Below are positions 1 to 64,000 of a stretch of DNA of 64,000 nucleotides, piece after piece. The stretch spans positions 248,001 to 312,000 of the forward strand of contig JADFMN010000004.1 in the NCBI GenBank assembly GCA_022563855.1. Direction: 5' to 3'. Below the pieces are notes generated by a model. That model did no database searches. It saw only the letters and a program-made list of their open reading frames with translations, and had not been told where the DNA came from. The position numbers were made by a program, and so were the translations under genes. The first letter of the stretch is position 1, and every line of letters starts with the position of its first letter. Source of the DNA: Armatimonadota bacterium (lineage in GTDB: Bacteria; Armatimonadota; Fimbriimonadia; Fimbriimonadales; Fimbriimonadaceae).

Positions 1-2
1 AC

Positions 3-350
3 GCGCGCACCACGAGCGACATCATCTCGCTGCAAGAGCGGCTGACGCAGGTTCGCACCGAGATCGAGCGGATGGAGGCGCAGCGCAAGTCCCTGAGTGC
101 GCTCGCGACACTCTCGACCATCGAGGTCCACCTCTCTGAGAACGCGACGATTCCTGTCGTCGCCAGCGACCCGAACTGGTTCGGCCAGAACTTCGCCGCC
201 GCCTCGACGTCGTTCATGGGCATCGGTCGCGGGCTCGTCAGCATGCTGACTTGGCTGGTCGTGTTCAGCCCGATCTGGCTCACCCCGATCTTGGTCGGCG
301 CGTGGGCGTGGAAGCGATTCGGCAAGCGGATTCCTCCGGTAACCCACTAA
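3..350 (+). CDS. DUF4349 domain protein, C-terminal part (5' end outside window)
   Basis: Only the last 115 residues are present; the frame is open to the window edge. What remains is the end of a coiled coil (ISLQERLTQVRTEIERMEAQ), a short linker and one membrane helix followed by a positively charged tail (WAWKRFGKR). This matches the carboxyl half of DUF4349 proteins, which are envelope proteins of unknown function with a long helical hairpin and a C-terminal membrane anchor. The next gene (552-1562) is a paralogue. Over roughly the first 90 bases the two copies differ at only a few positions, so they look like a recent tandem duplication or a conversion tract. The anchor regions have diverged more. 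Confidence 0.8.
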   Translation, partial: ARTTSDIISLQERLTQVRTEIERMEAQRKSLSALATLSTIEVHLSENATIPVVASDPNWFGQNFAAASTSFMGIGRGLVSMLTWLVVFSPIWLTPILVGAWAWKRFGKRIPPVTH

Positions 351-361
351 GGGCGAGATTC

Positions 362-385
362 GCGCGGCCCGGTAACGGGCCGCGC
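362..385 (+). terminator. Hairpin terminator with GNRA-type loop
   Basis: A perfect 10-bp inverted repeat (GCGCGGCCCG / CGGGCCGCGC) closes on a GTAA loop 11 bases after the first DUF4349 stop codon. The T-run behind it is poor (TTCTC), so termination may be only partial or factor-assisted. Confidence 0.6.
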
Positions 386-390
386 TTCTC

Positions 391-448
391 ATGCCTCAGG
401 ACGGGTTTGCCACAAGTCTGGGCGACAACAAGCTACGTCCTGAGGCAT
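391..448. repeat. 13-bp perfect inverted repeat with 32-nt spacer
   Basis: ATGCCTCAGGACG (391-403) is repeated in inverse orientation at 436-448. The arms are exact and are followed by a pyrimidine-rich stretch (455-470). It lies between the terminator of the first DUF4349 gene and the promoter region of the second. It could be a second terminator, a regulatory RNA hairpin or an operator; the sequence does not decide. Confidence 0.5.
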
Positions 449-524
449 GGAACTCTTTTCTCCTCCTTCTACGGTTTTCAAGGTTCAGGGAGAGTTTTTC
501 GGCACGGCGCGCGAAATTGTTCTG

Positions 525-530
525 TAGAAT
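525..530 (+). promoter_or_regulatory. -10-like TAGAAT before DUF4349 gene
   Basis: TAGAAT lies 21 bases before the ATG at 552. The same hexamer occurs before the genes starting at 3700, 15927 and 40355. No convincing -35 box is visible. The leader here is long enough to hold a weak Shine-Dalgarno (GAGG near 539). Confidence 0.4.
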
Positions 531-551
531 CAAGTGTGAGGGTCTTGAACC

Positions 552-1562
552 ATGAAAAAAGTACCGTGGGGGTTAATTGCAGTTTCCGTTTTCGCCGTAG
601 TCGTTATTGTGGCGATTTTCTTTCCAGTATTCGCGCAGTCGAAGGTGAGCGCGAGTAATTCGATGGCGATATCGAGCCGGGCCGCCGATAATTCACCGGA
701 GTTCAATACGATGGCTGGAGCGCCTGAAGATGCAACCGTGTCTGGCGACTTCCTCGGCTATAGTCGCGGGAGTCCGGCCGTGGTGACTGGGGGCACAGGC
801 GGCGGATCAGGTTCAAGCCAGTCTGTACCTCCGTTGACAGAGATGTCGACGGCGTCCATGGCCGAGCAACAGCGGCAGGTCATCCGCAACGGGGAGATCA
901 GCGTGCGCGTCCCGGACGTCGAAGAGGCTGAGAGCAAGATCACCGACATGGTCATCAAAGGCGGAGGGTACGTCGAAAGCTCGTCGACCGACCTGCCGGC
1001 CGACAACCGCACGATCGACATGACGATCCGGGTCGTGGCAGACGGCTTCGACGGTGCGATGCAGCAGTTGGCGGCTCTCGGCATCAAGCTCAGTTCGAAC
1101 TCCAGCACGCAAGACGTGACGGCGCAGCTCATCGACCTCGAAGTAAGAGCGAGGACGCTGACGGCGAAAGAGGACACGTTCCGAGAGATGCTGCGCACCA
1201 GCCGGACCACGAGCGACATCATCTCGCTGCAAGAGCGGCTGACGCAGGTTCGCACCGAAATCGAGCGGATGGAGGCTCAGCGCAAGTCCCTGAGCACGCT
1301 CGCAACGCTCTCGACGATCGAAGTTCACCTGACCGAGAACGCGACGGTTCCGGTCGTCGCGAGCGACCCCAACTGGTTCGGCGAGACGTTCGCATCCTCG
1401 GCGACCACGTTCGTCGGCGCTTCGCGCAGGTTGGTGACTGCGGTTCTTTGGATCGTGGGCGTCGCGCCGTACTGGGGCATCCCGCTCATAGCCGGCGTCT
1501 GGCTTTGGAAAAGGCACAACGGAGCTGCTGCGTCAACGCCCGAGCAGTCAGGCCGCGATTAA
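552..1562 (+). CDS. DUF4349 domain membrane protein
   Basis: 336 residues. An amino-terminal membrane helix (residues 7-26) ends in FFPVFAQSK, then comes a low-complexity Gly/Ser linker to about residue 105. The DUF4349 domain follows (about 110-280, beginning RQVIRNGEISVRV) with a long coiled coil, and then a C-terminal membrane helix (about 290-320) with a basic tail. The layout fits an envelope protein anchored at both ends. Function of the family is not established. The FPVFAQ segment resembles the end of the pilin-like N-helix common in Armatimonadota and Planctomycetota secreted proteins, although the usual prepilin cleavage motif before the helix is absent. It is paralogous to the partial gene just upstream. 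The ATG is preceded by GAGG about 10 bases away. Confidence 0.8.
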   Translation: MKKVPWGLIAVSVFAVVVIVAIFFPVFAQSKVSASNSMAISSRAADNSPEFNTMAGAPEDATVSGDFLGYSRGSPAVVTGGTGGGSGSSQSVPPLTEMSTASMAEQQRQVIRNGEISVRVPDVEEAESKITDMVIKGGGYVESSSTDLPADNRTIDMTIRVVADGFDGAMQQLAALGIKLSSNSSTQDVTAQLIDLEVRARTLTAKEDTFREMLRTSRTTSDIISLQERLTQVRTEIERMEAQRKSLSTLATLSTIEVHLTENATVPVVASDPNWFGETFASSATTFVGASRRLVTAVLWIVGVAPYWGIPLIAGVWLWKRHNGAAASTPEQSGRD

Positions 1563-1597
1563 CTTGCTTGAGCGTCCTGGGATGCTGTTCGCCGCTA

Positions 1598-1626
1598 TTG
1601 ACACAGCGGGCCGGAAGTATTGCGTA
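1598..1626 (+). promoter_or_regulatory. Possible promoter (TTGACA box)
   Basis: A perfect -35 consensus TTGACA (1598-1603) is followed 17 bases later by a poor -10 candidate (TGCGTA), just ahead of the gene starting at 1648. Only the -35 half is persuasive. Confidence 0.3.
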
Positions 1627-1647
1627 ATCAGATGAAAGGTGCTTGAA

Positions 1648-2664
1648 ATGAAGTACATCCTATACGTCCTGGTCTTCACGAATCAGCACGGCCTAGAACT
1701 TCGACGATTAGATATCGATGGAGCGACAATAACGAGGAATCCGGTTACGCGAGAAATCCCGTCTCTGCTGGGCGAGAACGCCGTCTTGAGTGGTATACCA
1801 CTCACTCTTGGGTCGCCGAGTCCGTTAGAAGACCCATATTCATTTGCCACGTCGCAGATGGTGGCCAGCAAGGATGGGCGTTATCTGGTGATGACGCAGA
1901 TCAGACGTGAAGGCAAGACATCTGCGGCTCTCATCGATTGGGAAGAAGGAACTTACCGCTCGTTACCACAGGTTTATCACACTCTCCACTCATTCACGGA
2001 GAACGGGAACGGTGCCAAGTTCATTGCAAGCAGCTCTGACTACAAACACGAGTATGGGAAGTACACCCTCCTTGTTAAGAGCCTGACGCTTGATGAGACG
2101 GGGACCAAATGGCAAGAGCGTCCAATTAAACTTCCAGATCCTCCGGTCCCGCCGCAGTGGAACGAGCGATTGGCAGAACTGCTACCAGCGCTTGATGCGC
2201 AGGACGCGATCGGTGCTGAGGGGTATAACGATTTCAGCCAGTACTCCCTCCTAAAGCCTTGGACGACGTATGACTACCTGTCCATCGATGGATCTGTGGC
2301 AATGGTCGAATACCGTCAATCCGGCAATATGTCCATTGCGCATCGCTTGGGTGTCGCCACCTACGAGAGCGGCTGGGCGCTGAAGCATCTGGGCAACTGG
2401 ACCTGGATAGTGCGCAAAGAGATTCACGGAGATCTTGTGTTCGTTCTAGGAAAGAGGTATGGGAAGGCACTGGCCACGCTTTCTATAATTCGGCACACCG
2501 ACGGAAAGCTACTCCTTGAGCTGTTTGCTTCTGATTACTGCCTGGCGGGGCACAGCAGGCACACAGAGTATCTCAGGTACCAGCAGATGTTGGATGACGA
2601 GGACGCTGACTCGAAGCACGGGGCTGCAAGGGACGTAGTGCGACTTGGAGAGTCCCGTCGGTGA
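1648..2664 (+). CDS. Hypothetical protein, possibly beta-propeller-like
   Basis: I do not recognise this 338-residue protein. The start at ATG 1648 is preferred over GTG 1639 because GAAAGG lies 8 bases before it. There is no clear signal peptide; the first residues (MKYILYVLVF) are hydrophobic but short. The text is rich in beta-strand patterns, including SKDGRYLVMT, a phrase typical of WD40/TolB-like propeller blades. Codon use is visibly more AT-rich than in its neighbours (many AAT, TAT, GAA, TCT codons), which suggests a different history. It stands alone between a hairpin terminator and the preceding DUF4349 gene, so context says nothing about its role. Confidence 0.6.
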   Translation: MKYILYVLVFTNQHGLELRRLDIDGATITRNPVTREIPSLLGENAVLSGIPLTLGSPSPLEDPYSFATSQMVASKDGRYLVMTQIRREGKTSAALIDWEEGTYRSLPQVYHTLHSFTENGNGAKFIASSSDYKHEYGKYTLLVKSLTLDETGTKWQERPIKLPDPPVPPQWNERLAELLPALDAQDAIGAEGYNDFSQYSLLKPWTTYDYLSIDGSVAMVEYRQSGNMSIAHRLGVATYESGWALKHLGNWTWIVRKEIHGDLVFVLGKRYGKALATLSIIRHTDGKLLLELFASDYCLAGHSRHTEYLRYQQMLDDEDADSKHGAARDVVRLGESRR

Positions 2665-2682
2665 CGGAGTAACATCGAGAAT

Positions 2683-2708
2683 AGCGCGGCTTGGCAACGC
2701 GCCGCGCT
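2683..2708 (+). terminator. Hairpin after the hypothetical gene
   Basis: AGCGCGGC (2683-2690) pairs with GCCGCGCT (2701-2708) around a 10-base loop. There is no T-run. It lies between the stop at 2664 and the next start at 2721, and its 3' arm touches the -10 hexamer of the next gene. Confidence 0.45.
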
Positions 2709-2713
2709 AAACT
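2708..2713 (+). promoter_or_regulatory. -10 hexamer TAAACT, predicted leaderless start
   Basis: TAAACT ends 7 bases before ATG 2721, which would place transcription initiation at the start codon. The same arrangement recurs at eight other genes in the window. Confidence 0.45.
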
Positions 2714-2720
2714 ACGCGTC

Positions 2721-3668
2721 ATGAACGCACGGGTGCATATGACGCGGGAGCCGGAGCCGGACGCAAAGGAGATTCTCGTTGGGCTGTTAGACGGTGTTGT
2801 GGATCTGAGTTTCGGCGACGACGCGCCGTCCGACACGAAGATCCTCGTCAACGGGCAGCTCCGCGAAGACATCGTCGGAGACCTGCCGCTGTGCGAAGAC
2901 GTCATCATCCCGTTTGCCGGTCTGCAGCCCAAAACGCGCGAGATATTGCTCGGTCACCCTGCGATTCGCGTGCACAACCTGCACCACAACGCGAACATGA
3001 CCGCCGAGATGGCGATGGCGCTGCTGCTGGCGTGCGCGCGACGCATCGTCAAACTGCACAACTCGTTCTCGCACGACAACTGGGAGCCGCGGTACTTCAC
3101 ACGCGACGCCAGGAGCTTGTACAGCAAGACCGTCGTCGTACTGGGCTGGGGGGCGGTCGGCAAGTGTGTCGGGGCGGCGTGCGCCGGGTTTGGCATGAAC
3201 GTGATCGGCGTGCGCAGGGTGGCGGATGGCGAGGCGCGCGGCGTCGACGAACTGCACGAACTGCTTCCCCGGGCTGATTTCTTCGTCGCGACGCTTCCGC
3301 TGACCGGGGAGACCGAGGGTTTGATCGGCAAGGAGCAGATCGCGCTGCTGCCAAAGAGCGCGATCGTCGTCAACGTCGGACGCGGCAAGGTGATCGACGA
3401 GCAGGCGCTGTTCGAAGCGCTCCGAGACGAGAAGATCGACTCTGCGGGGCTCGACGTTTGGTACCAGTACCCGAAGGATCGCGACGACGAAATCTCTCCG
3501 AGCCGGTACCCGTTTGCGTCTCTTCCCAACGTCGTGATGACGCCGCACGTCGCCGGTGGCACCCAGGACACAGAGGAGGTGCGGATGAAAGCGCTGGCCA
3601 AGTTGATCAAGGACATCATCGGCGGCGACACCGACGCAAACCTCGTGGACTTGGCTCGCGGTTACTGA
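2721..3668 (+). CDS. D-isomer-specific 2-hydroxyacid dehydrogenase family protein
   Basis: 315 residues. NAD(P)-dependent oxidoreductase of the D-2-hydroxyacid dehydrogenase family (phosphoglycerate/hydroxypyruvate dehydrogenase-like). The Rossmann motif is GWGAVG (142-147). The substrate-site Arg lies in VNVGRG (R221) and the catalytic His in TPHVAGG (H276). The usual Glu-containing segment after GLDVW is replaced by an extended loop (WYQYPKDRDDE) seen in a subgroup of this family. The substrate cannot be read from sequence. ATG 2721 is chosen because it lies 7 bases behind a TAAACT box; an upstream TTG at 2691 falls inside a terminator hairpin. The next gene follows after 31 bases. Confidence 0.85.
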   Translation: MNARVHMTREPEPDAKEILVGLLDGVVDLSFGDDAPSDTKILVNGQLREDIVGDLPLCEDVIIPFAGLQPKTREILLGHPAIRVHNLHHNANMTAEMAMALLLACARRIVKLHNSFSHDNWEPRYFTRDARSLYSKTVVVLGWGAVGKCVGAACAGFGMNVIGVRRVADGEARGVDELHELLPRADFFVATLPLTGETEGLIGKEQIALLPKSAIVVNVGRGKVIDEQALFEALRDEKIDSAGLDVWYQYPKDRDDEISPSRYPFASLPNVVMTPHVAGGTQDTEEVRMKALAKLIKDIIGGDTDANLVDLARGY

Positions 3669-3678
3669 GCTTCGCTGG

Positions 3679-3684
3679 TAGAAT
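3679..3684 (+). promoter_or_regulatory. -10-like TAGAAT
   Basis: TAGAAT lies 15 bases before ATG 3700. It sits directly behind the stop codon of the dehydrogenase gene, so the lipoprotein gene may have its own promoter. Confidence 0.35.
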
Positions 3685-3699
3685 CTGCGGCACAGACCG

Positions 3700-4884
3700 A
3701 TGAAAGGGTGGCCGCTTTTTGTTCTGTCCGCTTTTGCGCTGTTGCTCGCGCCCGGTTGCCAGCAGCAGCCGACGAACTCTGATCCCTCGCATATCTCGAC
3801 AGTCACTCCCGAGCCTGAGGTCGTCGAGCCAGAGCCGCCCCCGCCGCCGCGCTACCCGAAGCCCGAGATCGTGCGCGGGATGTACATGACCGCTTGGGTC
3901 GCCGGATCGACCAACCGCCGGGCACAGCTTTTTGAACTCATCGGCGACACCGAGCTGAACGCGGTTGTGATCGATATCCGCGACGTAGGGGCCAACTACT
4001 GGGAGACGAACATCGAGCTTGACGAACTAGCGCTGGCTACCGAACTCGCAGTTGTCAAGCCCGAGGAGCTGATGGATCTGCTCGACGAATACGACATCTA
4101 TCCGATCGCGCGCATCTCTTGCTTCGTCGACAACTACGTCCCGGATTACGACGTCGCCAGGGCAGTGCAAAGAGCCGATGGCACGGTTTGGAGGGAGCGG
4201 AGCGGCCGCCGCTGGCTCGACCCATATAACAAAACGAATTGGGAGTACCTCGGCGAGATCGTCGACTTCGCGGTAGAGCAAGGTTTTCCTGAAATCCAGC
4301 TCGATTACGTGCGATTTCCTGCCGGGGGGCTCCGGTCTTCGATGGTCTTTCCCGCGAAGGACGAGTGGCCCGAGGAGACCACCGACGCGCAGGTGATCCA
4401 AGAGTTCGCGCAGTTCATCCGCGACCGGCTGCCGGAGGACGTCGTCTTGAGCGCCGACATCTTCGGGATCGTCAGCAGCACGACGAAAGACCAAGGCATC
4501 GGCCAGGACATGGAGTACTTCCCGCAGCCGTTCGATCTGCTCTGCCCGATGGTGTATCCGAACCACTACGCGAACGGCGAGTACGGCATCGCCGACCCGA
4601 ACGGTTCGCCTTATGAGATCTTGATGAAGAGCGTCGGCGACTTTGTCGAGCTGTTGCCCGACAAGCCGCTGCGACCGTGGCTGCAGACGTTCGGTGGGTA
4701 CGGCGTCGACGAGGTGCGCGAGCAAATCCGCGCGCTGAAGGAGCTTGGTGTGCAGGAGTACCTGCTGTGGCATTCGGGAAATTCTTATGAGGGACGGGTG
4801 CCGGTGGACACGAGCGATCTTGACCCAGAGCCGTTGGAAGAGGAGCCGTTGTCGTCTGACGCCGAGGTTCCCGACCCGAACTAA
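3700..4884 (+). CDS. Putative glycoside hydrolase (DUF4015-type) lipoprotein
   Basis: 394 residues. The N-terminus MKGWPLFVLSAFALLLAPGC is a lipoprotein signal with the lipidated Cys at 20, followed by a Pro/Glu-rich linker. From about residue 52 (RGMYMTAWVAG) to 370 it reads as a TIM-barrel glycoside-hydrolase-like domain of the DUF4015 type. Characteristic phrases are AVVIDIRDVGANYW, the loop DGTVWRERSGRRWLDPYN, and the barrel strand EIQLDYVRFPAGG with its acidic residues. The likely role is processing of an extracellular polysaccharide from the cell surface, but the substrate is unknown. The tail is acidic and Pro-rich. No partner gene is evident. Confidence 0.8.
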   Translation: MKGWPLFVLSAFALLLAPGCQQQPTNSDPSHISTVTPEPEVVEPEPPPPPRYPKPEIVRGMYMTAWVAGSTNRRAQLFELIGDTELNAVVIDIRDVGANYWETNIELDELALATELAVVKPEELMDLLDEYDIYPIARISCFVDNYVPDYDVARAVQRADGTVWRERSGRRWLDPYNKTNWEYLGEIVDFAVEQGFPEIQLDYVRFPAGGLRSSMVFPAKDEWPEETTDAQVIQEFAQFIRDRLPEDVVLSADIFGIVSSTTKDQGIGQDMEYFPQPFDLLCPMVYPNHYANGEYGIADPNGSPYEILMKSVGDFVELLPDKPLRPWLQTFGGYGVDEVREQIRALKELGVQEYLLWHSGNSYEGRVPVDTSDLDPEPLEEEPLSSDAEVPDPN

Positions 4885-4906
4885 CGGGCGATGCAGTCCC
4901 CACCTG

Positions 4907-4961
4907 CCTCCCCCAGCCACGAAAACGTGTGGCAACCACAGTCCTTGCAGGCCGGGGGAGG
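4907..4961. repeat. Intergenic repeat module B, copy 1
   Basis: Begins CCTCCCCC and ends GCAGGCCGGGGGAGG, with a small inner hairpin (GTGG CAA CCAC). Related copies occur at 15711-15764 and, inverted, at 22381-22435. It lies just behind the stop of the DUF4015 gene. Together with module A it fills the gap 4885-5171. Confidence 0.6.
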
Positions 4962-5022
4962 AATCTTTCGGATCACAGACAACCGTTCGGGCTCTTCGAT
5001 TTGAAATTTGAGATTTCAGAAT

Positions 5023-5055
5023 CCCGCATAGCGGGTCGTCCTCCTGGGCGATCTT
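5023..5055 (-). repeat. Intergenic repeat module A, copy 1
   Basis: The reverse strand reads GATCGCCCAGGAGGACGACC, matching copies at 15616-15650, 22489-22529 and 30401-30428. The core GGAGGA-N3-TCCTCC type palindrome forms a short hairpin. Next to it are two further perfect stems, CCCGC ATA GCGGG (5023-5035) and GAAAT TTGAG ATTTC. Confidence 0.6.
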
Positions 5056-5159
5056 GTTTTTGCGAGAGGAACTTTGGTTGGCAGGGACGTCGCTCCGCTC
5101 CTCATTGGCGTTGACAGAGCAACGCCCTCCATTCAGGTTGCCGAAAACCCGTGGGGTGG

Positions 5160-5165
5160 TAGATT
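5160..5165 (+). promoter_or_regulatory. -10 hexamer TAGATT, predicted leaderless start
   Basis: TAGATT ends 6 bases before the GTG start at 5172, with no Shine-Dalgarno between them. Confidence 0.45.
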
Positions 5166-5171
5166 GGTTTC

Positions 5172-6437
5172 GTGCCAGCACTCTCCGATTACGACCGAGC
5201 TGCACTTGCAGGCGAACACGGGCCTGCCGCGCAAATGTCGATGCGGATCATCGTGCGGATGGCGGACGTCACCGGCGCCCCAGAGCTGATGGACATCGTG
5301 GCCGCGCACATCGACAGCACGATATACATCGGCGAATCGTGCATGGAGTATGCGGAGAAGCTTGTCTCTCTTGGCGCGAAAGTAAGAGTGCCGACGACGC
5401 TCAACGTCAGCGGTCTCGACGAAGAGCACTGGATGGACTGGCCCGTGCCTATGGACTGGGCGGAGAAGGCGCACCGGCAGATGGTCGCGTACAAGAGCAT
5501 GGGCACCGTGCAGACTTGGACGTGCGCGCCGTACCAGACCCGGCACAGGCCAAAGTTCGGGCAGCAGATCGCGTGGGGCGAGTCGAACGCGATCGTCTTT
5601 GCAAACTCCGTGATCGGCGCGCGGACGGAGCGGTATCCAGACCTGCTGGATATCTGTTGCGCGATCACTGGGCGGGTTCCGAAGCGCGGGCTGCACTTGA
5701 CTGAAAACCGCGCGGGCGATTTTCTTATTCGTCTTGTCGGTGTGCCTCTTGCTTTGCAGTCGTCGGACGACTTCTATCCAGTGCTAGGGCATTTGATCGG
5801 CCAGCTTTCGGGCGAACGCGTGCCGGTGATCGAGGGGCTGGAGCACAGACCGACGGACGACCAGTATAAAGCGCTTGGTGCGGCGGCGGCTTCTTCTGGG
5901 ACAGTAGCTCTGTTCCATGTCGTCGGGCACACGCCGGAGGCGCCTACTTTGGACGAGGCGTTCCAGGATAAGTCCTATAAGTCTTATAAGACCTATGAGA
6001 TTGCGATGAGTGAGTTGTGTGCAGCGCGTGACGAGCTGTCGTCTTTCGAGGGTGAGCGGATCGATATGGTCGTGCTTGGCAGCCCGCACTATTCGCTCGA
6101 CGAATTTCGTGCGCTGCTACCGTTGATCTCTGGTCGGGAACGGTCTTCTTCGACACGGTTTCTGGTCACGACCGGTCGACTTGTACGTCAGGTTTTGGCG
6201 GGCAACGGGATGCTCACTGAGCTTGAGTGGTTCGGCGTGCAACTGACGGTCGACACCTGCCCGCTTGCCACGCCGATGCTCCCGCCGGACGTGAAGGTGC
6301 TGATGACCAACTCGGGCAAGTACGCGTACTATTCGCCTTCCCTGCTCGGTGTGGAGGTCGTGTACGGGAGCACTGCCGACTGCGTCGAGTCGGCCGTACG
6401 AGGAAAGGTCGTGAGGGACGACAGCCTATGGGTGTGA
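5172..6437 (+). CDS. Aconitase X catalytic (large) subunit
   Basis: 421 residues. AcnX/DUF521 family, a [Fe-S]-dependent hydro-lyase of the aconitase superfamily. Characterised relatives dehydrate cis-3-hydroxy-L-proline or, in archaea, phosphomevalonate. Visible family features are IGESC near residue 54, TTLNVSG (75-81), TWTCAPY with probable cluster ligand C118, GESNAIVFANSV (136-147) and TNSGKYAYYS near the end. The small subunit overlaps by 10 bases, so this is a split AcnX. The GTG start fits the TAGATT box 6 bases upstream. A short direct repeat in the gene encodes KSYKSYKTYE (around residue 268). No proline or isoprenoid gene lies nearby to decide the substrate. Confidence 0.85.
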   Translation: MPALSDYDRAALAGEHGPAAQMSMRIIVRMADVTGAPELMDIVAAHIDSTIYIGESCMEYAEKLVSLGAKVRVPTTLNVSGLDEEHWMDWPVPMDWAEKAHRQMVAYKSMGTVQTWTCAPYQTRHRPKFGQQIAWGESNAIVFANSVIGARTERYPDLLDICCAITGRVPKRGLHLTENRAGDFLIRLVGVPLALQSSDDFYPVLGHLIGQLSGERVPVIEGLEHRPTDDQYKALGAAAASSGTVALFHVVGHTPEAPTLDEAFQDKSYKSYKTYEIAMSELCAARDELSSFEGERIDMVVLGSPHYSLDEFRALLPLISGRERSSSTRFLVTTGRLVRQVLAGNGMLTELEWFGVQLTVDTCPLATPMLPPDVKVLMTNSGKYAYYSPSLLGVEVVYGSTADCVESAVRGKVVRDDSLWV

Positions 6438-6841
6438 TCCAGGGCGTTCCGATCGTGCCTGGTTCTGCCGAGGGCGAACTGTTGGTCAGCGACGAGCCGA
6501 TGTCTTTCTGGGGAGGTTACGACGCCGCGACTGGCGATTTGATCGACCAGCACCATCCGTTGTGCGGGCAGAACGCGCGCGGCAAGGTGCTTGGGGTCCC
6601 GTTCACGATCGGGAGTTCGACGACGGCGGCGGTGTTCTTGCAGGCGATCCGCGACGGCACCGCGCCTGCGGCGATCATCACCGTTGGAACCGACTCATTC
6701 CTCGCGCTCGCCTCGATCGTCGCGGCGGAGATGTACGAGAGGGCCGTTCCGGTCGTTTCGGTTTCTGCTGACGAGTATGCGACGTTGAGGAGCGGCGTAC
6801 GCGTGAGCATCGACGACTCGGGGCAAATAGAAGAGCTGTAG
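6428..6841 (+). CDS. Aconitase X swivel (small) subunit
   Basis: 137 residues, DUF126/AcnX swivel domain. It closes over the active site of the large subunit and supplies the catalytic Ser. Family phrases are VPGSAEGELLVSDEPMSFWGGYD at the start, HPLCGQNARGKVLGVPFTIGSST in the middle and PAAIITVGTD. The start ATG 6428 overlaps the large-subunit stop by 10 bases, giving translational coupling and a fixed ratio of the two chains. Length is normal for the family. Confidence 0.85.
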   Translation: MGVIQGVPIVPGSAEGELLVSDEPMSFWGGYDAATGDLIDQHHPLCGQNARGKVLGVPFTIGSSTTAAVFLQAIRDGTAPAAIITVGTDSFLALASIVAAEMYERAVPVVSVSADEYATLRSGVRVSIDDSGQIEEL

Positions 6842-6869
6842 CCGCACCCTAATATCAACGCTTAGGCCG

Positions 6870-7124
6870 CTAATGGCCAAATCTTTCCTCATGGTTTTCG
6901 ATGGCGAGGCGATAGTCCTCTATCGGCCCGGGGGCTCCGCGTGGAACACGGTCTATGGCTGTTTGAGCTGACAGCCAGTCAGAACGCTTCATAAAGAAAA
7001 GTGCCCTTGCAAAATCCTTGTTCTCTTGGGAATACAACGGTATCCGCTTGAGCAACTGTTCCTCGCTGCGCGCCAGCCACGCGAACGCAAATATCGGCCA
7101 GGCCTGAGTGTATGTCAGGGCCAT
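6870..7124 (-). CDS. Small hypothetical protein
   Basis: 84 residues, unrecognised. It begins MALTYTQAWPIFAFAWLARS and continues with a charged helical region (SQENKDFARALFFMKRSDW). The composition looks protein-like, not random, and the frame is free of stops. It lies 92 bases behind the S10-like peptidase gene on the same strand. No Shine-Dalgarno is evident, and part of the frame is an extension of a longer antisense frame, so the call is uncertain. Confidence 0.45.
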   Translation of the reverse strand: MALTYTQAWPIFAFAWLARSEEQLLKRIPLYSQENKDFARALFFMKRSDWLSAQTAIDRVPRGAPGPIEDYRLAIENHEERFGH

Positions 7125-7216
7125 ACTCGATTGTACGTGCAGCACGATGAGCCGTTGCAGGCGACAGCTGCGTCTCAGTCCCCGCGTGCCAGCGAAGCGC
7201 GCGACGGCTGTCGCCT

Positions 7217-8674
7217 TCACTTGTTCCTCTTGATAAACCCCACGCAGTCCGTCTTGAACTTCTTCAGCGACGGCTCGTGGATGTACATCATGTGTCCGGC
7301 CTCGTATTCGGAGAGCGAGAAGTTGCCTTCCAGCTCGGGGTCGAGGCCCATGTGGGCGAGCGTGTACTCGGTCGCGTAGAACGGCGTCGCGAGGTCGTAG
7401 TAGCCGCTGCAGACGTGGACCTTCATGTGCGGGTTCTTGGTCATCGCCTTGCGCAGGTGGTCGCTGGTGTCGGGGTGTCCTTCGCCCGCCGATCCCCAGT
7501 CCCACGGCTCCTTGACGCCTTTGAAGATCTCGTACGGAAAGTCGGTCTTGTAGCCGAGCGTCCCGCGCACGTAGTCGTTGTAGCAAGCCGTGAACGGCGG
7601 CATGATCCCGCTCATGCTCGGGTCGTGGTCGAACTCCTCGCCGACTACTTCCTTGTTGATTCCCACGAAGCGACTGTCGAGCCGACCGATTGTGCGGTGC
7701 TCGTCGCGCCTCAGCTCTTTGCAGAAGCCCTGTATCTTGATGCGCAGGTTGCAGGCGTCGACGTAGCTCTCGCTGAGGCCGGTGAAGCGCGCGACGTCCT
7801 TGACCATCTTGTCGTACTCCTTGCCTGTGATCGTGTCGCCTTTTGTGAGAGCGGCAGCGTATGGGCCGCTTGCGAACTTGCGCGCTGCTTCGAGGGTCTT
7901 GTGAATGTCTTTGAAGCTCTTGTCGAGCTTTCCGTGGTACCAGGCGGCTGCGGCGTACGTCGGCAGGAAGAGGATGTACGGCAGGTCGTTGCCCTGCACG
8001 AACCGCGCGGTCTGGAAGTTCAGGATCGACGAGATCAGGACGATGCCGTTGAACGCGATGCCTTGGTCTACGAGGTATCCGGCAAGACCGGCGGCGCGCG
8101 TCGTGCCGTAGCTTTCTCCGGCAAGGAACAGAGGCGAGGACCAGCGCTCGTTGCGCACGAGGTACATGCGCATGAACTCGCCGACTGATTCGAGGTCGCC
8201 TTGAAGGCCCCAGGCCTTCTTGCTCAGCTCGATGTTGCGCGCGCGGCTGTGGCCCGTACCGATCGGGTCGATGAAGACTAGGTCCGTCTCGTCGAGCCAC
8301 GTGCTCTGGTTGTCGACCAACTGGTAAGGGGCTTTGGGCATGAAGCCGTCTTTGCCCATCTTGACGCGCCTCGGCCCGAGGGCTCCGAGGTGCAGCCAGC
8401 AGGAGGGCGATCCCGGGCCGCCGTTGAAGACGAACGTCAGCGGGCGCTTGGCCTTGTTGCGAAGCCCGTCCTTGACATAAGCCGCGTAGAAGATCTGCGC
8501 GTCGATCTCGCCCTTCTCGTTGAAGATCGGCATGCGGCCGGCAGTGGCGGTGTACTTCAGCACCGCCTTGCCCAACTTAAGTTGGTGCTTCGTGACCGAT
8601 GGCTTTTCTTCTTCAAACTTCAGGTCTTCGTCCTTCTTCTTGTCTTCCGGCTTGTCGTTGGTCTCCTCGGGCAT
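7217..8674 (-). CDS. S10 family (serine carboxypeptidase-like) peptidase
   Basis: 485 residues with a carboxypeptidase-Y-like alpha/beta hydrolase fold. The oxyanion-hole motif FNGGPGSPS is at 83-91 and the nucleophile is in GESYGTTRA (S188). The catalytic Asp is in GYYDLATPF and the His in AGHMMYIH close to the end. Relatives remove C-terminal residues from peptides. Unusually there is no signal peptide; the chain starts with a highly charged Lys/Glu stretch (PEETNDKPEDKKKDED), so it may act in the cytoplasm or be exported differently. A TAGACT box lies 9 bases before the ATG. Confidence 0.85.
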   Translation of the reverse strand: MPEETNDKPEDKKKDEDLKFEEEKPSVTKHQLKLGKAVLKYTATAGRMPIFNEKGEIDAQIFYAAYVKDGLRNKAKRPLTFVFNGGPGSPSCWLHLGALGPRRVKMGKDGFMPKAPYQLVDNQSTWLDETDLVFIDPIGTGHSRARNIELSKKAWGLQGDLESVGEFMRMYLVRNERWSSPLFLAGESYGTTRAAGLAGYLVDQGIAFNGIVLISSILNFQTARFVQGNDLPYILFLPTYAAAAWYHGKLDKSFKDIHKTLEAARKFASGPYAAALTKGDTITGKEYDKMVKDVARFTGLSESYVDACNLRIKIQGFCKELRRDEHRTIGRLDSRFVGINKEVVGEEFDHDPSMSGIMPPFTACYNDYVRGTLGYKTDFPYEIFKGVKEPWDWGSAGEGHPDTSDHLRKAMTKNPHMKVHVCSGYYDLATPFYATEYTLAHMGLDPELEGNFSLSEYEAGHMMYIHEPSLKKFKTDCVGFIKRNK

Positions 8675-8732
8675 GGTTTGATCAGTCTACCGAGGCTTGG
8701 CACAGGCAACCGGGGCAAGCCGCTTCCGCCCG

Positions 8733-8765
8733 TACGGCCTGCCCTGCGGGTCAGACCGTGGCACC
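8733..8765 (-). repeat. Intergenic repeat module E, copy 1
   Basis: The reverse strand carries GGTGCCACGGTCTG followed by AGGGCAGGCCGT, an imperfect hairpin closely matching 43774-43809 and more loosely 32269-32303 and 22591-22627. A TTCGG-rich tract (8766-8800, reverse strand) follows, the same order as at other copies. The whole gap 8675-8850 consists of such repeat material. Confidence 0.6.
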
Positions 8766-8820
8766 CGAGTACGAACCAAACCCGAACCAATACGAACCCT
8801 CTAGTCGTGCGCTAGGGAAA

Positions 8821-8838
8821 GCGCGGACGCGTCCGCGC
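8821..8838 (-). terminator. Terminator hairpin (repeat module D, copy 1)
   Basis: Perfect 18-base palindrome GCGCGGACGCGTCCGCGC, followed on the reverse strand by TTTCCC. It lies 12 bases behind the stop of the S9 peptidase gene. On the reverse strand the flanks GGAGTGCG before and CGCTTTCCCTAGCGCA after are shared with copies at 22631-22672 and 37129-37170, so this terminator belongs to a dispersed repeat family. Confidence 0.65.
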
Positions 8839-8850
8839 ACTCCGAAAGGG

Positions 8851-11709
8851 CTATCCCCCTCCGTCCGTCAGCTCGAAGCCGTACGTCTTGCCTTTCTCCG
8901 TCGCCGGGACGCCCTCGGCCATCCACACCGGCATCGGCGCATCCTTCAGGTAGTGGTCGAAGAACTGCGAGAGGCGCACGGACAGGTCTTTGCGGTTTTT
9001 CCGCTGGCGCAGGTTGTGGCCTTCGCCGTTGTAGACAAGCAGCCAGGCTGGCTTCTGCATTCGGTGGAGCGCCGTGAACATTTCGATGCTCTGCCACCAC
9101 GGGACCGCGCCGTCCTTGTCGTTGTGCATCATGAGCAGCGGGGTCTTGATCTTGTCGGCGAAGAAGATCGGCGAGTTCTCGAGGTACCGCAGCGGGTACT
9201 CCCACATCGTTCCGCCGATGCGGCTCTGGCCGCTCTCGTACTGTAGCTGGCGCACGAGCCCCGAGCCCCAGCGGATGCCGCCATACGCGCTGAACATGTT
9301 GCTGACCTGCGCACCCGCGCCCGCCGCCGCGAACATATCGGTCTCGGTCACGAGGTACGCGACCTGGTAGCCGCCCCACGACTGGCCCTGGATGCCGAGT
9401 TTGTCGGGATCGACGTAACGGTGTTCGGCCAGTACGCGGCTGACTCCGGTGACGACCGCCGAGACCGCACTCTCTCCGGGGTAGCCGATCTTGTACGGAA
9501 TGTCCGGCATGAACACGACGTATCCGTTGCTGACGAAGTAGCTGATGTTGATCGTGCTCGCGCTGGGCGCGGGAGTGCGATACCGGTTCAAGTTCTGGGA
9601 GCTCTTCTCGTAGAAGTAGGTGATCATCGGGTACTTCTGCGAGTAGTCGATGTCGTCGGGGACGTGCAAGATGCCCTGAAGGTGATCGCCGTCGAGCGAG
9701 ACCCATTCGACGAGTTCTGTCGTGCCCCAGCGGTACTCGCCTTGCTGAGGGTTGATGCCGCTCATCTTCTTGGGGTTTTCGAAGTCGAGTTTGCTGACGT
9801 AGACATCTCGCGGATCGCGGAACGTCTCGCGAGTGAAGTGCACCACGTCCGCGTCGCGCGCCTTGACCACAAAGCCGTAGTAGGCGGCGTCCATCGTCAG
9901 CTCTTGCGGCCTGCGGCCGGTGGAAAAGTTCGCCTTGTAGAACCCGGCGTCCTTGTACTTGTTGTCGAACGCCGTCAGCAGCGCGGGCTGGCTCGTATCG
10001 AGAAACTCGGCATCGGGGTCGAGGTTTCGGTACCGGAGCCTGATGTTGGCCGCGCGGCCCCAACCGGCGGTGATGTTTCGCGCCTCGCCGTGGAAGATCG
10101 GCACTTCCCAAAGGTCGTACCTGTCGTAGACGTAGGCGACGGAGTCGTCCTCGTTCCAACCCGCTACGCCGTAGAGGTTGCCGCCGCTCGGGCGGTCGTC
10201 CTCGGTGTTGTAGATCGGTTCTGGCACGCGCGAGGTTATGTCGATCTTGCGCTTCGTCCTGGGATCCATGACGAACGCGCGCTTGACCTTCGTATCGAAA
10301 CCGAAGAGCCAGCGACCGGTCGGCGACCAGCCGAGGCTGCCCCAGTACTCTTCGAACAGCAAGTGCGCTTCGCCGGTGCTCAGGTCAACGAGGTAGACGT
10401 TGTCGGGGGTCAGGCCCGCGCCGCTTGTGATCGGCTTGATCGAAATCCCGTAGTCTCCGTCGCCGTCTGGCGGAAGTGAGACGGAGAAGTGCTCTTCGCT
10501 CTCGTACTGCGAGATCGAGCCGTCGCCCATATCGACGATCGCCTCGTACTGGCGGTTGCGGGTTGAGTTGGCCCTCAGCAGTTGCTGAGGCTGGAGAATC
10601 AGGTCGGTCCACGACCAAACGTCGAGGCTGACCTTCTCGTCGTCGGGCGTCTCGTCCTCCTCCTCTTCCTCCTCTTCGGGTCGTTTCTGCAAGCCGATGA
10701 ACAGCCGCTGGGAGTCCTTGCTCCAACGCATGCTGGCCCCGGACGGAACCCACCAGCCGTCGGCGATGCCGTCCATTCCGGCCTGCGCGACCTTCTTGGT
10801 CGTGCCTCCCGCGACGTTGTGGACGTAGATCGAGTGCGACGGTTTTTCGGCGCGGTAGTCGTCCTTGTCGGTCAGGATCGCGATGTTCTTTCCTTCTTCG
10901 TCGAGCCTGATGCGGCTGTATTTTCCGAGCCCTTCGATGATCGTGATGTTCGTCTCGCTCTCATCGTCGAACTCGTGCGCGTATACGCCGTGCCCAACGA
11001 TCTCCTTCGGCGAGAAGGCGAAGTACAGCCGCGAGCCGTCCTTGTTGAACGTGTAGCTCGAGACGTTGAGGAACACGATCTCCTCACCGGTAGCGAGGTT
11101 GCGGGCGATGATCTTGTACCCGTCACCGTGGCCCTTCTTCTTCTTTTCCTCCTCTTCCTCCTCCTGCTCCTCTTCCTGCTCTTGCTTTTCCTGGTCAAGC
11201 GCGGGGTCTTTCCTTTCCTCCTTCTTCGGCTCGGGCTTTGGCTTTTCGGGCCGGTACACGAACCAGCCGGAGTCCTCGCTTGCGATGGAGTAGGAGGTGA
11301 TCCTCTCCAACTCGGTCTTCTCGCCCGTGGCTAGGTCGAGGATCAGCAGGCCGTTCTTCGGCCGATCGACCGCCTTGACTTTCTTGCGCGTGGCCTCGCG
11401 GGCCTCGTCGAAGTCCGGCACGATCGTCGCGATCACGAACTTGGAGTCTTCGCTGAACCGGACGTTGCTGCCACGGTCGAACGTGTACTCGGTCGAGCCG
11501 CTGACGCTCTTGACGTGGTAGACGTTGTTGCCCTGCTGAGGTGCGACGCCGAACAGTATCCACTCGCCATCGTTGGAAAGTCGCGTACCGGCTACGGACT
11601 GCCAACCGTCATATACGTCGTGGGTGAGTGGTTTCTTCTGAGCAGCAGCAATGGCGACTGCGCAGAGGGCTAAAACCAAGAAAAGCTGTTTGAACGGGGT
11701 TGGTCGCAT
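8851..11709 (-). CDS. S9 family (prolyl oligopeptidase-like) secreted peptidase
   Basis: 952 residues. Sec signal peptide (MRPTPFKQLFLVLALCAVAIAAAQ), a seven-bladed propeller of about 650 residues, then the alpha/beta hydrolase domain. Nucleophile S777 lies in GQSWGGY, the Asp in NDKDGAVPW (D866) and His898 in GEGHNL. Relatives cleave peptides or remove acylated or dipeptidyl ends. Two acidic low-complexity runs interrupt propeller loops: one of mixed Glu/Lys/Gln near residue 175 and a Glu-rich run near 350. Length is above the usual 600-750 residues of the family. It starts behind AAGGA and ends at the terminator 8821-8838. Confidence 0.88.
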   Translation of the reverse strand: MRPTPFKQLFLVLALCAVAIAAAQKKPLTHDVYDGWQSVAGTRLSNDGEWILFGVAPQQGNNVYHVKSVSGSTEYTFDRGSNVRFSEDSKFVIATIVPDFDEAREATRKKVKAVDRPKNGLLILDLATGEKTELERITSYSIASEDSGWFVYRPEKPKPEPKKEERKDPALDQEKQEQEEEQEEEEEEKKKKGHGDGYKIIARNLATGEEIVFLNVSSYTFNKDGSRLYFAFSPKEIVGHGVYAHEFDDESETNITIIEGLGKYSRIRLDEEGKNIAILTDKDDYRAEKPSHSIYVHNVAGGTTKKVAQAGMDGIADGWWVPSGASMRWSKDSQRLFIGLQKRPEEEEEEEDETPDDEKVSLDVWSWTDLILQPQQLLRANSTRNRQYEAIVDMGDGSISQYESEEHFSVSLPPDGDGDYGISIKPITSGAGLTPDNVYLVDLSTGEAHLLFEEYWGSLGWSPTGRWLFGFDTKVKRAFVMDPRTKRKIDITSRVPEPIYNTEDDRPSGGNLYGVAGWNEDDSVAYVYDRYDLWEVPIFHGEARNITAGWGRAANIRLRYRNLDPDAEFLDTSQPALLTAFDNKYKDAGFYKANFSTGRRPQELTMDAAYYGFVVKARDADVVHFTRETFRDPRDVYVSKLDFENPKKMSGINPQQGEYRWGTTELVEWVSLDGDHLQGILHVPDDIDYSQKYPMITYFYEKSSQNLNRYRTPAPSASTINISYFVSNGYVVFMPDIPYKIGYPGESAVSAVVTGVSRVLAEHRYVDPDKLGIQGQSWGGYQVAYLVTETDMFAAAGAGAQVSNMFSAYGGIRWGSGLVRQLQYESGQSRIGGTMWEYPLRYLENSPIFFADKIKTPLLMMHNDKDGAVPWWQSIEMFTALHRMQKPAWLLVYNGEGHNLRQRKNRKDLSVRLSQFFDHYLKDAPMPVWMAEGVPATEKGKTYGFELTDGGG

Positions 11710-11834
11710 GGATGATCCTTGTCGCAGGGAGCGTGGACGGATTCGAGCATACCTAGGTGCAATCTTGACTGCGCGAACCCGGCGCGGGTGGTGCGAGAGC
11801 GAGAATTGCTATACACTGTTCGGTAGCAGAGATA

Positions 11835-14171
11835 ATGACTAGACGGTTCATGCGCCGATACCCAATGATTCTTCCAGCTGTCGGGCTGGTCGTGCTGGCG
11901 TCCGTCATCTCCCCGCGACAGGTCGAGGCGCAGGACAGCGGGGCAGTCGACCTTCAGGCTGAATTCACGAACACAGTTCGACCTATTATTGAGCGTTACT
12001 GCGAGCCGTGCCACAGCGGCGACGACGCCCCCGCCGGGTTCGGAATCGACGGGATCACACATCTGACGCAAGTCGTTGGCGACCCCGATAGGTGGAACCA
12101 GGTTCGCAATTTCGTCGCGACCAGCCACATGCCGCCGCCCGAGGCGGATCAGCCGAGCCAGAAGGAGCGAGACCTTATCGTCGATTGGATCGACCGAGCA
12201 ATGTCTTCACCACTTGGTGGGGCGAACCGCGTGACGATCAGGCGGCTCAATCGGAGCGAGTACAACAACACCGTTCGCGACCTGCTGTACGTAGACCTGA
12301 CGCCAGCGGACGACTTCCCGAGCGACGACGTCGGCTACGGGTTCGACAACATCGGGGACGTGCTGACGATCTCGCCGCTGCTGATGGAGAAGTACTTCGC
12401 TGCCGCTGGGTTGTTGGCCAGGACGGCGATATCCCTCCCAGCATTTCGCGAGATCGTCCTGGACGCGTCAGAGTTGACGACTTCTGGGAACTCGAACATG
12501 ACTCCCGACGGCGACATCGGGTTCTACAGCGTTGGGCGCGCCACTACTCGGCAACGGATCGAAACCCCCGGAGAGTACGCGATCAAAGTGACCGCCTGGG
12601 CCCAGCAAGCCGGGCCCGAGATCGCCAAACTGGAGGTGCGCGTCAACGGTCGGGTCGTTGCAACGTTCGACGTCGAGGGGACTCGGGCAAAACCGCTCCA
12701 GTACGAAGTACCGACGAACCTGCCGGTGGGCGTGGCCGAGATTAGCGTCGGGTTCATCAACGACTATTACAGACCCGATGCGGCGGACCCGCGCCAACGG
12801 GATCGCAACCTTTACGTCAGAAGCCTGGTCATAACGGGTCCCCACGGAGTTCAAAGCAATCCGAAGTCTCACGACGCGATCGTATTCGTCACGCCAGCCT
12901 TGCTCGAGCATCGAAGCGCGGCGCGTCGGGTTCTGTCGTCGTTCGGCGAGCGAGCGTTCCGTCGGCCCGTTACGCGCGAGGAGGTCGAGAACCTCCTCAA
13001 GGTGTACGACCTCGTTCGCAAGAGCGGCGACAGCTACGAGAAGGGCATCCAAGTCGCTGTTCAGGCCGTGCTCGTTTCACCGAGCTTCCTCTTTAGGGCA
13101 GAGCTGGACTCGACCCCGATAGGCGATGGCCAGGAGTGGCTGGGGCATTACGAAATTGCGAGTCGGCTCAGCTACTTCCTGTGGAGCTCGATGCCGGACG
13201 AAGAGCTGTTCGATCTCGCTCGGCAGGGTCGCCTGCGAGATCCGGAGACGCTGCGGGCGCAAGTCGATAGGATGTTGGCCGACAAGAAGGCGGATGCACT
13301 TGGTGAGGACTTTGCTGCTCAGTGGCTCAACCTGCGGCTGCTTGAGACGCTGTCGCCGGACGAAGAAGTGTTCGCGGGGTTCACCGATGAACTCAAGGCG
13401 AGCATGATCGGCGAGACGACGATGTACTTCCAAGACCTTGTGCGGAACAACGGCAGCGTGCTCCGGCTGCTCGACAGCGACTACACGTTTCTCAACGCTG
13501 CGCTGGCCGAGCACTACGGGATCGCGGGAGTGACCGGAGATCACCTTCGCCGTTTCGAGCTTCGCGACCGACGACGGGGTGGCGTGCTCACGCACGGCAG
13601 CGTTTTGACCGTTACGAGCAATCCTAACCGTACGTCGCCGCCGAAGCGCGGAAAGTGGATTCTCGACAACATCCTCGGAACCCCGCAGCCACCGCCTCCA
13701 CCCAACGTTGGCGTCTTGGAAGACAGTCGAGAGGCGATAGCGGCAAGTTCGCTGAGAGAGCGCTTGGAGCAGCACAGAACCGCGCCGATGTGTGCCTCGT
13801 GCCACGCGAGGATCGACCCGCTGGGCTTCAGCCTGGAGAACTTCGACGGAGTCGGCCGGTGGCGCGACGTAGACGAGGCCAACCGCCCGATCGACAACCT
13901 GGGAGAGCTGCCTGACGGTACAAAGGTGGACGGCGTAGAAGGTATAAGATCGTATCTGCTGGCGAATAGCGATCAGTTCGTGCGCGCCCTAGCGTCCAAA
14001 ATGATGACGTACGGCGTCGGGCGGGGCATGAAGCCGACCGATGATGAGATTATCGACCGGATTCAGACGGTGGTCGCAGAGCGAGGGTATAAAATACGCG
14101 AACTGATCAAGCAGATCGTCGTGAGCGACACGTTCCTGAAGAGAACAACTGAGAAGGTGACAAGACAGTGA
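11835..14171 (+). CDS. DUF1592/DUF1588/DUF1585 multidomain c-type cytochrome-like protein
   Basis: 778 residues. A signal peptide (cleavage near VEA-Q, residue 32) is followed by a PSD1-like cytochrome c domain with heme motif CEPCH (56-60). Then come DUF1587 (VTIRRLNRSEYNNTVRDLL), DUF1595, DUF1592 (FRRPVTREEV and RAELDS), DUF1588 with a second CxxCH (CASCH, 653-657, then ARIDPLGFSLENFD), and DUF1585 at the end. This architecture is widespread in Planctomycetota, Verrucomicrobiota and Armatimonadota and always pairs with DUF1552, as here. The biochemical role is unknown; electron transfer linked to extracellular polymer breakdown is a common suggestion. The stop overlaps the next start by 4 bases. 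Confidence 0.88.
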   Translation: MTRRFMRRYPMILPAVGLVVLASVISPRQVEAQDSGAVDLQAEFTNTVRPIIERYCEPCHSGDDAPAGFGIDGITHLTQVVGDPDRWNQVRNFVATSHMPPPEADQPSQKERDLIVDWIDRAMSSPLGGANRVTIRRLNRSEYNNTVRDLLYVDLTPADDFPSDDVGYGFDNIGDVLTISPLLMEKYFAAAGLLARTAISLPAFREIVLDASELTTSGNSNMTPDGDIGFYSVGRATTRQRIETPGEYAIKVTAWAQQAGPEIAKLEVRVNGRVVATFDVEGTRAKPLQYEVPTNLPVGVAEISVGFINDYYRPDAADPRQRDRNLYVRSLVITGPHGVQSNPKSHDAIVFVTPALLEHRSAARRVLSSFGERAFRRPVTREEVENLLKVYDLVRKSGDSYEKGIQVAVQAVLVSPSFLFRAELDSTPIGDGQEWLGHYEIASRLSYFLWSSMPDEELFDLARQGRLRDPETLRAQVDRMLADKKADALGEDFAAQWLNLRLLETLSPDEEVFAGFTDELKASMIGETTMYFQDLVRNNGSVLRLLDSDYTFLNAALAEHYGIAGVTGDHLRRFELRDRRRGGVLTHGSVLTVTSNPNRTSPPKRGKWILDNILGTPQPPPPPNVGVLEDSREAIAASSLRERLEQHRTAPMCASCHARIDPLGFSLENFDGVGRWRDVDEANRPIDNLGELPDGTKVDGVEGIRSYLLANSDQFVRALASKMMTYGVGRGMKPTDDEIIDRIQTVVAERGYKIRELIKQIVVSDTFLKRTTEKVTRQ

Positions 14172-15508
14172 AACCAATTCCACGACGCACGTTTTTGAAA
14201 GGCATCGGCACTGCGGTCGGCCTGCCCCTGCTCGAGTCGATGCTGCCGCTCGGCGCAATGGCGCAGTCTGTTCAGAGCCGCCCAAATCGAATCGCCTTCC
14301 TGTTCGTGCCCAACGGGATGCACATGCAGCACTGGCGCCCATCGACGACGGGAGCGAACTACGACCTGCCGACGATACTGAAGCCGTTGGAGTCTGTGCA
14401 AGGCTCCGTCAATGTGCTCACCGGTCTGTCTCAGCTGAACGCTCGGGCGCTCGGCGACGGCCCCGGCGACCACGCGCGCTCTACCGCCACATGGTTGACG
14501 GGCGTACACCCAAAGAAGACCGCAGGTGCAGACATCAGCTGCGGTATCAGCGTGGACCAGGTAGCGGCGCAGGCGATAGGCGATCGGACCCGGTTTCCGT
14601 CTCTTGAGATCGGATGCGAGCAGGGCGCGATGGCGGGAAGCTGTGATTCCGGATACTCGTGCGCGTACTCCAGCAACATCTCTTGGCGCGCTGCCGAGAC
14701 GCCGAACGCCAAAGAGATCACCCCGAGACTGGTGTTCGAGCGACTGTTCGGCAACGGTGAAGACTTGGCCGAGGCCGAGGCTCGCGCCAAGCGCACCCTG
14801 TACAACAAGAGCATCCTGGACTTCGTCATGGAAGATGCTGAAAAGCTGATGCCTCGCCTGGGCACGAGGGACAGGCAGAAGCTAGAGGAGTACTTTGAGA
14901 GCCTGCGAGCAATCGAGAGGCGGATCGTCGATGTTGAAGAGCGGGATTTCGACGACATACTCGTCGGCGTTGAGGTGCCGGGCAGGGGTAGGCCGAGAGA
15001 TCGCGGCGAACACATCCGGCTGATGAGCGATATGATGGTGCTCGCGTTCCAGGCTGATCTGACCAGGATTTGCACGTTCATGTACGCCAACGACGGCAGC
15101 AATAGGCCGTATCGGGAGATCGGCATCAGCGAAGGGCATCACGAGATTTCGCATCACGGCAAAGCGGCTGACAAGCTTGAGAAAAAGCGCAAGATCGACG
15201 AGTACCACGTCGAACAGCTCGCGTATCTGCTTCGGAAAATGCAGAGCATCGACGAACTGGACGGAACGCTGCTCGACAACTCGATGCTCGTGTACGGCGC
15301 AGGGATCAGCGACGGCGATCGGCACAACCACGACGACCTGCCGATTCTGCTCTGCGGCAAGGGCGGCGGCCGCATCAAGAGCGGCCAGCACCTCGTTTTC
15401 CCGAATCAGACTCCGATGAACAACCTGTTCGTCACCTTGCTGGACAAAGTTGGCGTCGACGTCGAACAGCTGGGCGACTCGAACGGGAATCTGAAAGAGT
15501 TGTTGTAG
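14168..15508 (+). CDS. DUF1552 Tat-exported protein
   Basis: 446 residues. The N-terminus carries a twin-arginine signal (RRTFLKG, then a hydrophobic stretch ending GAMAQ). The rest matches DUF1552, a sulfatase/DUF1501-like alkaline-phosphatase-fold family. Recognisable phrases are FVPNGMHMQHWRP, the segment HARSTATWLTGVHP, and the end GGRIKSGQHLVFPNQTPMNNLFVTLL. Tat export implies folding, possibly with a metal, before secretion. The GTG start overlaps the stop of the DUF1592 gene (GTGA), so the two are co-translated, and they probably act as one periplasmic unit. Confidence 0.88.
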   Translation: MKPIPRRTFLKGIGTAVGLPLLESMLPLGAMAQSVQSRPNRIAFLFVPNGMHMQHWRPSTTGANYDLPTILKPLESVQGSVNVLTGLSQLNARALGDGPGDHARSTATWLTGVHPKKTAGADISCGISVDQVAAQAIGDRTRFPSLEIGCEQGAMAGSCDSGYSCAYSSNISWRAAETPNAKEITPRLVFERLFGNGEDLAEAEARAKRTLYNKSILDFVMEDAEKLMPRLGTRDRQKLEEYFESLRAIERRIVDVEERDFDDILVGVEVPGRGRPRDRGEHIRLMSDMMVLAFQADLTRICTFMYANDGSNRPYREIGISEGHHEISHHGKAADKLEKKRKIDEYHVEQLAYLLRKMQSIDELDGTLLDNSMLVYGAGISDGDRHNHDDLPILLCGKGGGRIKSGQHLVFPNQTPMNNLFVTLLDKVGVDVEQLGDSNGNLKELL

Positions 15509-15615
15509 GGGGGCGGAGGTTCGGGTTTGTTGGACGTTCGGGTTTGTTCGGATAACAGCCAACTGCCAACTGTGTTCGGATTTGCCTCGTACCTCGTACG
15601 ACGCAGCTCCCCAGT

Positions 15616-15650
15616 GGAGGATCGTCCTCCTGGGCGACCTTAGATTTCGA
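15616..15650 (-). repeat. Intergenic repeat module A, copy 2
   Basis: The reverse strand reads TCGAAATCTAAGGTCGCCCAGG then AGGACGATCCTCC. It contains the palindrome GGAGGA TCG TCCTCC. It lies in the gene-free stretch 15509-15926, which otherwise holds a TTCGG-rich tract (about 15526-15580), module B copy 2 and another TTCGG-rich tract (15789-15830). Confidence 0.6.
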
Positions 15651-15710
15651 TAGCGACAGACTTCGAACGCAGATTCCTGGGCTCGCAAAGTACCAACTGC
15701 CCCCTCCTAA

Positions 15711-15764
15711 CCTCCCCCGACCACGGCAGTTTGCGGCGAGCGGCAGTCTGCAGGCCGGGGGAGG
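15711..15764. repeat. Intergenic repeat module B, copy 2
   Basis: Begins CCTCCCCCGACCACGG and ends CTGCAGGCCGGGGGAGG. The terminal parts match 4907-4961 closely, while the middle differs. A partial module E (GTGACCGTGGCACAC, 15774-15788) and a TTCGG-rich tract follow directly. Confidence 0.6.
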
Positions 15765-15902
15765 GATTCGGGCGTGACCGTGGCACACTGGGAACGGTTC
15801 GGGGGTTCGGCGGTTCGGTCGTTCGGAGGTGGAAACCCGCATCTTGGGACTCGGGGCTGAAGACTCGGGACTCCCAAACGGCAACTGAACCCGCTGCGCG
15901 AG

Positions 15903-15908
15903 TAGAAT
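15903..15908 (+). promoter_or_regulatory. -10-like TAGAAT before sugar-transport genes
   Basis: TAGAAT lies 18 bases before ATG 15927, with GAGGC in between as a possible ribosome site. Confidence 0.4.
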
Positions 15909-15926
15909 CCGGCTTGAGGCAGAAGC

Positions 15927-17306
15927 ATGAAGACACAGATCCTCTTTCCCCTCGGGCTCGCATCGGCCGTTTTGCTGATCGCAGGCTGTGGCAATTCAGA
16001 AGCAGACGACCAGGCAATCTCGGGTGGCGACTCCACTGGATCCGTCGAGGCAGCCACGCTTGACTTGGCTTCTCAGACCGACGGCCCACTCGATATCAAA
16101 GTGTTCAGTGGCGGTTACGGCCACGACTTTTTTGAAGAGGCGGGCGAGGAGTACGGTGCAGAGCACGGCATCGAGGTCAAGACGGTAGGAGACCCGCATT
16201 TGTGGGAGCCGCTCAGGTCGGACTTCGTCGCAGGCAATCCGCCCGACGTCACTTGGCCTGGATGGGGCATGAACTACTGGAGCCTCGTGTTCGACGGCCA
16301 GGTTGAACCGATGGACGCCTACCTCGCCATGACGCCATACGACTCCGACGAAGGGACCTGGCGAGAGACGTTCGACGAACAGCTACTAGAGCTCGGTCAG
16401 TTCGAAGGCAAGCAGTACATGCTCCCGTTCCACGTCAACCTCAACGGCTGGTGGTACAACAAGACGATGTTCGACGCACAGGGGTGGGAGCCGCCGGCGA
16501 CCTTTGAAGAGCTGTTGGAGCTCGGAGAAAAAATGAAAGCCGCAGGGGTGGCGCCGCTGACCTTCCAAGGCCAGTGGCCGTACTATATGCTGTACGGGTT
16601 CATCTACCCCATGGTTATCAGTTCGGGTGGGATCGACGCCTGGAACGACTGCCAAAATCTAGTGCCCGGAGCCTGGTTGTCCGAACATATGCTGAGGGCG
16701 GCTCAGTCGGTCGAGACCATGCGCGAGCGCGACTTCTTCCTCGACGGATCGCTCGCGATGGACCACATCCAGTCCGAAACCCGATTCTTGGCGGGCGATG
16801 CCGGCATGGTTCCGGTAGGAACCTGGTTTTACGCCGAGATGGAGAGCGCCTGGCCCCCCGGCCTCGTCGCAGAGTTCATGCTTCCGCCACCGTTCGAGAA
16901 CGGGCAGGGAGACAAGAGCGCGCTGATGGTCGCCATCGAGCCGTTCATCATTCCGAGCAAGGCGAAGAACAAGGATCACGGCGTCAACTACTTCCGGTAT
17001 ATCACCTCTAAGGACAAAGCGCTACAGTTCGTGGAGGAAAAGGGCACGCTCATGGCGATCAAGGGCCTGGAGGAGGCGATCTACCCGCCCCATTTGATCA
17101 CCCCAGCGCGCCTGTTCGAGGAATCGACGACCAAGTGGCACTCCGAGTACCGGTTCTGGTATCCGGACCTGGCCAAGGAGGCCGAAAAGGCCATGTCAGC
17201 GCTGCTGGCAGGCGATATCAGCGCGCAACAGTTCTGCGACCGGCTCGAGGTCAAGGCCGAAGACACTCGCAACGACGACCGTATCGTCAAGCACAAGATT
17301 GGATAG
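15927..17306 (+). CDS. ABC sugar transporter, substrate-binding lipoprotein
   Basis: 459 residues. Lipoprotein signal with lipobox LIAGC (Cys21). The body is a family 1 extracellular solute-binding protein: VFSGGYGHDFFEEAGEEYGAEHGIEV opens the first lobe, and PFHVNLNGWWYNKTMFDAQGWEPPATFEELLELGEKMK is the typical central segment. It binds a sugar, probably an oligosaccharide, outside the membrane and delivers it to the two permeases that follow. The ligand cannot be deduced. Neighbouring GH172, isomerase and oxidoreductase genes suggest that the imported sugar comes from a complex glycan. Confidence 0.88.
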   Translation: MKTQILFPLGLASAVLLIAGCGNSEADDQAISGGDSTGSVEAATLDLASQTDGPLDIKVFSGGYGHDFFEEAGEEYGAEHGIEVKTVGDPHLWEPLRSDFVAGNPPDVTWPGWGMNYWSLVFDGQVEPMDAYLAMTPYDSDEGTWRETFDEQLLELGQFEGKQYMLPFHVNLNGWWYNKTMFDAQGWEPPATFEELLELGEKMKAAGVAPLTFQGQWPYYMLYGFIYPMVISSGGIDAWNDCQNLVPGAWLSEHMLRAAQSVETMRERDFFLDGSLAMDHIQSETRFLAGDAGMVPVGTWFYAEMESAWPPGLVAEFMLPPPFENGQGDKSALMVAIEPFIIPSKAKNKDHGVNYFRYITSKDKALQFVEEKGTLMAIKGLEEAIYPPHLITPARLFEESTTKWHSEYRFWYPDLAKEAEKAMSALLAGDISAQQFCDRLEVKAEDTRNDDRIVKHKIG

Positions 17307-17336
17307 TGCCGTGCGCGACCAGACGGAGGGCCACGC

Positions 17337-18272
17337 TTGACCAAGAGCGGCTCTGCGTCGTCGAAGGGCTTCTTCCGAACCGCCCGGGGGCGGTTCGCCA
17401 TCTTCTACCTTTCGCCCGCATTGCTCATGTACGGGTTCTTCGTGTTGTGGCCGCTGGTCAACGCGTTCCGGCTGTCGATGTACAGGTTTACCGGGCTTTC
17501 TCAGAAGACGACTTTCATCGGACTCGACAATTTCAACAGGCTCGCACGGAGCGACAATTTCTTCCAGTCGCTCAAGAACAACGTCTGGCTTCTGGTCTTC
17601 TCGCTGTCAGTCATCATGGTGCTGGCGCTGCTGATCGCCCACGCGACGCAGGACGACTCGCGGTTCGGGAAGTTTCTTCGCGCCGTCTATCTTTTCCCGC
17701 ACGTGATCTCGCTCGTCGTCGTCGCGATGCTGTGGAAGTTTATCTACGCGCCGGGCCTTGGGCTCATTCAGCCTACGTTGCAAGCCTGGGGCATCGAAGT
17801 CCCCGGCCTTGACTTTTCGCTTGGAATCCTCGGTGCCTCGACTTCGGCGCTGCCCGCAGTCGGAGTCTCGTTCGTCTGGTATGCGCTGGGCTTCTACATC
17901 ATGGTCCTGGCCGCGGGCATCCGCTCGATCCCCGAGGAAGTCAAGGAGGCCGCAGAACTCGATGGCGCGTCAGGGCTGTTCCGGTTCTGGAAGGTGACGT
18001 GGCCGCTGATCTGGTCGGTGCGGCGGATCGTCGTGATCCACATCGTCATCGCTGTCATGAACACGTTCGCGCTCGTCCGGCTCATGACCAACGGCGGGCC
18101 CGACGGCGCGACCGAGGTCACGCTCACCTACCTGTATAAGCGAGGCTTCTCGCCAGACTCGTTCTACGGCGAGGCCACCGCGATCGGCGTCGTCAACTTC
18201 GTGGTGGCGATGGCCCTTGCGGGGCTGGTGATCCTTCTGTTCCGCCGCGACCCGACGGAGGCGAGGCGGTGA
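17337..18272 (+). CDS. ABC sugar transporter permease (MalF/UgpA type)
   Basis: 311 residues, six predicted membrane helices. The first helix is FAIFYLSPALLMYGFFVLWPLV and the ATPase-docking EAA loop is EEVKEAAELDGASGLFRFWKVTWPL near residue 200. The TTG start is supported by GGAGGG 6 bases upstream. It pairs with the following MalG-type permease, whose start overlaps its stop. No ATP-binding subunit lies in the window; a shared MsmX-type ATPase elsewhere in the genome is the usual solution. Confidence 0.9.
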   Translation: MTKSGSASSKGFFRTARGRFAIFYLSPALLMYGFFVLWPLVNAFRLSMYRFTGLSQKTTFIGLDNFNRLARSDNFFQSLKNNVWLLVFSLSVIMVLALLIAHATQDDSRFGKFLRAVYLFPHVISLVVVAMLWKFIYAPGLGLIQPTLQAWGIEVPGLDFSLGILGASTSALPAVGVSFVWYALGFYIMVLAAGIRSIPEEVKEAAELDGASGLFRFWKVTWPLIWSVRRIVVIHIVIAVMNTFALVRLMTNGGPDGATEVTLTYLYKRGFSPDSFYGEATAIGVVNFVVAMALAGLVILLFRRDPTEARR

Positions 18273-19537
18273 AGCTCCTATTCGTGAAGGTCGTCTTCGG
18301 GTGGATGTTTAAGTACACGCGAGTCCTGCTACTCGGTGTTTTCATCCTGATCGTCGTTTTCCCGATCGCCTGGATGGCGGTCAGCTCGTTCAAGACGACG
18401 CGAGAGATATACCAAAGCCCGTGGTCGATGCCGAAGGAGTTTGCCGACCGGAAGGAGCAGTTGAGTCTGGCCGCCAAGGAGCTCCGTGCCGACGTCGATG
18501 CCTTGCCGCAAGAGTTCCCGACTAGCGCGAGTCGGGTGCGCGATTTGTCCAAGGCGTTCACTGCGATGTCCAGCGACCCTGTTGTTGAGCAGGGCGAGAA
18601 CGGCGAGACCATCCTCATCGAGCCGGGAGGCGCGATCAACCGCATCCGGCTCTTCGCACCGGAGTACAGAGACGCTGGCAAGTTCGTCAGCCGCTCACAG
18701 CGCTTGGCGAGAAACCTCGACGCCTATGCGAGCGATCTCGTTGACGGCTCGCCCCGCGCGGCATCGCTGGAGGAGCGCCTCAGCAAGGATTACGACAAGA
18801 TACGAGCCGATCTTCGCGAGGTCGCCGATCAGGCGCAAGCAAAAGTCAGACAGGGCGCGTTCGGCAACTACGTCGAGGCGTGGACGACGACGGGCATCGG
18901 CTCGGCGTTCCTGAACAGCCTGATGGTCACCGCCGCCACGATGATCGTGCTGATCCCGATAGCGGCGATGGCGGCATACGTGCTGGCGAAGTACAAGTTC
19001 CGAGGCTCGAACGCACTGTTCATGCTGTTCCTCGGCGGGATGATGTTTCCGCAGTTCCTCGTGATCGTGCCGCTGTTCCTCCAGATGTCGAGCATGGGGC
19101 TGGACGACAACCTGTTCGGCCTCACCCTTGTTTACATCGCGTTCTCACTGCCGTTCACAGTTTTTGTTTTGACCGGTTTTTTCCACCAGCTGCCGGACGA
19201 GTTGGCGGAGGCGGCGATGCTGGACGGCTGCAGCCACCAGGCGACCTTCTGGAAGATCATGATGCCTCTCGCGAAGCCAGGGCTGGTCGTGGTGATCATT
19301 TTCAACGTGATCGGACTTTGGAACGAGTACAACCTTGCGCTCGTCCTGATGCGGAGCCGGGAAGGGTTCACCCTGCCGCGAGCCCTCGACAGCCTCCAGA
19401 TGACGGCGCAGTACCTCGGCGACACGGGCGCGCTGATGGCGGCGATGGTGATCGTGGTCCTGCCGGTGCTGATCGTCTACTGGCTGCTGAAGGAGAAGAT
19501 CCACGAGGCGATGCTCGCGGGGGCGATCAAGGGCTAG
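18269..19537 (+). CDS. ABC sugar transporter permease (MalG/UgpE type) with large periplasmic insertion
   Basis: 422 residues, against about 280 in ordinary MalG proteins. Helix 1 (residues 18-40) is followed by the expected PWSMPKE. An inserted, mostly helical, charged segment then runs from about 58 to 198 before the normal sequence resumes (NYVEAWTTTGIGSAFLNSL). The EAA loop is DELAEAAMLDGCSHQATFWKIMMPLAKPG. By topology the insertion would face the periplasm, where it could touch the binding protein. The GTG start overlaps the previous stop. The stop codon shares a CTAG with the convergent hydrolase gene. Confidence 0.88.
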   Translation: MKLLFVKVVFGWMFKYTRVLLLGVFILIVVFPIAWMAVSSFKTTREIYQSPWSMPKEFADRKEQLSLAAKELRADVDALPQEFPTSASRVRDLSKAFTAMSSDPVVEQGENGETILIEPGGAINRIRLFAPEYRDAGKFVSRSQRLARNLDAYASDLVDGSPRAASLEERLSKDYDKIRADLREVADQAQAKVRQGAFGNYVEAWTTTGIGSAFLNSLMVTAATMIVLIPIAAMAAYVLAKYKFRGSNALFMLFLGGMMFPQFLVIVPLFLQMSSMGLDDNLFGLTLVYIAFSLPFTVFVLTGFFHQLPDELAEAAMLDGCSHQATFWKIMMPLAKPGLVVVIIFNVIGLWNEYNLALVLMRSREGFTLPRALDSLQMTAQYLGDTGALMAAMVIVVLPVLIVYWLLKEKIHEAMLAGAIKG

Positions 19538-20319
19538 TCCTGAGGCAAGAAGGCAAGCCACGCCTCTAGCTTTTCCCAGTAGTACTCGCTCGAGTCGGGG
19601 TTTCTGTCGGCGCGGAGCGCTGAACTTCCGTGTACGCCCTTGCGCGATGCAGCCAGGAAATCGTAGTCGTGTCGAACGACGGTGTCAGGGCGGCTTAGGA
19701 AGATCGACTCGACTTCATCCTCATACTCTGTCGCGGTAGAGGCGAAGAAGCACGGCACCGTCACACGCGCGTTCCAGCCAGCGACCGGGTTGCCAGAACC
19801 GAAGTACTCGCCCGGAGAAAACGCAAGAACGGCGTTGACGTCGTCCGGATGCTCAGCCGCCAAACGCAGCACGAGCGAAGCTGAGTAACTGCTGCCCCAA
19901 ACGTAGATGCGCCTCCATTCTCCGAGGTCCGCCGCCCAAGCGAGCGCGGCTTCGAGGTCCTGGTAGGCGCTCTCGTACGTCGGCGTCTTTGAGAACTGAG
20001 ATCGAGTCAGGTTATCGCGCTCGAACCGATCGCCGCCGGAGCGTAGATCTACAGTGAGGCAGTCGTAGCCCAGAACAGCTACGCGGCTGGCGATCGGCTC
20101 ATACTCGCCCATGTTTGAGCCAGCCTGGTGGAACATGATGATGAGGGTTTCCGCGTCGTCTGGGCCGTCGACCTGTCTGGCGAACACCGTAGTTCCGTCA
20201 GCGGCCTCGAACGTGATGCCGTCGAACGAGGCAATATCGACGGGCGGGGTCTTTTTGCCGCTGGAGCATCCGATCGCTAGCATCGCTAGCGCGAGGTATG
20301 GGGCGAGTTTGTTTTTCAT
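19534..20319 (-). CDS. Alpha/beta hydrolase lipoprotein
   Basis: 261 residues. The start at 20319 gives a clean lipoprotein signal (MKNKLAPYLALAMLAIGC, Cys18); upstream in-frame codons lie inside the GH172 gene. It has an alpha/beta hydrolase fold of the dienelactone hydrolase/acetylxylan-esterase-like type. The oxyanion region is MFHQAGSNMGEY and the nucleophile S144 lies in WGSSYSAS. The His is probably in GVHGSSAL close to the end. A surface esterase acting on acylated sugars would fit the neighbourhood. Its ATG overlaps the stop of the upstream GH172 gene by one base (TGATG). Confidence 0.8.
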   Translation of the reverse strand: MKNKLAPYLALAMLAIGCSSGKKTPPVDIASFDGITFEAADGTTVFARQVDGPDDAETLIIMFHQAGSNMGEYEPIASRVAVLGYDCLTVDLRSGGDRFERDNLTRSQFSKTPTYESAYQDLEAALAWAADLGEWRRIYVWGSSYSASLVLRLAAEHPDDVNAVLAFSPGEYFGSGNPVAGWNARVTVPCFFASTATEYEDEVESIFLSRPDTVVRHDYDFLAASRKGVHGSSALRADRNPDSSEYYWEKLEAWLAFLPQD

Positions 20320-22307
20320 CAGCGTGAGATTTTTTCGAGCAGGACGTAATCGAGCCCCATGAGATGACGCTTTGGCGCTGACTTCGGGTTGGAACCGATC
20401 ACGATTACCTCGATAACTACCTTGTCTTCTACGCTGACAGTGCCCAAATCGATCTTCTTCCACGAAACTCCAGAACCGAAGAAGTCAATTTCGCCCGCGC
20501 TCTTTCCGTTCACGATGATTTCGTGAATCCCGTAGTCCGGCGCGTGGCAGAAGTTGCCGATGACCTTGTAATCGCCCGGCTCATCGACTTCGAACTCAAG
20601 TACGAGGCGATCACCCGGCGAGGCGTCGATCCACCACAGCTGTAGACCGCCCGAAAGCTGAAAGAAACCGCCCTGATGCTCACGGGCGCCGCCGGTCATC
20701 GTGGTGACGGTCATCTTCTCGCCCTCGTACGCGCCCTCGACCGGCGCTGGCGGGAGAAGCTCTTCGACGCTCAGCTCGTCGACGTCGATCTCCCTCGGCC
20801 CTGTGGAGCCGGGGGTGGCGTACCAGTAAGCCGTCGCGGAGTAGCTCACCTGTGCCTCGTTCCAGTGCCAGATCTCCATGTCGAACTTCAGCGATTTGCG
20901 GAACGGAATTGGGTCGAGGATGTGCCACCGGTTGTTGGCTATGTGCCCGAAGTTATTCGGGGTGCCGGTGACCGGTTGTGTGTGATACGGCACACCGCTG
21001 TACGGCGTTGGGTCGGACCAGGCGTAGCCGTAGTAATCCTCAGTCCCTGTGCCGAACGTTGACGGGAACGATTCGCCGTCGACCCAGACCTTTTCGTCGC
21101 CCTCGCCCCACCATCCCGGGACGGAGTTGGCTACGTGGTAGGTGCTGCCGACGTAATGGCCCGCGCCTGTCACGTCCATGAAGTTGAAGTCGCGCATCGG
21201 CCTGGTGCTGCCGCGGTCGGTGCTCCACTGCGCGTGGAAGTAGAGCGATCGCTCGTCCCAGCGGTACGCGCTCGTCCTGATCTGGATCGTGCCCAAGGCG
21301 TCCACAGGGTTCTTGTTGACGAGCCGCACAGTCGCGGTTTTCTTGAACGGCATCCAGAACCGGCAGATCATCGAGCCGTCCTCCCGCACGCTGAACGCGA
21401 ACGACTCGTACGCGTTGAATCCCGGTGGCGATCCGAAGAAGTCGCTGACCGGCGCACGGACGCACGTCTCGCCGTCGAAGTCGATCTCCAGCCACAGGTT
21501 GCGGAGCAGATTGTGGGCTTGCAGCGGGTGGCTCCACCGCATGTTCGGAATCAGGTCTGGCAGGAACGGCGACAGGATCAGCTCGGTGATCGCGGATGCG
21601 CCGGTCAGTTCGACTTCGGCGGAAGCGCCCTTGCCGGCGCGGTACTCGAACGACCAGGCTCTTGACCCGCCCGGTCGCTGAAGCTGGTCAGGATTCCTCA
21701 GCAGATGCCGCGTCTCGCTGATCCGCCCTTGGTCGATGTCGTTCTGGTCGAAAGTCTTGACAGGGGTTCCAGGGTCGAACGTGCGGTATCCGATGTGATA
21801 GTACATTCGAGGGAGGCCGTCGCTCTCGGTGTCGTCGACGGTTATCTTAAGGCTCTTCGAGTACGGGATCGGGAAGTACAGGTTGGTTCCACGCAGCGCG
21901 CCGTAACCGAATGGTGGGGCCATCGATGGCTGCTCGCCGGTCAGCAGGTTCCTCGTCGTGTTCTCGATCCGGGGTGTTGTTTCGCCGTCGAAGTAGAACC
22001 GGATGGTGCCCATCGGGTTCGCCGACCAGATCCTCACGACTGCGCCGGGGCCGGTCAGGTCGGCCATCACGTACTCAGTCCGCCCGTCCTTCTCCTCGGT
22101 TCGAATGTACTTGCCCCAATCCGCGTTGGCGAACCAGCCTTCCTGGTCTGGCGAGACGCTGCCACGATCGTAGCTGCTTGCTTGGGACGTCGTGTAATAC
22201 GGGTCCGCGACGCGCGTCAGCCGACCGAAATCGACCATCTCGTACAGCATCGAATTGATCGTGACTTCTGCTTGGGAGACCGTCGCCGCCAAGAGGAGGG
22301 AGAGCAT
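20319..22307 (-). CDS. GH172 (DUF2961) family secreted protein with C-terminal binding-like domain
   Basis: 662 residues. A short signal peptide (MLSLLLAATVSQA) is followed by two DUF2961 jelly-roll halves with the hallmark GTGTEDYYGYAW (about residue 418). From about 530 a separate beta domain follows (FEVDEPGDYKVIGNF, then MGLDYVLLE), resembling carbohydrate-binding modules. Characterised GH172 enzymes act on fructofuranose or arabinofuranose linkages. Together with the downstream lipoprotein hydrolase, and the isomerase and oxidoreductase nearby, it suggests use of a furanose-containing glycan. A TAAACT box lies 6 bases before the ATG. Confidence 0.85.
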   Translation of the reverse strand: MLSLLLAATVSQAEVTINSMLYEMVDFGRLTRVADPYYTTSQASSYDRGSVSPDQEGWFANADWGKYIRTEEKDGRTEYVMADLTGPGAVVRIWSANPMGTIRFYFDGETTPRIENTTRNLLTGEQPSMAPPFGYGALRGTNLYFPIPYSKSLKITVDDTESDGLPRMYYHIGYRTFDPGTPVKTFDQNDIDQGRISETRHLLRNPDQLQRPGGSRAWSFEYRAGKGASAEVELTGASAITELILSPFLPDLIPNMRWSHPLQAHNLLRNLWLEIDFDGETCVRAPVSDFFGSPPGFNAYESFAFSVREDGSMICRFWMPFKKTATVRLVNKNPVDALGTIQIRTSAYRWDERSLYFHAQWSTDRGSTRPMRDFNFMDVTGAGHYVGSTYHVANSVPGWWGEGDEKVWVDGESFPSTFGTGTEDYYGYAWSDPTPYSGVPYHTQPVTGTPNNFGHIANNRWHILDPIPFRKSLKFDMEIWHWNEAQVSYSATAYWYATPGSTGPREIDVDELSVEELLPPAPVEGAYEGEKMTVTTMTGGAREHQGGFFQLSGGLQLWWIDASPGDRLVLEFEVDEPGDYKVIGNFCHAPDYGIHEIIVNGKSAGEIDFFGSGVSWKKIDLGTVSVEDKVVIEVIVIGSNPKSAPKRHLMGLDYVLLEKISR

Positions 22308-22313
22308 TCGCTG

Positions 22314-22319
22314 AGTTTA
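22314..22319 (-). promoter_or_regulatory. -10 hexamer TAAACT, predicted leaderless start
   Basis: On the reverse strand GGCTAAACT is followed by 6 bases and the ATG of the GH172 gene. The same GGCTAAACTCA occurs before the DUF885 gene at 30501. Confidence 0.45.
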
Positions 22320-22380
22320 GCCGCTCGGGGGGATCAGCGCAACGCCGTCCTATGAAGTCTGTCACGCCCTGTCCGAAATC

Positions 22381-22435
22381 CCTCCCCCGGCCTGCTGACT
22401 GACATTCGACGCCCTTCCCGGTGGCCGAGGGAGGT
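22381..22435. repeat. Intergenic repeat module B, copy 3 (inverted)
   Basis: Begins CCTCCCCCGGCCTGC and ends GGCCGAGGGAGG. The left end is the reverse complement of the right end of copies 1 and 2. It opens the gene-free stretch 22320-22679, a chain of repeat modules. Confidence 0.6.
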
Positions 22436-22488
22436 TTGGAGGGGGCCGAGAGCGCCCCGCAGTCCTCGTGCCCTCAGTTTGAAGTATG

Positions 22489-22529
22489 TCGCTCTCGAAA
22501 GCTAAGGTCGCCCAAGAGGACGACCCTCC
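22489..22529 (+). repeat. Intergenic repeat module A, copy 3
   Basis: TCGCTCTCGAAAGCTAAGG followed by TCGCCCAAGAGGACGACC. It is in direct orientation compared with copy 4 (30401-30428) and inverted relative to copies 1 and 2. A TTCGG-type tract (CCGAACCTCCGAACTCCCGAG, 22562 on) lies 30 bases further on. Confidence 0.6.
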
Positions 22530-22590
22530 ATGGGGAAGTCCGGTGTCTGGAGTTTGCGCCTCCGAACCTCCGAACTCCCGAGCCGATCCC

Positions 22591-22627
22591 CGTGTGGCAC
22601 GGTCAGGCCCGAAGGGTTTGTCCGTGC
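22591..22627 (+). repeat. Intergenic repeat module E, copy 4
   Basis: CACGGTCAGGCCC and GGGTTTGTCCGTG pair at 12 of 13 positions (counting G-T) around GAA, giving a stable hairpin. It is related to the hairpins at 8733-8765 and 43774-43809. Confidence 0.55.
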
Positions 22628-22649
22628 GTCTGCGGCTTGCGATAGAAAA

Positions 22650-22667
22650 GCGCGGAAGCGTCCGCGC
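22650..22667 (-). terminator. Terminator hairpin (repeat module D, copy 2)
   Basis: On the reverse strand GCGCGGA and TCCGCGC pair around CGCT and are followed by TTTTCT. It lies 12 bases behind the stop of the sugar isomerase gene. The flanking sequence (GGAGTGCG before, CTATCGCAAGCCG after) marks it as a member of the module D family. Confidence 0.7.
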
Positions 22668-22679
22668 ACTCCCAAAAAG

Positions 22680-23522
22680 CTACCGGCCCATGATCGCGCT
22701 GAGCGCGTTGGCGGTGTTCGCGCACCGCACTTCGGCGTGGCTCGGGTAGTGCGGGATCATTTCGGCGGTCAGCGGACCCTCGTATCCGATCTCCTTGATC
22801 GCCGCCATCACTTTGCCCCAAGGCACGTCGCCCTCGCACAGGTCGACGAAGCCGTCGGCGGTGCCGACCGACAGCCTGAAGTCCTTAACGTGGATTGCCT
22901 TTATCCGCTTGCCGAGAATCCTGATCCACTGGTCGGGGTGGCCGTAAGGCATGATGTTGCCGACGTCGAAGTAGCTCCCGATCCAAGGCGAATCGAACTG
23001 GTCGATGAAGTGCGCCATCTCCATCGGCGATAGCAGGAACTTGTTCCAGACGTTCTCGATGCCGATGTTGACCTTGCACTCAGCCGCAATGGGCAAGACC
23101 TTTTGCAATCCTTCGACCGCGCGCTGCCAGACGAGGTCGTACGGTTGCACGGGCGTCTCCGGCATGAAGAACACATCGACGGCACCGGGGATCACGAGCA
23201 AGGTGTCCGCGCCGAACCAGCCTGTGATCCTCAACATCTTCTTCAGCGCGGTCAGGGCCTTTTCACGGTCGGCATCTTCGGCGCTGGCGAGGTTGTAGCC
23301 CCAGTACGTGCCGCTCGCCATCGTCTTGATCTGCAGTCCCTGCGCTGAAGCCCTGGCGACCGCATCTTCACAAAACGATTGCGTCACGTCGAGGTGCAGC
23401 TCACCGGCGTCGGCTATCGCCGGCTCGACCGACTCGAAGCCGTCGCGCTTCGCCTTCGCGAAGAAGTCGTCGAGAGATGGGTCCCCGGGGTACGACCAGT
23501 AGTTGATGCCTTTCAGATTCAT
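22680..23522 (-). CDS. Sugar phosphate isomerase/epimerase (xylose isomerase-like TIM barrel)
   Basis: 280 residues. AP endonuclease 2-type TIM barrel as in inosose isomerases and hydroxypyruvate isomerases. Divalent-metal ligands are visible in order: Glu in IGIENVWNKF, Asp in SYFDVGN, His in AIHVKDF and Glu in LTAEMIP. It would isomerise or epimerise a keto sugar in the cytoplasm. The start overlaps the stop of the upstream Gfo/Idh/MocA gene by 4 bases, so oxidation and isomerisation are probably successive steps on the same sugar. Transcription ends at the hairpin 22650-22667. Confidence 0.87.
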   Translation of the reverse strand: MNLKGINYWSYPGDPSLDDFFAKAKRDGFESVEPAIADAGELHLDVTQSFCEDAVARASAQGLQIKTMASGTYWGYNLASAEDADREKALTALKKMLRITGWFGADTLLVIPGAVDVFFMPETPVQPYDLVWQRAVEGLQKVLPIAAECKVNIGIENVWNKFLLSPMEMAHFIDQFDSPWIGSYFDVGNIMPYGHPDQWIRILGKRIKAIHVKDFRLSVGTADGFVDLCEGDVPWGKVMAAIKEIGYEGPLTAEMIPHYPSHAEVRCANTANALSAIMGR

Positions 23523-24499
23523 GATAGTTTGCTCTCGATTTGCGCGACTTCGTCCAGCACAACGCGCAGGGATTCACGGGATGACTCAGGAGTGACCGTC
23601 ACGAGCGGTGTGTCGTTCTCGATGCAATCCACCAAGTACGCCAGTTCGTTGTAGTAGCCGCCGAGAGATGAGAGGTTGCCGCTTGCGCCTTCGGCCTCCA
23701 TTTGGTCAGCCCCGTGCTTGACAGGGTCTTTGCCCTCTTCGTAGATCATCAGCTCGCCGTCGCGGTAGATCATCGAGCCGCGATCGAACACCGCGCGGTA
23801 CTCCATGCGGAACGGGTTGCCCTGCGGGAGGTTCCAGCCTCCTTCGAGCTGGACCACGACGCCGCCGAACCGCATTGTCGTGAAGAAGTGCCCGACGCCA
23901 CGACTGTCCTTGCTACCGTGGCTCACCGTATGGTCAGGAGATCCGAGCAAGTAAAGTGCGAAGTCGGTGTCGTGTATGTGCATGTCCATCGCACCGCCGC
24001 AAAGCTCCGGCTCAGCAGCCCACTGGTCGACTGTATAGGAAGGGAACGCGCCGTACCTAGTGAAGTTCGCGGAGAGCAGCGCCCCAAGCCGCCCGTCGTC
24101 CACCGCTGCCTTCAGCTCCTCGTACTCCGGCCAGAAGCGGATGCAGTGCCCTACCATCAGCTTCACGCCAGCCTTCTTAGAAGCCTCCACCATTCGGTCA
24201 GCATCCGAAACAGACAGCGCCATAGGCTTTTCGCACATCACGTGCTTTCCGGCTTCGCAGGCTTTCACCGTAAAGTCCGCGTGCAGGTAGGTGGGCAGGC
24301 AGATGTCGACCATATCGACTTCTACGATCATCTCGTCATATGAGCCGTAGACCCTGCCGCCCCACTTAGCCGCGAACTCGGAAGCCCTGTCTGGGCTCTT
24401 GTCGAATACGCCGACCAGGTCCGCCCCATCGAGCACACTGTACACGTTCGCGTGCATCGTCCCCATGAACCCGCATCCGACCAGTCCGACCTTCACCAT
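23519..24499 (-). CDS. Gfo/Idh/MocA family oxidoreductase
   Basis: 326 residues from ATG 24499; upstream in-frame codons give no family sequence. The Rossmann fold has VGLVGCGFMGTMHANVY at the start, and the family signature CEKPMALSVSDAD lies near residue 90. The sugar-binding region is GGAMDMHIHDTDFALYLLG. It oxidises or reduces a sugar or cyclitol with NAD(P). The gene is coupled to the isomerase downstream and diverges from the sulfatase gene across 91 bases. Confidence 0.88.
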   Translation of the reverse strand: MVKVGLVGCGFMGTMHANVYSVLDGADLVGVFDKSPDRASEFAAKWGGRVYGSYDEMIVEVDMVDICLPTYLHADFTVKACEAGKHVMCEKPMALSVSDADRMVEASKKAGVKLMVGHCIRFWPEYEELKAAVDDGRLGALLSANFTRYGAFPSYTVDQWAAEPELCGGAMDMHIHDTDFALYLLGSPDHTVSHGSKDSRGVGHFFTTMRFGGVVVQLEGGWNLPQGNPFRMEYRAVFDRGSMIYRDGELMIYEEGKDPVKHGADQMEAEGASGNLSSLGGYYNELAYLVDCIENDTPLVTVTPESSRESLRVVLDEVAQIESKLS

Positions 24500-24577
24500 T
24501 GCCGCCAGCGATACGATACTCAATGGCGCCTTGCGATATCCGGGCTTGCTTGGGCACGACATGCTGTAGAGTGTCTG

Positions 24578-24583
24578 TACAGT
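24578..24583 (+). promoter_or_regulatory. -10 hexamer TACAGT, predicted leaderless start
   Basis: TACAGT ends 7 bases before GTG 24591. An alternative GTG at 24582 overlaps the hexamer itself, which favours 24591 as the start. Confidence 0.4.
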
Positions 24584-24590
24584 GATCAGC

Positions 24591-25820
24591 GTGCTGCTGG
24601 GGTTCGTCGTCTTGCTGCCTGAGGCCAGACCGCCGAACATCGTTCTGGTGATGGCGGACGATGTTGGAGTCGAGGCGTTCGGCTGCTACGGAGGGGAGAG
24701 CTACGATACGCCGCGCATCGACGCAATGGCGGCTGTCGGTGTGCGGTTCGAGAACTGTCACAGCCAACCGCTCTGCACACCGAGCCGCGTCAAGCTCATG
24801 ACCGGACTCTCGAACGCGCGCAACTACACCAAGTGGAGCATCCTGCCCCCCGGCGAGCGCACCTTCGCCCACATGCTCAAAGAGCGCGGATACGCGACCG
24901 CCGTAGTCGGGAAGTGGCAGCTCTACGGCGCGGTGCATTTAGGCGACGACGCTGGCACCGGCACACTCCCGAAGGACGCAGGTTTCGACAGCTACTGCCT
25001 CTGGCAGGTCGAACACCTTGGGTCGCGGTACTGGAACCCGCAGATCGACGTCGACGGAAGACTTCAAAAGCCAGGTGCAGACCTCTACGGCCCAGACGTG
25101 TTCCTCGATTACGCGATCCAGTTCATGCGTGAGAACCGGGACCGACCGTTCTTCATCTACTACCCGATGGTGTTGCCGCACGGCCCGTTCACGCCGACCC
25201 CGCTCAGCCAAGAGCGCGCAGCGCCCGACGGACCGCAGAACTTCGGCGATTTGGTGCGCTACGTCGACCGGCAGGTCGGGCGGCTTCAGAACGCGCTGCG
25301 AGAGCTCGACATCGACGACCGGACGGTCTTCATCTTTACAAGCGACAACGGCTCACACGTCAGCATCACCGCCAGGAGGAACGGCAAAGATGTGCAGGGG
25401 GCCAAGGGCGGGACGCTCGATACAGGAACGCACGTCCCGCTCATCGTCACCGGTCCCGGGGTCGCGCGCGCGACAGTCGTAGATGACCTGGTCGACTTCT
25501 CCGACTTCATGCCGACCCTCGTTGAAATCACTGGAATACCTTACAATCGTCTCACTGACGGCGTCAGCTTTTGGCCCCAGTCGCAGGGCGAGACAGGCAC
25601 CCCGCGCGAGTTCATCTACACCTACTACAACCCCCGCCCCGGTAAAGCACCCTTCCCTGAGCGCGACTGGGTCCGGACCGTGCGGTACAAACTCTACGGC
25701 GACGGCCGGCTCTACGACGTCTTCTCCGACCCGCTCGAGGAGAACGCAATCGAAAACGACAGAATGCGGGCGATGCTGCAACAAATGCTCGACAAGTCGC
25801 CCCGAAGAGAGCCTCGGTAG
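24591..25820 (+). CDS. Secreted sulfatase
   Basis: 409 residues. Signal peptide MLLGFVVLLPEA, then the type I sulfatase core. VLVMADDVGVEAFGCYGG supplies the metal-binding Asp pair, and CTPSR (62-66) is the motif in which Cys is converted to formylglycine. GKWQLYG and FTSDNGSH carry further active-site residues. It is shorter than many sulfatases but complete. It likely removes sulfate from a glycan or other ester outside the cytoplasm and needs a formylglycine-generating enzyme encoded elsewhere. Divergent from the oxidoreductase gene. The TauE-like exporter downstream could remove sulfite or an organosulfur product, but that link is only positional. Confidence 0.87.
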   Translation: MLLGFVVLLPEARPPNIVLVMADDVGVEAFGCYGGESYDTPRIDAMAAVGVRFENCHSQPLCTPSRVKLMTGLSNARNYTKWSILPPGERTFAHMLKERGYATAVVGKWQLYGAVHLGDDAGTGTLPKDAGFDSYCLWQVEHLGSRYWNPQIDVDGRLQKPGADLYGPDVFLDYAIQFMRENRDRPFFIYYPMVLPHGPFTPTPLSQERAAPDGPQNFGDLVRYVDRQVGRLQNALRELDIDDRTVFIFTSDNGSHVSITARRNGKDVQGAKGGTLDTGTHVPLIVTGPGVARATVVDDLVDFSDFMPTLVEITGIPYNRLTDGVSFWPQSQGETGTPREFIYTYYNPRPGKAPFPERDWVRTVRYKLYGDGRLYDVFSDPLEENAIENDRMRAMLQQMLDKSPRREPR

Positions 25821-25866
25821 TGTCGTCGTTCCTCCTCCGTACTACCGAGGCTTCAAAAATCGTCCT

Positions 25867-26064
25867 CGGACTAAGAGTCCGGGCTTCCGAATGCGATCCT
25901 TCGATCCGCTCAGGATGGAGAGTCCGCGCTCCGATTTGTCGTTCCGGAGTGCGGTGGCTTGCCGCCGCTCGTCTGCGAGGGGCTTGCCCCGGCTAATTGG
26001 CTGATGCGACCGGAGTCGTCCTCGGACTAAGAGTCCGGGGTCCTGGATGCGGACTAAGAGTCCG
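25867..26064. repeat. Cluster of CGGACTAAGAGTCCG palindromes with module D copy 4
   Basis: The palindrome CGGACT AAG AGTCCG occurs three times (25867-25881, 26023-26037, 26050-26064) and a truncated form lies near 25918. Between them is a GGAGTGCG hairpin (25946-25970) of the module D type and a GGGGCTTGCCCC stem. A TTCGG-type tract (CCGAACTCCCGAACTCCCG) follows at about 26069. This fills the space between the sulfatase and the exporter gene. Confidence 0.6.
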
Positions 26065-26946
26065 CGCTCCGAACTCCCGAACTCCCGAACCGTTCCGCCA
26101 GCTTTCAGTCTCTCTTGCAGTACAACCCCCCGCAAGGAACAGAATACAGCTATCGAAACCCTCGGATACATCGCCTCAGCGCTCATCGGACTCAGCCTCG
26201 GGCTGATCGGCGGCGGCGGCTCGACCCTCACCGTGCCGGTACTGGTCTACTTGTTCAGCATCCCAGCGACACAGGCGACCGGCTACTCCCTGTTCGTCGT
26301 CGGCGTGACTTCGGTGGTCGGAGCGTACTTCGCCGCTCGGCGCGGCCATGTCGAGATCCGCACTGGAGCGCTGTTCGCGCTTCCCGCTCTTGTCAGCGTG
26401 TACCTGGTGAGGCGACTGGTCGTACCCGCGCTTCCGGACACCCTGTTCAGCATTGGTGCGACCGGGGTCACGAGGGACGCCGCAATCCTCGTCCTGTTCG
26501 GCACCCTGATGCTGTTCGCGGCGGTCGCGATGATCCGGCCCAGGATGACCGAGTCGGAAAAGGAGAACGGCCACGCGTGGAAGCTGGCGGTCAAGGGAGC
26601 GCTCATCGGCCTGATCACGGGGTTGGTCGGCGCGGGAGGCGGCTTCCTCATCGTCCCCGCTCTCGTCTTCTTCGCGAAGCTGCCGATGAAGACCGCAGTC
26701 GGCACGTCGCTCTCGATCATCGCGCTGAACTCGCTCGTCGGTTTCGTCGGCGAGGTTCAGGCTACGAACGACATCGCCTGGGCGCTGCTTGGAACGGTGA
26801 CGACTATCGCAGTTGCTGGCATCGTCGTTGGCGGGATGATCGGAAAGAAGATATCAGGCGCGAAGCTCAAGCCAGCGTTCGGATGGTTCGTCCTCACGAT
26901 GGGCGTATTCCTGGTCGGTAACACTTTGTTGGCTGCGCCCAAGTAA
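26047..26946 (+). CDS. Sulfite exporter TauE/SafE family membrane protein
   Basis: The body (from about 26155) is a normal TauE/SafE protein of about 264 residues. It has two homologous halves, SLGLIGGGGSTLTVPVLVY and GLVGAGGGFLIVPALVFF, and seven or eight membrane helices. The family moves sulfite, sulfoacetate and other organic anions. The start is unclear. The only canonical in-frame start is ATG 26047, which lies inside the repeat cluster and would add about 36 residues of repeat-derived text (RTKSPRSELPNSRTV). ATC at 26152, preceded by AAGGAA, is the alternative and would give a normal length. Confidence 0.8.
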   Translation: MRTKSPRSELPNSRTVPPAFSLSCSTTPRKEQNTAIETLGYIASALIGLSLGLIGGGGSTLTVPVLVYLFSIPATQATGYSLFVVGVTSVVGAYFAARRGHVEIRTGALFALPALVSVYLVRRLVVPALPDTLFSIGATGVTRDAAILVLFGTLMLFAAVAMIRPRMTESEKENGHAWKLAVKGALIGLITGLVGAGGGFLIVPALVFFAKLPMKTAVGTSLSIIALNSLVGFVGEVQATNDIAWALLGTVTTIAVAGIVVGGMIGKKISGAKLKPAFGWFVLTMGVFLVGNTLLAAPK

Positions 26947-26958
26947 ACTCAAGTCTCA

Positions 26959-28908
26959 ATGCTAGGGCTGATCGCCATTGGTCTCACAGCGAGCGTAGCG
27001 GTTTATCACGTCTCGCCCGACGGCGACGACAGCGCCTCGGGGTCGAGCAACGCGCCGGTCGCAACGATCTCCCAGGGTGTCCGGCTCGCTGGCCCCGGCG
27101 ACATCGTGGTGGTCCACGAGGGCGAGTACCGAATCACCGAGCCGATCTTGATCGGCAAGGACAAGGCGCGCCTGTTGCTCAAAGCTCGCGGCAGGGTCGT
27201 CCTGCGCGGTGGCTTGGAGATACCGAAGTCCAAGATCAAATCCCTGGACATCGATATCGAGCGCCGCCTGACAAAGGCCGCGTCCCAAAACGTCTTACAG
27301 GTCGACCTCAGGGAGATCGGCATCGCTGCCATCGATCCGCTGATCGCACGAGGGATGAACCACCGAGAAGCGATGGCGCCGGTCGAGTTGTTCGTCGGCG
27401 ACGAGGCCCAAACGCTCGCTCGCTGGCCGAACGAAGGGTTCGTCCGCACCGGCAAAGTGACCGACAAAGGCGCGGTGCCAAGATTCGGCGACTACAGTGG
27501 CAAAAAAGCGGTGTTCGAGTTTCCGCAAGAGCGGATTGAGAGCTGGCAGACCCTCGAAGACGTATGGGCGTTCGGCTACTGGATGTGGGACTGGGCCGAC
27601 GAGAGCATCCCAGTCGAGTCGTATCGCGATGGCAAGCTCACGCTCGGCGGGCCGCATTTTTACGGCGTCAGGGAGAACCGTCCGATCTACTTCGAGAACG
27701 TGCTCGAAGAGCTCGACAGCCCCGGCGAGTACTACATCGACCGCGAGCGCATGCGGCTTTTCTTCTGGCCGTCGACAAGCGGCACGGCGCACTTATCGCT
27801 GAACAAGAAGCCGATGCTGCTCATCGTCGAGGCCGAAGAGGTGACGGTCGAAGGTCTGCGGTTTGTGACGAGCCGCCAGTTTACGGTCGATATCACCGGC
27901 GGCCGCGACGTCGTTCTGCGAAACTGCGTGTTTCGAAACCTTGGCCGGTACGCGGTGAAGATCAGTAGTGGCACCGGGCACCGCGTCGAGCGGTGCCGTT
28001 TCTCAGATCTCGGCGAGGGCGGCGTGATACTCAACGGCGGCGACCGCGACAGACTTTCACCGGCTAGCCACGAGGTCATCGACTGTGTGTTCGAGAACTT
28101 CTCGCGCCGCGCTCGCACATACCGGCCGGGGGTGCTCGTCGGCGGCGTCGGGATGCGCGTCGCGAGGTGCGAGTTCAAGGACGCGCCACACTCGGCGATC
28201 ATCTTCAGCGGCAACGACCACACGTTCGAGCGCAACTACTTCCACGACATCCTCACCCACACCGGCGACGGTGGCGCGGTCCTTGGCGACCGCGATTGGA
28301 GTGAGCGCGGTACGGTGATTCGCGAAAACCTGTTCCACCGCCTGCACGGCGAGCACATCTACGAGAACGGCGTGTACCTGGACGACCTGATCTCCGGGAT
28401 CAAAGTGCTGGACAACGTGTTTCTCGACTGCTTCTGGGGGCTGATGATCGGCGGCGGGCGCGACAACGTCGTTACAGGCAACCTCTTTGTCGACGTCCGA
28501 CTCTCGATGCACCTCGATGCGCGGGGCCTTGGCTGGAGGGCTGACAGCTTCGAAAGCTTGAAGAATTTGCTCAACCGCGTTCCGTATAAAAGCTTAGTCT
28601 GGCGACGCCGCTATCCGGGGATCGAAGATATCTTGGATGACGATCCCATGTCACCGAAAAGGAACACCGTGACCGACAACGTCTTGGTTCGGGCAGGGAG
28701 GGTCACCGATGACCTCGCGCCGCAGTTCAAGAGCGGGGGCACGATCGAGCGCAACGTCTCATCGGACTCGAAAGCGGTATTCACGGTGACGAACGGGGTT
28801 CTAACAATGGACCGAGAGGCCGCCGAACTCCTCGCAGCCATTCCGGGATTCAACTCCCCCAACGGCCGGAAATACGGCCCGACCTCGAACGTGCCCGGCC
28901 CCGACTAG
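26959..28908 (+). CDS. Secreted right-handed parallel beta-helix protein
   Basis: 649 residues. Signal peptide MLGLIAIGLTASVA, then a DUF1565/pectate-lyase-like opening (YHVSPDGDDSASGSSNAPVATISQGVRLAGPGDIV). A long series of beta-helix coils follows, for example VEGLRFVTSRQFTVDITGGRDVVLRNCVFRNL and HSAIIFSGNDHTFERNYFHDI. This fold is used by polysaccharide lyases and hydrolases. No catalytic residues can be assigned with confidence. It starts 12 bases after the exporter gene, and a TAAACT box 9 bases before its ATG overlaps that gene's stop codon. Its own stop shares CTAG with the convergent NnrS-like gene. Confidence 0.82.
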   Translation: MLGLIAIGLTASVAVYHVSPDGDDSASGSSNAPVATISQGVRLAGPGDIVVVHEGEYRITEPILIGKDKARLLLKARGRVVLRGGLEIPKSKIKSLDIDIERRLTKAASQNVLQVDLREIGIAAIDPLIARGMNHREAMAPVELFVGDEAQTLARWPNEGFVRTGKVTDKGAVPRFGDYSGKKAVFEFPQERIESWQTLEDVWAFGYWMWDWADESIPVESYRDGKLTLGGPHFYGVRENRPIYFENVLEELDSPGEYYIDRERMRLFFWPSTSGTAHLSLNKKPMLLIVEAEEVTVEGLRFVTSRQFTVDITGGRDVVLRNCVFRNLGRYAVKISSGTGHRVERCRFSDLGEGGVILNGGDRDRLSPASHEVIDCVFENFSRRARTYRPGVLVGGVGMRVARCEFKDAPHSAIIFSGNDHTFERNYFHDILTHTGDGGAVLGDRDWSERGTVIRENLFHRLHGEHIYENGVYLDDLISGIKVLDNVFLDCFWGLMIGGGRDNVVTGNLFVDVRLSMHLDARGLGWRADSFESLKNLLNRVPYKSLVWRRRYPGIEDILDDDPMSPKRNTVTDNVLVRAGRVTDDLAPQFKSGGTIERNVSSDSKAVFTVTNGVLTMDREAAELLAAIPGFNSPNGRKYGPTSNVPGPD

Positions 28909-30275
28909 GCCGGCGACGCCGCCTTGATCCTCGCGGTCCGCACCATGTGCGTGCCGACGTGTGCGCCCCAGATGGCCAGCGCAGTCAGCTCGACGAACCC
29001 GGTCACGCCCATCGGCAGGAAGGCCGTCTCCGTATAGTCGGTCATCACCTCGAGCCCGACGCGGAACACATTGCCGACGTTCAGGAGCCAGAAAACCGAC
29101 CACAATGGGCTCAGCCGCGACTCGATCAGCCCGTTCATCTGCGCCACGACGTAGGTGCCGACGCCGATGATCATCTGCGAAATGAACCCGACGGTCAGGA
29201 CGTGCCGAACAGCCCCCGTGTATGCGTGGGAGAACGGCTGCCCGGTCGCCTTGAGGTGCAACGGCTCCAGGATGAGCATGACGCCCGCCACGAGCAGCCA
29301 CACGAACGCCGCACGAATGAACTTGTGAGACCGCAGAGGCTTGGCGAGCCGCTCGAACATCCCGGTAGCGAGCACGAGCAGAACTGCCCCGACAGCCAGC
29401 AGAACACCCGAGACGTGGAATATCCAGCTAGCCGATGCCGCAAGGTTGCGCTCGATGAAATAGAGCCAGCCAACCATCTTGCCGAACAGCCCTGCGTTCC
29501 AAAGTACCAGCCCCGCTAGGCCCTGAGCACGGGAGGCCTCGCGCGCGCCGAAGCACGAGTGCATCTTGGACAGCGCGACGCCGAAGATCATCATCGTCAC
29601 GAAACCGAGGAACTGAGCATCGCGGTAAGGCGAGAACCACTTCGCGACGAACGCGACGTTCTGCGCGGGGTCGATTTGATGGGTGAGGGCGAAGACGAAC
29701 GGCTCGGCGAAGGCGATCAAGAGCAAGTAAGCCAGCGAGGCGAAGACGAACGCGGACTGCCACGTCAGGCCTTGGCCCGTCCGGTGGCGGTTCACGGTGA
29801 TGTTCCAAAGGAAGACCACGACGGCGAGCGCCTGTAGAACGCACGAGCCGATTCCAACCGGCATCCAGATGCTCCGGTCGACGTGCACGAGCGGCTCGGC
29901 GGCGAACCGCAGGCCGATCCCGACCGCCATCAGAATCAGCGACCCCCACGCCAGCCGGTGGAAAGACCGCACTCGCTCGACGGTCGGAGCGTGCTGCTGA
30001 AGCGAGAATCCGATGATGAAAAAGGCGACCCATCCGTACACCTGCGAGTTGGCGTGGGCGAGTACGTAGGGGGTCCAGGCGGAGGCTGTGTAGCTCCCCT
30101 GCAACGCGATTCCGAGCAACGCCACAGCGCCGAGCGCGCAGCCTGCTGTCAGCACGCTGACGACCCCCGCTAAGAAGAACGGACGGTAGATCTCGACGAC
30201 CGCCCGGTCCGTCGGCTTCTTGGGCTGAATCCTAGTCGGAACCAAGCGAAGGCTGCTGAGTTCCCGCTGTGCCAT
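28905..30275 (-). CDS. NnrS-like multi-helix membrane protein
   Basis: 456 residues with about 12 membrane helices. His-containing motifs resemble NnrS and the cytochrome oxidase-like superfamily: YVLAHANSQVYGWVAFFIIG in an early helix, HTGAVRH-like YTGAVRHVLTVGFISQMIIGVG late in the chain, and HVSGVLLAV between. NnrS is a heme- and copper-containing membrane protein linked to nitric oxide stress. The match is by pattern only, so a looser description as a heme-copper-like membrane protein is safer. It stands alone, convergent with the beta-helix gene. Confidence 0.6.
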   Translation of the reverse strand: MAQRELSSLRLVPTRIQPKKPTDRAVVEIYRPFFLAGVVSVLTAGCALGAVALLGIALQGSYTASAWTPYVLAHANSQVYGWVAFFIIGFSLQQHAPTVERVRSFHRLAWGSLILMAVGIGLRFAAEPLVHVDRSIWMPVGIGSCVLQALAVVVFLWNITVNRHRTGQGLTWQSAFVFASLAYLLLIAFAEPFVFALTHQIDPAQNVAFVAKWFSPYRDAQFLGFVTMMIFGVALSKMHSCFGAREASRAQGLAGLVLWNAGLFGKMVGWLYFIERNLAASASWIFHVSGVLLAVGAVLLVLATGMFERLAKPLRSHKFIRAAFVWLLVAGVMLILEPLHLKATGQPFSHAYTGAVRHVLTVGFISQMIIGVGTYVVAQMNGLIESRLSPLWSVFWLLNVGNVFRVGLEVMTDYTETAFLPMGVTGFVELTALAIWGAHVGTHMVRTARIKAASPA

Positions 30276-30400
30276 TGATCTTAAGGTGGACTCTTTTGTC
30301 AGGCTTGTTTATGACGCCCGTCATAGGCGCTGGCGGAACCACCATACGCCGGTCGTTGACGGGTCGAGCGGCGAGGGCGAAATATCGAGTCAAGTGCCAG

Positions 30401-30428
30401 CTAAGGTCGCCCAGGAGGACGACCCTCC
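30401..30428 (+). repeat. Intergenic repeat module A, copy 4
   Basis: CTAAGGTCGCCCAGGAGG followed by ACGACCCTCC. A short TTCGG-type tract (CGAACCTCCGAACTCCC) lies just after it at 30461-30477. It sits between the divergent NnrS-like and DUF885 genes (30276-30500). Confidence 0.6.
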
Positions 30429-30487
30429 AAGGGGAAGTCACGAGTCCCGGGTACAAGCGCGCGAACCTCCGAACTCCCTAACTCGGC

Positions 30488-30493
30488 TAAACT
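30488..30493 (+). promoter_or_regulatory. -10 hexamer TAAACT, predicted leaderless start
   Basis: GGCTAAACTCA, with TAAACT ending 7 bases before ATG 30501. The hexamer directly follows a repeat tract. Confidence 0.5.
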
Positions 30494-30500
30494 CAATCGC

Positions 30501-32219
30501 ATGATCTCGGCCCTACTCTTCGCCGTCGGAACAACCGGAGGGGATTTGGCCGCTCCTATCAAGGCCATGTCTAACGAATTAACACAACTCACAGCGCTTG
30601 AAAACGCGATGATCCCGATCGTGGAGCGGTTCTCGATGGACCGCGACGAGTTCGAGCGGCTCTACCTCACGACCCACTCTGCCGATCGATTCGCCGAGCT
30701 GAAGGTCTTTCTCGCAGAGCAGATGGACAGCCTTGGCACGGTGGACTTCGACGACCTCGGGGTCGAAGGGCGCGTCGATTGGTTGCTTCTGCGCAATCGT
30801 ATCGAGTACGAACTGCTCGATGCCGACATCGACCTTGAGCGCCTGAACGAGGCGTCGCCGTTGCTGCCGTTCCTGGACATGATAGTCGGCTTCATGGAGC
30901 GACTGCGCGCGATGGAGAACGTCGATTCCCGCAGCGTTGCCGGACAGCTCGCCGACGCTCTCGAAAAACTGAAGTCAGCGAAGGAGGACGAGATCGAAAT
31001 CTCGCCGTTCGTCGCTCTTCGGGCTGGGCGGATCGCCAACGATCTGAAGCGGTCGCTCAAGACGTGGTTCGAGTTCTACGACGGATATGATCCGGACTTC
31101 TCGTGGTGGGTGCGAAAGCCGTACGAGGAGTTTGACAACGAGCTAGAGGCCTGGATCAAGTACGTCAACGAGGAGCTGGGAGGCGTGAAGGAGGATGACG
31201 ACGAGGCGATCGTCGGCGATCCCGTCGGTCGAGAGGCACTCTTGGTCGATCTCAAGAAGGAGATGATCCCTTACACTCCCGAAGAGCTGGTCCGGCTCGC
31301 CGACAAGGAGCTGGCGTGGTGCAAGGCGGAGCTCAAAAAGGCCGCCACCGAGCTAGGGTTTGACGACCCGATGGCGGCGATGGAGTACGTCAAGACGCTC
31401 CACGTCGATCCCGGCGACCAGCCTGCGCTGATCCGCGACCTGGCGCTTGAGGCGATCGCGTATCTGGAGGACAACGACCTCATGACCATCCCCGAGCTTG
31501 CCAAGCAGAGCTGGCAGATGTCGATGATGTCGCCGCAGCGGCAGTTGCTCGCGCCGTTCTTCCTGGGCGGGCGCACGATCATCGTCTCGTACCCGACCGA
31601 CGCGATGACGCACGAGCAGAAGCTGATGAGCATGCGCGGGAACAACGAGCACTTCGCGCGCGCGACGGTGCACCACGAGCTGATCCCCGGCCACCACATG
31701 CAGCAGTACATGAACCGCCGGTTCAACACGCACCGCAGCGCGTTCGGAACGCCGTTCTGGACCGAAGGGTGGGCGCTATACTGGGAGATTCTGCTCTGGG
31801 ACCTTGGATTCCCGAAGACGCCGGAGAACAAGATTGGCATGCTCTTCTGGCGAACGCACCGCGCAGCCAGGATCAAGTTCTCGCTCGGCTTCCATCTGGG
31901 GCAGATGACGATCGAGGAGTGCGTCGAGCTCTTGGTGAACGTCGTCGGCCACGAGCAGAAGACCGCAGAAGCCGAGGTCCGCCGCTCGTTCGAGGGCAGC
32001 TACATGCCGCTGTACCAAGCGGCGTACCTGCTCGGCGGGTTGCAGATCAACTCGCTCCGCAACGACCTGGTAGAGAACGGCCCGCTGAGCTACAAGGAGT
32101 TCCACGACCGCATCATCCGCCTGAACCGCATGCCGATCGAGATGCTCCGCGCGATCCTGACCGACACTTTGTTGGAGAAGGAGTTCGAGACGAACTGGCG
32201 CTTCTACGGCAGCCCGTAG
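30501..32219 (+). CDS. DUF885 family zinc metallopeptidase-like protein
   Basis: 572 residues. A short hydrophobic N-terminus (MISALLFAVGTTGGDLAAP) may be a signal peptide. DUF885 is a gluzincin-like family. The zinc motif HHELIPGHHMQ (from residue 391) is followed by GTPFWTEGWALYWE, where the Glu is the third metal ligand. The amino half is helical and acidic. A peptidase acting on peptides in the periplasm is expected. Length is typical. It is followed by a short hairpin and a module E repeat. Confidence 0.85.
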   Translation: MISALLFAVGTTGGDLAAPIKAMSNELTQLTALENAMIPIVERFSMDRDEFERLYLTTHSADRFAELKVFLAEQMDSLGTVDFDDLGVEGRVDWLLLRNRIEYELLDADIDLERLNEASPLLPFLDMIVGFMERLRAMENVDSRSVAGQLADALEKLKSAKEDEIEISPFVALRAGRIANDLKRSLKTWFEFYDGYDPDFSWWVRKPYEEFDNELEAWIKYVNEELGGVKEDDDEAIVGDPVGREALLVDLKKEMIPYTPEELVRLADKELAWCKAELKKAATELGFDDPMAAMEYVKTLHVDPGDQPALIRDLALEAIAYLEDNDLMTIPELAKQSWQMSMMSPQRQLLAPFFLGGRTIIVSYPTDAMTHEQKLMSMRGNNEHFARATVHHELIPGHHMQQYMNRRFNTHRSAFGTPFWTEGWALYWEILLWDLGFPKTPENKIGMLFWRTHRAARIKFSLGFHLGQMTIEECVELLVNVVGHEQKTAEAEVRRSFEGSYMPLYQAAYLLGGLQINSLRNDLVENGPLSYKEFHDRIIRLNRMPIEMLRAILTDTLLEKEFETNWRFYGSP

Positions 32220-32222
32220 CTT

Positions 32223-32244
32223 CACACCTACGCTTTAAGGTGTG
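32223..32244 (+). terminator. Weak hairpin after DUF885 gene
   Basis: CACACCT (32223-32229) and AGGTGTG (32238-32244) pair around 8 bases, 3 bases behind the stop. It lacks a T-run. Confidence 0.4.
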
Positions 32245-32268
32245 GGAGGATTTGGCAGGCGGGTGCAC

Positions 32269-32303
32269 GGGTGTCACGGTCTGTTCCGAATCGTAGGCCG
32301 TGC
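32269..32303 (+). repeat. Intergenic repeat module E, copy 2
   Basis: GGTGTCACGGTCTGTTCCG followed by GTAGGCCGTGC, matching 43774-43809 at most positions. The remaining sequence to 32446 shows no convincing gene. Confidence 0.55.
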
Positions 32304-32446
32304 TTGCTCCAACTCCTCCCGGAGCCGACAATATGCTGCGTTATCGACCGCGTCGATCTCCCCCGGCATCTGGTCACCTGGAGACCAAGGCCTTCGCCCG
32401 AGCCAGAGTGGACCTATGGCCTCGCCCAGAGACGGAATCTGAGAAG

Positions 32447-32833
32447 CTACAGCGACTCAATCTGATCCGCTGTGCTCAAGCGTGCCAAGGTTCCCTGTTT
32501 GGCGCCAATGCCCCACTGTTGGATCTTTGGCCAATTCTTGATGATACGTGCCGCATCTGCGAATAATGTATCCTGCTTACCCGAGTAGCGAACGTAGAGC
32601 ACCCGTACACCATTGGCCATGAGCGCCTTATGCTCCGCGTCACGCCTTCGCTGATTGTGATCACGACTAATCACGATCCAATCATTCTTACCCGCTTCGG
32701 GAATCCAAACAGTATCTGGTGTATCCGTTGGGAAGCGATCCCTCAAAGCAATGACTTCGTGACCATGAACCAAGCCGGACAGAGCCCGGGCGATTCGGAA
32801 AGAGATATCGTTATCGAAGAAGAACGTCGCCAC
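32447..32833 (-). CDS. PIN-like toxin of a type II toxin-antitoxin pair
   Basis: 128 residues from GTG 32833. PIN-like fold (DUF5615/PIN-10 type) with conserved acidic residues FFFDNDIS at the start, DTPDTVWIPEAG in the middle and VISRDHNQRRRD after it, as expected for a metal-dependent RNase. GTG 32833 is preferred because the family begins at FFFDND. In-frame ATG codons further up (32872, 32878) would lie well inside the antitoxin gene. It overlaps the antitoxin gene by 23 bases. The gene pair is less GC-rich than its surroundings, consistent with horizontal acquisition. Confidence 0.7.
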   Translation of the reverse strand: MATFFFDNDISFRIARALSGLVHGHEVIALRDRFPTDTPDTVWIPEAGKNDWIVISRDHNQRRRDAEHKALMANGVRVLYVRYSGKQDTLFADAARIIKNWPKIQQWGIGAKQGTLARLSTADQIESL

Positions 32834-33488
32834 CTTTCTTGCGCTCCATGGAACGTTCGAATTCAGCGGCATCTTCAATAGCTGAGGTAGTCGTACCGTA
32901 CCACCAAGCGACAGCGCCCGCGTCTTCTTCAGCCATTAGTGCTTGTGCGAGGACGTACGTGTGAGCTCCAGAAATATCTTCTATGGGCTTTCCAAATGCT
33001 CTGTTTGGATGAAGTACGACTGCCCGATCACGACCCAATGGCCGCCATTCGGATGCAAGATCGCCGACGTGAACGAGTTGTCTGCCGATCTCTTCGAAGA
33101 ACGCGTGATGTTGTCCCGTTAGGGCGTGCTGCCAATTGCCACCCAGTTCAATTAGCATCCCCTTTCCATCAGTAGCAAATCTCTTAGTCGCCAGCGGATA
33201 TGAATCGCCCCACGCTTTACGGAACTTGCCAGCTGTAGCGCGAATTTCATCGAGCTTTACGCCCGCATCGCGAAAACCCCGCACGTACATCAGCTCAACG
33301 AGGTCGCCGAAAGTAAGTGCAGACTCCTCATCCCGTGCGATCACTGCTGCATATTCCTTGGTGCCGTACCTGAGCTCTTGGACGTAACCCTCTACCCACC
33401 GCGACAGAGTTCGTCGCGGTGTCTTGAGCAAGCGGGCCGTATCAACTAGTGAGTAAATGCCTACCCCGAGGGTTTCAGAGCTTGTCAT
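32811..33488 (-). CDS. DUF433-type antitoxin with N-terminal HTH
   Basis: 225 residues. The N-terminus (IYSLVDTARLLKTPRRTLSRWVEGY) is a MerR-like helix-turn-helix. The C-terminal part, HPNRAFGKPIEDISGAHTYVLAQALMAEEDAGAVAWWYG, matches the DUF433 antitoxin module (GxP core, short helices). The middle 100 residues are unassigned. It would neutralise the PIN-like toxin and repress the pair. At 225 residues it is much longer than the common DUF433 antitoxins of about 75. A TAAAAT box lies 7 bases before the ATG. Confidence 0.72.
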   Translation of the reverse strand: MTSSETLGVGIYSLVDTARLLKTPRRTLSRWVEGYVQELRYGTKEYAAVIARDEESALTFGDLVELMYVRGFRDAGVKLDEIRATAGKFRKAWGDSYPLATKRFATDGKGMLIELGGNWQHALTGQHHAFFEEIGRQLVHVGDLASEWRPLGRDRAVVLHPNRAFGKPIEDISGAHTYVLAQALMAEEDAGAVAWWYGTTTSAIEDAAEFERSMERKKGGDVLLR

Positions 33489-33495
33489 GCTCCTA

Positions 33496-33501
33496 ATTTT
33501 A
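33496..33501 (-). promoter_or_regulatory. -10 hexamer TAAAAT before antitoxin gene, predicted leaderless
   Basis: TAAAAT ends 7 bases before the ATG. AGGAG is also present but only one base from the ATG, too close for normal use. The gap 33502-33770 towards the next gene holds small stems but no gene I can support. Confidence 0.45.
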
Positions 33502-33770
33502 CGCCATTACGGCCTGCAATAGGGTGAAGATCTAGCCATTGGGTCTGGGTAAAGGTAAAGTTCCGAGCTTCCAACGCGCAGCCTCTAGCAAGTTGCCAGC
33601 CTGGCAGCCGGGGCGACCCTTGGTCTCGCCGTCCATCGAGAACGACCTGAAATCGATACCTGGGCAAGGTCGCCCTGGAGCAGAAGCCACCATTGACATC
33701 CGTACACTAGATCCTTCAACTCTCAATAGCCTGACATGAACTTTTGCCTTGGACATGCGTCTACGCTGGC

Positions 33771-34994
33771 ATGAAAAGGCTCGTATACCTACTCATTGCA
33801 TCAGCGATCGGTTCCGCCTCCGCAAGCGCGCAAGTAAACGTTCGATCCTCTGAACTCAATGAGGCGACCTTCTCGAAGATCCGCGCCGCGATCCTTCTCA
33901 ACCCGTCGGCGGCGCAGTGGGAGACGATCCCATGGCAGCCCGAACTCGGGCCAGCGATCACCGAAGCACGCAAGCAGGACAAGCCGATCCTCCTGTGGAT
34001 GATGAACGGAAACCCCGTCGGCATGACTTGATTCAACGGTGTAAAGGACAGGCAGTTAGCCTGGGAAGACGAAGGAGTCAGGGAGCTAGTCAAGGGTTTC
34101 TTGCCGGCCACCGACGAAGTGGACAAGCTGCAGCGCGGCAACACGCCCGCGAGCAGGTTCTTCCGTCAGGTCATGACCCGCAACTACTCCAACCTGCAAA
34201 CCACGCAAGGCACCTACTTGGTGACGCCAAGCGGTGAGCTGCTGGGTTATGGTCACACGCTCGATCCTGCGGGGATGAAGACGTTCCTCAAGGACGGGCT
34301 GAAGAAATGGAACGCAATGTCACAGGCGGAGAGGCTCGGGAACGAAGCAAACATGGCCAAGAAGTCCTCGATGTATCCCGAAGACGGGCTCGTACTCATG
34401 GTCGCGCTGCACAAGTTCTATGAGAGAGAGCCGCGCACCGCGCGCGAGCTACGCGGACTGGTCGAGTGGAACAGGGACTACGCGTGGTTCAGCAAGGACG
34501 AAGCGCGACAGTTCCTCCCCAATGCTCCCAAGACGGGCGACAAGCACGAAGTGCCGACAAGCCTGATCAACCGGCTGGCGCGTTACCACTTCACGGACAC
34601 GGTTCTTGCTTGGGCAGACCCGTATCCGTTGAACAAAGTTGAATCCGCACAGCTGACGTCGACGGTCACTAAGATCGAAGGAAACATTGTTTCAGTGCGG
34701 TTCGACGGCGCCGTCAAGGTGTGGCAAGACGACCTTCCACGCTTCGGCTACTCCAGGGCGCGGCTCCCGCGCAAACCCGACCGCGGCTACGACGCAAAGC
34801 TCCTTGGTTATGCCACTTTCGACTTAGAAACGAGCAAGTTCGTGTCGTTCGAACTCGTCGCCAAGGGTGCCCATCACGGCGGTGGCGTGGGCGCATACAC
34901 TGTTCCGACGACCCTGGGCATCGTGCTTTCTCTCGCTGGGGACAGACCGATGGACCGGATCGAACCGCTGCACATCAGACAGTACGATTGGTGA
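33771..34994 (+). CDS. Predicted secreted selenoprotein, thioredoxin-like (in-frame UGA as Sec87)
   Basis: Read through one TGA (34029-34031), the gene gives 407 residues in a single frame. It has a Sec signal peptide (MKRLVYLLIASAIGSASASA-Q), then a thioredoxin-like segment ARKQDKPILLWMMNGNPVGMT-U-FNGVKDRQLAW, and a conserved-looking body to GIVLSLAGDRPMD. The sequence before the TGA (KPILLW) is the first strand of a thioredoxin fold, and the TGA falls where such proteins carry their redox Cys. I recall planctomycete relatives with Cys or Sec at this spot, but this is from memory. There is no Cys anywhere in the chain, so Sec87 would be the only redox residue. A hairpin 18 bases downstream looks like a bacterial SECIS. 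A nonsense mutation is the alternative. Confidence 0.7.
34049..34063 (+). promoter_or_regulatory. SECIS-like hairpin for Sec87
   Basis: CAGGC and GCCTG form a perfect 5-bp stem around the loop AGTTA. The loop begins 23 bases after the end of the TGA, inside the range seen for bacterial SECIS elements, and has G as its second base. It lies in coding sequence, as bacterial SECIS elements do. Confidence 0.5.
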
Positions 34995-35070
34995 TCGCTG
35001 TAGCTGCATCCCTCAGGTCTCGTTCTCTCTCATCACCGGACGTGCGCGAGCGACAAAAGCCATCATTCGG

Positions 35071-35076
35071 TACAGT
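35071..35076 (+). promoter_or_regulatory. -10 hexamer TACAGT, predicted leaderless start
   Basis: TACAGT ends 7 bases before ATG 35084, in the 89-base gap between the two predicted selenoprotein genes. The second gene may therefore be transcribed separately. Confidence 0.45.
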
Positions 35077-35083
35077 TGCACAG

Positions 35084-35557
35084 ATGACCATCCAGAACGA
35101 CCAGCCGTTCCCGACGATAAAAGCCTTCAGGCTCGATGGCGGCAAGAGGACACTGCCCGACGACCTTGGGCCGGGCTGGAGCGTGCTCCTCTTTTATCGC
35201 GGAGTGTGGTGAAGCTTCTGCCATCGGCAGTTGGCCGAGTTCCAGTCACAGTTCGAGCGGCTTCGGCGCCTAGAGACGCAGGTCGCGGCCCTCTCTTCGG
35301 ACTCTGAGGAAGAGGCGCGGGAGATGGTCGATCGCAACTCTTTGACCTACCCCATGTACTTTGGGCTCGACGCCGAGAGGACGCTGGCGGCGATCGGAGG
35401 CCATGTCAAGTTGGAGAAGGGGTTCGTGCAGCCGTCGGGGTTCCTTTTGCGGCCCGACCGGACCATCGTCCAGTTCACCCAGTCGAGCGGGCCGATTGGC
35501 CGGTTTGACGCCGTGGACGCGGTGAGCATCATCAAGTGGTACCAGGAGAGTAGTTGA
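35084..35557 (+). CDS. Predicted peroxiredoxin-like selenoprotein (UxxC, Sec43)
   Basis: Read through TGA 35210-35212, the gene gives 157 residues in one frame. The context LLFYRGVW-U-SFCHRQLAEFQ aligns with the AhpC/TSA-like motif YRGxWCPYCxxQL, with the TGA exactly at the peroxidatic Cys. C46 would be the resolving partner in a UxxC pair and is the only Cys. The rest is a complete peroxiredoxin-like domain (GLDAERTLAAIGG, then GFLLRPDRTIVQFTQ), and codon use does not change across the TGA. It has no signal peptide, so it is cytoplasmic. It probably reduces peroxides. Sec machinery (selA, selB, selC, selD) is not in the window. Confidence 0.8.
35218..35230 (+). promoter_or_regulatory. SECIS-like hairpin for Sec43
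   Basis: CTGCC ATC GGCAG, a perfect 5-bp stem starting 6 bases after the TGA. The loop is closer to the TGA and smaller than in well-studied bacterial SECIS elements. An alternative fold, GCCA/TGGC around 8 bases (35220-35235), is also possible. Confidence 0.35.
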
Positions 35558-35669
35558 GGGTGACGGACTCAACGAACGGCTCGCTTGCTTGGCCGATATC
35601 TCAGAACGGACTCCGCAGTTGGTCCCGAGGGTAGGCGTTGCACCGTCCGCACACTCAGGCAAGAAAGAT

Positions 35670-35723
35670 GGAGGGTGGCGCTCCTGCGACACCGCTCACG
35701 GTTTTGCAGGAGCAAAACCCTCC
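35670..35723 (+). terminator. Long two-part hairpin behind the selenoprotein genes
   Basis: GGAGGGT (35670-35676) pairs with ACCCTCC (35717-35723), and GCTCCTGC (35680-35687) with GCAGGAGC (35706-35713), separated by a 3x3 internal loop. That is 15 perfect base pairs. No T-run follows. It may be a terminator or another mobile hairpin repeat. The rest of the gap 35558-35767 shows nothing else. Confidence 0.5.
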
Positions 35724-35767
35724 AATTGCGCACCTTCAAAGGATAACATCACGCCAGGTGTGATCCG

Positions 35768-37558
35768 ATGACGACACTAATTCTCGCGGCACTGCTGACG
35801 ACTCAAGACCGAGGCGGGCTAGCCGGACTCGCGCAGAAGCACGAGGGGCAGTCCCGGCGCGCGACCTCGACGAGGCGCGAAGGCCCGGATGGCAACTACC
35901 TCAGAACTGCCAGACCAAAGGGCGACCTCAGCGAGCGCAGCAACTGGGACAACTTCCGTGTCGCGGCGGGTGAGACGCACGTGCTGATGGACGAAGAGGG
36001 GCCGGGGGTCATCACGCACATGTGGCTCACGTTCCTCGGCCCACAACCGCAAGGTTGGGCGCCGGACGGCTCGGCAGACCACCAGGAGATGCTCTTGAGG
36101 ATCTACTGGGACGGAAGCGAAAAGCCAGCCATAGAAGCACCGGTAGGAGACTTCTTCGCCAACGCGTTCGGCAAAAGGAGGGAGGTTATCAGCATCCCGG
36201 TCATCGTCGAGGACGCGGACTCTTACAACTGCTTCTGGCACATGCCGTTCCGCAAGTCCGCGAGGATCGAGATCGTCAACCAGAGCGAGAAGCCGATCTC
36301 CCTGCTCTACTACAACATCGACTGGATCAAGCGCGATTCCCTCCCGGAGGACACGCCGTACTTCTACGCGCAGTACCGCCAGGAGTACCCGGTCAAGAGC
36401 GGCCAAGACTACGTCGTGCTGGATACCGAGGGAGCAGGCCACTACGTTGGCACGGTGCTCAGCGTCAGGACAAGAAGCCCCAGCTGGTTCGGCGAGGGCG
36501 ACGAGAAGATCTACATCGACGGCGAGGAGCACCCTTCGATTTGGGGCACCGGCACAGAGGACTACTTTCTTTCAGCTTGGGGACTGAAGACGACCAGCAC
36601 ACCGTACTTCGGGACGCCGTTCTTCGACCAGTGGGGCATAGTCGGCGGCCACACGAGCGCATACCGGTGGCACATCAACGACCCACTCGTGTTCCAGAAA
36701 GGGATCAAGGTCACGTTCGAGCACTTCGGCTGGATCTCGCCGGATGAAAACCCCGACTACAAGAGCACTTCGTGGAACGAGAGGGAAGACGACTACTCGA
36801 GCGTCGCGTTCTGGTACCAGACCGGCACGCCGACCTTCGCAGCCCGCGCGCCGAGCGGGCCAGAGAGAAAACTCCCCTCTCTCGAAAGGGTGATCGCCTA
36901 CGCCCGCGACCACATCGAAAACCGCGGAGACTTCCCGGCAGAGACGCAAAACCTCTCCTTCTACGACGGCCCCCAAGTGCTCTACCGACCGACCAGCGAA
37001 AGAGACGCCTGGATCGAGATTCCGTTCGAGATCACCGAGAAGGAACCGCTGCGACTCCTGCTCAACATGACCACCAGCTACGACTTCGGCACTTACCAGG
37101 CGTACCTGATTCCAGTAGAGACTGTTTTGGAGTGCGGCGATTCATCGCCGCTTTTGCTACCGCAGGCCGAGCCGCTCGGCATTCGTTTGGGTTTGTTCGG
37201 TTTGGTCCGGATTGGTTCGGGTTCGTTCGGCGGTTCGGGAGTTCGGGAGTTCGGAGGGTCGCCGCAAAGTCCCGCCCCATATTCATCATTCATCAATCAT
37301 CAATCTGCAGTCCCCCTCGGCTCCCCCATCGACCTCTACACCAAGGAAGTCAAGAGCAAGGAGATCCACCTGCTCGACTTCTGGCCCGAACCCGGCATGT
37401 ACATCCTTCGGCTCGTATGTACCGGCAAGAACCCCCTCTCGAATGGCTACTACCTCGGCATGGAATCCGTACGCTTGAGAGAACGAAGACCGAGGGTCAA
37501 ACAGTACGGCCACGACAAGGACATGGACTGGCGAAAAGAACTGAAGCTGTACCGCTAG
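35768..37558 (+). CDS. GH172 (DUF2961) family protein carrying a repeat-derived insertion
   Basis: 596 residues. A weak signal-like start (MTTLILAALLTTQD) is followed by a complete DUF2961 domain. The hallmark GTGTEDYFLSAWG is near residue 261, and the typical end DFWPEPGMYILRLVCTGKNPLSNGYYLG then RLRERRPRVKQYGHDKDMDWRKE is present. Between YLIPVE (about 450) and SPIDLYTKEV (about 516) lie some 60 residues of non-family sequence. These are encoded by a copy of the intergenic repeat mosaic and remain in frame. Whether the enzyme tolerates this loop is unknown; it sits between two strands near the C-terminus. The substrate is probably a furanose-containing glycan. Confidence 0.83.
   Translation: MTTLILAALLTTQDRGGLAGLAQKHEGQSRRATSTRREGPDGNYLRTARPKGDLSERSNWDNFRVAAGETHVLMDEEGPGVITHMWLTFLGPQPQGWAPDGSADHQEMLLRIYWDGSEKPAIEAPVGDFFANAFGKRREVISIPVIVEDADSYNCFWHMPFRKSARIEIVNQSEKPISLLYYNIDWIKRDSLPEDTPYFYAQYRQEYPVKSGQDYVVLDTEGAGHYVGTVLSVRTRSPSWFGEGDEKIYIDGEEHPSIWGTGTEDYFLSAWGLKTTSTPYFGTPFFDQWGIVGGHTSAYRWHINDPLVFQKGIKVTFEHFGWISPDENPDYKSTSWNEREDDYSSVAFWYQTGTPTFAARAPSGPERKLPSLERVIAYARDHIENRGDFPAETQNLSFYDGPQVLYRPTSERDAWIEIPFEITEKEPLRLLLNMTTSYDFGTYQAYLIPVETVLECGDSSPLLLPQAEPLGIRLGLFGLVRIGSGSFGGSGVREFGGSPQSPAPYSSFINHQSAVPLGSPIDLYTKEVKSKEIHLLDFWPEPGMYILRLVCTGKNPLSNGYYLGMESVRLRERRPRVKQYGHDKDMDWRKELKLYR
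37121..37306 (+). repeat. Repeat mosaic (module D plus TTCGG tract) inside the GH172 gene
   Basis: 37129-37170 reads GGAGTGCGGCGATTCATCG, a hairpin, then CGCTTTTGCTACCGCAGGCCG, matching the terminator-type repeat at 22631-22672. It is followed by a stem (CCGAGCCGCTCGG) and then by TTCGG-rich sequence to about 37262, including TTCGGGAGTTCGGGAGTTCGG. The same order, D then TTCGG tract, occurs on the reverse strand at 8843-8766. Confidence 0.7.
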
Positions 37559-37673
37559 CAGAGTCTCCTAGCCTGTGCGAGACGCCAATCACAGAATGAA
37601 TTCTACCGGGCGTGGGGCACGCGTCAGGTATGGTCATGCCACCGGCGCGAACGCGCCGCCGAGGAGATTTGAT

Positions 37674-39017
37674 ATGAAAGTTATTGGCATCGTCGGCATC
37701 CTGGGTTTGGGCCTGGTTGCCGCGACCGCAATTTCGTTCTCGTTGTCCAGGGATGCTGTCGGAGCTTCTGCTACGGCGAGCAAAGCTTCGGAATCAAGTG
37801 AATTCGTGTCGGCGGAGTCGTTCTTCACAGGAACTGTGGTCGATAACGATGGTGCTGGCCCGCTCGCAACGGACTTGGAACGCGTTAATCCCAGGCGGGA
37901 ACTGCCCCAGGGCATGGAGTGGATAGCCCAGACCCCGCCGGTCGATACGTCCGGCATCGGCATGAAGACGGCAGACGGAGTGTTCGTCGGAGTCGTGCTC
38001 CCGTACGACACGCGCGAGGGCGACCAGGTCTCCACCGTCGTCGTCGCATCGGCGCCGCCGGGCGAGTCCGAGGCGATGTTCGCGGGCATGGTCATCGTGG
38101 ACCCCCAAGGCAAGAATCACGACGTAAAGCCTGGCGAGTTCATCACCTTCGCCGCTGTCGGGGCCATGGTCTGGAAGCTGCTCGACCGGGACGGCAACAC
38201 GGTCGCCGAGACGAACGTCGATCTAACGGACCAGGAGAGCCGCGACAACGAGTTCCAGCACGAGCCGATCATCGCCAGGTCGAAACAGGTGATCGACATC
38301 CCCGGCGACTTCAACGGAGACATGTCCGACACCAAGATCACGATCGCTGGCCAAGAGGCGACGATTATCGCCGAGAACCCGCGCGGCGCGGTCTTCGCAG
38401 TGCCCGACCTCGGTGAGAGGGTCGGCGAACTGGGGTGCGTCGTGGAGGAGGCCGGCGAGACGTATGAGATCCCAATGGTCGCTATCTCACTGAGCATCGA
38501 AGGCCCAAAGACCATGGTGCTTGGTCAGACCTCGAACATCAAGATCACGATCAACGGCCTGGGCGCTCTGGAGGACCTTCCAGAAGGGCAGATGGTCGAC
38601 AGTATCTACATCAAGTACCGCAACGACACCCCTGCGACGATCAGCTTCCCGAACCACAACGTGGACTCGCACGCGGTCGACATCTCGCAGGTCAAGGACG
38701 GTTCGTACACGTTCGAGGCGCCGATTACAGCCGTGTCGCCTGGTTCGTTCATGGTCGAAGCATGGAGCTGGGTCTATCTGGAGGCGTCGTACGGCCAATA
38801 CTGTACGTCGCGGCAGTGCTGCTTGGTCACGTGCGGAACCTGCACAGAGGGCTGGTTCTTCTGCAACGACGACGGCACGGTCAACTGCGCCAAAGTGGAC
38901 AAAGACAAGATTCAGTGCGGCCGGTGCGGCCAAGCCAACTGCAACAACAACCACTCGGGCGGCGCCGCTTGCGGTCACTGGTGGTGCAGTTGCCCCTTCG
39001 GTGCCTGCGGCTGCTGA
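37674..39017 (+). CDS. Secreted protein with C-terminal 15-Cys tail, unknown function
   Basis: 447 residues from ATG 37674, chosen for the GAGGAG 7 bases upstream and the hydrophobic start (MKVIGIVGILGLGLVAATAISFSL). The body (about 60-375) is beta-rich and looks like two or three immunoglobulin-like modules, for example DFNGDMSDTKITIAGQEATII and LGQTSNIKITINGLG. The last 73 residues contain 15 Cys in tight spacing (CTSRQCCLVTCGTC near the start, CSCPFGACGC at the very end) and several Asn, Gly and Trp. Such a tail could be a disulfide knot or a metal-binding module. I do not recognise the family. It lies between an intact GH172 gene and a GH172 remnant. Confidence 0.7.
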   Translation: MKVIGIVGILGLGLVAATAISFSLSRDAVGASATASKASESSEFVSAESFFTGTVVDNDGAGPLATDLERVNPRRELPQGMEWIAQTPPVDTSGIGMKTADGVFVGVVLPYDTREGDQVSTVVVASAPPGESEAMFAGMVIVDPQGKNHDVKPGEFITFAAVGAMVWKLLDRDGNTVAETNVDLTDQESRDNEFQHEPIIARSKQVIDIPGDFNGDMSDTKITIAGQEATIIAENPRGAVFAVPDLGERVGELGCVVEEAGETYEIPMVAISLSIEGPKTMVLGQTSNIKITINGLGALEDLPEGQMVDSIYIKYRNDTPATISFPNHNVDSHAVDISQVKDGSYTFEAPITAVSPGSFMVEAWSWVYLEASYGQYCTSRQCCLVTCGTCTEGWFFCNDDGTVNCAKVDKDKIQCGRCGQANCNNNHSGGAACGHWWCSCPFGACGC

Positions 39018-39037
39018 CGCCTCAGGAACGGCTGTGC

Positions 39038-39070
39038 GTTCCGGTGCGACCTGTCAGGTCGCACCGGAAC
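39038..39070. terminator. Near-perfect 33-base palindrome
   Basis: GTTCCGGTGCGACCTG (39038-39053) and its exact reverse complement (39055-39070) are separated by a single T. In RNA this is a very stable hairpin 20 bases behind the stop of the Cys-rich gene. There is no T-run on either side, so it may be a terminator for either strand or an RNA-processing or repeat element. Confidence 0.55.
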
Positions 39071-39222
39071 CCGGAAACTACATCCTGAAACTCAAGTACA
39101 TCGGCAAGAACCCCCTCTCGAACGGCTACTGCCTCGGCATCGAGTTCATGCGCTTAAGAGATCGACGGTCGAGGGTCAAACATTGCGCCCACGACAAGGA
39201 CAATGAGTGGCGAACTGAGTGA
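39071..39222 (+). pseudogene. Remnant of a GH172 (DUF2961) C-terminus
   Basis: The plus strand encodes PGNYILKLKYIGKNPLSNGY, then CLGIEFMRLRDRRSRVKH and DKDNEWRTE. This aligns residue for residue with the last 50 amino acids of the GH172 protein ending at 37558, with high nucleotide identity. No start and no upstream domain remain; the palindrome 39038-39070 directly precedes it. It is the decayed end of a second tandem copy. The beta-lactamase-like gene on the opposite strand ends inside it. Confidence 0.8.
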
Positions 39223-40286
39223 ACGCTGCGCGGCTCGTCTGCCTTGCGCCCGCTCTGCTCCTTGTATGCCGCTAGAATCCCCCGTGCCAGAGACTGCGCC
39301 TCGCTTCCAGAGCCGTTTCGAAAAACGAACACGGTCACCCCGCTTTCCAGCCCGCGGATCACGTGCGCCGTAAACCCCTGCGTGTTGCCGTGGTGCCACA
39401 CCACGCGCTCGCCATCGACCTCGTCCGGAAACCACCCGAACCCATACTCGCCGAGCGAACCGTCGTTCAGGGTGAACCGGGTCCACATCTTCTCCTTGAT
39501 CTCAGCGCTCAACAGGTCGTCCGACCGCAGGGCCTTGTCCCACAGAGCGTAGTCGAGAACGCTCGTCAAAACCCCGCCGCTGCCGTCGTAAGCCCTTGGC
39601 CGCGCGGGGTTGGGGTTGGAGTACGAACCGTCGCGCCGCCGGTAGCCGTTCGCGCGATGAGGGACGATCCGCCCCATCTCATAGTAGTGCGTCGCGGTCA
39701 TCCCCAGAGGCTCCAATATCCGCTCGGTCACGTACTCGCGCAGTAGCATCCCCGTGACCTTGTGCACTATCTGGCCTAGGGTCGCGAAACCGAAGTTGTT
39801 GTAGCGGTATTTCTCGCCCGGCTCCTCAGCAAGCTCTATGCCGTCAAAGAGAGCGACGAACTCCTCCGGCGTGTACTGTGCTGAGAACTGGAAGCCCGGC
39901 GCCCTGGGTATCCCCGATGTGTGCGACAGCAGGTGCTTGATCCGGATCTTGCCCCAAGACTCCGGCGCCGTCGGCAGATGATAGACAACGCGGTCCTCCA
40001 GCGAGAGCTTCCCCTCCTCGATCAGCATCATAGTCACCGCGGCGCAGAACGCCTTGGAGAGCGAGGCGATCTTGAACACCGTCTCCGGCCAGACCGCGGT
40101 GCCCGTCTCGATGTTCGCGAGCCCGTAGCTCCGGCTTTCTTGCAGTACGCCGTCCACGACGATCCCGAGTGCGACCCCGTTGATCCCGTCGGCGTCCATG
40201 TTCGCCCGCACCAGGTCGTCGATCTCGTCTGCCCGTGCGACCGAGCCGAGCAACAGCAGGAGAAAAAGCAAGCTCCGAGTTCGCAT
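39126..40286 (-). CDS. Class C beta-lactamase/D-aminopeptidase-fold serine hydrolase
   Basis: 386 residues. Signal peptide MRTRSLLFLLLLLGSVARA, then the penicillin-binding fold: SLSK (SxxK nucleophile motif), YNN (YxN) and HHGNTQGF (third motif, HxG form). Members are esterases, D-peptidases or cell-wall hydrolases as often as beta-lactamases, so no resistance role is implied. The final 30 or so residues (HSLSLSWAQCLTLDRRSLKRMNSMPRQ) are encoded antisense to the GH172 remnant and do not look like family sequence. The natural stop was probably lost and replaced. A TAAGAT box lies 6 bases before the ATG. Confidence 0.85.
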   Translation of the reverse strand: MRTRSLLFLLLLLGSVARADEIDDLVRANMDADGINGVALGIVVDGVLQESRSYGLANIETGTAVWPETVFKIASLSKAFCAAVTMMLIEEGKLSLEDRVVYHLPTAPESWGKIRIKHLLSHTSGIPRAPGFQFSAQYTPEEFVALFDGIELAEEPGEKYRYNNFGFATLGQIVHKVTGMLLREYVTERILEPLGMTATHYYEMGRIVPHRANGYRRRDGSYSNPNPARPRAYDGSGGVLTSVLDYALWDKALRSDDLLSAEIKEKMWTRFTLNDGSLGEYGFGWFPDEVDGERVVWHHGNTQGFTAHVIRGLESGVTVFVFRNGSGSEAQSLARGILAAYKEQSGRKADEPRSVHSVRHSLSLSWAQCLTLDRRSLKRMNSMPRQ

Positions 40287-40292
40287 CAGCGA

Positions 40293-40298
40293 ATCTTA
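40293..40298 (-). promoter_or_regulatory. -10 hexamer TAAGAT, predicted leaderless start
   Basis: On the reverse strand TAAGAT is followed by 6 bases and the ATG of the beta-lactamase-like gene. Confidence 0.4.
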
Positions 40299-40342
40299 CA
40301 CAGTTTCCGCATTTGAACGGCCAGCCGGGGTCGAGACACTGA

Positions 40343-40348
40343 TAGAAT
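40343..40348 (+). promoter_or_regulatory. -10 hexamer TAGAAT, predicted leaderless start
   Basis: TAGAAT ends 6 bases before ATG 40355. Divergent from the TAAGAT box of the neighbouring gene, 45 bases away. Confidence 0.5.
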
Positions 40349-40354
40349 AGAGCC

Positions 40355-42898
40355 ATGCTTGGGGTGCTGTTACTATCGATCGTGCAACAGGGGCAGACCT
40401 TCCCGTTGCCGCCATTCGTGCGTGAGTGGACGCATCTTCTCGACCGATCGATGGGCTACATGGAGACTCCCACGGTCGCCGGCAGCTCTGTCTACTTCAC
40501 GAGCGGGGGTTCGTGCGTTTCGTTCGACGTTTCTGCCCAGAGAGTGGACTGGACGTGGCGGCCTAGAGGTGAGCAGTACGCCCGGTCCGTCGCGGTAGAC
40601 GAGGATTCGGTCTACGTATTGATTACTGCTTCGGGGGAAGGCCCAGGCTGGATCGCTGCGCTCGATAGGGCCACTGGCGAGCACAAACGGTCAGTCCGCA
40701 GGAGCGGAGAGGACTCACCGATGGCGGCCCAGGACGGCGTACTCGTCGCAATGACCGAACCGAGGACTCTCTCCGGCATAGATACCGCCAAGATGGAGAT
40801 CATTTGGTCGACCGAGGTGTTCGTCGAAAAGGGCGAGGAGGAGTTCAAGTGGTGGGCGCTGAGGTCGCCGCCGGTCATCTCAAACGGTCAGGTGTACATC
40901 AACACGTGGGAGTTCGAGACCCTTGCGCTCGACCTGAAGACGGGCGAGATATTTTGGAAGGTCACGAATTCGAGGAGCCAAGTTGCTGTCGCGGACGAGG
41001 CAGGGGTCGTCCTTGTTTCACAGGGCGGGGGTCTCGTAGGACGCCAAGTAAAATCGGGCCAAGTAATCTGGCGGGCAGATGGCGACGCAAACGATTACGC
41101 GGGAGTATTCGCTGGCAACTTTGTCACGCTGGGCAGAAATATCGTGCGGGCGCTGGACATTAGAACCGGCAGCCTCAGCTGGTCTGTCGACGTAGGCGAT
41201 CAGAACATGTCGGGCGGTTACCAATTTGGGCTGGTCGCTGACAGCACGCTGATCATTAGATCGATGGATGAACTTGTTGCTTTCTCGCCCACCGGCGCGC
41301 GCAAGTGGACTGTTCCAGCGGACATCGGTTTCAGCTTCCCCATCTGGATCCAGGGAGACAAGTTCGTCTGCACCGATGGTGAGCGGTTCTTGGGATACCG
41401 GACGGGCGAGTACGACCCGATCCCGGATAGTGCGGCCGGGCGACAGGAGTTGGCCAGGTCGATGGCGTCGCAGTACGTTCTTCTGGACAACGCCGAAAGG
41501 GCGCGGCTAAAAAGCATGGGCGCCGATGCGATACTCCCTCTGGCCGAGGCGATGGCCGAAAACGGTCGTCTCTATGACAAGTACAAGGGCAGAGAAGATG
41601 AGATCGACAACTTCAGATTCTACTCATTGGTCATGGACATCATGGGGGACTTGGCAGGGATATTCTACGGAGAGCACACGGACGGCATCATGCAGATTGC
41701 AGAGGCGCTGCCAAAAGGCAACCTCGCCCGCGACAATCTCCTTCGCCTCCTTGCGGATCGAGGCGACCCAGCTCATTCGACGTCGTATTTCCTCATCCAG
41801 GTTGCCGACATCCCAGCTGATGAACTCGAGTTCGGTAAATTCTCGTCGGCGCTAACCTCGCTGGCCAACTCTCCCGAGCCGGAGGCCGTCGAGTTTATGA
41901 TCGGTCTCCTGCAAAACGAGGCCGTCGATTCGCGTGTGCGCGAGCTCGCCTACGTCAATCTCGCGCGGGTCGGCGGGGCGGCCGGACTGAAGGCGGTGCT
42001 GGCCGAGCGCTTTGGTCGTCGACTTCTTGCGCCGCTTGAAAAGAGGATGAAGCTGAGCGAGCTCGTTGAAGACAGCGAGCGCAGGACGGCGATCATCGAC
42101 ACCCGCAAGGACGACGACGGCACTTTGTGGGCGCTGATCACGAGCGACGCGATGGGCAGCTACAGCGACCTCTGGATCGTGCACAGAGAGAACGACAAGT
42201 GGGTGCAGCCGCTCTTTACCGGCCTCACCCAGGTCTCAAGGAGGATCAGGAACCGGCCCGACAACGTCGAACAGTCGTACAAGGGGTACTCGGTCAGCGA
42301 CATCGTCGCCGGCCTCTGGTTCGACCTGCTGGTCGGTGAAAAGACGGTATCGAGCGACAGGGACGGCGACGGCCTGACAGACCTGATGGAGGAGCGGCTG
42401 GGGACCGACCCCGCAGACCCGGATACGGACGACGACGGCACCGGCGACCTCGTCGATCCATGGCCGATGGTCAAGCCGAGGACCCTCACGAACAAAGAGG
42501 CGTTCTTCGCGGCCGTGTTCGAGGCGCGGTACCACTTCGACACCGACGTTTCACCTGCGATCTTCACAGGCGAGAAGGGCATGGAGCCGTTCGAGATGCC
42601 AGGTTGGCACGGGCCGGTCATCTGGACGGACGAAGAACGGCGGTCGAACAGAACCGACAAGCTGAGCGGCCTGTGGGAAGAGGGCGTCGCCTTCTTGGGC
42701 TTTGAAGAGGCGAGGGACTTCGACGACGACAGCCCGCCGTCTGGCCAGACGATCACGTGGAACGAAGACTTGAGCGAAGGGACAGTGATCATCTCGACCT
42801 ACTACGGCGGCTTGAACGGCACCGGCTACTTCGTGCGAGCCAAGAAGTTCGGCAACCGTTGGGTCGTCATCGAGATGTATATGCAGTACATCTCTTAG
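40355..42898 (+). CDS. Secreted PQQ-type beta-propeller protein with Ca-binding repeats
   Basis: 847 residues. Short signal peptide (MLGVLLLSIVQQGQ). Residues about 20-370 form a PQQ/outer-membrane BamB-like propeller (blade phrases DLKTGEIFWKVTN, VKSGQVIWRADG, DIRTGSLSWSVDVG). A helical, HEAT-like region follows (about 390-560). Near 667-705 lies DRDGDGLTDLMEERLGTDPADPDTDDDGTGD, a thrombospondin type 3/EF-like calcium repeat common at domain junctions of secreted bacterial proteins. Function unknown; a scaffold or binding role is more likely than catalysis. Confidence 0.75.
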   Translation: MLGVLLLSIVQQGQTFPLPPFVREWTHLLDRSMGYMETPTVAGSSVYFTSGGSCVSFDVSAQRVDWTWRPRGEQYARSVAVDEDSVYVLITASGEGPGWIAALDRATGEHKRSVRRSGEDSPMAAQDGVLVAMTEPRTLSGIDTAKMEIIWSTEVFVEKGEEEFKWWALRSPPVISNGQVYINTWEFETLALDLKTGEIFWKVTNSRSQVAVADEAGVVLVSQGGGLVGRQVKSGQVIWRADGDANDYAGVFAGNFVTLGRNIVRALDIRTGSLSWSVDVGDQNMSGGYQFGLVADSTLIIRSMDELVAFSPTGARKWTVPADIGFSFPIWIQGDKFVCTDGERFLGYRTGEYDPIPDSAAGRQELARSMASQYVLLDNAERARLKSMGADAILPLAEAMAENGRLYDKYKGREDEIDNFRFYSLVMDIMGDLAGIFYGEHTDGIMQIAEALPKGNLARDNLLRLLADRGDPAHSTSYFLIQVADIPADELEFGKFSSALTSLANSPEPEAVEFMIGLLQNEAVDSRVRELAYVNLARVGGAAGLKAVLAERFGRRLLAPLEKRMKLSELVEDSERRTAIIDTRKDDDGTLWALITSDAMGSYSDLWIVHRENDKWVQPLFTGLTQVSRRIRNRPDNVEQSYKGYSVSDIVAGLWFDLLVGEKTVSSDRDGDGLTDLMEERLGTDPADPDTDDDGTGDLVDPWPMVKPRTLTNKEAFFAAVFEARYHFDTDVSPAIFTGEKGMEPFEMPGWHGPVIWTDEERRSNRTDKLSGLWEEGVAFLGFEEARDFDDDSPPSGQTITWNEDLSEGTVIISTYYGGLNGTGYFVRAKKFGNRWVVIEMYMQYIS

Positions 42899-42961
42899 GC
42901 CGTGCTAAAGTTGATCGCCGGATCGTTCTGTGGCTGAAACTGCGAACGACGGTGCTAGACT

Positions 42962-43525
42962 TCACTTGCCTGAATCGTATCGTTTGAGCGCGTTCATGAC
43001 TTCCCATCGAACGCCCTCGACCGGGTCGTCCTCCATCGTCTTGATGATCGGGAGTGCCTGCTTAGCAACTTGTCTGCTCAACGCGAATACGCTCACCGAC
43101 CTGACGGTCGCGTTCTTATGGCGCAAGTCGTTGCACAAGAAAGTCACGTACTTTCGCTCGGTGTACCGGGTCAGTAACAGCCCTATCTCCCAGGCGTTGC
43201 CGTCCAGCAGGCTCCTCTCTAGCGCGTGAAACCCCGCAGGCCCTTTGTTCTTCCGCATGGTGTCCCGCGCAAGCTGCCTCACCGACTGGTCCGAATCGGT
43301 CATGGCTCCTACTACCAAAAAGAGGTTGTCCTCCGTCCCAGTCCGGCCTAGCACCCTGACGATCGCCCGTCGCGCGGTGACATTCTCGTCGGCGATCACA
43401 TCTTTCCAAGCCTTGGCGATTTTGAGATCGTCGGCTCGAGCAAATGTGCCAAGCGCGAGAAGAAGGACGACTGCGATTGCCTGCAGCAGGCTCTTGCCGC
43501 GAGCTCTCGGTTGTCTTGTACACAT
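42962..43525 (-). CDS. Secreted HEAT-repeat protein
   Basis: 187 residues. N-terminal signal peptide (KSLLQAIAVVLLLALGTFARA), then helical pairs typical of HEAT repeats: ARRAIVRVLGRTG, SVRQLARDTMRKN, TVRSVSVFALSRQ and GVRWEVMNALKRY. Such proteins are binding scaffolds in the periplasm. The ATG lies behind AGGTGAT. It is convergent with the PQQ-propeller gene, which also contains HEAT-like helices. Confidence 0.75.
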   Translation of the reverse strand: MCTRQPRARGKSLLQAIAVVLLLALGTFARADDLKIAKAWKDVIADENVTARRAIVRVLGRTGTEDNLFLVVGAMTDSDQSVRQLARDTMRKNKGPAGFHALERSLLDGNAWEIGLLLTRYTERKYVTFLCNDLRHKNATVRSVSVFALSRQVAKQALPIIKTMEDDPVEGVRWEVMNALKRYDSGK

Positions 43526-43593
43526 GGGTGATCACCTAGCCGTGCTGATATGAGATTAACACGATTTTGTGCTGTTGACTCGATTGCTGGAAC

Positions 43594-43669
43594 TGGTGGA
43601 GCTGAGGGGGCTCGAACCCCTGACCTCTGCAGTGCGATTGCAGCGCTCTCCCAACTGAGCTACAGCCCC
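43594..43669 (-). tRNA. tRNA-Ala(CGC)
   Basis: The reverse strand begins GGGGCTGTAGCTCAGTTGGG and gives a full cloverleaf: acceptor stem GGGGCTG/CAGCTCC, anticodon stem CTGCA/TGCAG with loop ATCGCAC (anticodon CGC, reading GCG), and T arm GGGGTTCGAGCCCC. Discriminator A73 is followed by an encoded CCA. Confidence 0.95.
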
Positions 43670-43696
43670 ATGTCGAAGCGGGTGAATTATACCGGG

Positions 43697-43809
43697 GCGT
43701 TGGGATTTGTTCGGGTTTGTCCGGGTTTGTTCGGTTTGGTTCGGACGGGGGCGGCCGTTCTGACCACAGGCTAGGGTGCCACGGTCTGTCCCGAAGGGCA
43801 GGCCGTGCC
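43697..43809 (+). repeat. TTCGG tract followed by module E, copy 3
   Basis: 43697-43745 repeats GTTCGG- and GTCCGG-type units (TTTGTTCGGGTTTGTCCGGG). At 43774-43809 follows the hairpin GTGCCACGGTCTGTCCC GAA GGGCAGGCCGTG, the best-preserved module E. It lies directly upstream of the tRNA gene on the other strand. Confidence 0.6.
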
Positions 43810-44146
43810 GCAGCTGCGACGTAACGCCAGCAGGGGAGGGCGAGCGTCCCCGCGAGCCGGACGGATGCTCACGGGCTATCGCGCCGTTCGCCGACGCCCT
43901 CTAGGTTGCTTGCGGAAGAGCCAGCCCAGGAACAGTGGACAGATGTGCGCTGTAAACCATGTCCTGTCGCAAAGTGTGGCCGCATCCTTCCGGTTGCCTC
44001 CGGGCGCGTTGGACGGCCTTGCAGGTGGGAGCCTGTGGTAAGCGCGCAAGCTGAAGCATGCGGCTGCATTTCGACCGGTCTCCTGCTATCCGCGAGCCGT
44101 TTCAGCCCATGCGACAGACCCGTTAAGGCTAAAATAGCGGGCACAT
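43810..44146. other. GC-rich gene-free segment, possible structured RNA
   Basis: No convincing coding frame. The sequence is GC-rich with several possible stems, for example CCGG TTGCCT CCGG near 43998-44012 inside GGCCG/CGGCC. Neither strand shows the conserved core of RNase P RNA, tmRNA, 6S RNA or SRP RNA clearly enough to name it. A TAAAAT box at 44130-44135 may serve the small gene that follows. Confidence 0.3.
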
Positions 44147-44362
44147 ATGTACTCGTTGACCAAGAACAGCACGCTCAGGGATCTCGCGGTGGTCGAAGCG
44201 CCAAGCTTCGCAGTGTCGCTCATTGTCGCCCAAGTCTTCTTCAAGTTCGGCAGCTTCGCCCTAGAGCTTGCTGGCTTTCTCGCGCTGTGGTACGTCACCT
44301 CCGGCGCGATCAAGTGGCTGGACGGTCGGAAAGACCGCAGAGTCGACAAGCCCGCAACGTAG
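44147..44362 (+). CDS. Small membrane protein, hypothetical
   Basis: 71 residues, unrecognised. The composition is protein-like: a short polar start (MYSLTKNSTLRDLAVVE), then two hydrophobic segments (FAVSLIVAQVFFKFGSF and ELAGFLALWYVTSGAIKWL), then a basic tail (GRKDRRVDKPAT). It fits a small inner-membrane protein. It overlaps the last 102 bases of mqnA on the opposite strand, where MqnA carries an extra tail of about 30 residues. A TAAAAT box lies 11 bases upstream. Confidence 0.5.
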   Translation: MYSLTKNSTLRDLAVVEAPSFAVSLIVAQVFFKFGSFALELAGFLALWYVTSGAIKWLDGRKDRRVDKPAT

Positions 44363-45103
44363 GAGCGCGTCCCGGAAAGCAGCCAGACCCGCAAGCTCCC
44401 GATCGCCCATCGGGTAGAGCATCGTGCGCGTCAGGTACCGAGCGCAGGCGTTGCGATCCCAGCCGGACGACTCTGCCGCTTGGTCGATCACGTCCTGGAT
44501 GTGTTCGTTGCTCCACCGTTCAGCCCGGTGCAAGAGCGTTGCTAGCTCTGTCGTCAAACCCTCGCCACCGATCCACGCCGCCCATACGAACGGCAGTCCG
44601 GTCATCGACGTCCAGGCCTCACCGAGGTCCAGCACGTGCAGCCCGTCTCCGGACGTCGTCATCCCGATGTCGCCGATCAGCACCGCCGCGTCGTGCAACT
44701 CCAGCATCGCATCGAGATTCGGCTTGGCGACTTCGACAGACGGGCGCGCTCCGTAGGTTTCGATCAAAACGATCTGCGCAAGGTAGTTGCTTGTCATCGA
44801 ACTCTGGTCGAGCGCAAGCGAACCGATTTCCGGGAACGGCACGTTGCTGAAGAGCTTCACGCTCTCCGCTTTGCCGTAGCTCCCAATGCACACGCCTTCT
44901 GCGATCCGGCGGCCGGGCGTCACCAGGGCGTCGAAGCTCGATGCCAGCACCGCGTCCGCGCGCCCCTCATCGAGCATTTTTGGAAGCAGGGATGGGATCT
45001 CGTAGACGACTCTGACAGGACTCTCGGCACCCAGAGAATCGAACCACGCGACGAGGGGGCGGGCGTTGACGAACGGCACGCATCCTACAGTGAACTTCGC
45101 CAT
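44261..45103 (-). CDS. mqnA: Chorismate dehydratase MqnA (menaquinone, futalosine pathway)
   Basis: 280 residues. MqnA converts chorismate to 3-enolpyruvylbenzoate, the first step of the futalosine route to menaquinone. Family text: VGCVPFVNARPLVAWF at the start, RADAVLASSFDAL, SMTSNYLAQIVLIETYGARP and the ligand-site loop AAVLIGDIGM. GLPFVWAAWIG near residue 170 favours MqnA over MqnD. The C-terminus is about 30 residues longer than usual and overlaps the small membrane gene on the other strand. ATG follows directly after the stop of the methyltransferase gene (TAGATG). The product quinone would feed alternative complex III encoded 3 kb away. Confidence 0.85.
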   Translation of the reverse strand: MAKFTVGCVPFVNARPLVAWFDSLGAESPVRVVYEIPSLLPKMLDEGRADAVLASSFDALVTPGRRIAEGVCIGSYGKAESVKLFSNVPFPEIGSLALDQSSMTSNYLAQIVLIETYGARPSVEVAKPNLDAMLELHDAAVLIGDIGMTTSGDGLHVLDLGEAWTSMTGLPFVWAAWIGGEGLTTELATLLHRAERWSNEHIQDVIDQAAESSGWDRNACARYLTRTMLYPMGDRELAGLAAFRDALLRCGLVDSAVFPTVQPLDRAGGDVPQREKASKL

Positions 45104-45829
45104 CTAGCCCTCCTTGCGCGCCACGGCGACGACACTGCTGCCCCAAGGGAGCGAACCGCCCATGATCCAACGCGCCTCCATGTCCTGCAGTTTGACAAGA
45201 AACGTGTTGATTCCGCCCGAAACCCTGGGCAAAGAGACCTTCGCCGGGCCCCAGCGGAACTTGTCGATCGTTCGCACAAGGATCACCATAGGGAACAGCA
45301 GGAACACGCTGTAGGAGAGCTTTTCGAGCTTCAGCCCGTGCCGCTCCAGCAGATCCCTGACTTGCCTCTTCGTGTACCGGCGGTGGTGCATCAGCGCCAC
45401 GTCGTGCGGCCCCCAGAGCCACTTGAAGGCGGGCACGTTCAGAATCAGCACGCCGCCCGGTTTGAGCACCCGGGCGATCTCAGAGACAGCGGCCTCGTGG
45501 TCTGGGACGTGCTCGAGGGTGTCGAGAGACACGACCGCGTCGAACTGTCCGCCCCGCACCGGTAGCGTCTCCGCGTTGCCCACCATAAGGTTTGGGAGTC
45601 CCCGCTCTTGGCAAAACTGCATCGCCAGAGGGCTGAAGTCGACGCCGCCGGCCCAGCCCAGCTTCTGGAGCTCGGCCAGCACCGCGCCAGTGCCCGACGC
45701 GACGTCCAACACCCGCTCTTTTGAACCTGCGAACTGGTCAAGCATCGCCAAAGCCAGTCGACGTCGCGAGACGAACCACCAGTAGTGGTCTTCAGCCTTG
45801 CGCATCTTGGCGTACTCTTCAGTCTGCAT
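45104..45829 (-). CDS. Class I SAM-dependent methyltransferase
   Basis: 241 residues. Methyltransf_11/UbiE-like Rossmann domain with motif I VLDVASGTGAVLAEL, the acidic residue after strand 2 in GGVDFSPLAM, and the post-I segment VVSLDTLEHVPDHEAAVSEIARVLKPGGVLI. The C-terminal third carries a hydrophobic segment (VFLLFPMVILVRTI) often seen in methyltransferases that act on lipid- or polyprenol-linked substrates. It lies between a dolichol-P-glucose-type glycosyltransferase and mqnA, with overlapping or abutting ends, so the three form one operon. The start overlaps the glycosyltransferase stop by 11 bases. Confidence 0.82.
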   Translation of the reverse strand: MQTEEYAKMRKAEDHYWWFVSRRRLALAMLDQFAGSKERVLDVASGTGAVLAELQKLGWAGGVDFSPLAMQFCQERGLPNLMVGNAETLPVRGGQFDAVVSLDTLEHVPDHEAAVSEIARVLKPGGVLILNVPAFKWLWGPHDVALMHHRRYTKRQVRDLLERHGLKLEKLSYSVFLLFPMVILVRTIDKFRWGPAKVSLPRVSGGINTFLVKLQDMEARWIMGGSLPWGSSVVAVARKEG

Positions 45830-46562
45830 CGCGGGGCCTCGTGCGGCCTCCTTTGCCCGCTAACCGGAGCTTGACCAACTCGGCCATCATCCTGGACCCG
45901 TCGCGGAGCATATTGACCTTCGACCCCTCCTGGTGCGACCAGCGGATCGGGACTTCGGCGATCTCGTACCCCAGGTCGCGCGCGATCATCAGAGCCTCGA
46001 AGTCGAACCCGTACCCATCGAGCTTGCTCCGGCCGAACACGTCGCGCGAGACATCCTGCCGGAACAGCTTAAACCCGCACTGGGTGTCCTTGATCCCGCG
46101 CACGGCGAAAAGCTGAACCATCAGGTTGAAGGCTCGGCCCGCCATTTCACGGTACCACGGCTGGCGGACCTCCAGATCGGACTCTTTCAGCGGACGGCTG
46201 CCGATCGCGATCAGCGCGCCCTTCTCGACTGCGAGGAAGAGCTTCTCGACCTCCTCGATCGGCGCGGCGAGGTCGGCGTCGGAGAAGAGCAGCCACTCCG
46301 CCTCGACCTCGGTCATGCCCTTGCGCACGACGAACCCTTTGCCGCGGTTAGGCTGGGAGTCGATCAGCTCGAAACCGGGGTGCAAGGCGGAGAAGTCGGC
46401 GACTATCTGGACAGTGGAGTCCGTGCTGCCGTCGTTCACGACCACCACCTTCCACGTGTAAGACTGGGCAGCGAGGTACTCGTTCAGTCGCTCCAGGGTC
46501 GGACCGATCCGGTCTTCCTCGTTGTAGGCCGGGACGATGACGGCGAGGTGCGGCTTTTCCAA
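45819..46562 (-). CDS. Family 2 glycosyltransferase (polyprenyl-phosphate glucosyltransferase-like)
   Basis: 247 residues. GT2 fold close to ALG5-type dolichyl-phosphate glucosyltransferases: AVIVPAYNEEDRIGPTLERL at the start, VVNDGSTDST, the DxD motif in FSDADLAAPIEEV, and KDTQCGFKLFRQDV. No membrane helices, so it works at the inner face of the membrane on a polyprenyl phosphate. TTG 46562 is the start consistent with the family N-terminus. A TAGACT box lies 10 bases upstream. First gene of a three-gene operon. Confidence 0.82.
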   Translation of the reverse strand: MEKPHLAVIVPAYNEEDRIGPTLERLNEYLAAQSYTWKVVVVNDGSTDSTVQIVADFSALHPGFELIDSQPNRGKGFVVRKGMTEVEAEWLLFSDADLAAPIEEVEKLFLAVEKGALIAIGSRPLKESDLEVRQPWYREMAGRAFNLMVQLFAVRGIKDTQCGFKLFRQDVSRDVFGRSKLDGYGFDFEALMIARDLGYEIAEVPIRWSHQEGSKVNMLRDGSRMMAELVKLRLAGKGGRTRPRDAD

Positions 46563-46613
46563 GTCGGTTTCGAGTCTACCAGTGGAATGTCAATCGCGGG
46601 CGCAGCGAATGCG

Positions 46614-47348
46614 CTAACCTTTTGGTTTGTCCAGTGGTCGCTCGTGGAGGATGAAAATCGTGCTCAGACCGCGCTTAGGCGGAATGACGAGTTTCCCGCG
46701 GTAGTAGAGCATGGTCGAGCCTCCGCCATCGAGCGATACCGCGTTGACGACACCGAGTCGCTTCATGGCGTTGCCAAATTCGCGGAGCGTCACGCGGTTG
46801 TTGGTCGCCATCATGACCAGTTCGCCCGACGCCGTTAGACCGATGCCGGTCCGAGGAGCTTTGCCCAGCAGTCCGATGTCCGTGAAGTGTTGCGCCCGCG
46901 GATTAGGCGAAACCTTTCCGTTGCGAATGAGCCGCACCGTTCCCCGCAGCAGATGCCTATAGCCGTACCAGTCGATCTCTCGCTGGTACGGCGTATCGAA
47001 GATCTTGACCTGGCCGTACCAGTCGACGCCGACGGCGCTGCCACGATTGCCTTGGGCGACCAGTTTTCCGTTGACTACCACGTCGGCAACCGGCTGCTGC
47101 GTCTTCCAACCGAAGAACGTGCCCGTGATCGCCGCCGCAGGCCGTTGCGCATCGATCATCTTTGAAGCGTTGGTGAGCTTGTCCGCGTAATATGCCTCTG
47201 CGGTTACCCTGCGGCTGGGCATGTCTGCGACCACCGCGTGGTAGTAGACGTAGCCGTCCTGAAAGCTCACGTACCTAATCGGTCGATCGGCTGCTCGGCC
47301 GTGCGGCGCAAGAGCCACGGCTAGCAGTAGTCCGGCTGCGGGTCCCAT
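46614..47348 (-). CDS. Secreted phosphodiester glycosidase (NAGPA/DUF2233 family)
   Basis: 244 residues. Signal peptide MGPAAGLLLAVALAPHGRA. The NAGPA domain (relatives uncover GlcNAc-1-phosphodiesters and act in cell-wall or exopolysaccharide metabolism) shows AAAITGTFFGWKTQQPVADVV, then TGIGLTASGELVMMATNN and the signature VSLDGGGSTMLYYRGKLV. Length is typical for the single-domain bacterial form. It points away from the respiratory cluster. Confidence 0.82.
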   Translation of the reverse strand: MGPAAGLLLAVALAPHGRAADRPIRYVSFQDGYVYYHAVVADMPSRRVTAEAYYADKLTNASKMIDAQRPAAAITGTFFGWKTQQPVADVVVNGKLVAQGNRGSAVGVDWYGQVKIFDTPYQREIDWYGYRHLLRGTVRLIRNGKVSPNPRAQHFTDIGLLGKAPRTGIGLTASGELVMMATNNRVTLREFGNAMKRLGVVNAVSLDGGGSTMLYYRGKLVIPPKRGLSTIFILHERPLDKPKG

Positions 47349-47674
47349 AATTTTGCTGCCTACAATTTACTATGTCGGATCAAAGGAGCGCCGCCTTCAC
47401 GAGCGCTTCTAAAAATGGAGAACGGTTTCATCGTTTTCTTAGGACGTCTGATACCGGTCAATGTGATGGCGTTCCAGCGACAATCGGGATAAAACGACTA
47501 GGACTCCGTAGACACGATGCGCCGCGCGCGAGCTAATCTCTTAAGAGTTGGTGTGTATCGGTCTTTCTATTCGTCCCGGGAATGGGCTTGGCTCGCGGAC
47601 GGATTGGTAGGGCGAAGACTGCAGCACGGTTTCTGCTCGGTGAATTTTCTTGGATATCAGCGGTGTGATTAAGC
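47349..47674. other. Divergent regulatory region
   Basis: 326 bases without a gene, between the glycosidase and the respiratory cluster. It is less GC-rich than its surroundings. A 10-base palindrome CTCTTAAGAG (47538-47547) could be an operator. No promoter can be assigned with confidence for either side. Confidence 0.4.
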
Positions 47675-49504
47675 GTGGCTAACGCGAAGTTTGCGCGGTA
47701 CGCGTGGATCGTCCTTGCTTACACAATCCCCGTCATCCTGTTCGGCGCGTTCGTTCGTGCCGGACTCCATGGAGACGGGTGCGGGGCGTTTTGGCCGGGA
47801 TGCAACGGCGCGCTCATCGCGTCCGGCACGGATCTTAGCGAGAGCATCGAGTTCGGTCACCGAGTCAGCAGCGCGGTGCTGCTGCCCTTGGTCCTCGGGC
47901 TGCTGTTCTGGGCTATCAGGGCCTTCCCGCGCGGGCACTCGGCCAGGAAGGCCGCCGGCTTCGTCCTCTTGTTCACATTGACCGAAGGCGCCCTCGGAGC
48001 GGGCCTCGTCAAGTTCCAATGGGTTGCTCACGACGAGTCGCTCGCCAGAGTGTTCGCTATGGCGTTCCACCTGATCAACACGTTCTTCCTGCTCGGCGCC
48101 CAGGTGCTGACCGCGCACTTTGGGGCCGGGGGTGAGGGTATTAGGATCAAGGGACAGGGCTCTACCGGCTGGGCGATCATGCTCGGACTGGGGGCGCTTC
48201 TCCTACTTGGTGTCACGGGCGCGATCACGGCTCTCGGCGATACGATCTTTCCGGTCAAGTCTGCGTTTGAATCGCTCTCCCAAGACTTGGCCCCGACTTC
48301 GCACGTGGCGGAGCGGTTCCGTCTGCTCCACCCTCTGATCGCGACCTCCGTAGGGCTGTTCCTGCTCTTCGCCTGTGGGCTGGTCAGCAAGAACCGCCCA
48401 GTCGGCAAAGCTCGCAAATACGCGCGCTGGGTCGTCGCCGGCTTCATTCTGCAGATGGTGCTCGGGATTGCCAACGTTGCCCTCCAGGCGCCGATTTGGA
48501 TGCAGATCATCCACCTTGCAGTCTCCGACGGCATCTGGATCGCCATGGTCTTGTTCGGCGCGTCCGCGCTCGCTCAGAGGTTTGCCCAGCCTGTCGAGCG
48601 GCGCGAAGAGGCGGTCGCGCCACAGCCCCAGGGGCTCGCGACTATGGTCAAGGCCTACCTCGCCCTGACAAAGCCTCGCGTTGTCAGCTTACTGCTGTTC
48701 ACGACGGTGGCCGCCATGTTCATCGCGCAGCGCGGTTGGCCAGGCGGGTGGCTCGTGGTGTTCGTGTCGATCGGCGGATACATGGCCGCAGGCGCGGCGA
48801 ACGCGTTCAACATGATCGTCGAACAGGACCTGGACCTCGCGATGGAGCGCACGGCGAACCGGCCGACGGTGCAGAAGGTGATCTCCACGCGCAACGCGCT
48901 GATCTTCGGGTTTGCGATGATGGCGGGCTCGTTCGCGATCCTGTGGGCTGCCGCGAACCTTCTCGCCGCGATGATGGCTCTCTGCGGCCTGCTCTTCTAC
49001 TTCTTCATCTACACCCTTGCGCTCAAGCGGCGGACGCACTACAACATCGTAATCGGGGGTGCAGCCGGTGCATTTCCTCCGCTCGTGGGCTATGCAGCGG
49101 TCACAGGCTATTTGGATCCGCTGGCTTGGTATCTGTTCGCGATCATCTGTCTTTGGACGCCCGTCCACTTCTGGGCACTCGCCCTGTTGATCAAGGACGA
49201 CTACGCAAAAGCAGGCGTACCGATGCTGCCAGTCGTGAAGGGCGATCGCGTTACTGTCATCCAAATCGCGGTTTACACCGTCTTGACTGCTGTGATCACT
49301 GTGATGCCGCTTTTCCAGGGACACGTCGGCTGGGTTTATTTGATCGGTGCCGGGGTGCTCAATCTAGGTCTGATCGCACAGAGTTTGCAACTGCTGCGAT
49401 ACACTGACCGCCCGCACGCGCGCTCACTCTTCAAGTACTCGATGGTCTATCTCGCCGCACTGTTCGTCATGTTTGCCGTCGATAGGGTGGTGCTGCTTTC
49501 GTGA
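47675..49504 (+). CDS. Fused heme A synthase / heme O synthase (CtaA-CtaB)
   Basis: 609 residues. Residues 1-310 are CtaA (COX15): eight helices, the Cys pair in [13 protein letters not shown], and heme-ligand His in [24 protein letters not shown] and RLLHPLIAT. From about residue 324 ([17 protein letters not shown]) it is CtaB, a UbiA-type farnesyltransferase with the Mg-diphosphate motif [19 protein letters not shown] near 378 and a second one, [11 protein letters not shown], near 508. One chain thus turns heme B into heme O and heme A for the oxidase encoded downstream. Fused versions with either domain order are known in a few phyla. The GTG start is the first in the frame. Confidence 0.9.
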
Positions 49505-49588
49505 CCGGAGTTGCAGAAGTCGGCTTTAGTCCAGTAAAGTTAGCGATACACCGGATGTGCACGACCCTAGAGGCAGGAGCGCTATAGG

Positions 49589-50335
49589 ATGGCGCAGTTG
49601 TTTTCGCCCAGTGCGAACACTAAGGCGACCGTCGGGCTGCTTCTAGCGGCGGGGGTGCCGTTCACGATCTTCTATTTGGGATCGACGATTACTCGGTCGC
49701 CGTTCAACACGGGCGTCACGGTTCCGCTTGACCAGCCTGTGCCGTTCAGCCACAAGCACCACGCTGTCGAATTGGGCATCGACTGTCGGTTCTGTCACTC
49801 AGCGGTGGAGAACGGCCCGGTTGCCGGACTGCCGGCGACCGAGGTGTGCATGAGCTGCCACTCGCAGATTTGGACCAACAGCCCCCTGCTCGACATGGTG
49901 CGGGACAGTTACGAAACTGGCGTGCCGATCGAGTGGGTCCGCGTGAACAACCTGCCGGACTTCGTGTACTTCAACCACAGCATCCACATCGACCGTGGGG
50001 TGAACTGCAACGTCTGCCACGGCTCGATCACGCAGATGGCGATCACGTCGAAGGGGCAGACGTTCCATATGTCCTGGTGCCTGGAGTGCCACAACAACCC
50101 TGAAAAGTTCTTGTATCAGGTCGAAGGCGCCGGCGATATGTCACCAAGGCAGCAGGTGTTCTTGCTGTATCAGAAAATCATCGCCGGCGACAAGCTCACG
50201 CCGGCAGAGCACAACATCGCCGAAGGGCTAATGGAGCGCGTGCCAAAGGACAAGTACCACGAGAACTTGGAGGTTATGGAGAAGCTCGGCGTCAACCTGA
50301 CGCAAATGGCGGACTGCTACGTTTGTCACAGATGA
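49589..50335 (+). CDS. actA: Alternative complex III subunit ActA, pentaheme cytochrome c
   Basis: 248 residues with one N-terminal membrane anchor (LLLAAGVPFTIFYLG) and five CxxCH motifs (66-70, 87-91, 140-144, 164-168, 243-247). Several extra His residues (HKHHAVE, HSIHIDRG) can act as distal ligands. It passes electrons from the iron-sulfur subunit to the monoheme ActE or directly to the oxidase. First gene of the act block; AGGAG lies about 11 bases before the ATG. The gap to ctaAB is 84 bases. Confidence 0.92.
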   Translation: MAQLFSPSANTKATVGLLLAAGVPFTIFYLGSTITRSPFNTGVTVPLDQPVPFSHKHHAVELGIDCRFCHSAVENGPVAGLPATEVCMSCHSQIWTNSPLLDMVRDSYETGVPIEWVRVNNLPDFVYFNHSIHIDRGVNCNVCHGSITQMAITSKGQTFHMSWCLECHNNPEKFLYQVEGAGDMSPRQQVFLLYQKIIAGDKLTPAEHNIAEGLMERVPKDKYHENLEVMEKLGVNLTQMADCYVCHR

Positions 50336-50342
50336 AGATTCA

Positions 50343-53300
50343 ATGATGAGCGACAGCGATACCGAGCAGATGAGGCCCGATCGGGGCAAGCAAGCTTCCG
50401 GGCCTAAGTATTGGAAGAGCCTGGAGCAACTTGTGGGCTCTCCCGAAATCGAGAAGTGGGCCGAAGACGAATTCCCGTATCGCAAGGATCTGGCGAGCAT
50501 CGACCGGCGCGACTTCTTGAAGGTGATGGGCGCATCGCTCATGTTCGCAGGGGTGGGTGCCGCTGGCTGTCGAACGACCCCGGAAAGCCGGATAGTTCCC
50601 TACATCATTGCCCCAGAGGACAGACCTCTGGGCGAAACCGTGCAGTACGCCACGTCGCACACCGTAGGCGGCTATGCGATCGGTTTGTTGGCCACAAGCT
50701 ACGAGGGCCGACCGATACGGCTCGACGGCAACCCTCTTCACCCTACAAGCGAATCGGGGGTCGATGCGCGGACGCAGGCTCAGATTCTAGGCATGTACGA
50801 CCCCGACCGGCTCAGGTCGGTGCAGGATCGCGGCGAATTCAGCACGTGGATTAGCTTTCTGAAGGACGCCAGAGAGAAGCTTGCAGCCGGCGAGGCGAAC
50901 GATGGGTCCAGAATCGCCATCTTGACTGAGAGTGTCGGCTCGCCGTCGTTGGCCAGTCAGATCAGGGCGTTCCAGAGCAAATACCCTGGAGCGCAGTGGT
51001 ACCAGTACGACGCGGTGAATCGCGACAGCGTTCGCCAGGGCGCGGTCGCAGCTTTCGGCCAGCACGTCGAGACGCGGTACCGTTTCGATCGTGCAAACGT
51101 GATCCTCGCAGTGGACTCGAACACCTTCATGGAAGGCCCGGGAGCGGTTCGATACATGTCCGACATCATGGGCGGTCGGCAGATCGACGCGGACCACGAG
51201 GGCATGAACCGCATCTATGTGGTCGAGCATGCACCAAGCACCTTGGGCGTGACCGCCGACCACAGGATTCCGCTGAAGCCGTCGCAGATGTTGCAGTTCG
51301 TTCGCGCGCTCGCCGCGGAGTTGGGCATGAGCGGCGCTGCCGGCGTCTCGGCGCCCGACGGCGTGAGCAAAGAGTGGATCGCCGCCCTGGCCGCCGACTT
51401 GATGGCGAACGGCGGCGCGAGCGTTGTCGTGCCGGGCGACCACTTGCCTCCTTCGGTACATGCGGTCGTGCACGGCGTAAACGAGTTCCTGGGCAACGTC
51501 GGCAGGACGGTCATCCACACTGAGCCGGTTCTGCCGAAGCCAGCCGACAGCGCCGCCGAGATCCGAAACTTGGTCACGGCGATGGAGTCCGGGCTCGATA
51601 TGTTGTTGATACTGGGCGGGAACCCGGTGTACGACGCGCCTGCCGATCTGGGGTTCGTCGAGGCGCTCAAGGGCGTTTCGCTCACGGCGCACCTATCGCT
51701 GCACGCCGATGAAACAGGCGCTGCGTGCGACTGGGAGCTGCCGGACTCTCACTTTCTGGAGTCCTGGTCGGACGGTCGCGCATTCGACGGCACCGCCTCG
51801 ATACAGCAGCCGCTCATCGAGCCGCTCTACGACTGTAAGTCGGCGCACGAACTGCTCGATGCGCTGGCAGGAGAGTCTCGAGAAGGGCTCGAGATCGTGC
51901 GGAGCTACTGGCGCTCGAATTGGAACGCCGACGCTAGCGACGATGAGTTTGACAAGCTTTGGCGAGTTGCACTGAGCAAGGGCGTTTTGGCTGGAACGGA
52001 GGCGTCCGAGATCCAGGTGCAAGTGATCGAGGGGCTCCTGAGCGGGATTCCGAAGTCGATGAAATCGTCAGAGCTTGAACTCGTGATCCTGCCCGATCCA
52101 ACCGTGTACGACGGGAGGTACGCGAACAACGGATGGCTGCAAGAGCTTCCCAAACCGATCTCCAACTTGACGTGGGACAACTCGATCCAGATGAGCCACG
52201 CCACCGCGCTCAAGCACGGGGTCGAGATCGACAAGAAGTACCTGTTCGTACCGGCGGTTCGCGACGCGGACGTCTTCAAGCTGACGGCCAACGGTCGGAG
52301 CGTGGAGGGGGCTGTCTACGTGAACCTCGGCATGGCCGACGACGTGATCGTCGTTCATCTCGGCTACGGCAGAACGCGCGGCGGTCGGATCATCGAGTCG
52401 GACGACAGGACCAAGCACGGCGGCGGTTTCAGCGCATACCGGGTGCGCGACAGCCGGAACATGTCGATGACGACCGAGGGCGTGAAGCTTCAAAAGACGA
52501 AAGAGACGTATCCGCTGGCGAACACGCAGTTCCACAACACGATCGACGTCACCGAGGTCGACAGCGACCGCGAGATCTTCCAGGAGATGACGCTGGAGCG
52601 GTTCAGGAACCTGAACAGCGGCGTCGAGGAGCTGCCGGAGAAGCACGAAGCGCCGTCGATGTACGACAACGACAGGAACCTTCTGAGCGGCATCTTCCCC
52701 GACGTGAACGCCGACGACGACGCGAACTACCAGTGGGCCATGACCATCGACCTCACGCTGTGCACGGGCTGCAACGCGTGCGTGATGGCGTGCGTCGCGG
52801 AGAACAACATCCCGGTAGTCAACAAGTACCAAGTTCAGCGCGGTCGCGAGATGCACTGGATACGCATCGACCGCTACTACACCGGCGGCAGCAGCGACGA
52901 GTGGCCGATAAAGAACCCGCAGATCAAGTTTCAGCCGGTCACGTGCATGCATTGCGAGCATGCCCCGTGCGAGCCGGTCTGTCCGGTCGCAGCGACCATC
53001 CACAGCAAGGAAGGGCTGAACCAGATGGTTTACAACCGGTGCGTCGGAACGCGCTATTGCTCGAACAACTGCCCGTACAAGGTTCGCCGGTTCAACTTCC
53101 TCAACTACGCGAACCTGCACGGAATCGCAGTCAAGGACATGCGGCACAACCCGTCGGTGACGGTTCGCGGCAGGGGCGTGATGGAGAAGTGCACGTACTG
53201 CGTCCAGCGCATCAACGAGACTAGGATTACTGCGAAGAAGGAGCGGCGCAAGATAGGCGGCGACGAAGTGCGGACGGCGTGCCAGGTGGCGTGCCCGACG

Positions 53301-53459
53301 AACGCGATCGTGTTCGGCGACAAGAGCAACGAGGCGAGCGTGGTCGCCAAGTCGCGAAAGGACAAGCGCAACTATATCCTGCTGGAAATGGTGAACACTC
53401 GGCCGCGCACTACGTACCTCGCGCGGGTCACGAACCTGAACGAGGAGGTCGGCGTCTAG
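50343..53459 (+). CDS. actB: Alternative complex III subunit ActB, molybdopterin-oxidoreductase-like plus Fe-S domain
   Basis: 1038 residues. A Tat-like signal (DRRDFLKVMGAS) is followed by a lipobox-like Cys (AAGCRT). The large domain is homologous to molybdopterin oxidoreductases; in characterised complexes it holds no molybdenum cofactor. From about residue 800 follows a ferredoxin-like domain with Cys groups CTGCNACVMAC (807), CMHCEHAPCEPVC (868), CSNNC (906), CTYC and CQVAC (951-985). These are ligands for several Fe-S clusters. Starts 7 bases after actA. Confidence 0.92.
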   Translation: MMSDSDTEQMRPDRGKQASGPKYWKSLEQLVGSPEIEKWAEDEFPYRKDLASIDRRDFLKVMGASLMFAGVGAAGCRTTPESRIVPYIIAPEDRPLGETVQYATSHTVGGYAIGLLATSYEGRPIRLDGNPLHPTSESGVDARTQAQILGMYDPDRLRSVQDRGEFSTWISFLKDAREKLAAGEANDGSRIAILTESVGSPSLASQIRAFQSKYPGAQWYQYDAVNRDSVRQGAVAAFGQHVETRYRFDRANVILAVDSNTFMEGPGAVRYMSDIMGGRQIDADHEGMNRIYVVEHAPSTLGVTADHRIPLKPSQMLQFVRALAAELGMSGAAGVSAPDGVSKEWIAALAADLMANGGASVVVPGDHLPPSVHAVVHGVNEFLGNVGRTVIHTEPVLPKPADSAAEIRNLVTAMESGLDMLLILGGNPVYDAPADLGFVEALKGVSLTAHLSLHADETGAACDWELPDSHFLESWSDGRAFDGTASIQQPLIEPLYDCKSAHELLDALAGESREGLEIVRSYWRSNWNADASDDEFDKLWRVALSKGVLAGTEASEIQVQVIEGLLSGIPKSMKSSELELVILPDPTVYDGRYANNGWLQELPKPISNLTWDNSIQMSHATALKHGVEIDKKYLFVPAVRDADVFKLTANGRSVEGAVYVNLGMADDVIVVHLGYGRTRGGRIIESDDRTKHGGGFSAYRVRDSRNMSMTTEGVKLQKTKETYPLANTQFHNTIDVTEVDSDREIFQEMTLERFRNLNSGVEELPEKHEAPSMYDNDRNLLSGIFPDVNADDDANYQWAMTIDLTLCTGCNACVMACVAENNIPVVNKYQVQRGREMHWIRIDRYYTGGSSDEWPIKNPQIKFQPVTCMHCEHAPCEPVCPVAATIHSKEGLNQMVYNRCVGTRYCSNNCPYKVRRFNFLNYANLHGIAVKDMRHNPSVTVRGRGVMEKCTYCVQRINETRITAKKERRKIGGDEVRTACQVACPTNAIVFGDKSNEASVVAKSRKDKRNYILLEMVNTRPRTTYLARVTNLNEEVGV

Positions 53460-53461
53460 CA

Positions 53462-54868
53462 ATGCCGGTTGACCAGAAGTTCGATCAGCGGCTGCTGACG
53501 GGCGACCACACCAACGAATCGATCGACGCCACGCTCGGCAACATCGTCCTCGATCCGAAGTCGCACAAGAGACCGTGGATGGTGATGGTCGGCATCGGTT
53601 TCTTGTTCGTCAACATCATGCTGATTTCGATCACGGTGCTGGTATTCACCGGCATCGGGATCTGGGGCAACAACCAGCCGGTTGGCTGGGGGTTCGACAT
53701 CATCAACTTCGTTTGGTGGATCGGCATCGGTCACGCGGGGACGCTGATCTCGGCGATCCTGCTGCTGATGCGGCAGCGCTGGCGCAACTCGATCAATCGA
53801 TTTGCCGAAGCGATGACGATCTTCGCCGTGATGTGCGCAGGGATTTATCCGCTGTTGCACACCGGGCGTCCTTGGGTCGCGTACTGGCTGCTCCCTTATC
53901 CGAACATCATGGGGCTGTGGCCGCAGTTCCGATCTCCGCTGATTTGGGACGTGTTTGCGATCAGCACGTACTTCCTGGTCTCGGTGATGTTCTGGTACGT
54001 AGGGTTGGTGCCGGATCTCGGCACGTTGCGCGATCGCAGCAAGAAGCGCATCTCGCAGCTCGTCTACGGTGTCTTGTCGCTGGGGTGGCGCGGTTCTGCC
54101 CGACACTGGCACCGCTACATGCACGCTTCGATCATTCTTGCCGGGCTATCGGCCCCGCTCGTGCTGTCCGTCCACTCGATCATATCCTTCGACTTTGCGA
54201 TGTCGATCGTTCCGGGGTGGAACGTTACGATCTTCCCGCCGTACTTCGTGGCTGGCGCCGTGTACGCCGGGTTTGCAGTCGTGATCGCGCTTCTTGTGCC
54301 GCTGCGCCGGTGGTACGGGCTCCAAGAGTTCGTCACGATGAAGCACATGGACTGGATGGCAAGGGTCATGCTGGCGACCGGCCTCATCGTGGTGTACGGG
54401 TACGCGATGGAGTGGTTCTATGCGTGGTACAGTGGCGAGCCGGTCGAACTGTCGCTCATCTACAACAAGATGCACCTGTTCGACGCCCCGTACTCTTGGA
54501 TCTACTACCTGCTGCTGCTGTGCAATTTCGTCATCCCGCAGATGTTGTGGTTCCCGAAGATTCGGCAGAACTTGAGGGCTCTGTTCTGGATTTCAATCGT
54601 CATCAGCATCGGCATGTGGTTCGAACGGTTCGTGATCATTCCGATGAGCCTGACGCGCGACTACCTGCCGAGCGCGTTCGGATACTACTCGCCGACGATT
54701 TGGGACTTCGCGATGTTCTTTGGCACGATCGGGTTCTTCATCTTCATGATCTTCCTGTTCGTGCGGTTCCTCCCGATGATCAACATTTTCGAGATGAAGG
54801 AGATGGTGCACACTGAGAAGCACGAGGACGATTCCGGGCAGGAGTCGGAGGAGGCGAGGAAGAACTGA
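53462..54868 (+). CDS. actC: Alternative complex III subunit ActC, NrfD-like quinol-binding membrane protein
   Basis: 468 residues from ATG 53462, 2 bases after the actB stop. About ten membrane helices with NrfD/PsrC features, among them NFVWWIGIGHAGTLISAILLL, which carries a His and acidic neighbours near the quinol site. It oxidises menaquinol at the outer membrane face. The C-terminal tail is charged and cytoplasmic. Its stop overlaps the actD start by one base (TGATG). Confidence 0.92.
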   Translation: MPVDQKFDQRLLTGDHTNESIDATLGNIVLDPKSHKRPWMVMVGIGFLFVNIMLISITVLVFTGIGIWGNNQPVGWGFDIINFVWWIGIGHAGTLISAILLLMRQRWRNSINRFAEAMTIFAVMCAGIYPLLHTGRPWVAYWLLPYPNIMGLWPQFRSPLIWDVFAISTYFLVSVMFWYVGLVPDLGTLRDRSKKRISQLVYGVLSLGWRGSARHWHRYMHASIILAGLSAPLVLSVHSIISFDFAMSIVPGWNVTIFPPYFVAGAVYAGFAVVIALLVPLRRWYGLQEFVTMKHMDWMARVMLATGLIVVYGYAMEWFYAWYSGEPVELSLIYNKMHLFDAPYSWIYYLLLLCNFVIPQMLWFPKIRQNLRALFWISIVISIGMWFERFVIIPMSLTRDYLPSAFGYYSPTIWDFAMFFGTIGFFIFMIFLFVRFLPMINIFEMKEMVHTEKHEDDSGQESEEARKN

Positions 54869-55428
54869 TGTCGCACCGAGACACATCGCCAAAGCCGTAC
54901 GGAGTGGTCGCCGCGTTTACGACCCCGGAGGAGCTGCTCGCCGCGACCAAGAAGGCCAAGTCGAGCGGCTACAAAGACATGGAGGCGTATTCGCCGATCC
55001 CTGTAGAAGGGATCATCGAAGTCTTTGAGTGGAAGGACGACCGCCTCGGATACATCGTGTTCTTCGGCGGGCTGATTGGCATCGCCGCGGGGCTCGGGCT
55101 CCAGGTGTGGAGCCAGGGGATTGCCTACGCTCACAACGTTGGCGGAAAGCCGTACCTCACGCTTCCGATGTTCTTGCCCGTCTTCTACGAGGCCACGATC
55201 CTCTTCGCTGCGCTTGCTGCTACCGTCGGTATGTTCATGCTGAACGGGCTTCCGAAGCCGCACCATCCGATCTTCAACGCCGAAGTCGGCCCGCGAGCCT
55301 CGCAAGATCGATTCCTGCTGTGCATCGAGGCCACCGACGCCCAGTTCAGCAGAGAGTCGGTCGTGGAGTTCTTGAACTCGACAGGCGCGGAGTCGGTCGA
55401 GTACATCGAAACCTCGGAGGGCTACTGA
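54868..55428 (+). CDS. actD: Alternative complex III subunit ActD (DUF3341)
   Basis: 186 residues with two membrane helices (YIVFFGGLIGIAAGLGLQVW and FLPVFYEATILFAALAATVGMF). Typical DUF3341 text: YGVVAAFTTPEELLAATKKAKSSGYKDMEAYSPIPVEGI at the start and a soluble C-terminal domain (RFLLCIEATDAQF). Structural subunit of the complex. Both ends overlap neighbours by one base. Confidence 0.9.
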   Translation: MSHRDTSPKPYGVVAAFTTPEELLAATKKAKSSGYKDMEAYSPIPVEGIIEVFEWKDDRLGYIVFFGGLIGIAAGLGLQVWSQGIAYAHNVGGKPYLTLPMFLPVFYEATILFAALAATVGMFMLNGLPKPHHPIFNAEVGPRASQDRFLLCIEATDAQFSRESVVEFLNSTGAESVEYIETSEGY

Positions 55429-56063
55429 TGAAGCGTTCTAGAGTTCTTCAGGCGGCGTGCGCGGCGATCTTTGTTTTCTCGATCGTCGGGTGCCACAACG
55501 ACATGTGGCTGCAGCCGAAGGTGATGGCGCAGGACAAGAGCGAGTTCTACGCCGACAACATGGCAAGCCGTATGCCCGTGCGAGGCACGGTGCAGTATCT
55601 GAAGCCCAGAACGGATGATGTCTATTACGGCTATATCGACGGCAAGCTCGTCGAGGAGTTCCCGATCGTCGTCACCGAAGAGGTTATTCGGCGGGGCCAA
55701 GAGAGGTTCAACATCTTCTGTCTGAACTGCCACGGCGCGCTGGGCGACGGCAACGGGATGATCGCTAAGCGCGGATTCAACCTTCAGCGTCCGGTCGCGA
55801 CGTACCACACCGATCGGCTGCGCGAAATGCCCGTCGGTCACTTTTTCGACGTGATCTCGAACGGCTACGGCGCGATGTACTCACTCGCGGCGCGCATCAC
55901 GCCGGAGGATCGGTGGGCGGTCGTGGCTTACGTGCGCGTCTTGCAGCGAAGCCAGAACGCGACGCTCGACGATGTGCCGGTAGAGCAGCGAGACTTGATG
56001 GACGCGCCCGAACTACAGCTCGACGATGAGAACGACGCGAGCACAGGAGGAGGGCACGACTAG
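55428..56063 (+). CDS. actE: Alternative complex III subunit ActE, monoheme cytochrome c lipoprotein
   Basis: 211 residues from ATG 55428. Lipoprotein signal with SIVGC (Cys22). One heme motif CLNCH in FNIFCLNCHGALGDGNG; the axial Met is probably in DRLREMPVGHFFDVI. Receives electrons from ActA and hands them to the oxidase or a soluble carrier. One-base overlaps with actD and actF. Confidence 0.92.
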   Translation: MKRSRVLQAACAAIFVFSIVGCHNDMWLQPKVMAQDKSEFYADNMASRMPVRGTVQYLKPRTDDVYYGYIDGKLVEEFPIVVTEEVIRRGQERFNIFCLNCHGALGDGNGMIAKRGFNLQRPVATYHTDRLREMPVGHFFDVISNGYGAMYSLAARITPEDRWAVVAYVRVLQRSQNATLDDVPVEQRDLMDAPELQLDDENDASTGGGHD

Positions 56064-57223
56064 TGGGCGACAACAAGTTCTACAAGGTGTTCGCCGTGCT
56101 GGGCGGCGCGCTGCTGGTCGCTGGCGTCGCGCTGTACTTCCTCGACCCCGGCGGCGGAACCTCGAAGGAGTACCTTTTGACCTACCTTTACGGGTGGCTG
56201 TTCTGGGCGTGCTTGACCTTCGGATGTTTCGGGCTGTCGCTTTTGCACCACATGGCCAAGGGCCACTGGGGGTATCCGGTCATGCGCCTCCTCGAGGCTG
56301 GCGGAGGCCCGCTGATGCTCTTGGTGACCTTCGTCCTGTTCATCCCAATCCTGGTCAACGTAGAGACCGTCTACCCGTGGGTAGGGATGACCGTAGAGGA
56401 GATTGGGCCGAAGGCAGAGTGGTACCTGACGACGACGTTCTGGCAGGTTCGGACCGTCGCGTACTTCGCGATCTTCATCTTCATGTCGTACCGCAACCGC
56501 ATGTGGCAGCGGAAGCTCGACGACACCGGCGACGTGAAGTACCTGCGTTGGATGACGAACTGGAGCTCCGGGTTCTTCCCGATCTACTTCCTCCTGATGA
56601 ACTTTGCGATCACCGACTGGGCGCAGTCGATGCTGCCGCACTGGTTCAGCACGATGTACGGCATCTGGTTCATCGTGATGCAAGCGCTCGGCGCGATCGG
56701 GCTCGTCGCGATCATCATCGGGTGGCAGGCGAACAAGCCGCCGTTCGACAAGATCGTTACCCCGGGCTTGACTAAGGACATCGGCAACCTCATGCTGGTG
56801 CTCACGATGCTGTGGGCGTACTTCAGCTTCAGCCAGTACTTGATCATCTACTCTGGCGACCTGCCCGAGCAGACGCAGTACTTCATCACGCGGACCAACG
56901 GAGGGTTCGAGTACCTCGGCCCCGTCCTGATCACGCTCGGGTTCTTCGTCCCGTTCCTGATGTTGATTTCACCGAGAATGAAGCGCGAACCGCGGCTCTT
57001 GATGGTCGCAGGCCTGTGGCTGTTCGGCGTGCGTTTCCTCGACATGCACTACGGGGTCGCCCCGCTGTGGGAGACCGGGGTGATGGACGGGATCGTCGGC
57101 AAGCTGGGAGCTTTGGCCATGTTCGGAGGCGTGTGGTTCTTCCTGTTCGGCCGAGGGCTGACGTCCGCACCGCTGTTCGTCAAGGACCAACCTCACTTGA
57201 AGGAGGCGGCAGATCATGCATGA
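56063..57223 (+). CDS. actF: Alternative complex III subunit ActF, second NrfD-like membrane protein
   Basis: 386 residues, about ten membrane helices, GTG start overlapping the actE stop by one base. Text typical of ActF: YLLTYLYGWLFWACLTFGCFGLSLLHHMAKGHWGYPVMRLLEAGG and LWAYFSFSQYLIIYSGDLPEQ. It resembles ActC in fold; a proton-conduction role has been proposed for the family. The start of the next gene overlaps its end by 8 bases. Confidence 0.9.
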   Translation: MGDNKFYKVFAVLGGALLVAGVALYFLDPGGGTSKEYLLTYLYGWLFWACLTFGCFGLSLLHHMAKGHWGYPVMRLLEAGGGPLMLLVTFVLFIPILVNVETVYPWVGMTVEEIGPKAEWYLTTTFWQVRTVAYFAIFIFMSYRNRMWQRKLDDTGDVKYLRWMTNWSSGFFPIYFLLMNFAITDWAQSMLPHWFSTMYGIWFIVMQALGAIGLVAIIIGWQANKPPFDKIVTPGLTKDIGNLMLVLTMLWAYFSFSQYLIIYSGDLPEQTQYFITRTNGGFEYLGPVLITLGFFVPFLMLISPRMKREPRLLMVAGLWLFGVRFLDMHYGVAPLWETGVMDGIVGKLGALAMFGGVWFFLFGRGLTSAPLFVKDQPHLKEAADHA

Positions 57224-57752
57224 GCACGATCAAGACGATCGGCAGACGATAGACGAGTTGAAGGAGTTAGGCTACGACACTCGCGACGTGCCGGTCGAGA
57301 AGATGCCGATTCACGCCGGCGTACTCTACGGGTTCGTCGGCATGGTGATGGTAGTTGCGTGGCTGTTCATGTCGCTCGTCGACAACGACCTGGTGACGGT
57401 TCCAAGTGCCGAAAGCATGGAGCGGACAAGAATGCCGGACGACGACGCTCCAATCATCCAGGGCCCTGTGACTGCAAAGACGGACATCGAAGACTTGCGC
57501 CTGAATGAAAGAATCCGCCTGAATACCTCGGCTTGGATAGACGAAGAGGCCGGCGTTGCCCGAATCCCGATAGACCGCGCGATCGGCCTCATGCTTGAAG
57601 AAGGGTTCGCTCCGCCAGGACGCGAAGTAGCGGTGCCAAGCCGCCCGACGATATCGTTCGGCTCAACCGACGACGAGCCGGAGCCAGAGCCGGAGGCCGA
57701 GTCTGAAGGAGCCCCCGGCGCAGAGCTGATACCGGCCGAGGAGGATGAATAA
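57216..57752 (+). CDS. Small single-helix protein of the act/cox cluster
   Basis: 178 residues. One membrane helix (VLYGFVGMVMVVAWLFMSLV, about 36-55), then a periplasmic part with a conserved-looking stretch EDLRLNERIRLNTSAWIDEEAGVARIPIDRAIGLML and an acidic Glu/Pro-rich tail. Genes of this kind commonly sit between actF and sco and may be an accessory subunit of complex III. I do not assign a name. It overlaps actF by 8 and sco by 8 bases. Confidence 0.75.
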   Translation: MHEHDQDDRQTIDELKELGYDTRDVPVEKMPIHAGVLYGFVGMVMVVAWLFMSLVDNDLVTVPSAESMERTRMPDDDAPIIQGPVTAKTDIEDLRLNERIRLNTSAWIDEEAGVARIPIDRAIGLMLEEGFAPPGREVAVPSRPTISFGSTDDEPEPEPEAESEGAPGAELIPAEEDE

Positions 57753-58644
57753 CATGTGTGCTAGAGCATTCGTCAGACATTTCTGCGCAGCGGCGTCGTT
57801 GGCGCTCTTTTGCTCCATGGCATCGGCCCAGTACTACGGAAACATGAACGAGGCGGCCCAGCCGGGAACTGGGCGCGTTGCGAGCACCCGTGCAAGGGCG
57901 GGCGTGCGCGTCGACCAGAACCTCAAGAACTACCTGCCGCTCGACTTGGTGCTGACCGAGTCGGACGGCACGCGGGTCGCCCTCCGAGAGTACTTCAGCG
58001 ACAAGCCCGTACTGCTCCAGCTCATCTTCTACAAATGCCCCGGGGTGTGCACGGCGGAGCTGAACAGCCTGACGAACGCCATGCGGAGTTTCGGCAAGTA
58101 CGAAGTTGGCAAGCAGTATGACGTGCTGACCGTCAGTATCATGCCGACCGAAACCGAAGAGATGGCGAAGAACAAGAAGATGGCGTATCTGGACATCCTT
58201 AACCGTCCTGGTGCAGAAGACGGCTGGCACTTCTTCGTCGGCGATTACGAAACGGTCAAGGAGCTGGCCGACGCGATCGGCTTTCGGTACGTTTACGACG
58301 AGACGAACGACACCATTGTGCATCCGGCCTGTCTAGTCGTCCTAACCCCTCAGGCTCAGATAACACAGTACTTCCTTGAGACGGAGTACGCGCCCAAGGT
58401 GCTTCTGAACTCACTGATAGAAGCCAAGAAAGGGCGCATCGGCGTCCGGCAGGAGAATCCATCCTTCTGGTCCTGCATAGACCTCGATCCGCTCACAGGT
58501 CGGCGGAGCCTCAACGTGCTCAAAGCGGTAAAGATCGGCGGGGCGTTGACCTTGGCTGCGCTTGTGATCTCCATCGTGTTCATGACGATCAAGTACAAGG
58601 TCTCGTCCGTCTCAGCAGACGGCGCATCGGGTGAGGGCAGCTAA
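57745..58644 (+). CDS. SCO1/SenC family copper chaperone
   Basis: 299 residues. Signal peptide ending MASAQ, thioredoxin fold with copper motif CPGVC (C98, C102) and the third ligand H193 in TIVHPACLVV. A C-terminal membrane helix (LTLAALVISIVFMTIKY) anchors it. It delivers copper to the CuA site of CoxB, whose gene follows with a one-base overlap (TAATG). The long segment between the last strand and the anchor includes PSFWSCIDLDPLTGRRS, common to SCO proteins of this type of cluster. Confidence 0.9.
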   Translation: MNNMCARAFVRHFCAAASLALFCSMASAQYYGNMNEAAQPGTGRVASTRARAGVRVDQNLKNYLPLDLVLTESDGTRVALREYFSDKPVLLQLIFYKCPGVCTAELNSLTNAMRSFGKYEVGKQYDVLTVSIMPTETEEMAKNKKMAYLDILNRPGAEDGWHFFVGDYETVKELADAIGFRYVYDETNDTIVHPACLVVLTPQAQITQYFLETEYAPKVLLNSLIEAKKGRIGVRQENPSFWSCIDLDPLTGRRSLNVLKAVKIGGALTLAALVISIVFMTIKYKVSSVSADGASGEGS

Positions 58645-59732
58645 TGGAAAACTTCCCGATGCAGCCGCCACAGGCATCTGAGCACGCGGAAGCGTATGAC
58701 GCCCTGTTCATGGCGATCGCGGGCCTTACGATCCTGTTCACGGTTATCGTCGGGATCATGGTTCTCTTCTTCGCGATCCGGTACCGGTCGGACAAAAAGA
58801 TCGACCGGAAGAACCCGATGTCCCACAACATCAAGCTGGAGATGACCTGGATCATCATCCCGACGATCTTGGGCTTGGGGATATTCGTTTGGAGCACGCT
58901 GAACTTCATCAAGGTCAGAACGATGCCGGAGGACGCAACCGAGATATATGTGATCGGCAAACAGTGGATGTGGCACATCCAGCACATGAACGGAATCCGC
59001 GAAATCGGCGAGCTGCACATTCCGATCGGCAAGCCGGTCAAGTTGACGATGATCTCACAAGACGTCATTCACTCGATGTACCTCCCGGCGTTTCGGACTC
59101 AGTTCCACGTCGTGCCAGGCATATACACAGAGCTGGCCTTTACTCCCACGAAGACAGGCCGGTACAGAATGCTCTGCGCGATGCACTGCGGCACTCAGCA
59201 TTCAGAAATGGTCGGCTGGGTGTACGTGATGAGCGAGGTCGACTACAACCGGTGGCTAGAAACGGACGGCAACAGCCTCAAGCCGCAAGGCGAAACGATG
59301 CCAGAGGCCGGTGCTCGGATCTTCAAAGAGAAGGGATGTGGCAACTGTCATACAAACGTCGACACTGATCGTGCTCCGACGCTGCTCGCGCTGATGGGAC
59401 GACAGCGGTCCTTCAACAACGCCGCTCCTCGCATCGCCGATCGGTCCTACGTTCGAGAGTCGATCACGGAACCGTGGGACATCATCACGCAGGGATACAC
59501 CAACACGATGCCAGCGTATCGCGGCGAGCTGACCGAAGAGCAAATCCTCGATTTGGTTGCCTACATACAGTCGCTCGGAAGACCGGCTCCCGACGGCGAG
59601 CGAGAGAAATTCGAGCGCCCCGGCCCGCCTTCCGCAACTGGATCCAGTGCGCCCGACACGGTAACCGATATCGCGAACGCCCGAAAATCCGCCGGCGATG
59701 CTCAGAGTAGGCGCACGGAGGACCAGCGATGA
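58644..59732 (+). CDS. coxB: Cytochrome c oxidase subunit II with fused cytochrome c (caa3 type)
   Basis: 362 residues. Two N-terminal helices, a cupredoxin domain with the CuA set in [12 protein letters not shown] (C178, C182, H186, M189) and a distal His in [12 protein letters not shown] fused cytochrome c follows with CGNCH (232-236) and a Met ligand probably in NTMPAYRG. The fusion makes this a caa3-type subunit that can take electrons straight from complex III. The tail is polar and unstructured. It overlaps coxA by 4 bases. Confidence 0.92.
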
Positions 59733-61411
59733 GCGCTCAAGCAGATACGCACGAGCCTGCGCCGAAGAAGAACTACCTGACGGCGGATCACACGATCAAG
59801 TCGTGGCTGATGACGACTGATCACAAGAGAATCGCCGTTCTATACCTGATCTCGATCACGCTGTTCTTCTTCATCGGCAGCATCGCCGCCGCGCTCTTTC
59901 GCGTCGAGCTCACTTCAGCGCACGGCCTCTTGTTGAGCTCCGAGTCGTACAACAAGGCGTTCTCGGCTCACGGCGTGATCATGGTGTTCCTCTTCCTGGT
60001 CCCGTCGATCCCGGCGGTGATCGGCAACTTCGCCCTGCCGATCATGATCGGCGCCAGGGATCTGGCGTTCCCCAGGTTGAACCTGCTGAGCTGGTACCTG
60101 TACGTTCTTGCCGGCACGATGATCATCATCGCCCTCGCTATGGGCGGCTTCGACGCAGGTTGGACGTTCTATACGCCGTTGAGCTCGCTGTACTCCGACA
60201 CGCAGATTACCCTTGCGCTCATGGCCGTGTTCGTCGCCGGTTTCTCGTCCATCTTCACGGGGCTCAACTTCATCGCGACCGTGCACAAGATGCGTGCGCC
60301 TGGAATGACGTGGATGAGGATGCCGCTGTTCGTCTGGAGCATGTATGCGACCAGCGTGGTGATCGTTCTGGGCACGCCGGTCGTCGCGATCACGCTGCTG
60401 CTCGTCGTCGTCGAACGAACGATGGGGTTCGGGATATTCTCGCCTGAGATCGGTGGCGACCCGGTGCTGTTCCAGCACATGTTCTGGTTCTATTCGCATC
60501 CCGCGGTCTACATCATGATCCTGCCGTCGATGGGCGTGGTCTCGGAGCTGATCGCCGCGTTCAGCAAGCGGCGGATATTCGGCTACACGTTCGTGGCTTA
60601 CTCGTCGCTGGCGATCGCAGGGCTGGGGTTCTTGGTATGGGGCCATCACATGTTCGTCAGCGGGCAGTCGATCTACCTGGGCATCATCTTCTCCCTCATT
60701 TCATTTCTGGTAGCGGTCCCGTCGGCTATCAAAGTGTTCAACTGGTCGATCACGCTCTACAAAGGCCGCATCGAGCTGAAGACCCCGATGATCTATGCGC
60801 TGTCGTTCATCGGGCTGTTCGTCATCGGCGGGCTCACCGGGCTGTTCCTCGCGTCGCTTGACACCGACGTCCACCTGACCGGCACGTACTTCATCGTAGC
60901 GCACTTCCACTACGTCATGGTCGGGGGCGGCGTGCTCGGCTTCCTCGGAGCCGTGCACTTCTGGTGGCCGAAGATGTTCGGCGTCATGTACAACGAGTTC
61001 TGGGGGCGGCTCTCTGCGATCGTCATCTTCCTGGGGTTCAACTTTACGTTCTTCCCGCAGTTCATTCTCGGGTATCTCGGAATGCCTCGCCGGTACCACT
61101 TCTACTACTTCGCTCCCGAGTGGCAGGTTTATCACGTAATGTCCACGCTGGGGACGACGATCTTGGCGATCGGCTTCCTCATGCCGGCGTTCTATCTGAC
61201 CGCGTCTCTGCTGCAGAAGCGAAATCCGGGTCGCAACCCGTGGGGCGCCAAAGGGCTGGAGTGGGAGCAGGCTGACTCCCCGCCGATAACGTTCAACTTT
61301 GAGGAGCCCGTGGTGGTCACCGAGCCCGCGTACAACTATCCGGAGGAGCACGACGAGCCGGCAACGACCGAGCCAATGGCGCCAGTCGGCAAGGCGGGGG
61401 ACAAAGGGTAA
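59729..61411 (+). CDS. coxA: Cytochrome c oxidase subunit I
   Basis: 560 residues, twelve helices. Heme a His in [12 protein letters not shown]. CuB ligands are H257 with cross-linked Y261 (YSHPAVY) and H306-H307 (GHHMF). H392 and H394 (AHFHYVM) ligate hemes a3 and a. The YS pair before HPAVY, with no Glu at the HPEVY position, is the signature of subtype A2 heme-copper oxidases, as in other caa3 enzymes. It reduces oxygen to water and pumps protons. Confidence 0.95.
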
Positions 61412-62076
61412 TGGCCAACCACGCAGCCGAGCGCGAAGCTGTCGTCTACGAACAGTACGAGACGATCAGCCAGCAGCAGGAGACGTACATCGTCGGCATG
61501 TGGACGTTCGTCGTCACGGAGATCATGTTCTTCGGCGCGATGTTCCTCGCGTATACGCTCTACAGGTCGCAGTACTCCGAAGTGTGGGCTGCCATGTCCG
61601 ACCACCTGGACTTCGTTCTTGGCGGCATCAACACCACGGTGCTGCTGGTGAGCTCGTTCTTCATCGCCATGGCCGTGCACAAGGCGCAGCTCGGCAAGAC
61701 GCGGGCTCAGATCAACTACCTGGTCGGCACCATCGGGTGCGCGGTGATCTTTCTCGTCATCAAGTACTTTGAGTACAGCGACAAGATCTCGCACGGGCTA
61801 TTGCCGAACTGGTCCTACGTTGGGCTCCCCGGAGTCGAGTTAGGACCGAGCAAGATATTCATGAGCCTGTACTTCTCGATGACCGGCCTGCACGGCCTCC
61901 ACGTATTGCTCGGGATCGTCGCGATGGTGTGGCTCATCATCTTGATCAAGCGCAAGTCGGAAGTTATCACCGATTACATACCGACGGAGATGTTCGGGCT
62001 TTACTGGCACTTCGTCGACCTCGTCTGGATATTCCTGTACCCGCTGTACTATCTAATACCGCTAGGTGGCAAATGA
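61411..62076 (+). CDS. coxC: Cytochrome c oxidase subunit III
   Basis: 221 residues, five membrane helices. Typical text: YIVGMWTFVVTEIMFFGAMFLAYTLYR at the start, TGLHGLHVLLGIVAMVWLI and FGLYWHFVDLVWIFLYPLYYL at the end, where the His-Trp pair is conserved. Stabilises subunit I and its oxygen path. ATG overlaps the coxA stop by one base. Confidence 0.93.
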   Translation: MANHAAEREAVVYEQYETISQQQETYIVGMWTFVVTEIMFFGAMFLAYTLYRSQYSEVWAAMSDHLDFVLGGINTTVLLVSSFFIAMAVHKAQLGKTRAQINYLVGTIGCAVIFLVIKYFEYSDKISHGLLPNWSYVGLPGVELGPSKIFMSLYFSMTGLHGLHVLLGIVAMVWLIILIKRKSEVITDYIPTEMFGLYWHFVDLVWIFLYPLYYLIPLGGK

Positions 62077-62444
62077 GCAATAGAGAACACCCGCACCACG
62101 TAACGCCGATCAAGCTCTTGATGACAACGCTGGGCGCGTTGCTCTTCCTGATGGTGCTGACTGTCTACGTGGCGCGTTTTACTCACGTGCCGTGGCTCCC
62201 GCTCGCTAACGTGATCGCCATGTCCATAGCGATAATGAAGGCGACGCTCGTCATCGCGATCTTCATGGCCGTCAAGTACAGCTCGAACTTGACGAAGCTG
62301 TTCGCGATCGGCGGCTTCGTCTGGCTGTTGCTTCTGGGCGGCATCCTGATCGACTACCTGGGACGTCCTTGGGAGCCGGTGCCGGGTTGGGAGTCTGGCG
62401 TCGAGCAGGAGCTTGGCGCGGCCACCGAGCACGAGCCTGAGTAG
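62073..62444 (+). CDS. coxD: Cytochrome c oxidase subunit IV, prokaryotic type
   Basis: 123 residues from ATG 62073, which overlaps the coxC stop (ATGA). Three helices of the COX4_pro type: LLMTTLGALLFLMVLTVYVARF, ANVIAMSIAIMKATLVIAIFMAVKY and LFAIGGFVWLLLLGGILIDYL. The acidic tail after GRPWEPVPGW is typical. Last gene of the respiratory cluster. Confidence 0.88.
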   Translation: MSNREHPHHVTPIKLLMTTLGALLFLMVLTVYVARFTHVPWLPLANVIAMSIAIMKATLVIAIFMAVKYSSNLTKLFAIGGFVWLLLLGGILIDYLGRPWEPVPGWESGVEQELGAATEHEPE

Positions 62445-62456
62445 AAGCGGCTTCTA
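62442..62456. terminator. Palindrome holding both convergent stop codons
   Basis: TAGAAGC G GCTTCTA: the left arm begins with the coxD stop TAG and the right arm, on the reverse strand, begins with the plsC stop TAG. The 7-bp hairpin can form in both transcripts. There is no T-run, so only weak termination is expected. Confidence 0.4.
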
Positions 62457-63083
62457 GGTCGATCCAGTCTGGTCCGTCAAGGTCCGCAGTTCTGTCTCGG
62501 CCCAAGCCAGGATTTCGGCAGAACCGGCTGTTTCGTCAAAGCTCTTTGTTTCGCCCCATGCAGCTTTGGTGAGACAGAGCGATATCCGAGGGCGGAACGA
62601 ACCGTACGGGAGAATTCGATTCGTCCTTTGGAGCCCGCAACAGATAACCGGACTCCCAGCCTTGCGAACGACAAGAGCGGCCCCGCGCTGTAGAGCTTGC
62701 AGCTCTCCGCTCTGGCTCAGTTCGCCTTCGGGAAAGATGCAGACCGCCTCGCCGAGCTTGAGCAGTTCGATCGCGTGGCGCAGCGCAGCTCGATCCGGCT
62801 CGCCCCGCTTGACCGGAAACGTGCGGAACCAGCGAATCAACGGGCCCAGCAGCTTGATCTCGAACAGCTCGCTCTTGGCCATGAAGTGAATCGTCCTGCG
62901 GCACGCCAGTTGCACCAGGATCGGGTCGATGTCGGAGATGTGGTTTGAGAGGATCAGCACGCCTCCCTTGCGAGGCACGCGCCGCGATCCGCGAACGATC
63001 GGCGGTCCTAGCACAAGGAATATCAAAGCCGTGAAGAGACGGAGGAACGGAAGGGCAAGCCTGAGAGCGAGGCTATGCTTCAA
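62454..63083 (-). CDS. 1-acyl-sn-glycerol-3-phosphate acyltransferase (PlsC family)
   Basis: 209 residues from TTG 63083, chosen because AGGAG lies about 11 bases upstream and the sequence then begins as in the family (KHSLALRLALPFLRLF). Catalytic HX4D motif in LSNHISDIDP; second block FPVKRGEPDR; third block FPEGELSQSG; fourth VICCGLQRTN. It adds the second acyl chain to make phosphatidic acid at the inner membrane. The start overlaps the purN stop by 11 bases. Confidence 0.85.
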   Translation of the reverse strand: MKHSLALRLALPFLRLFTALIFLVLGPPIVRGSRRVPRKGGVLILSNHISDIDPILVQLACRRTIHFMAKSELFEIKLLGPLIRWFRTFPVKRGEPDRAALRHAIELLKLGEAVCIFPEGELSQSGELQALQRGAALVVRKAGSPVICCGLQRTNRILPYGSFRPRISLCLTKAAWGETKSFDETAGSAEILAWAETELRTLTDQTGST

Positions 63084-63669
63084 CTCGCGTTGCCAGCTCC
63101 TTGAGCGCCTCCGAAAAGGCGACGTGTTCCAGGTCCAGCACCCTCTCCGCAAGCGTTTCCACCGTGTCGTCATCGAGTACCGGGCAGCGCTTTTGCAAGA
63201 TGATCTCGCCTTCGTCGTATCGGTCGTTCACCAGGTGCACGGTGCAGCCGCTCTCCGTTTCGCCAGCCGCGAGCACTGCCTCGTGCACGCGCCGCCCGTA
63301 CATGCCCTTGCCTCCATACTTCGGCAGCAGCGCGGGGTGGATGTTGAGAACGCGCCCTTCGTAGCGCTGCACGATGTCCGGCGGTAGCAGGAACATATAT
63401 CCGGCGAGGCAAATGATGTCGACGCCTGCGGATGACAGAGCCTGCGAAAGCTGCTCGTCGTGCGCCTCCCCCTTTGCAATGACGGTCACTGGGACGCCTA
63501 AGCTGGTGGCGCGAATGGCCGCCGGCGTAGCAGCCTTCGGCGATACGACCAGCACGGCCTCTGCCGACACGTCGCCGCTTATGCACGACGCGATCAGGCT
63601 CGCCATGTTCGTGCCGCGCCCCTTGGTTCCTACCAAGATTGCGACGCGAGGCTGGCGACCGTTGGACAC
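63073..63669 (-). CDS. purN: Phosphoribosylglycinamide formyltransferase
   Basis: 198 residues, GTG start. Transfers a formyl group from 10-formyl-THF to GAR in purine synthesis. Family text: VAILVGTKGRGTNMASLIAS at the start, LAGYMFLLPPDIV, the catalytic Asn-His in RVLNIHPALLPKYGGKGMYG and the Asp in TVHLVNDRYDEGEIILQ. Upstream on its strand TAAAAC lies 6 bases before the GTG, a weaker version of the start-proximal -10 box. Confidence 0.9.
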   Translation of the reverse strand: MSNGRQPRVAILVGTKGRGTNMASLIASCISGDVSAEAVLVVSPKAATPAAIRATSLGVPVTVIAKGEAHDEQLSQALSSAGVDIICLAGYMFLLPPDIVQRYEGRVLNIHPALLPKYGGKGMYGRRVHEAVLAAGETESGCTVHLVNDRYDEGEIILQKRCPVLDDDTVETLAERVLDLEHVAFSEALKELATRVEA

Positions 63670-63725
63670 GGACGGGTTTTACCCGGCGAGGCAAGGCCGC
63701 GCAGGTGAAGAACCGCGCATCCAGC

Positions 63726-64000
63726 TCATCGCAGAATCTTCCAAACGGCTTGATCGAACTCGACCGTGAACGGCCAGTTCACGATCGGGCGATCCACGAA
63801 AAACCCAACCCTCGTCCGCATTTGGCCTGTCCCTGGATCAATGTATCGGGCAGTGTTGCTCCAGATGTTCGCCTCGACGTACAAGTCGCTGCGCGACGAG
63901 TCGCCGTCGCTGACCGTGTCCCACGTATTGGTCGAATAGTTGAATATGCGCACGCGCTGTCGCATCACGGACGAAGACCGGGCCTCGAGCTCAAACCTGA
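63726..64000 (-). CDS. C-terminal module of a secreted protein (5' end outside window)
   Basis: The frame is open to the window edge, giving the last 90 residues: FELEARSSSVMRQRVRIFNY at the start and RVGFFVDRPIVNWPFTVEFDQAVWKI at the end. I recall similar endings (beta-rich, closing with ...W.V.xDQAxWxI) on many secreted proteins of Armatimonadota-like genomes, where they may serve as a sorting or packing module. The function of the full protein cannot be told from this fragment. Confidence 0.6.
   Translation of the reverse strand, partial: RFELEARSSSVMRQRVRIFNYSTNTWDTVSDGDSSRSDLYVEANIWSNTARYIDPGTGQMRTRVGFFVDRPIVNWPFTVEFDQAVWKILR

What the first reader, a model, noticed from the sequence alone, without database searches (positions are those of the whole stretch)
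33771..34994. Cys-free secreted protein interrupted by one in-frame UGA: predicted selenoprotein
The reading frame on both sides of TGA 34029-34031 is the same and encodes one continuous protein. It has a signal peptide, a thioredoxin-type first strand (KPILLW) and a redox-site position NPVGMT-U-FNG. No Cys occurs in the 407 residues, so Sec87 would be the only chalcogen. A 5-bp hairpin with a G in its 5-base loop lies 18 bases behind the TGA. Normal gene callers would report a truncated protein and lose the first 90 residues with the signal peptide and active site.
Basis: partly seen in the sequence, partly recalled or inferred. Interest (0 to 1): 0.88.

Follow-up and report, generated by a model that had tools for sequence, protein, structure and literature searches.

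The report
Undescribed bacterial thioredoxin-fold selenoprotein family
The gene with an in-frame stop really does look like a selenium-containing enzyme, and it belongs to a large protein family, apparently not catalogued before, in which bacteria of several phyla place selenocysteine, and almost never ordinary cysteine, at the same active-site position.

Summary
Window 33771-34994 is one frame interrupted only by TGA 34029-34031. The genome (order Fimbriimonadales, Armatimonadota) carries selA, selB, selD and a tRNA-Sec gene. In 113 genomes of the class, 65 homologous loci were read: 58 have TGA at exactly this codon, two Ser, two Asp, one Cys, and two are gapped. A pattern scan of GTDB genomes allowing Cys, Sec or Trp codons there returned 115 true homologues, mainly Planctomycetota and Verrucomicrobiota. 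All 115 have TGA.

A bacterial-SECIS-type hairpin follows the codon at conserved registers. It shows compensatory changes and exceeds synonymous-codon controls. AlphaFold puts Sec87 at the nucleophile position of a thioredoxin fold, followed by a beta-barrel domain without a clear match in the PDB. The family matches no Pfam or NCBIfam model above cut-off, and I recognise none of the 119 families in a 2026 catalogue as it. Its near-absence of Cys forms explains why homology-based selenoprotein searches would miss it.

The total lack of Cys is peculiar to this member: most relatives have C-T-U or C-U. The next gene (35084-35557) is a second, peroxiredoxin-like selenoprotein. Catalytic activity and substrate are inferred.

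The parts
33771..34994 (+). Selenoprotein gene, 407 aa with Sec at residue 87; stop TGA 34992-34994
   Evidence: translation with TGA=U; homologues aligned over the full length in one frame
33771..33830 (+). Probable signal peptide MKRLVYLLIASAIGSASASA
   Evidence: read directly from the sequence; many homologues also begin with a hydrophobic stretch; no signal-peptide predictor was available
34029..34031 (+). In-frame TGA read as selenocysteine 87
   Evidence: TGA at the same column in 58 of 65 class loci and 115 of 115 GTDB homologues
34049..34063 (+). bSECIS-like hairpin CAGGC(AGUUA)GCCUG, apical loop 22 nt after the TGA
   Evidence: meets the published bSECIS limits on loop size, stem length, G in the loop, spacing and MFE
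33912..34325 (+). Thioredoxin-fold domain, residues 48-185; Sec87 directly before helix 88-95
   Evidence: AlphaFold2 model, mean pLDDT 89; VIA-align Z 13.4 to 3f9u, 9.6-9.8 to DsbD C-terminal domain
34356..34991 (+). C-terminal beta-barrel-like domain, residues 196-407, no clear structural relative
   Evidence: AlphaFold2 of the domain alone, mean pLDDT 90.5; best VIA-align Z 7.6
35084..35557 (+). Adjacent second selenoprotein: AhpC/TSA peroxiredoxin-like, motif U-S-F-C, Sec at TGA 35210-35212
   Evidence: 89 bp downstream on the same strand
35224..35238 (+). Hairpin UCGGC(AGUUG)GCCGA behind the second gene's TGA, loop nearly identical to that of the first

Best explanation
The gene encodes an exported selenoprotein of a widespread family that I could not find described. 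UGA 34029-34031 is decoded as Sec by SelB and tRNA-Sec with the help of a hairpin 17-32 nt downstream (inferred from conservation; no protein data). After export the N-terminal domain folds as thioredoxin of the DsbD-gamma / DUF255 / Thioredoxin_7 type. Sec87 takes the place of the nucleophilic first Cys of CxxC, while the place of the resolving Cys is an invariant Gly (U-x-N-G). Most relatives have a substitute Cys at -2 (C-T-U) or -1 (C-U), which can form a selenenylsulfide with Sec. The window protein has neither, so it would work as a one-residue selenol enzyme that needs an outside thiol to resolve its selenenic acid or mixed selenenylsulfide. The likely activity is reduction of peroxides, or of disulfides or oxidised thiols, in the cell envelope. 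The beta-barrel domain probably binds the substrate or partner. The neighbouring peroxiredoxin-like selenoprotein fits a shared oxidative-stress role. Shown here: conserved TGA, machinery, hairpin constraint, predicted fold and site. Inferred: Sec insertion itself, export, redox chemistry, substrate.
For: selA 513 bits, selB 345 bits, selD 359 bits with its own in-frame TGA, and tRNA-Sec with a UCA anticodon about 1.7 kb past the window end. TGA conserved at one codon across phyla. Of 35 class genomes with a Sec form, 34 have selA, against 26 of the other 78 (Fisher p = 2e-11, not corrected for relatedness). A bSECIS-like hairpin of score 7 or more in 99% of 173 homologues, against 37-65% at shifted positions; mean score 9.66 against 6.90 (sd 0.20) under synonymous recoding. 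With groups chosen by protein motif, not by pairing, one pair is C-G in 40 and G-C in 23 of 63 sequences with no exception, and the next is T-A, C-G or G-C. In the register shared with the window, Arg codon 7 is AGG/AGA in 34 of 34, while other Arg codons in the same stretches are mostly CGN. In four loci whose records are titled Rhodopirellula or planctomycete the gene lies beside selA and a selD fusion, with a selB-like ORF upstream of selA in two. Structure model; the profile alignment to 3ira, though at an insignificant E-value, sets Sec87 on the first Cys of its C-H-W-C.
Against: No expression, mass-spectrometry or selenium-labelling data. The window's hairpin alone is not significant. 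Function rests on fold and motif only; no conserved metabolic neighbour was found. Pfam Thioredoxin_7 matches only some members, weakly (best E 5.6e-4).
Confidence: 0.95

Rival explanations
1. Pseudogene or sequencing error: the TGA is a recent nonsense mutation or a wrong base in the assembly.
For: One stop in an otherwise intact frame is what such an event would look like.
Against: Same codon TGA in 58 class loci and 115 GTDB homologues from independent assemblies, with protein conservation on both sides.
Confidence: 0.01
2. TGA is read as an ordinary amino acid (Trp or other) through a changed genetic code or general read-through.
For: The frame stays open, and homology runs through the codon.
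Against: TGA also ends this gene and the next. The internal TGA is the only one, at one invariant column, followed by a constrained hairpin. The selABCD set is present and tracks the Sec form across genomes. Homologues without TGA have Ser, Asp or Cys there, never Trp.
Confidence: 0.01
3. The TGA is a real stop and the product is two proteins: a short N-terminal piece and a separately started C-terminal barrel protein.
For: A TTG-started 297-aa ORF exists downstream.
Against: The stop would fall just behind the first thioredoxin strand, whose other strands lie downstream. Homologues lacking TGA (Ser, Asp, Cys) are single uninterrupted proteins.
Confidence: 0.02
4. It is a selenoprotein, but Sec serves a non-catalytic role, for example metal or selenium binding or a structural selenenylsulfide with the Cys at -2. 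(A rival to the redox step only, not to Sec insertion.)
For: Cys is rare at the Sec position; some members in genomes without selA have Ser or Asp there, so the barrel may work without redox chemistry.
Against: Sec sits at the nucleophile position of a thioredoxin fold, and the window protein lacks any Cys to pair with.
Confidence: 0.2

Closest known systems
VPGUxxT thioredoxin-like selenoproteins (NF041383/NF041382)
   Same: Weak profile similarity over the thioredoxin-like part (best E 5.8e-4 in 7 of 51 members); selenoprotein with a thioredoxin-like domain
   Different: Far below the model's cut-off of 275 bits (14.8 bits for the one member whose score was shown); motif VPGU against GHPxGCTUxNG; adds a C-terminal barrel domain
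Thioredoxin_7 (PF13899), DUF255/DsbH (PF03190) and DsbD-gamma domains
   Same: Predicted fold; Sec87 aligned with the first Cys of CxxC
   Different: Second Cys replaced by invariant Gly; extra Cys at -2 or -1, or none; Sec instead of Cys; no match above Pfam gathering score was established
Peroxiredoxin and Prx-like selenoproteins (PF00578, UxxC), as encoded by the neighbour gene at 35084-35557
   Same: Adjacent gene, Sec, near-identical SECIS loop
   Different: Different family; the window protein gives no AhpC-TSA match
Glycine reductase selenoprotein A (GrdA)
   Same: A selenoprotein family nearly or wholly without Cys homologues (PMC1794560; PMC12013277)
   Different: Unrelated in motif (CxxU) and Pfam family (PF04723)

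Membership tests
Bacterial selenoproteins (SECIS-directed Sec) | In-frame TGA conserved as Sec in homologues | tested here: met
   58 of 65 class loci, 115 of 115 GTDB homologues
Bacterial selenoproteins (SECIS-directed Sec) | bSECIS: loop 3-9 nt, stem 4-16 bp, G in the first two loop bases, loop 16-37 nt from UGA, MFE <= -7.5 | tested here: met
   loop 5, stem 5, loop AGUUA, 22 nt, -8.3 kcal/mol
Bacterial selenoproteins (SECIS-directed Sec) | selA, selB, selC, selD in the genome | tested here: met
Bacterial selenoproteins (SECIS-directed Sec) | Se detected in the protein | not testable with these tools
   needs 75Se labelling or mass spectrometry
Thioredoxin fold | beta-alpha-beta fold with the active residue at the N-terminus of the first active-site helix | tested here: met
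   pLDDT 89; Z 13.4 over 124 residues, rmsd 2.9, to 3f9u; Sec87 directly before helix 88-95; predicted, not solved
Classical thioredoxin / DsbD-gamma | CxxC (or UxxC) redox motif | tested here: not met
   U-x-x-G; Gly90 invariant in alignment A1
VPGUxxT selenoproteins (NF041383) | score above NCBIfam cut-off | tested here: not met
   best E 5.8e-4 among 51 members; the one score shown is 14.8 bits against 275; no match for the window protein
Any Pfam or NCBIfam family | match above curated cut-off for the window protein | tested here: not met
The 119 families of the 2026 prokaryotic selenoproteome catalogue | listed motif or domain corresponding to GHPxGCT-U-x-N-G | tested here: inconclusive
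   no entry recognised by motif or domain, and the listed NF models with a copy in NCBIfam r20 were covered by the scan; representative sequences could not be fetched

The most novel reading that the evidence does not exclude
A large envelope enzyme family that depends on selenium: Sec is ancestral, Cys is almost never an accepted substitute, and loss of the Sec machinery goes with replacement by Ser or Asp (loss of the chalcogen) and not by Cys. The window member carries this further, with Sec as its only redox-active chalcogen (no Cys at all). This would point to a reaction for which thiolate chemistry is not enough.
Probability: 0.4. Interest if true: 0.82.

Novelty: new variant of a known kind. 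Interest (0 to 1): 0.74.

Why it matters
Selenoprotein finders that rely on Cys/Sec pairs cannot see a family without Cys forms, and gene callers split it at the TGA, so a family present in several phyla appears to have gone unlisted. It gives Planctomycetota, Verrucomicrobiota and Armatimonadota a shared selenoprotein and a possible reason for keeping the Sec machinery. It also allows a direct test of what Sec can do that Cys cannot, because nature offers Sec, Ser, Asp and Cys-flanked versions of one fold.

Tried and rejected
The first GTDB scan with back-translated peptides of the window protein found nothing: the protein is too divergent and its motif atypical. Plasmid and viral collections gave no match. 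Two TGT matches of the GTDB pattern (L102, L188) lie in unrelated frames and were discarded. Neighbourhood clustering found no widely conserved partner beyond the sel genes in four loci; the largest other clusters look like spurious antisense ORFs or genes seen in few loci. The neighbour Prx-like selenoprotein is not conserved as a TGA-bearing close relative in the class. PDB searches with the C-terminal domain gave only OmpA/PagL/PsbO-like barrels at Z 7.6 or lower, within the noise stated for the method. Literature: no hit for the motif string or for Fimbriimonadaceae with selenocysteine. The supplementary selenoprotein list of the planctomycete paper PMC4807772 (S9 Table) could not be opened, so an earlier mention of a member there is not excluded.

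Full report
Observation. The frame 33771-34994 holds one internal stop, TGA 34029-34031, and encodes 407 residues without Cys. A gene caller sees a 95-aa and a 297-aa ORF. The hairpin CAGGC(AGUUA)GCCUG is at 34049-34063 with the loop 22 nt after the TGA and MFE -8.3 kcal/mol, inside the published bSECIS limits (PMC13188914).

Machinery. The window lies in a 3.18-Mb assembly. It has selA (513 bits), selB (345 bits), selD (359 bits, with an in-frame TGA in KCAG-U-ASK) and a tRNA-Sec with anticodon UCA (74 bits), the last about 1.7 kb beyond the window.

Homologues. Searching 113 genomes of the class gave matches in 39. Of 65 loci aligned, 58 have TGA at the same column; the others have Ser (2), Asp (2), Cys (1, in a rearranged C-D-D-C) or a gap (2). 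No other TGA column is shared beyond two sequences. The 117 matches contain 115 TGA, all inside family frames, and two chance TGT matches in unrelated frames. Record titles name mostly Planctomycetota and Verrucomicrobiota, then Armatimonadota, and single Latescibacteria, Neomarinimicrobiota, Chloroflexi and Actinomycetota MAGs (titles are as deposited; some may be wrong). A search of 291 genomes of the phylum shows the same: nearly all strong matches carry one TGA inside.

Link to selenium. In the class, 34 of 35 genomes with a Sec form have selA above cut-off, against 26 of the other 78 (Fisher p = 2e-11, without correction for relatedness). The exception, G005, is 73% complete. Of four genomes with only non-Sec forms, three lack selA. 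In four loci whose record titles name Rhodopirellula or planctomycetes, the gene lies beside selA and a selD fusion, with a selB-like ORF before selA in two of them.

RNA signal. With 173 homologues, 99% have a bSECIS-type hairpin of score 7 or more, against 37-65% at displaced positions. Mean score is 9.66 against 6.90 (sd 0.20) when codons are redrawn synonymously and 7.39 (sd 0.20) when codons are permuted within each sequence. Subfamilies use slightly different registers. To avoid choosing by pairing, groups were then defined by protein motif. In the DR-type (63 sequences), 98% of cells pair, one pair switches between C-G (40) and G-C (23) without exception, and the next between T-A, G-C and C-G. 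In the window's type (33 sequences) 98% of cells pair. The stem forces rare AGG/AGA Arg codons at one site in 34 of 34 sequences of that register. For the window alone the hairpin is only suggestive (P about 0.05 at the exact register; 0.33 for any register).

Protein. AlphaFold2 on 51 aligned sequences gave mean pLDDT 89 and pTM 0.88. Residues 48-185 are a thioredoxin fold: VIA-align Z 13.4 (rmsd 2.9, 124 residues) to 3f9u, about 10-12 to ERp19/AGR proteins and DUF255/DsbH domains, 9.6-9.8 to the DsbD C-terminal domain. Sec87 lies directly before the helix 88-95; the weak profile alignment to 3ira sets it on the first Cys of C-H-W-C and Gly90 on the second. Invariant columns of alignment A1 include W55, G80, P82, T86, Sec87, N89, G90, Q146, G147, Y149, D276 and G370. 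Cys85 at -2 is present in 50 of the 51 sequences of A1, the window having Met; this set was drawn with a pattern that requires that Cys, so the class loci are the fairer count: C-T-U 45, C-U 10 (H-C-U or A-C-U), and M-T-U, S-T-U and T-T-U one each. Residues 196-407 form a barrel-like beta domain, predicted well alone (mean pLDDT 90.5) but without a clear PDB relative (best Z 7.6).

Mechanism. Shown by conservation: the TGA is a coding position under RNA- and protein-level constraint in Sec-decoding genomes. Inferred: it is Sec, the protein is exported (signal peptide read by eye), Sec87 is the attacking residue, and the Cys at -2 or -1 in relatives is the resolver. The window protein, having no Cys, must rely on an external thiol. 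Reduction of peroxides or oxidised thiols in the envelope is the most likely activity; it is supported by fold and by the adjacent Prx-like selenoprotein at 35084-35557 (U-S-F-C, AhpC-TSA E 5e-18), whose hairpin loop AGUUG matches AGUUA. No close TGA-bearing relative of that neighbour was found elsewhere in the class, so the link is local.

Known or new. Pfam and NCBIfam (June 2026) give nothing above cut-off; the weak leads are Thioredoxin_7, DsbH and VPGUxxT thioredoxin-like selenoproteins. I recognise no entry of the 119-family catalogue of 2026 (PMC13188914) as having this motif. The deep-Sep paper states that its search may miss selenoproteins without Cys homologues and that only GrdA was known as such (PMC12013277); an older survey also names FdhA, SelW-like and GrdB as having very few (PMC1794560). 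The planctomycete selenoprotein list in PMC4807772 could not be opened (one search shows only that it exists). So the family is probably, not certainly, undescribed. I rate it a new variant of a known kind: a selenoprotein family with its own motif and domain make-up, and a nearly Cys-free pattern of substitution.

Noticed in passing
window 35084-35557: A second selenoprotein gene directly downstream: AhpC/TSA peroxiredoxin-like, U-S-F-C motif with TGA 35210-35212 and hairpin loop AGUUG; ordinary ORF calling misses its start.
   Followed up: partly
L081, L087, L138, L173: In loci titled Rhodopirellula or planctomycete the family gene adjoins selA and a selD gene fused to an N-terminal NADH-dehydrogenase-like part; a selB-like ORF precedes selA in two of them.
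   Followed up: partly
L090:2010-4353: Two tandem copies of the family in one Planctomycetota contig, both with TGA.
   Followed up: no
L031, L036, L039, L042-L045, L055, L056, L066: A distinct subfamily with motif FGDPRG[HA]C-U-QNG, where Cys directly precedes Sec.
   Followed up: partly
L069, L072, L073, L078: Homologues with Ser or Asp in place of Sec; three of these four genomes lack selA.
   Followed up: partly
window 37575-39017: 480-aa ORF without a Pfam match next to a DUF2961 protein.
   Followed up: no

Follow-up and report, generated by a model that had tools for sequence, protein, structure and literature searches.

A predicted selenocysteine codon in a divergent Prx-like gene of Armatimonadota, next to a member of an apparently uncatalogued selenoprotein family

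Selenoproteins of the Prx-like UxxC kind have been known since early genome surveys. A "Prx-like protein" was described in the Sargasso Sea survey (PMC1088965), and Prx-like thiol:disulfide oxidoreductase selenoproteins with UxxC or UxxU motifs are listed under PF00578 in Table 1 of PMC13188914. UxxC selenoproteins are classed as "Prx-like" and not as peroxiredoxins (Prx) because the peroxidatic Cys (C_P) of the TxxC peroxiredoxins matches the second position of UxxC (PMC1088965). A described feature of the bacterial SECIS is a small apical loop with a guanosine (PMC1088965).

The gene considered here occupies 35084..35557 on the plus strand of the window, the whole 64,000-nucleotide stretch of Armatimonadota DNA that was analyzed. 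It runs from an ATG at 35084 to a terminal TGA at 35555-35557; its sole internal stop is the TGA at 35210-35212 (codon 43), after which the frame is open for 114 codons. The translation reads MTIQNDQPFPTIKAFRLDGGKRTLPDDLGPGWSVLLFYRGVW, then the stop, then SFCHRQLAEFQ..., which places the TGA within YRGVW-U-SFC. Re-reading of the open reading frame and its translation bore out exactly the frame, coordinates, and stop given by the first-pass annotation. On the available sequence evidence, translation very probably inserts selenocysteine (Sec) at the in-frame UGA, with a probability of about 0.95. The gene would then comprise 157 codons with one Sec (43) and one Cys (46), an AhpC/TSA-fold selenoprotein in which Sec43 is the predicted first position of a U-x-x-C motif and Cys46 (TGC, 35219..35221) the second. 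A standard gene caller would give it as a 42-residue or N-terminally clipped protein.

A GTG at 34991, forming a GTGA overlap with the stop of the upstream gene, was considered as an alternative start. ATG 35084 is preferred because third-position G+C is 0.45 over the 31 added codons, against 0.81 in the gene. Neither a clear ribosome-binding site for the gene nor a promoter-like site upstream of it was found.

Homologues sharing the loop FYRGxW-[U/C]-xxC were surveyed in 291 genomes of the phylum Armatimonadota. The codon at residue 43 is TGA in 15 of them (window copy excluded; e.g. VFYRGVWUPYCHRQLGE and IFYRGCWUPFCLRQLAE) and TGC or TGT in about 27, supporting the Cys-to-Sec replacement that had been proposed for this residue and placing the position of the TGA beyond chance. 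On a tree of the UxxC/CxxC homologues, Sec and Cys forms are interleaved and have therefore replaced each other several times; six changes are counted, at least four of them forced by starred branches. The distribution of the biosynthetic enzyme SelA follows the TGA form: 13 of the 15 genomes with a TGA-form copy are SelA-positive, compared with 142 of all 291 genomes (p = 0.002); the two SelA-negative ones are 72-73% complete. Genomes with a Cys-form copy show no such bias (13/24). The window protein itself forms a long branch of unsure placement. No close orthologue was found in the 291 genomes, where the best identity is about 30%, and a search of genome contigs with the protein returned no relative.

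Which of the two active-site residues corresponds to the peroxidatic Cys is decided by alignment. TxxC peroxiredoxins, both from the same phylum and from the PDB, align without gaps, which puts their Thr or Ser opposite residue 43 and the peroxidatic Cys opposite Cys46; since C_P falls on Cys46, Sec43 would be the first position of a thioredoxin-type CxxC. The initial description of a UGA exactly at the peroxidatic Cys was thus inexact. It is possible, though unlikely, that the protein is nonetheless a true peroxiredoxin with Sec as its peroxidatic residue, and not a thioredoxin-like UxxC oxidoreductase. The overall fold speaks for this: Pfam assigns the protein to AhpC-TSA, and an AlphaFold model (pLDDT 91) has a peroxiredoxin fold whose best PDB matches are Bcp4 (Bcp) and AhpC. 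The active site argues against it, as the TxxC signature is absent, its C_P being aligned with Cys46 and its Thr with Sec43.

Downstream of the UGA, a bacterial SECIS hairpin is predicted at 35224..35238 on the plus strand (UCGGC-AGUUG-GCCGA), with its loop starting at the 17th nucleotide past the UGA and a stability of -6.7 kcal/mol. It has five pairs and a G among the first two loop bases. When the 61 nt past the UGA were simply folded, the result was not significant by dinucleotide shuffle, so shuffles of synonymous codons were used, with the Cys homologues as controls; the most stable simple hairpin within 54 nt past the codon was compared with 300 such shuffles per gene. In this copy the hairpin has a z of -1.2, and 16% of shuffles are equally stable, which is not significant alone; minimum-free-energy folding favors an overlapping alternative. 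Among the homologues, mean z is -1.51 in the TGA copies (n=16) vs +0.30 in the Cys copies (n=27; Mann-Whitney p = 2.9e-6), and combined p values are 2e-5 and 0.99, respectively. The hairpin lies inside 35210-35250, the interval where a SECIS had been anticipated; this expectation holds convincingly at the level of the family and weakly for the present copy taken by itself.

Many TGA copies have an AGUU loop in common; it begins either 17 or 26 nt past the UGA, which gives two registers. In the 26-nt register, a seven-pair stem is paired in 84% of cells, with 12 double-sided changes. None of 500 shuffles attained its covariation score, nor did any slid version, the slid control being somewhat favorable because the register was picked from the same sequences. 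Searching Rfam with 34800-35800 for known SECIS or other RNA elements gave chance-level matches only.

The host genome (3.18 Mb in 22 contigs, 96% complete) carries the full Sec machinery, another point on which the first-pass proposal depended. SelA (513 bits), SelB (345 bits), and SelD (359 bits) each score above cut-off, and a tRNA-Sec lies at C4:313724-313813, 1.7 kb past the right end of the window (74 bits, cut-off 47; called tRNA-SeC with anticodon tca by ARAGORN). The host SelD gene (L017, on C4) has an in-frame TGA of its own in a CAG-U-ASK loop and is itself a predicted selenoprotein. Residue-43 alignment, machinery, and the SECIS-like hairpin at 35224-35238 together support the Cys-to-Sec replacement originally suggested.

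A nonsense mutation in a decaying pseudogene, with the TGA as a genuine stop, is a very improbable account of the same data. The long branch, the lack of a close orthologue, and the weak individual hairpin would suit it, but the coding signal runs undisturbed across the TGA: codon positions 1/2/3 have G+C contents of 0.57/0.45/0.81 before it and 0.60/0.43/0.85 after it, much as in the neighboring genes. The read-through protein matches Pfam AhpC-TSA with 65.6 bits over residues 7-130 (cut-off 26), and the part past the TGA alone (108 codons from the next in-frame TTG) still reaches 29.8 bits in the same frame. No further stop or frameshift interrupts the frame, homologues from different families of the phylum keep the TGA at this residue, and the genome has a complete Sec machinery. 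Slightly less probable still is a sequencing or assembly error hiding a true TGC, TGT, or TGG at 35210. The genome is a draft of 22 contigs and the base at 35210-35212 comes from the assembly alone; a random error is nevertheless unlikely to strike, in a Sec-coding genome, precisely the codon at which 15 homologues have TGA. Genome-wide reassignment of UGA to another amino acid found no support and is exceedingly improbable, as ordinary genes end in UGA, the Prx-like gene and its upstream neighbor included, and machinery and SECIS indicate Sec.

With UGA read as Sec, the route from codon to enzyme may be outlined as follows. SelA and SelD would make Sec-tRNA(UCA), and SelB would deliver it to the UGA on meeting the hairpin just downstream. 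The product would be a peroxiredoxin-fold enzyme of roughly 17 kDa with the redox pair U43-S-F-C46. Sec43 would presumably be the nucleophile attacking the oxidized substrate, a peroxide or a disulfide; Cys46 might then displace the product and close an Se-S bond (selenenylsulfide), which thioredoxin or a similar donor could reset. For this protein we infer insertion, reaction, substrate, and reductant alike.

The gene directly upstream is a second selenoprotein candidate. It lies at 33771..34994 on the same strand, stops 89 bp short of the Prx-like ATG, and would have 407 codons with UGA as Sec. Its one internal TGA, at 34029..34031, lies in the motif NGNPVGMT-U-FNG (ILLWMMNGNPVGMT-U-FNGV) at a residue that is TGA in homologues, and 320 open codons follow. 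A SECIS hairpin is predicted at 34049..34063 on the plus strand (CAGGC-AGUUA-GCCUG; loop from the 23rd nt past the UGA; -6.7 kcal/mol), with a z of -2.4 and 4% of synonymous shuffles equally stable. In the predicted structure (pLDDT 89), an N-terminal helix that resembles a signal peptide is followed by a thioredoxin domain and, at the C-terminal end, a beta domain with weak fold matches. The thioredoxin domain resembles DsbD-gamma (Z 9.8) and, with a higher score, 3f9u (Z 13.8; 119 residues at an rmsd of 2.5). Sec86 sits just before the active-site helix, and profile alignment places it opposite the first Cys of CxxC in 3f9u, with a weak E of 0.025. The window copy is atypical for its family in having Met for the motif Cys, so the predicted protein contains one Sec and no Cys. 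A second family copy in the host genome, at C1:291959-292735 (L118; G000:C1:291300-293500), has the more canonical motif NGHPFGCTU-GNG.

The adjacency of the two genes may be accidental; at the other loci examined, no UxxC Prx adjoins a gene of the upstream family. Elsewhere in the window, adjacent and overlapping genes with PIN_10 and HTH_66 domains at 32447-33488 on the minus strand have the appearance of a toxin-antitoxin-type pair. A plus-strand gene at 37575-39017 with no Pfam match ends in a Cys-rich tail (CCLVTCGTCTEGWFFCNDDGTVNC...CGHWWCSCPFGACGC).

The consensus of the upstream family is W-x-M-N-G-H-P-L-G-C-T-U-N-N-G. The motif residue is TGA in 81 of 87 aligned homologues of the phylum; the other six comprise four with Ser or Asp codons and two with a doubtfully aligned TGC. 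A DNA pattern for NG[HN]PxxCT-TGA-xNG, searched in contigs of several phyla, gave at least 119 matching stretches, most of which then stay open for about 300-350 codons unless the stretch ends. Planctomycetota, Armatimonadota, Poribacteria, Chloroflexi (Chloroflexota), Marinimicrobia, Latescibacteria, and others are among the matches listed. Some profile match occurs in 173 of 392 planctomycete genomes, and nearly all strong full-length matches have one TGA. Copies are present in the cultured planctomycete strains Poly30 and Pla163. Nine strong planctomycete matches without a TGA were read; five were clearly aligned at the Sec site, and Cys is absent there from all five: four have Asp or Ser for Sec, and in one the motif is gone. 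Of the phylum genomes with the TGA form, 43 of 48 have SelA (p = 1e-10), as do 16 of 18 genomes sampled via the DNA-pattern matches. Hairpins past the UGA are more stable than in synonymous shuffles (mean z -1.63, n=80), vs z of +0.03 and +0.08 in control stretches 150 and 300 nt further on.

These observations suggest that the window probably contains a pair of neighboring selenoprotein genes, of which the upstream one belongs to a large uncatalogued family. Its members would be secreted proteins with a DsbD-gamma-like thioredoxin domain and a beta-rich domain, in which Sec stands for the first Cys of CxxC and the second Cys is lost; a partner Cys, if present, lies 1-2 residues before the Sec (C-U or C-T-U). 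The Sec is almost invariant, with essentially no Cys forms, non-Sec homologues having mostly Ser or Asp. No Pfam or NCBIfam family was reached at cut-off by the members examined, 63 of them giving weak E-values only; no entry fits in a 2026 inventory of 119 prokaryotic selenoprotein families, and no paper of the open-access literature searched contains the motif string NGHPLGCT. The family thus looks to be missing from curated resources, and it may still have been named elsewhere. Its nearest described relatives are the VPGUxxT and Trx7/PDZ thioredoxin-like selenoproteins (NF041383, NF041382, and NF041199), likewise of thioredoxin fold and weakly similar to a few family members (best E 4e-6). 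The upstream family has a different motif and a different C-terminal domain, and it is set apart by its lack of Cys forms. With the VPGUxxT model, seven other members examined scored at best 19.7 bits against a cut-off of 275, and the window copy gave no match at E<=1.

The Prx-like gene leads to a neighboring family whose in-frame TGA recurs in well over 100 genomes and for which there is essentially no Cys homologue. Finders that demand Cys homologues would discard such a family, and the deep-Sep authors state that their method may misidentify selenoproteins without them (PMC12013277). If the reading of the upstream family is correct, a selenoprotein widespread in Planctomycetota and Armatimonadota has so far escaped cataloguing, and the question of why Cys does not replace Sec in it becomes testable.

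Among described systems, the best NCBIfam match of the Prx-like protein by score is to the SelL-related redox proteins (NF040769; residues 8-100), at 37.6 bits against a cut-off of 120. The AhpC equivalog TIGR03137 gives 30.6 bits (cut-off 272). PrxU (TxxU; NF040737) shares the fold, the Pfam family, and a Sec in the active-site loop; however, its Sec is at the peroxidatic position, where the window protein has Cys46, with its own predicted Sec three residues earlier, and the PrxU model gives 23.6 bits (cut-off 270). TxxU peroxiredoxin genes, with TGA at the classical peroxidatic Cys, occur at six loci (L275, L215, L070, L071, L072, and L073) in related or pattern-hit genomes; two of these loci, L275 and L215, also have an upstream-family (CTU) gene inside the same 8 kb. 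The closest resemblance is to the Prx-like UxxC selenoproteins, with which the window protein shares the AhpC-TSA domain, a UxxC where peroxiredoxins have TxxC, and homologues that interchange Sec and Cys. A bacterial SECIS past the UGA is predicted as well, with significance across the family and not for this copy alone. It differs from them in its identity of about 30% to the nearest protein found, in having Ser after the Sec (WUSFC) where the others mostly have Pro (WUPFC/WUPYC), and in carrying no Cys beyond Cys46. By its predicted translation, the gene falls among the known "Prx-like thiol:disulfide oxidoreductase (UxxC)" selenoproteins as a new and divergent member, and would add one such UxxC selenoprotein in Armatimonadota.
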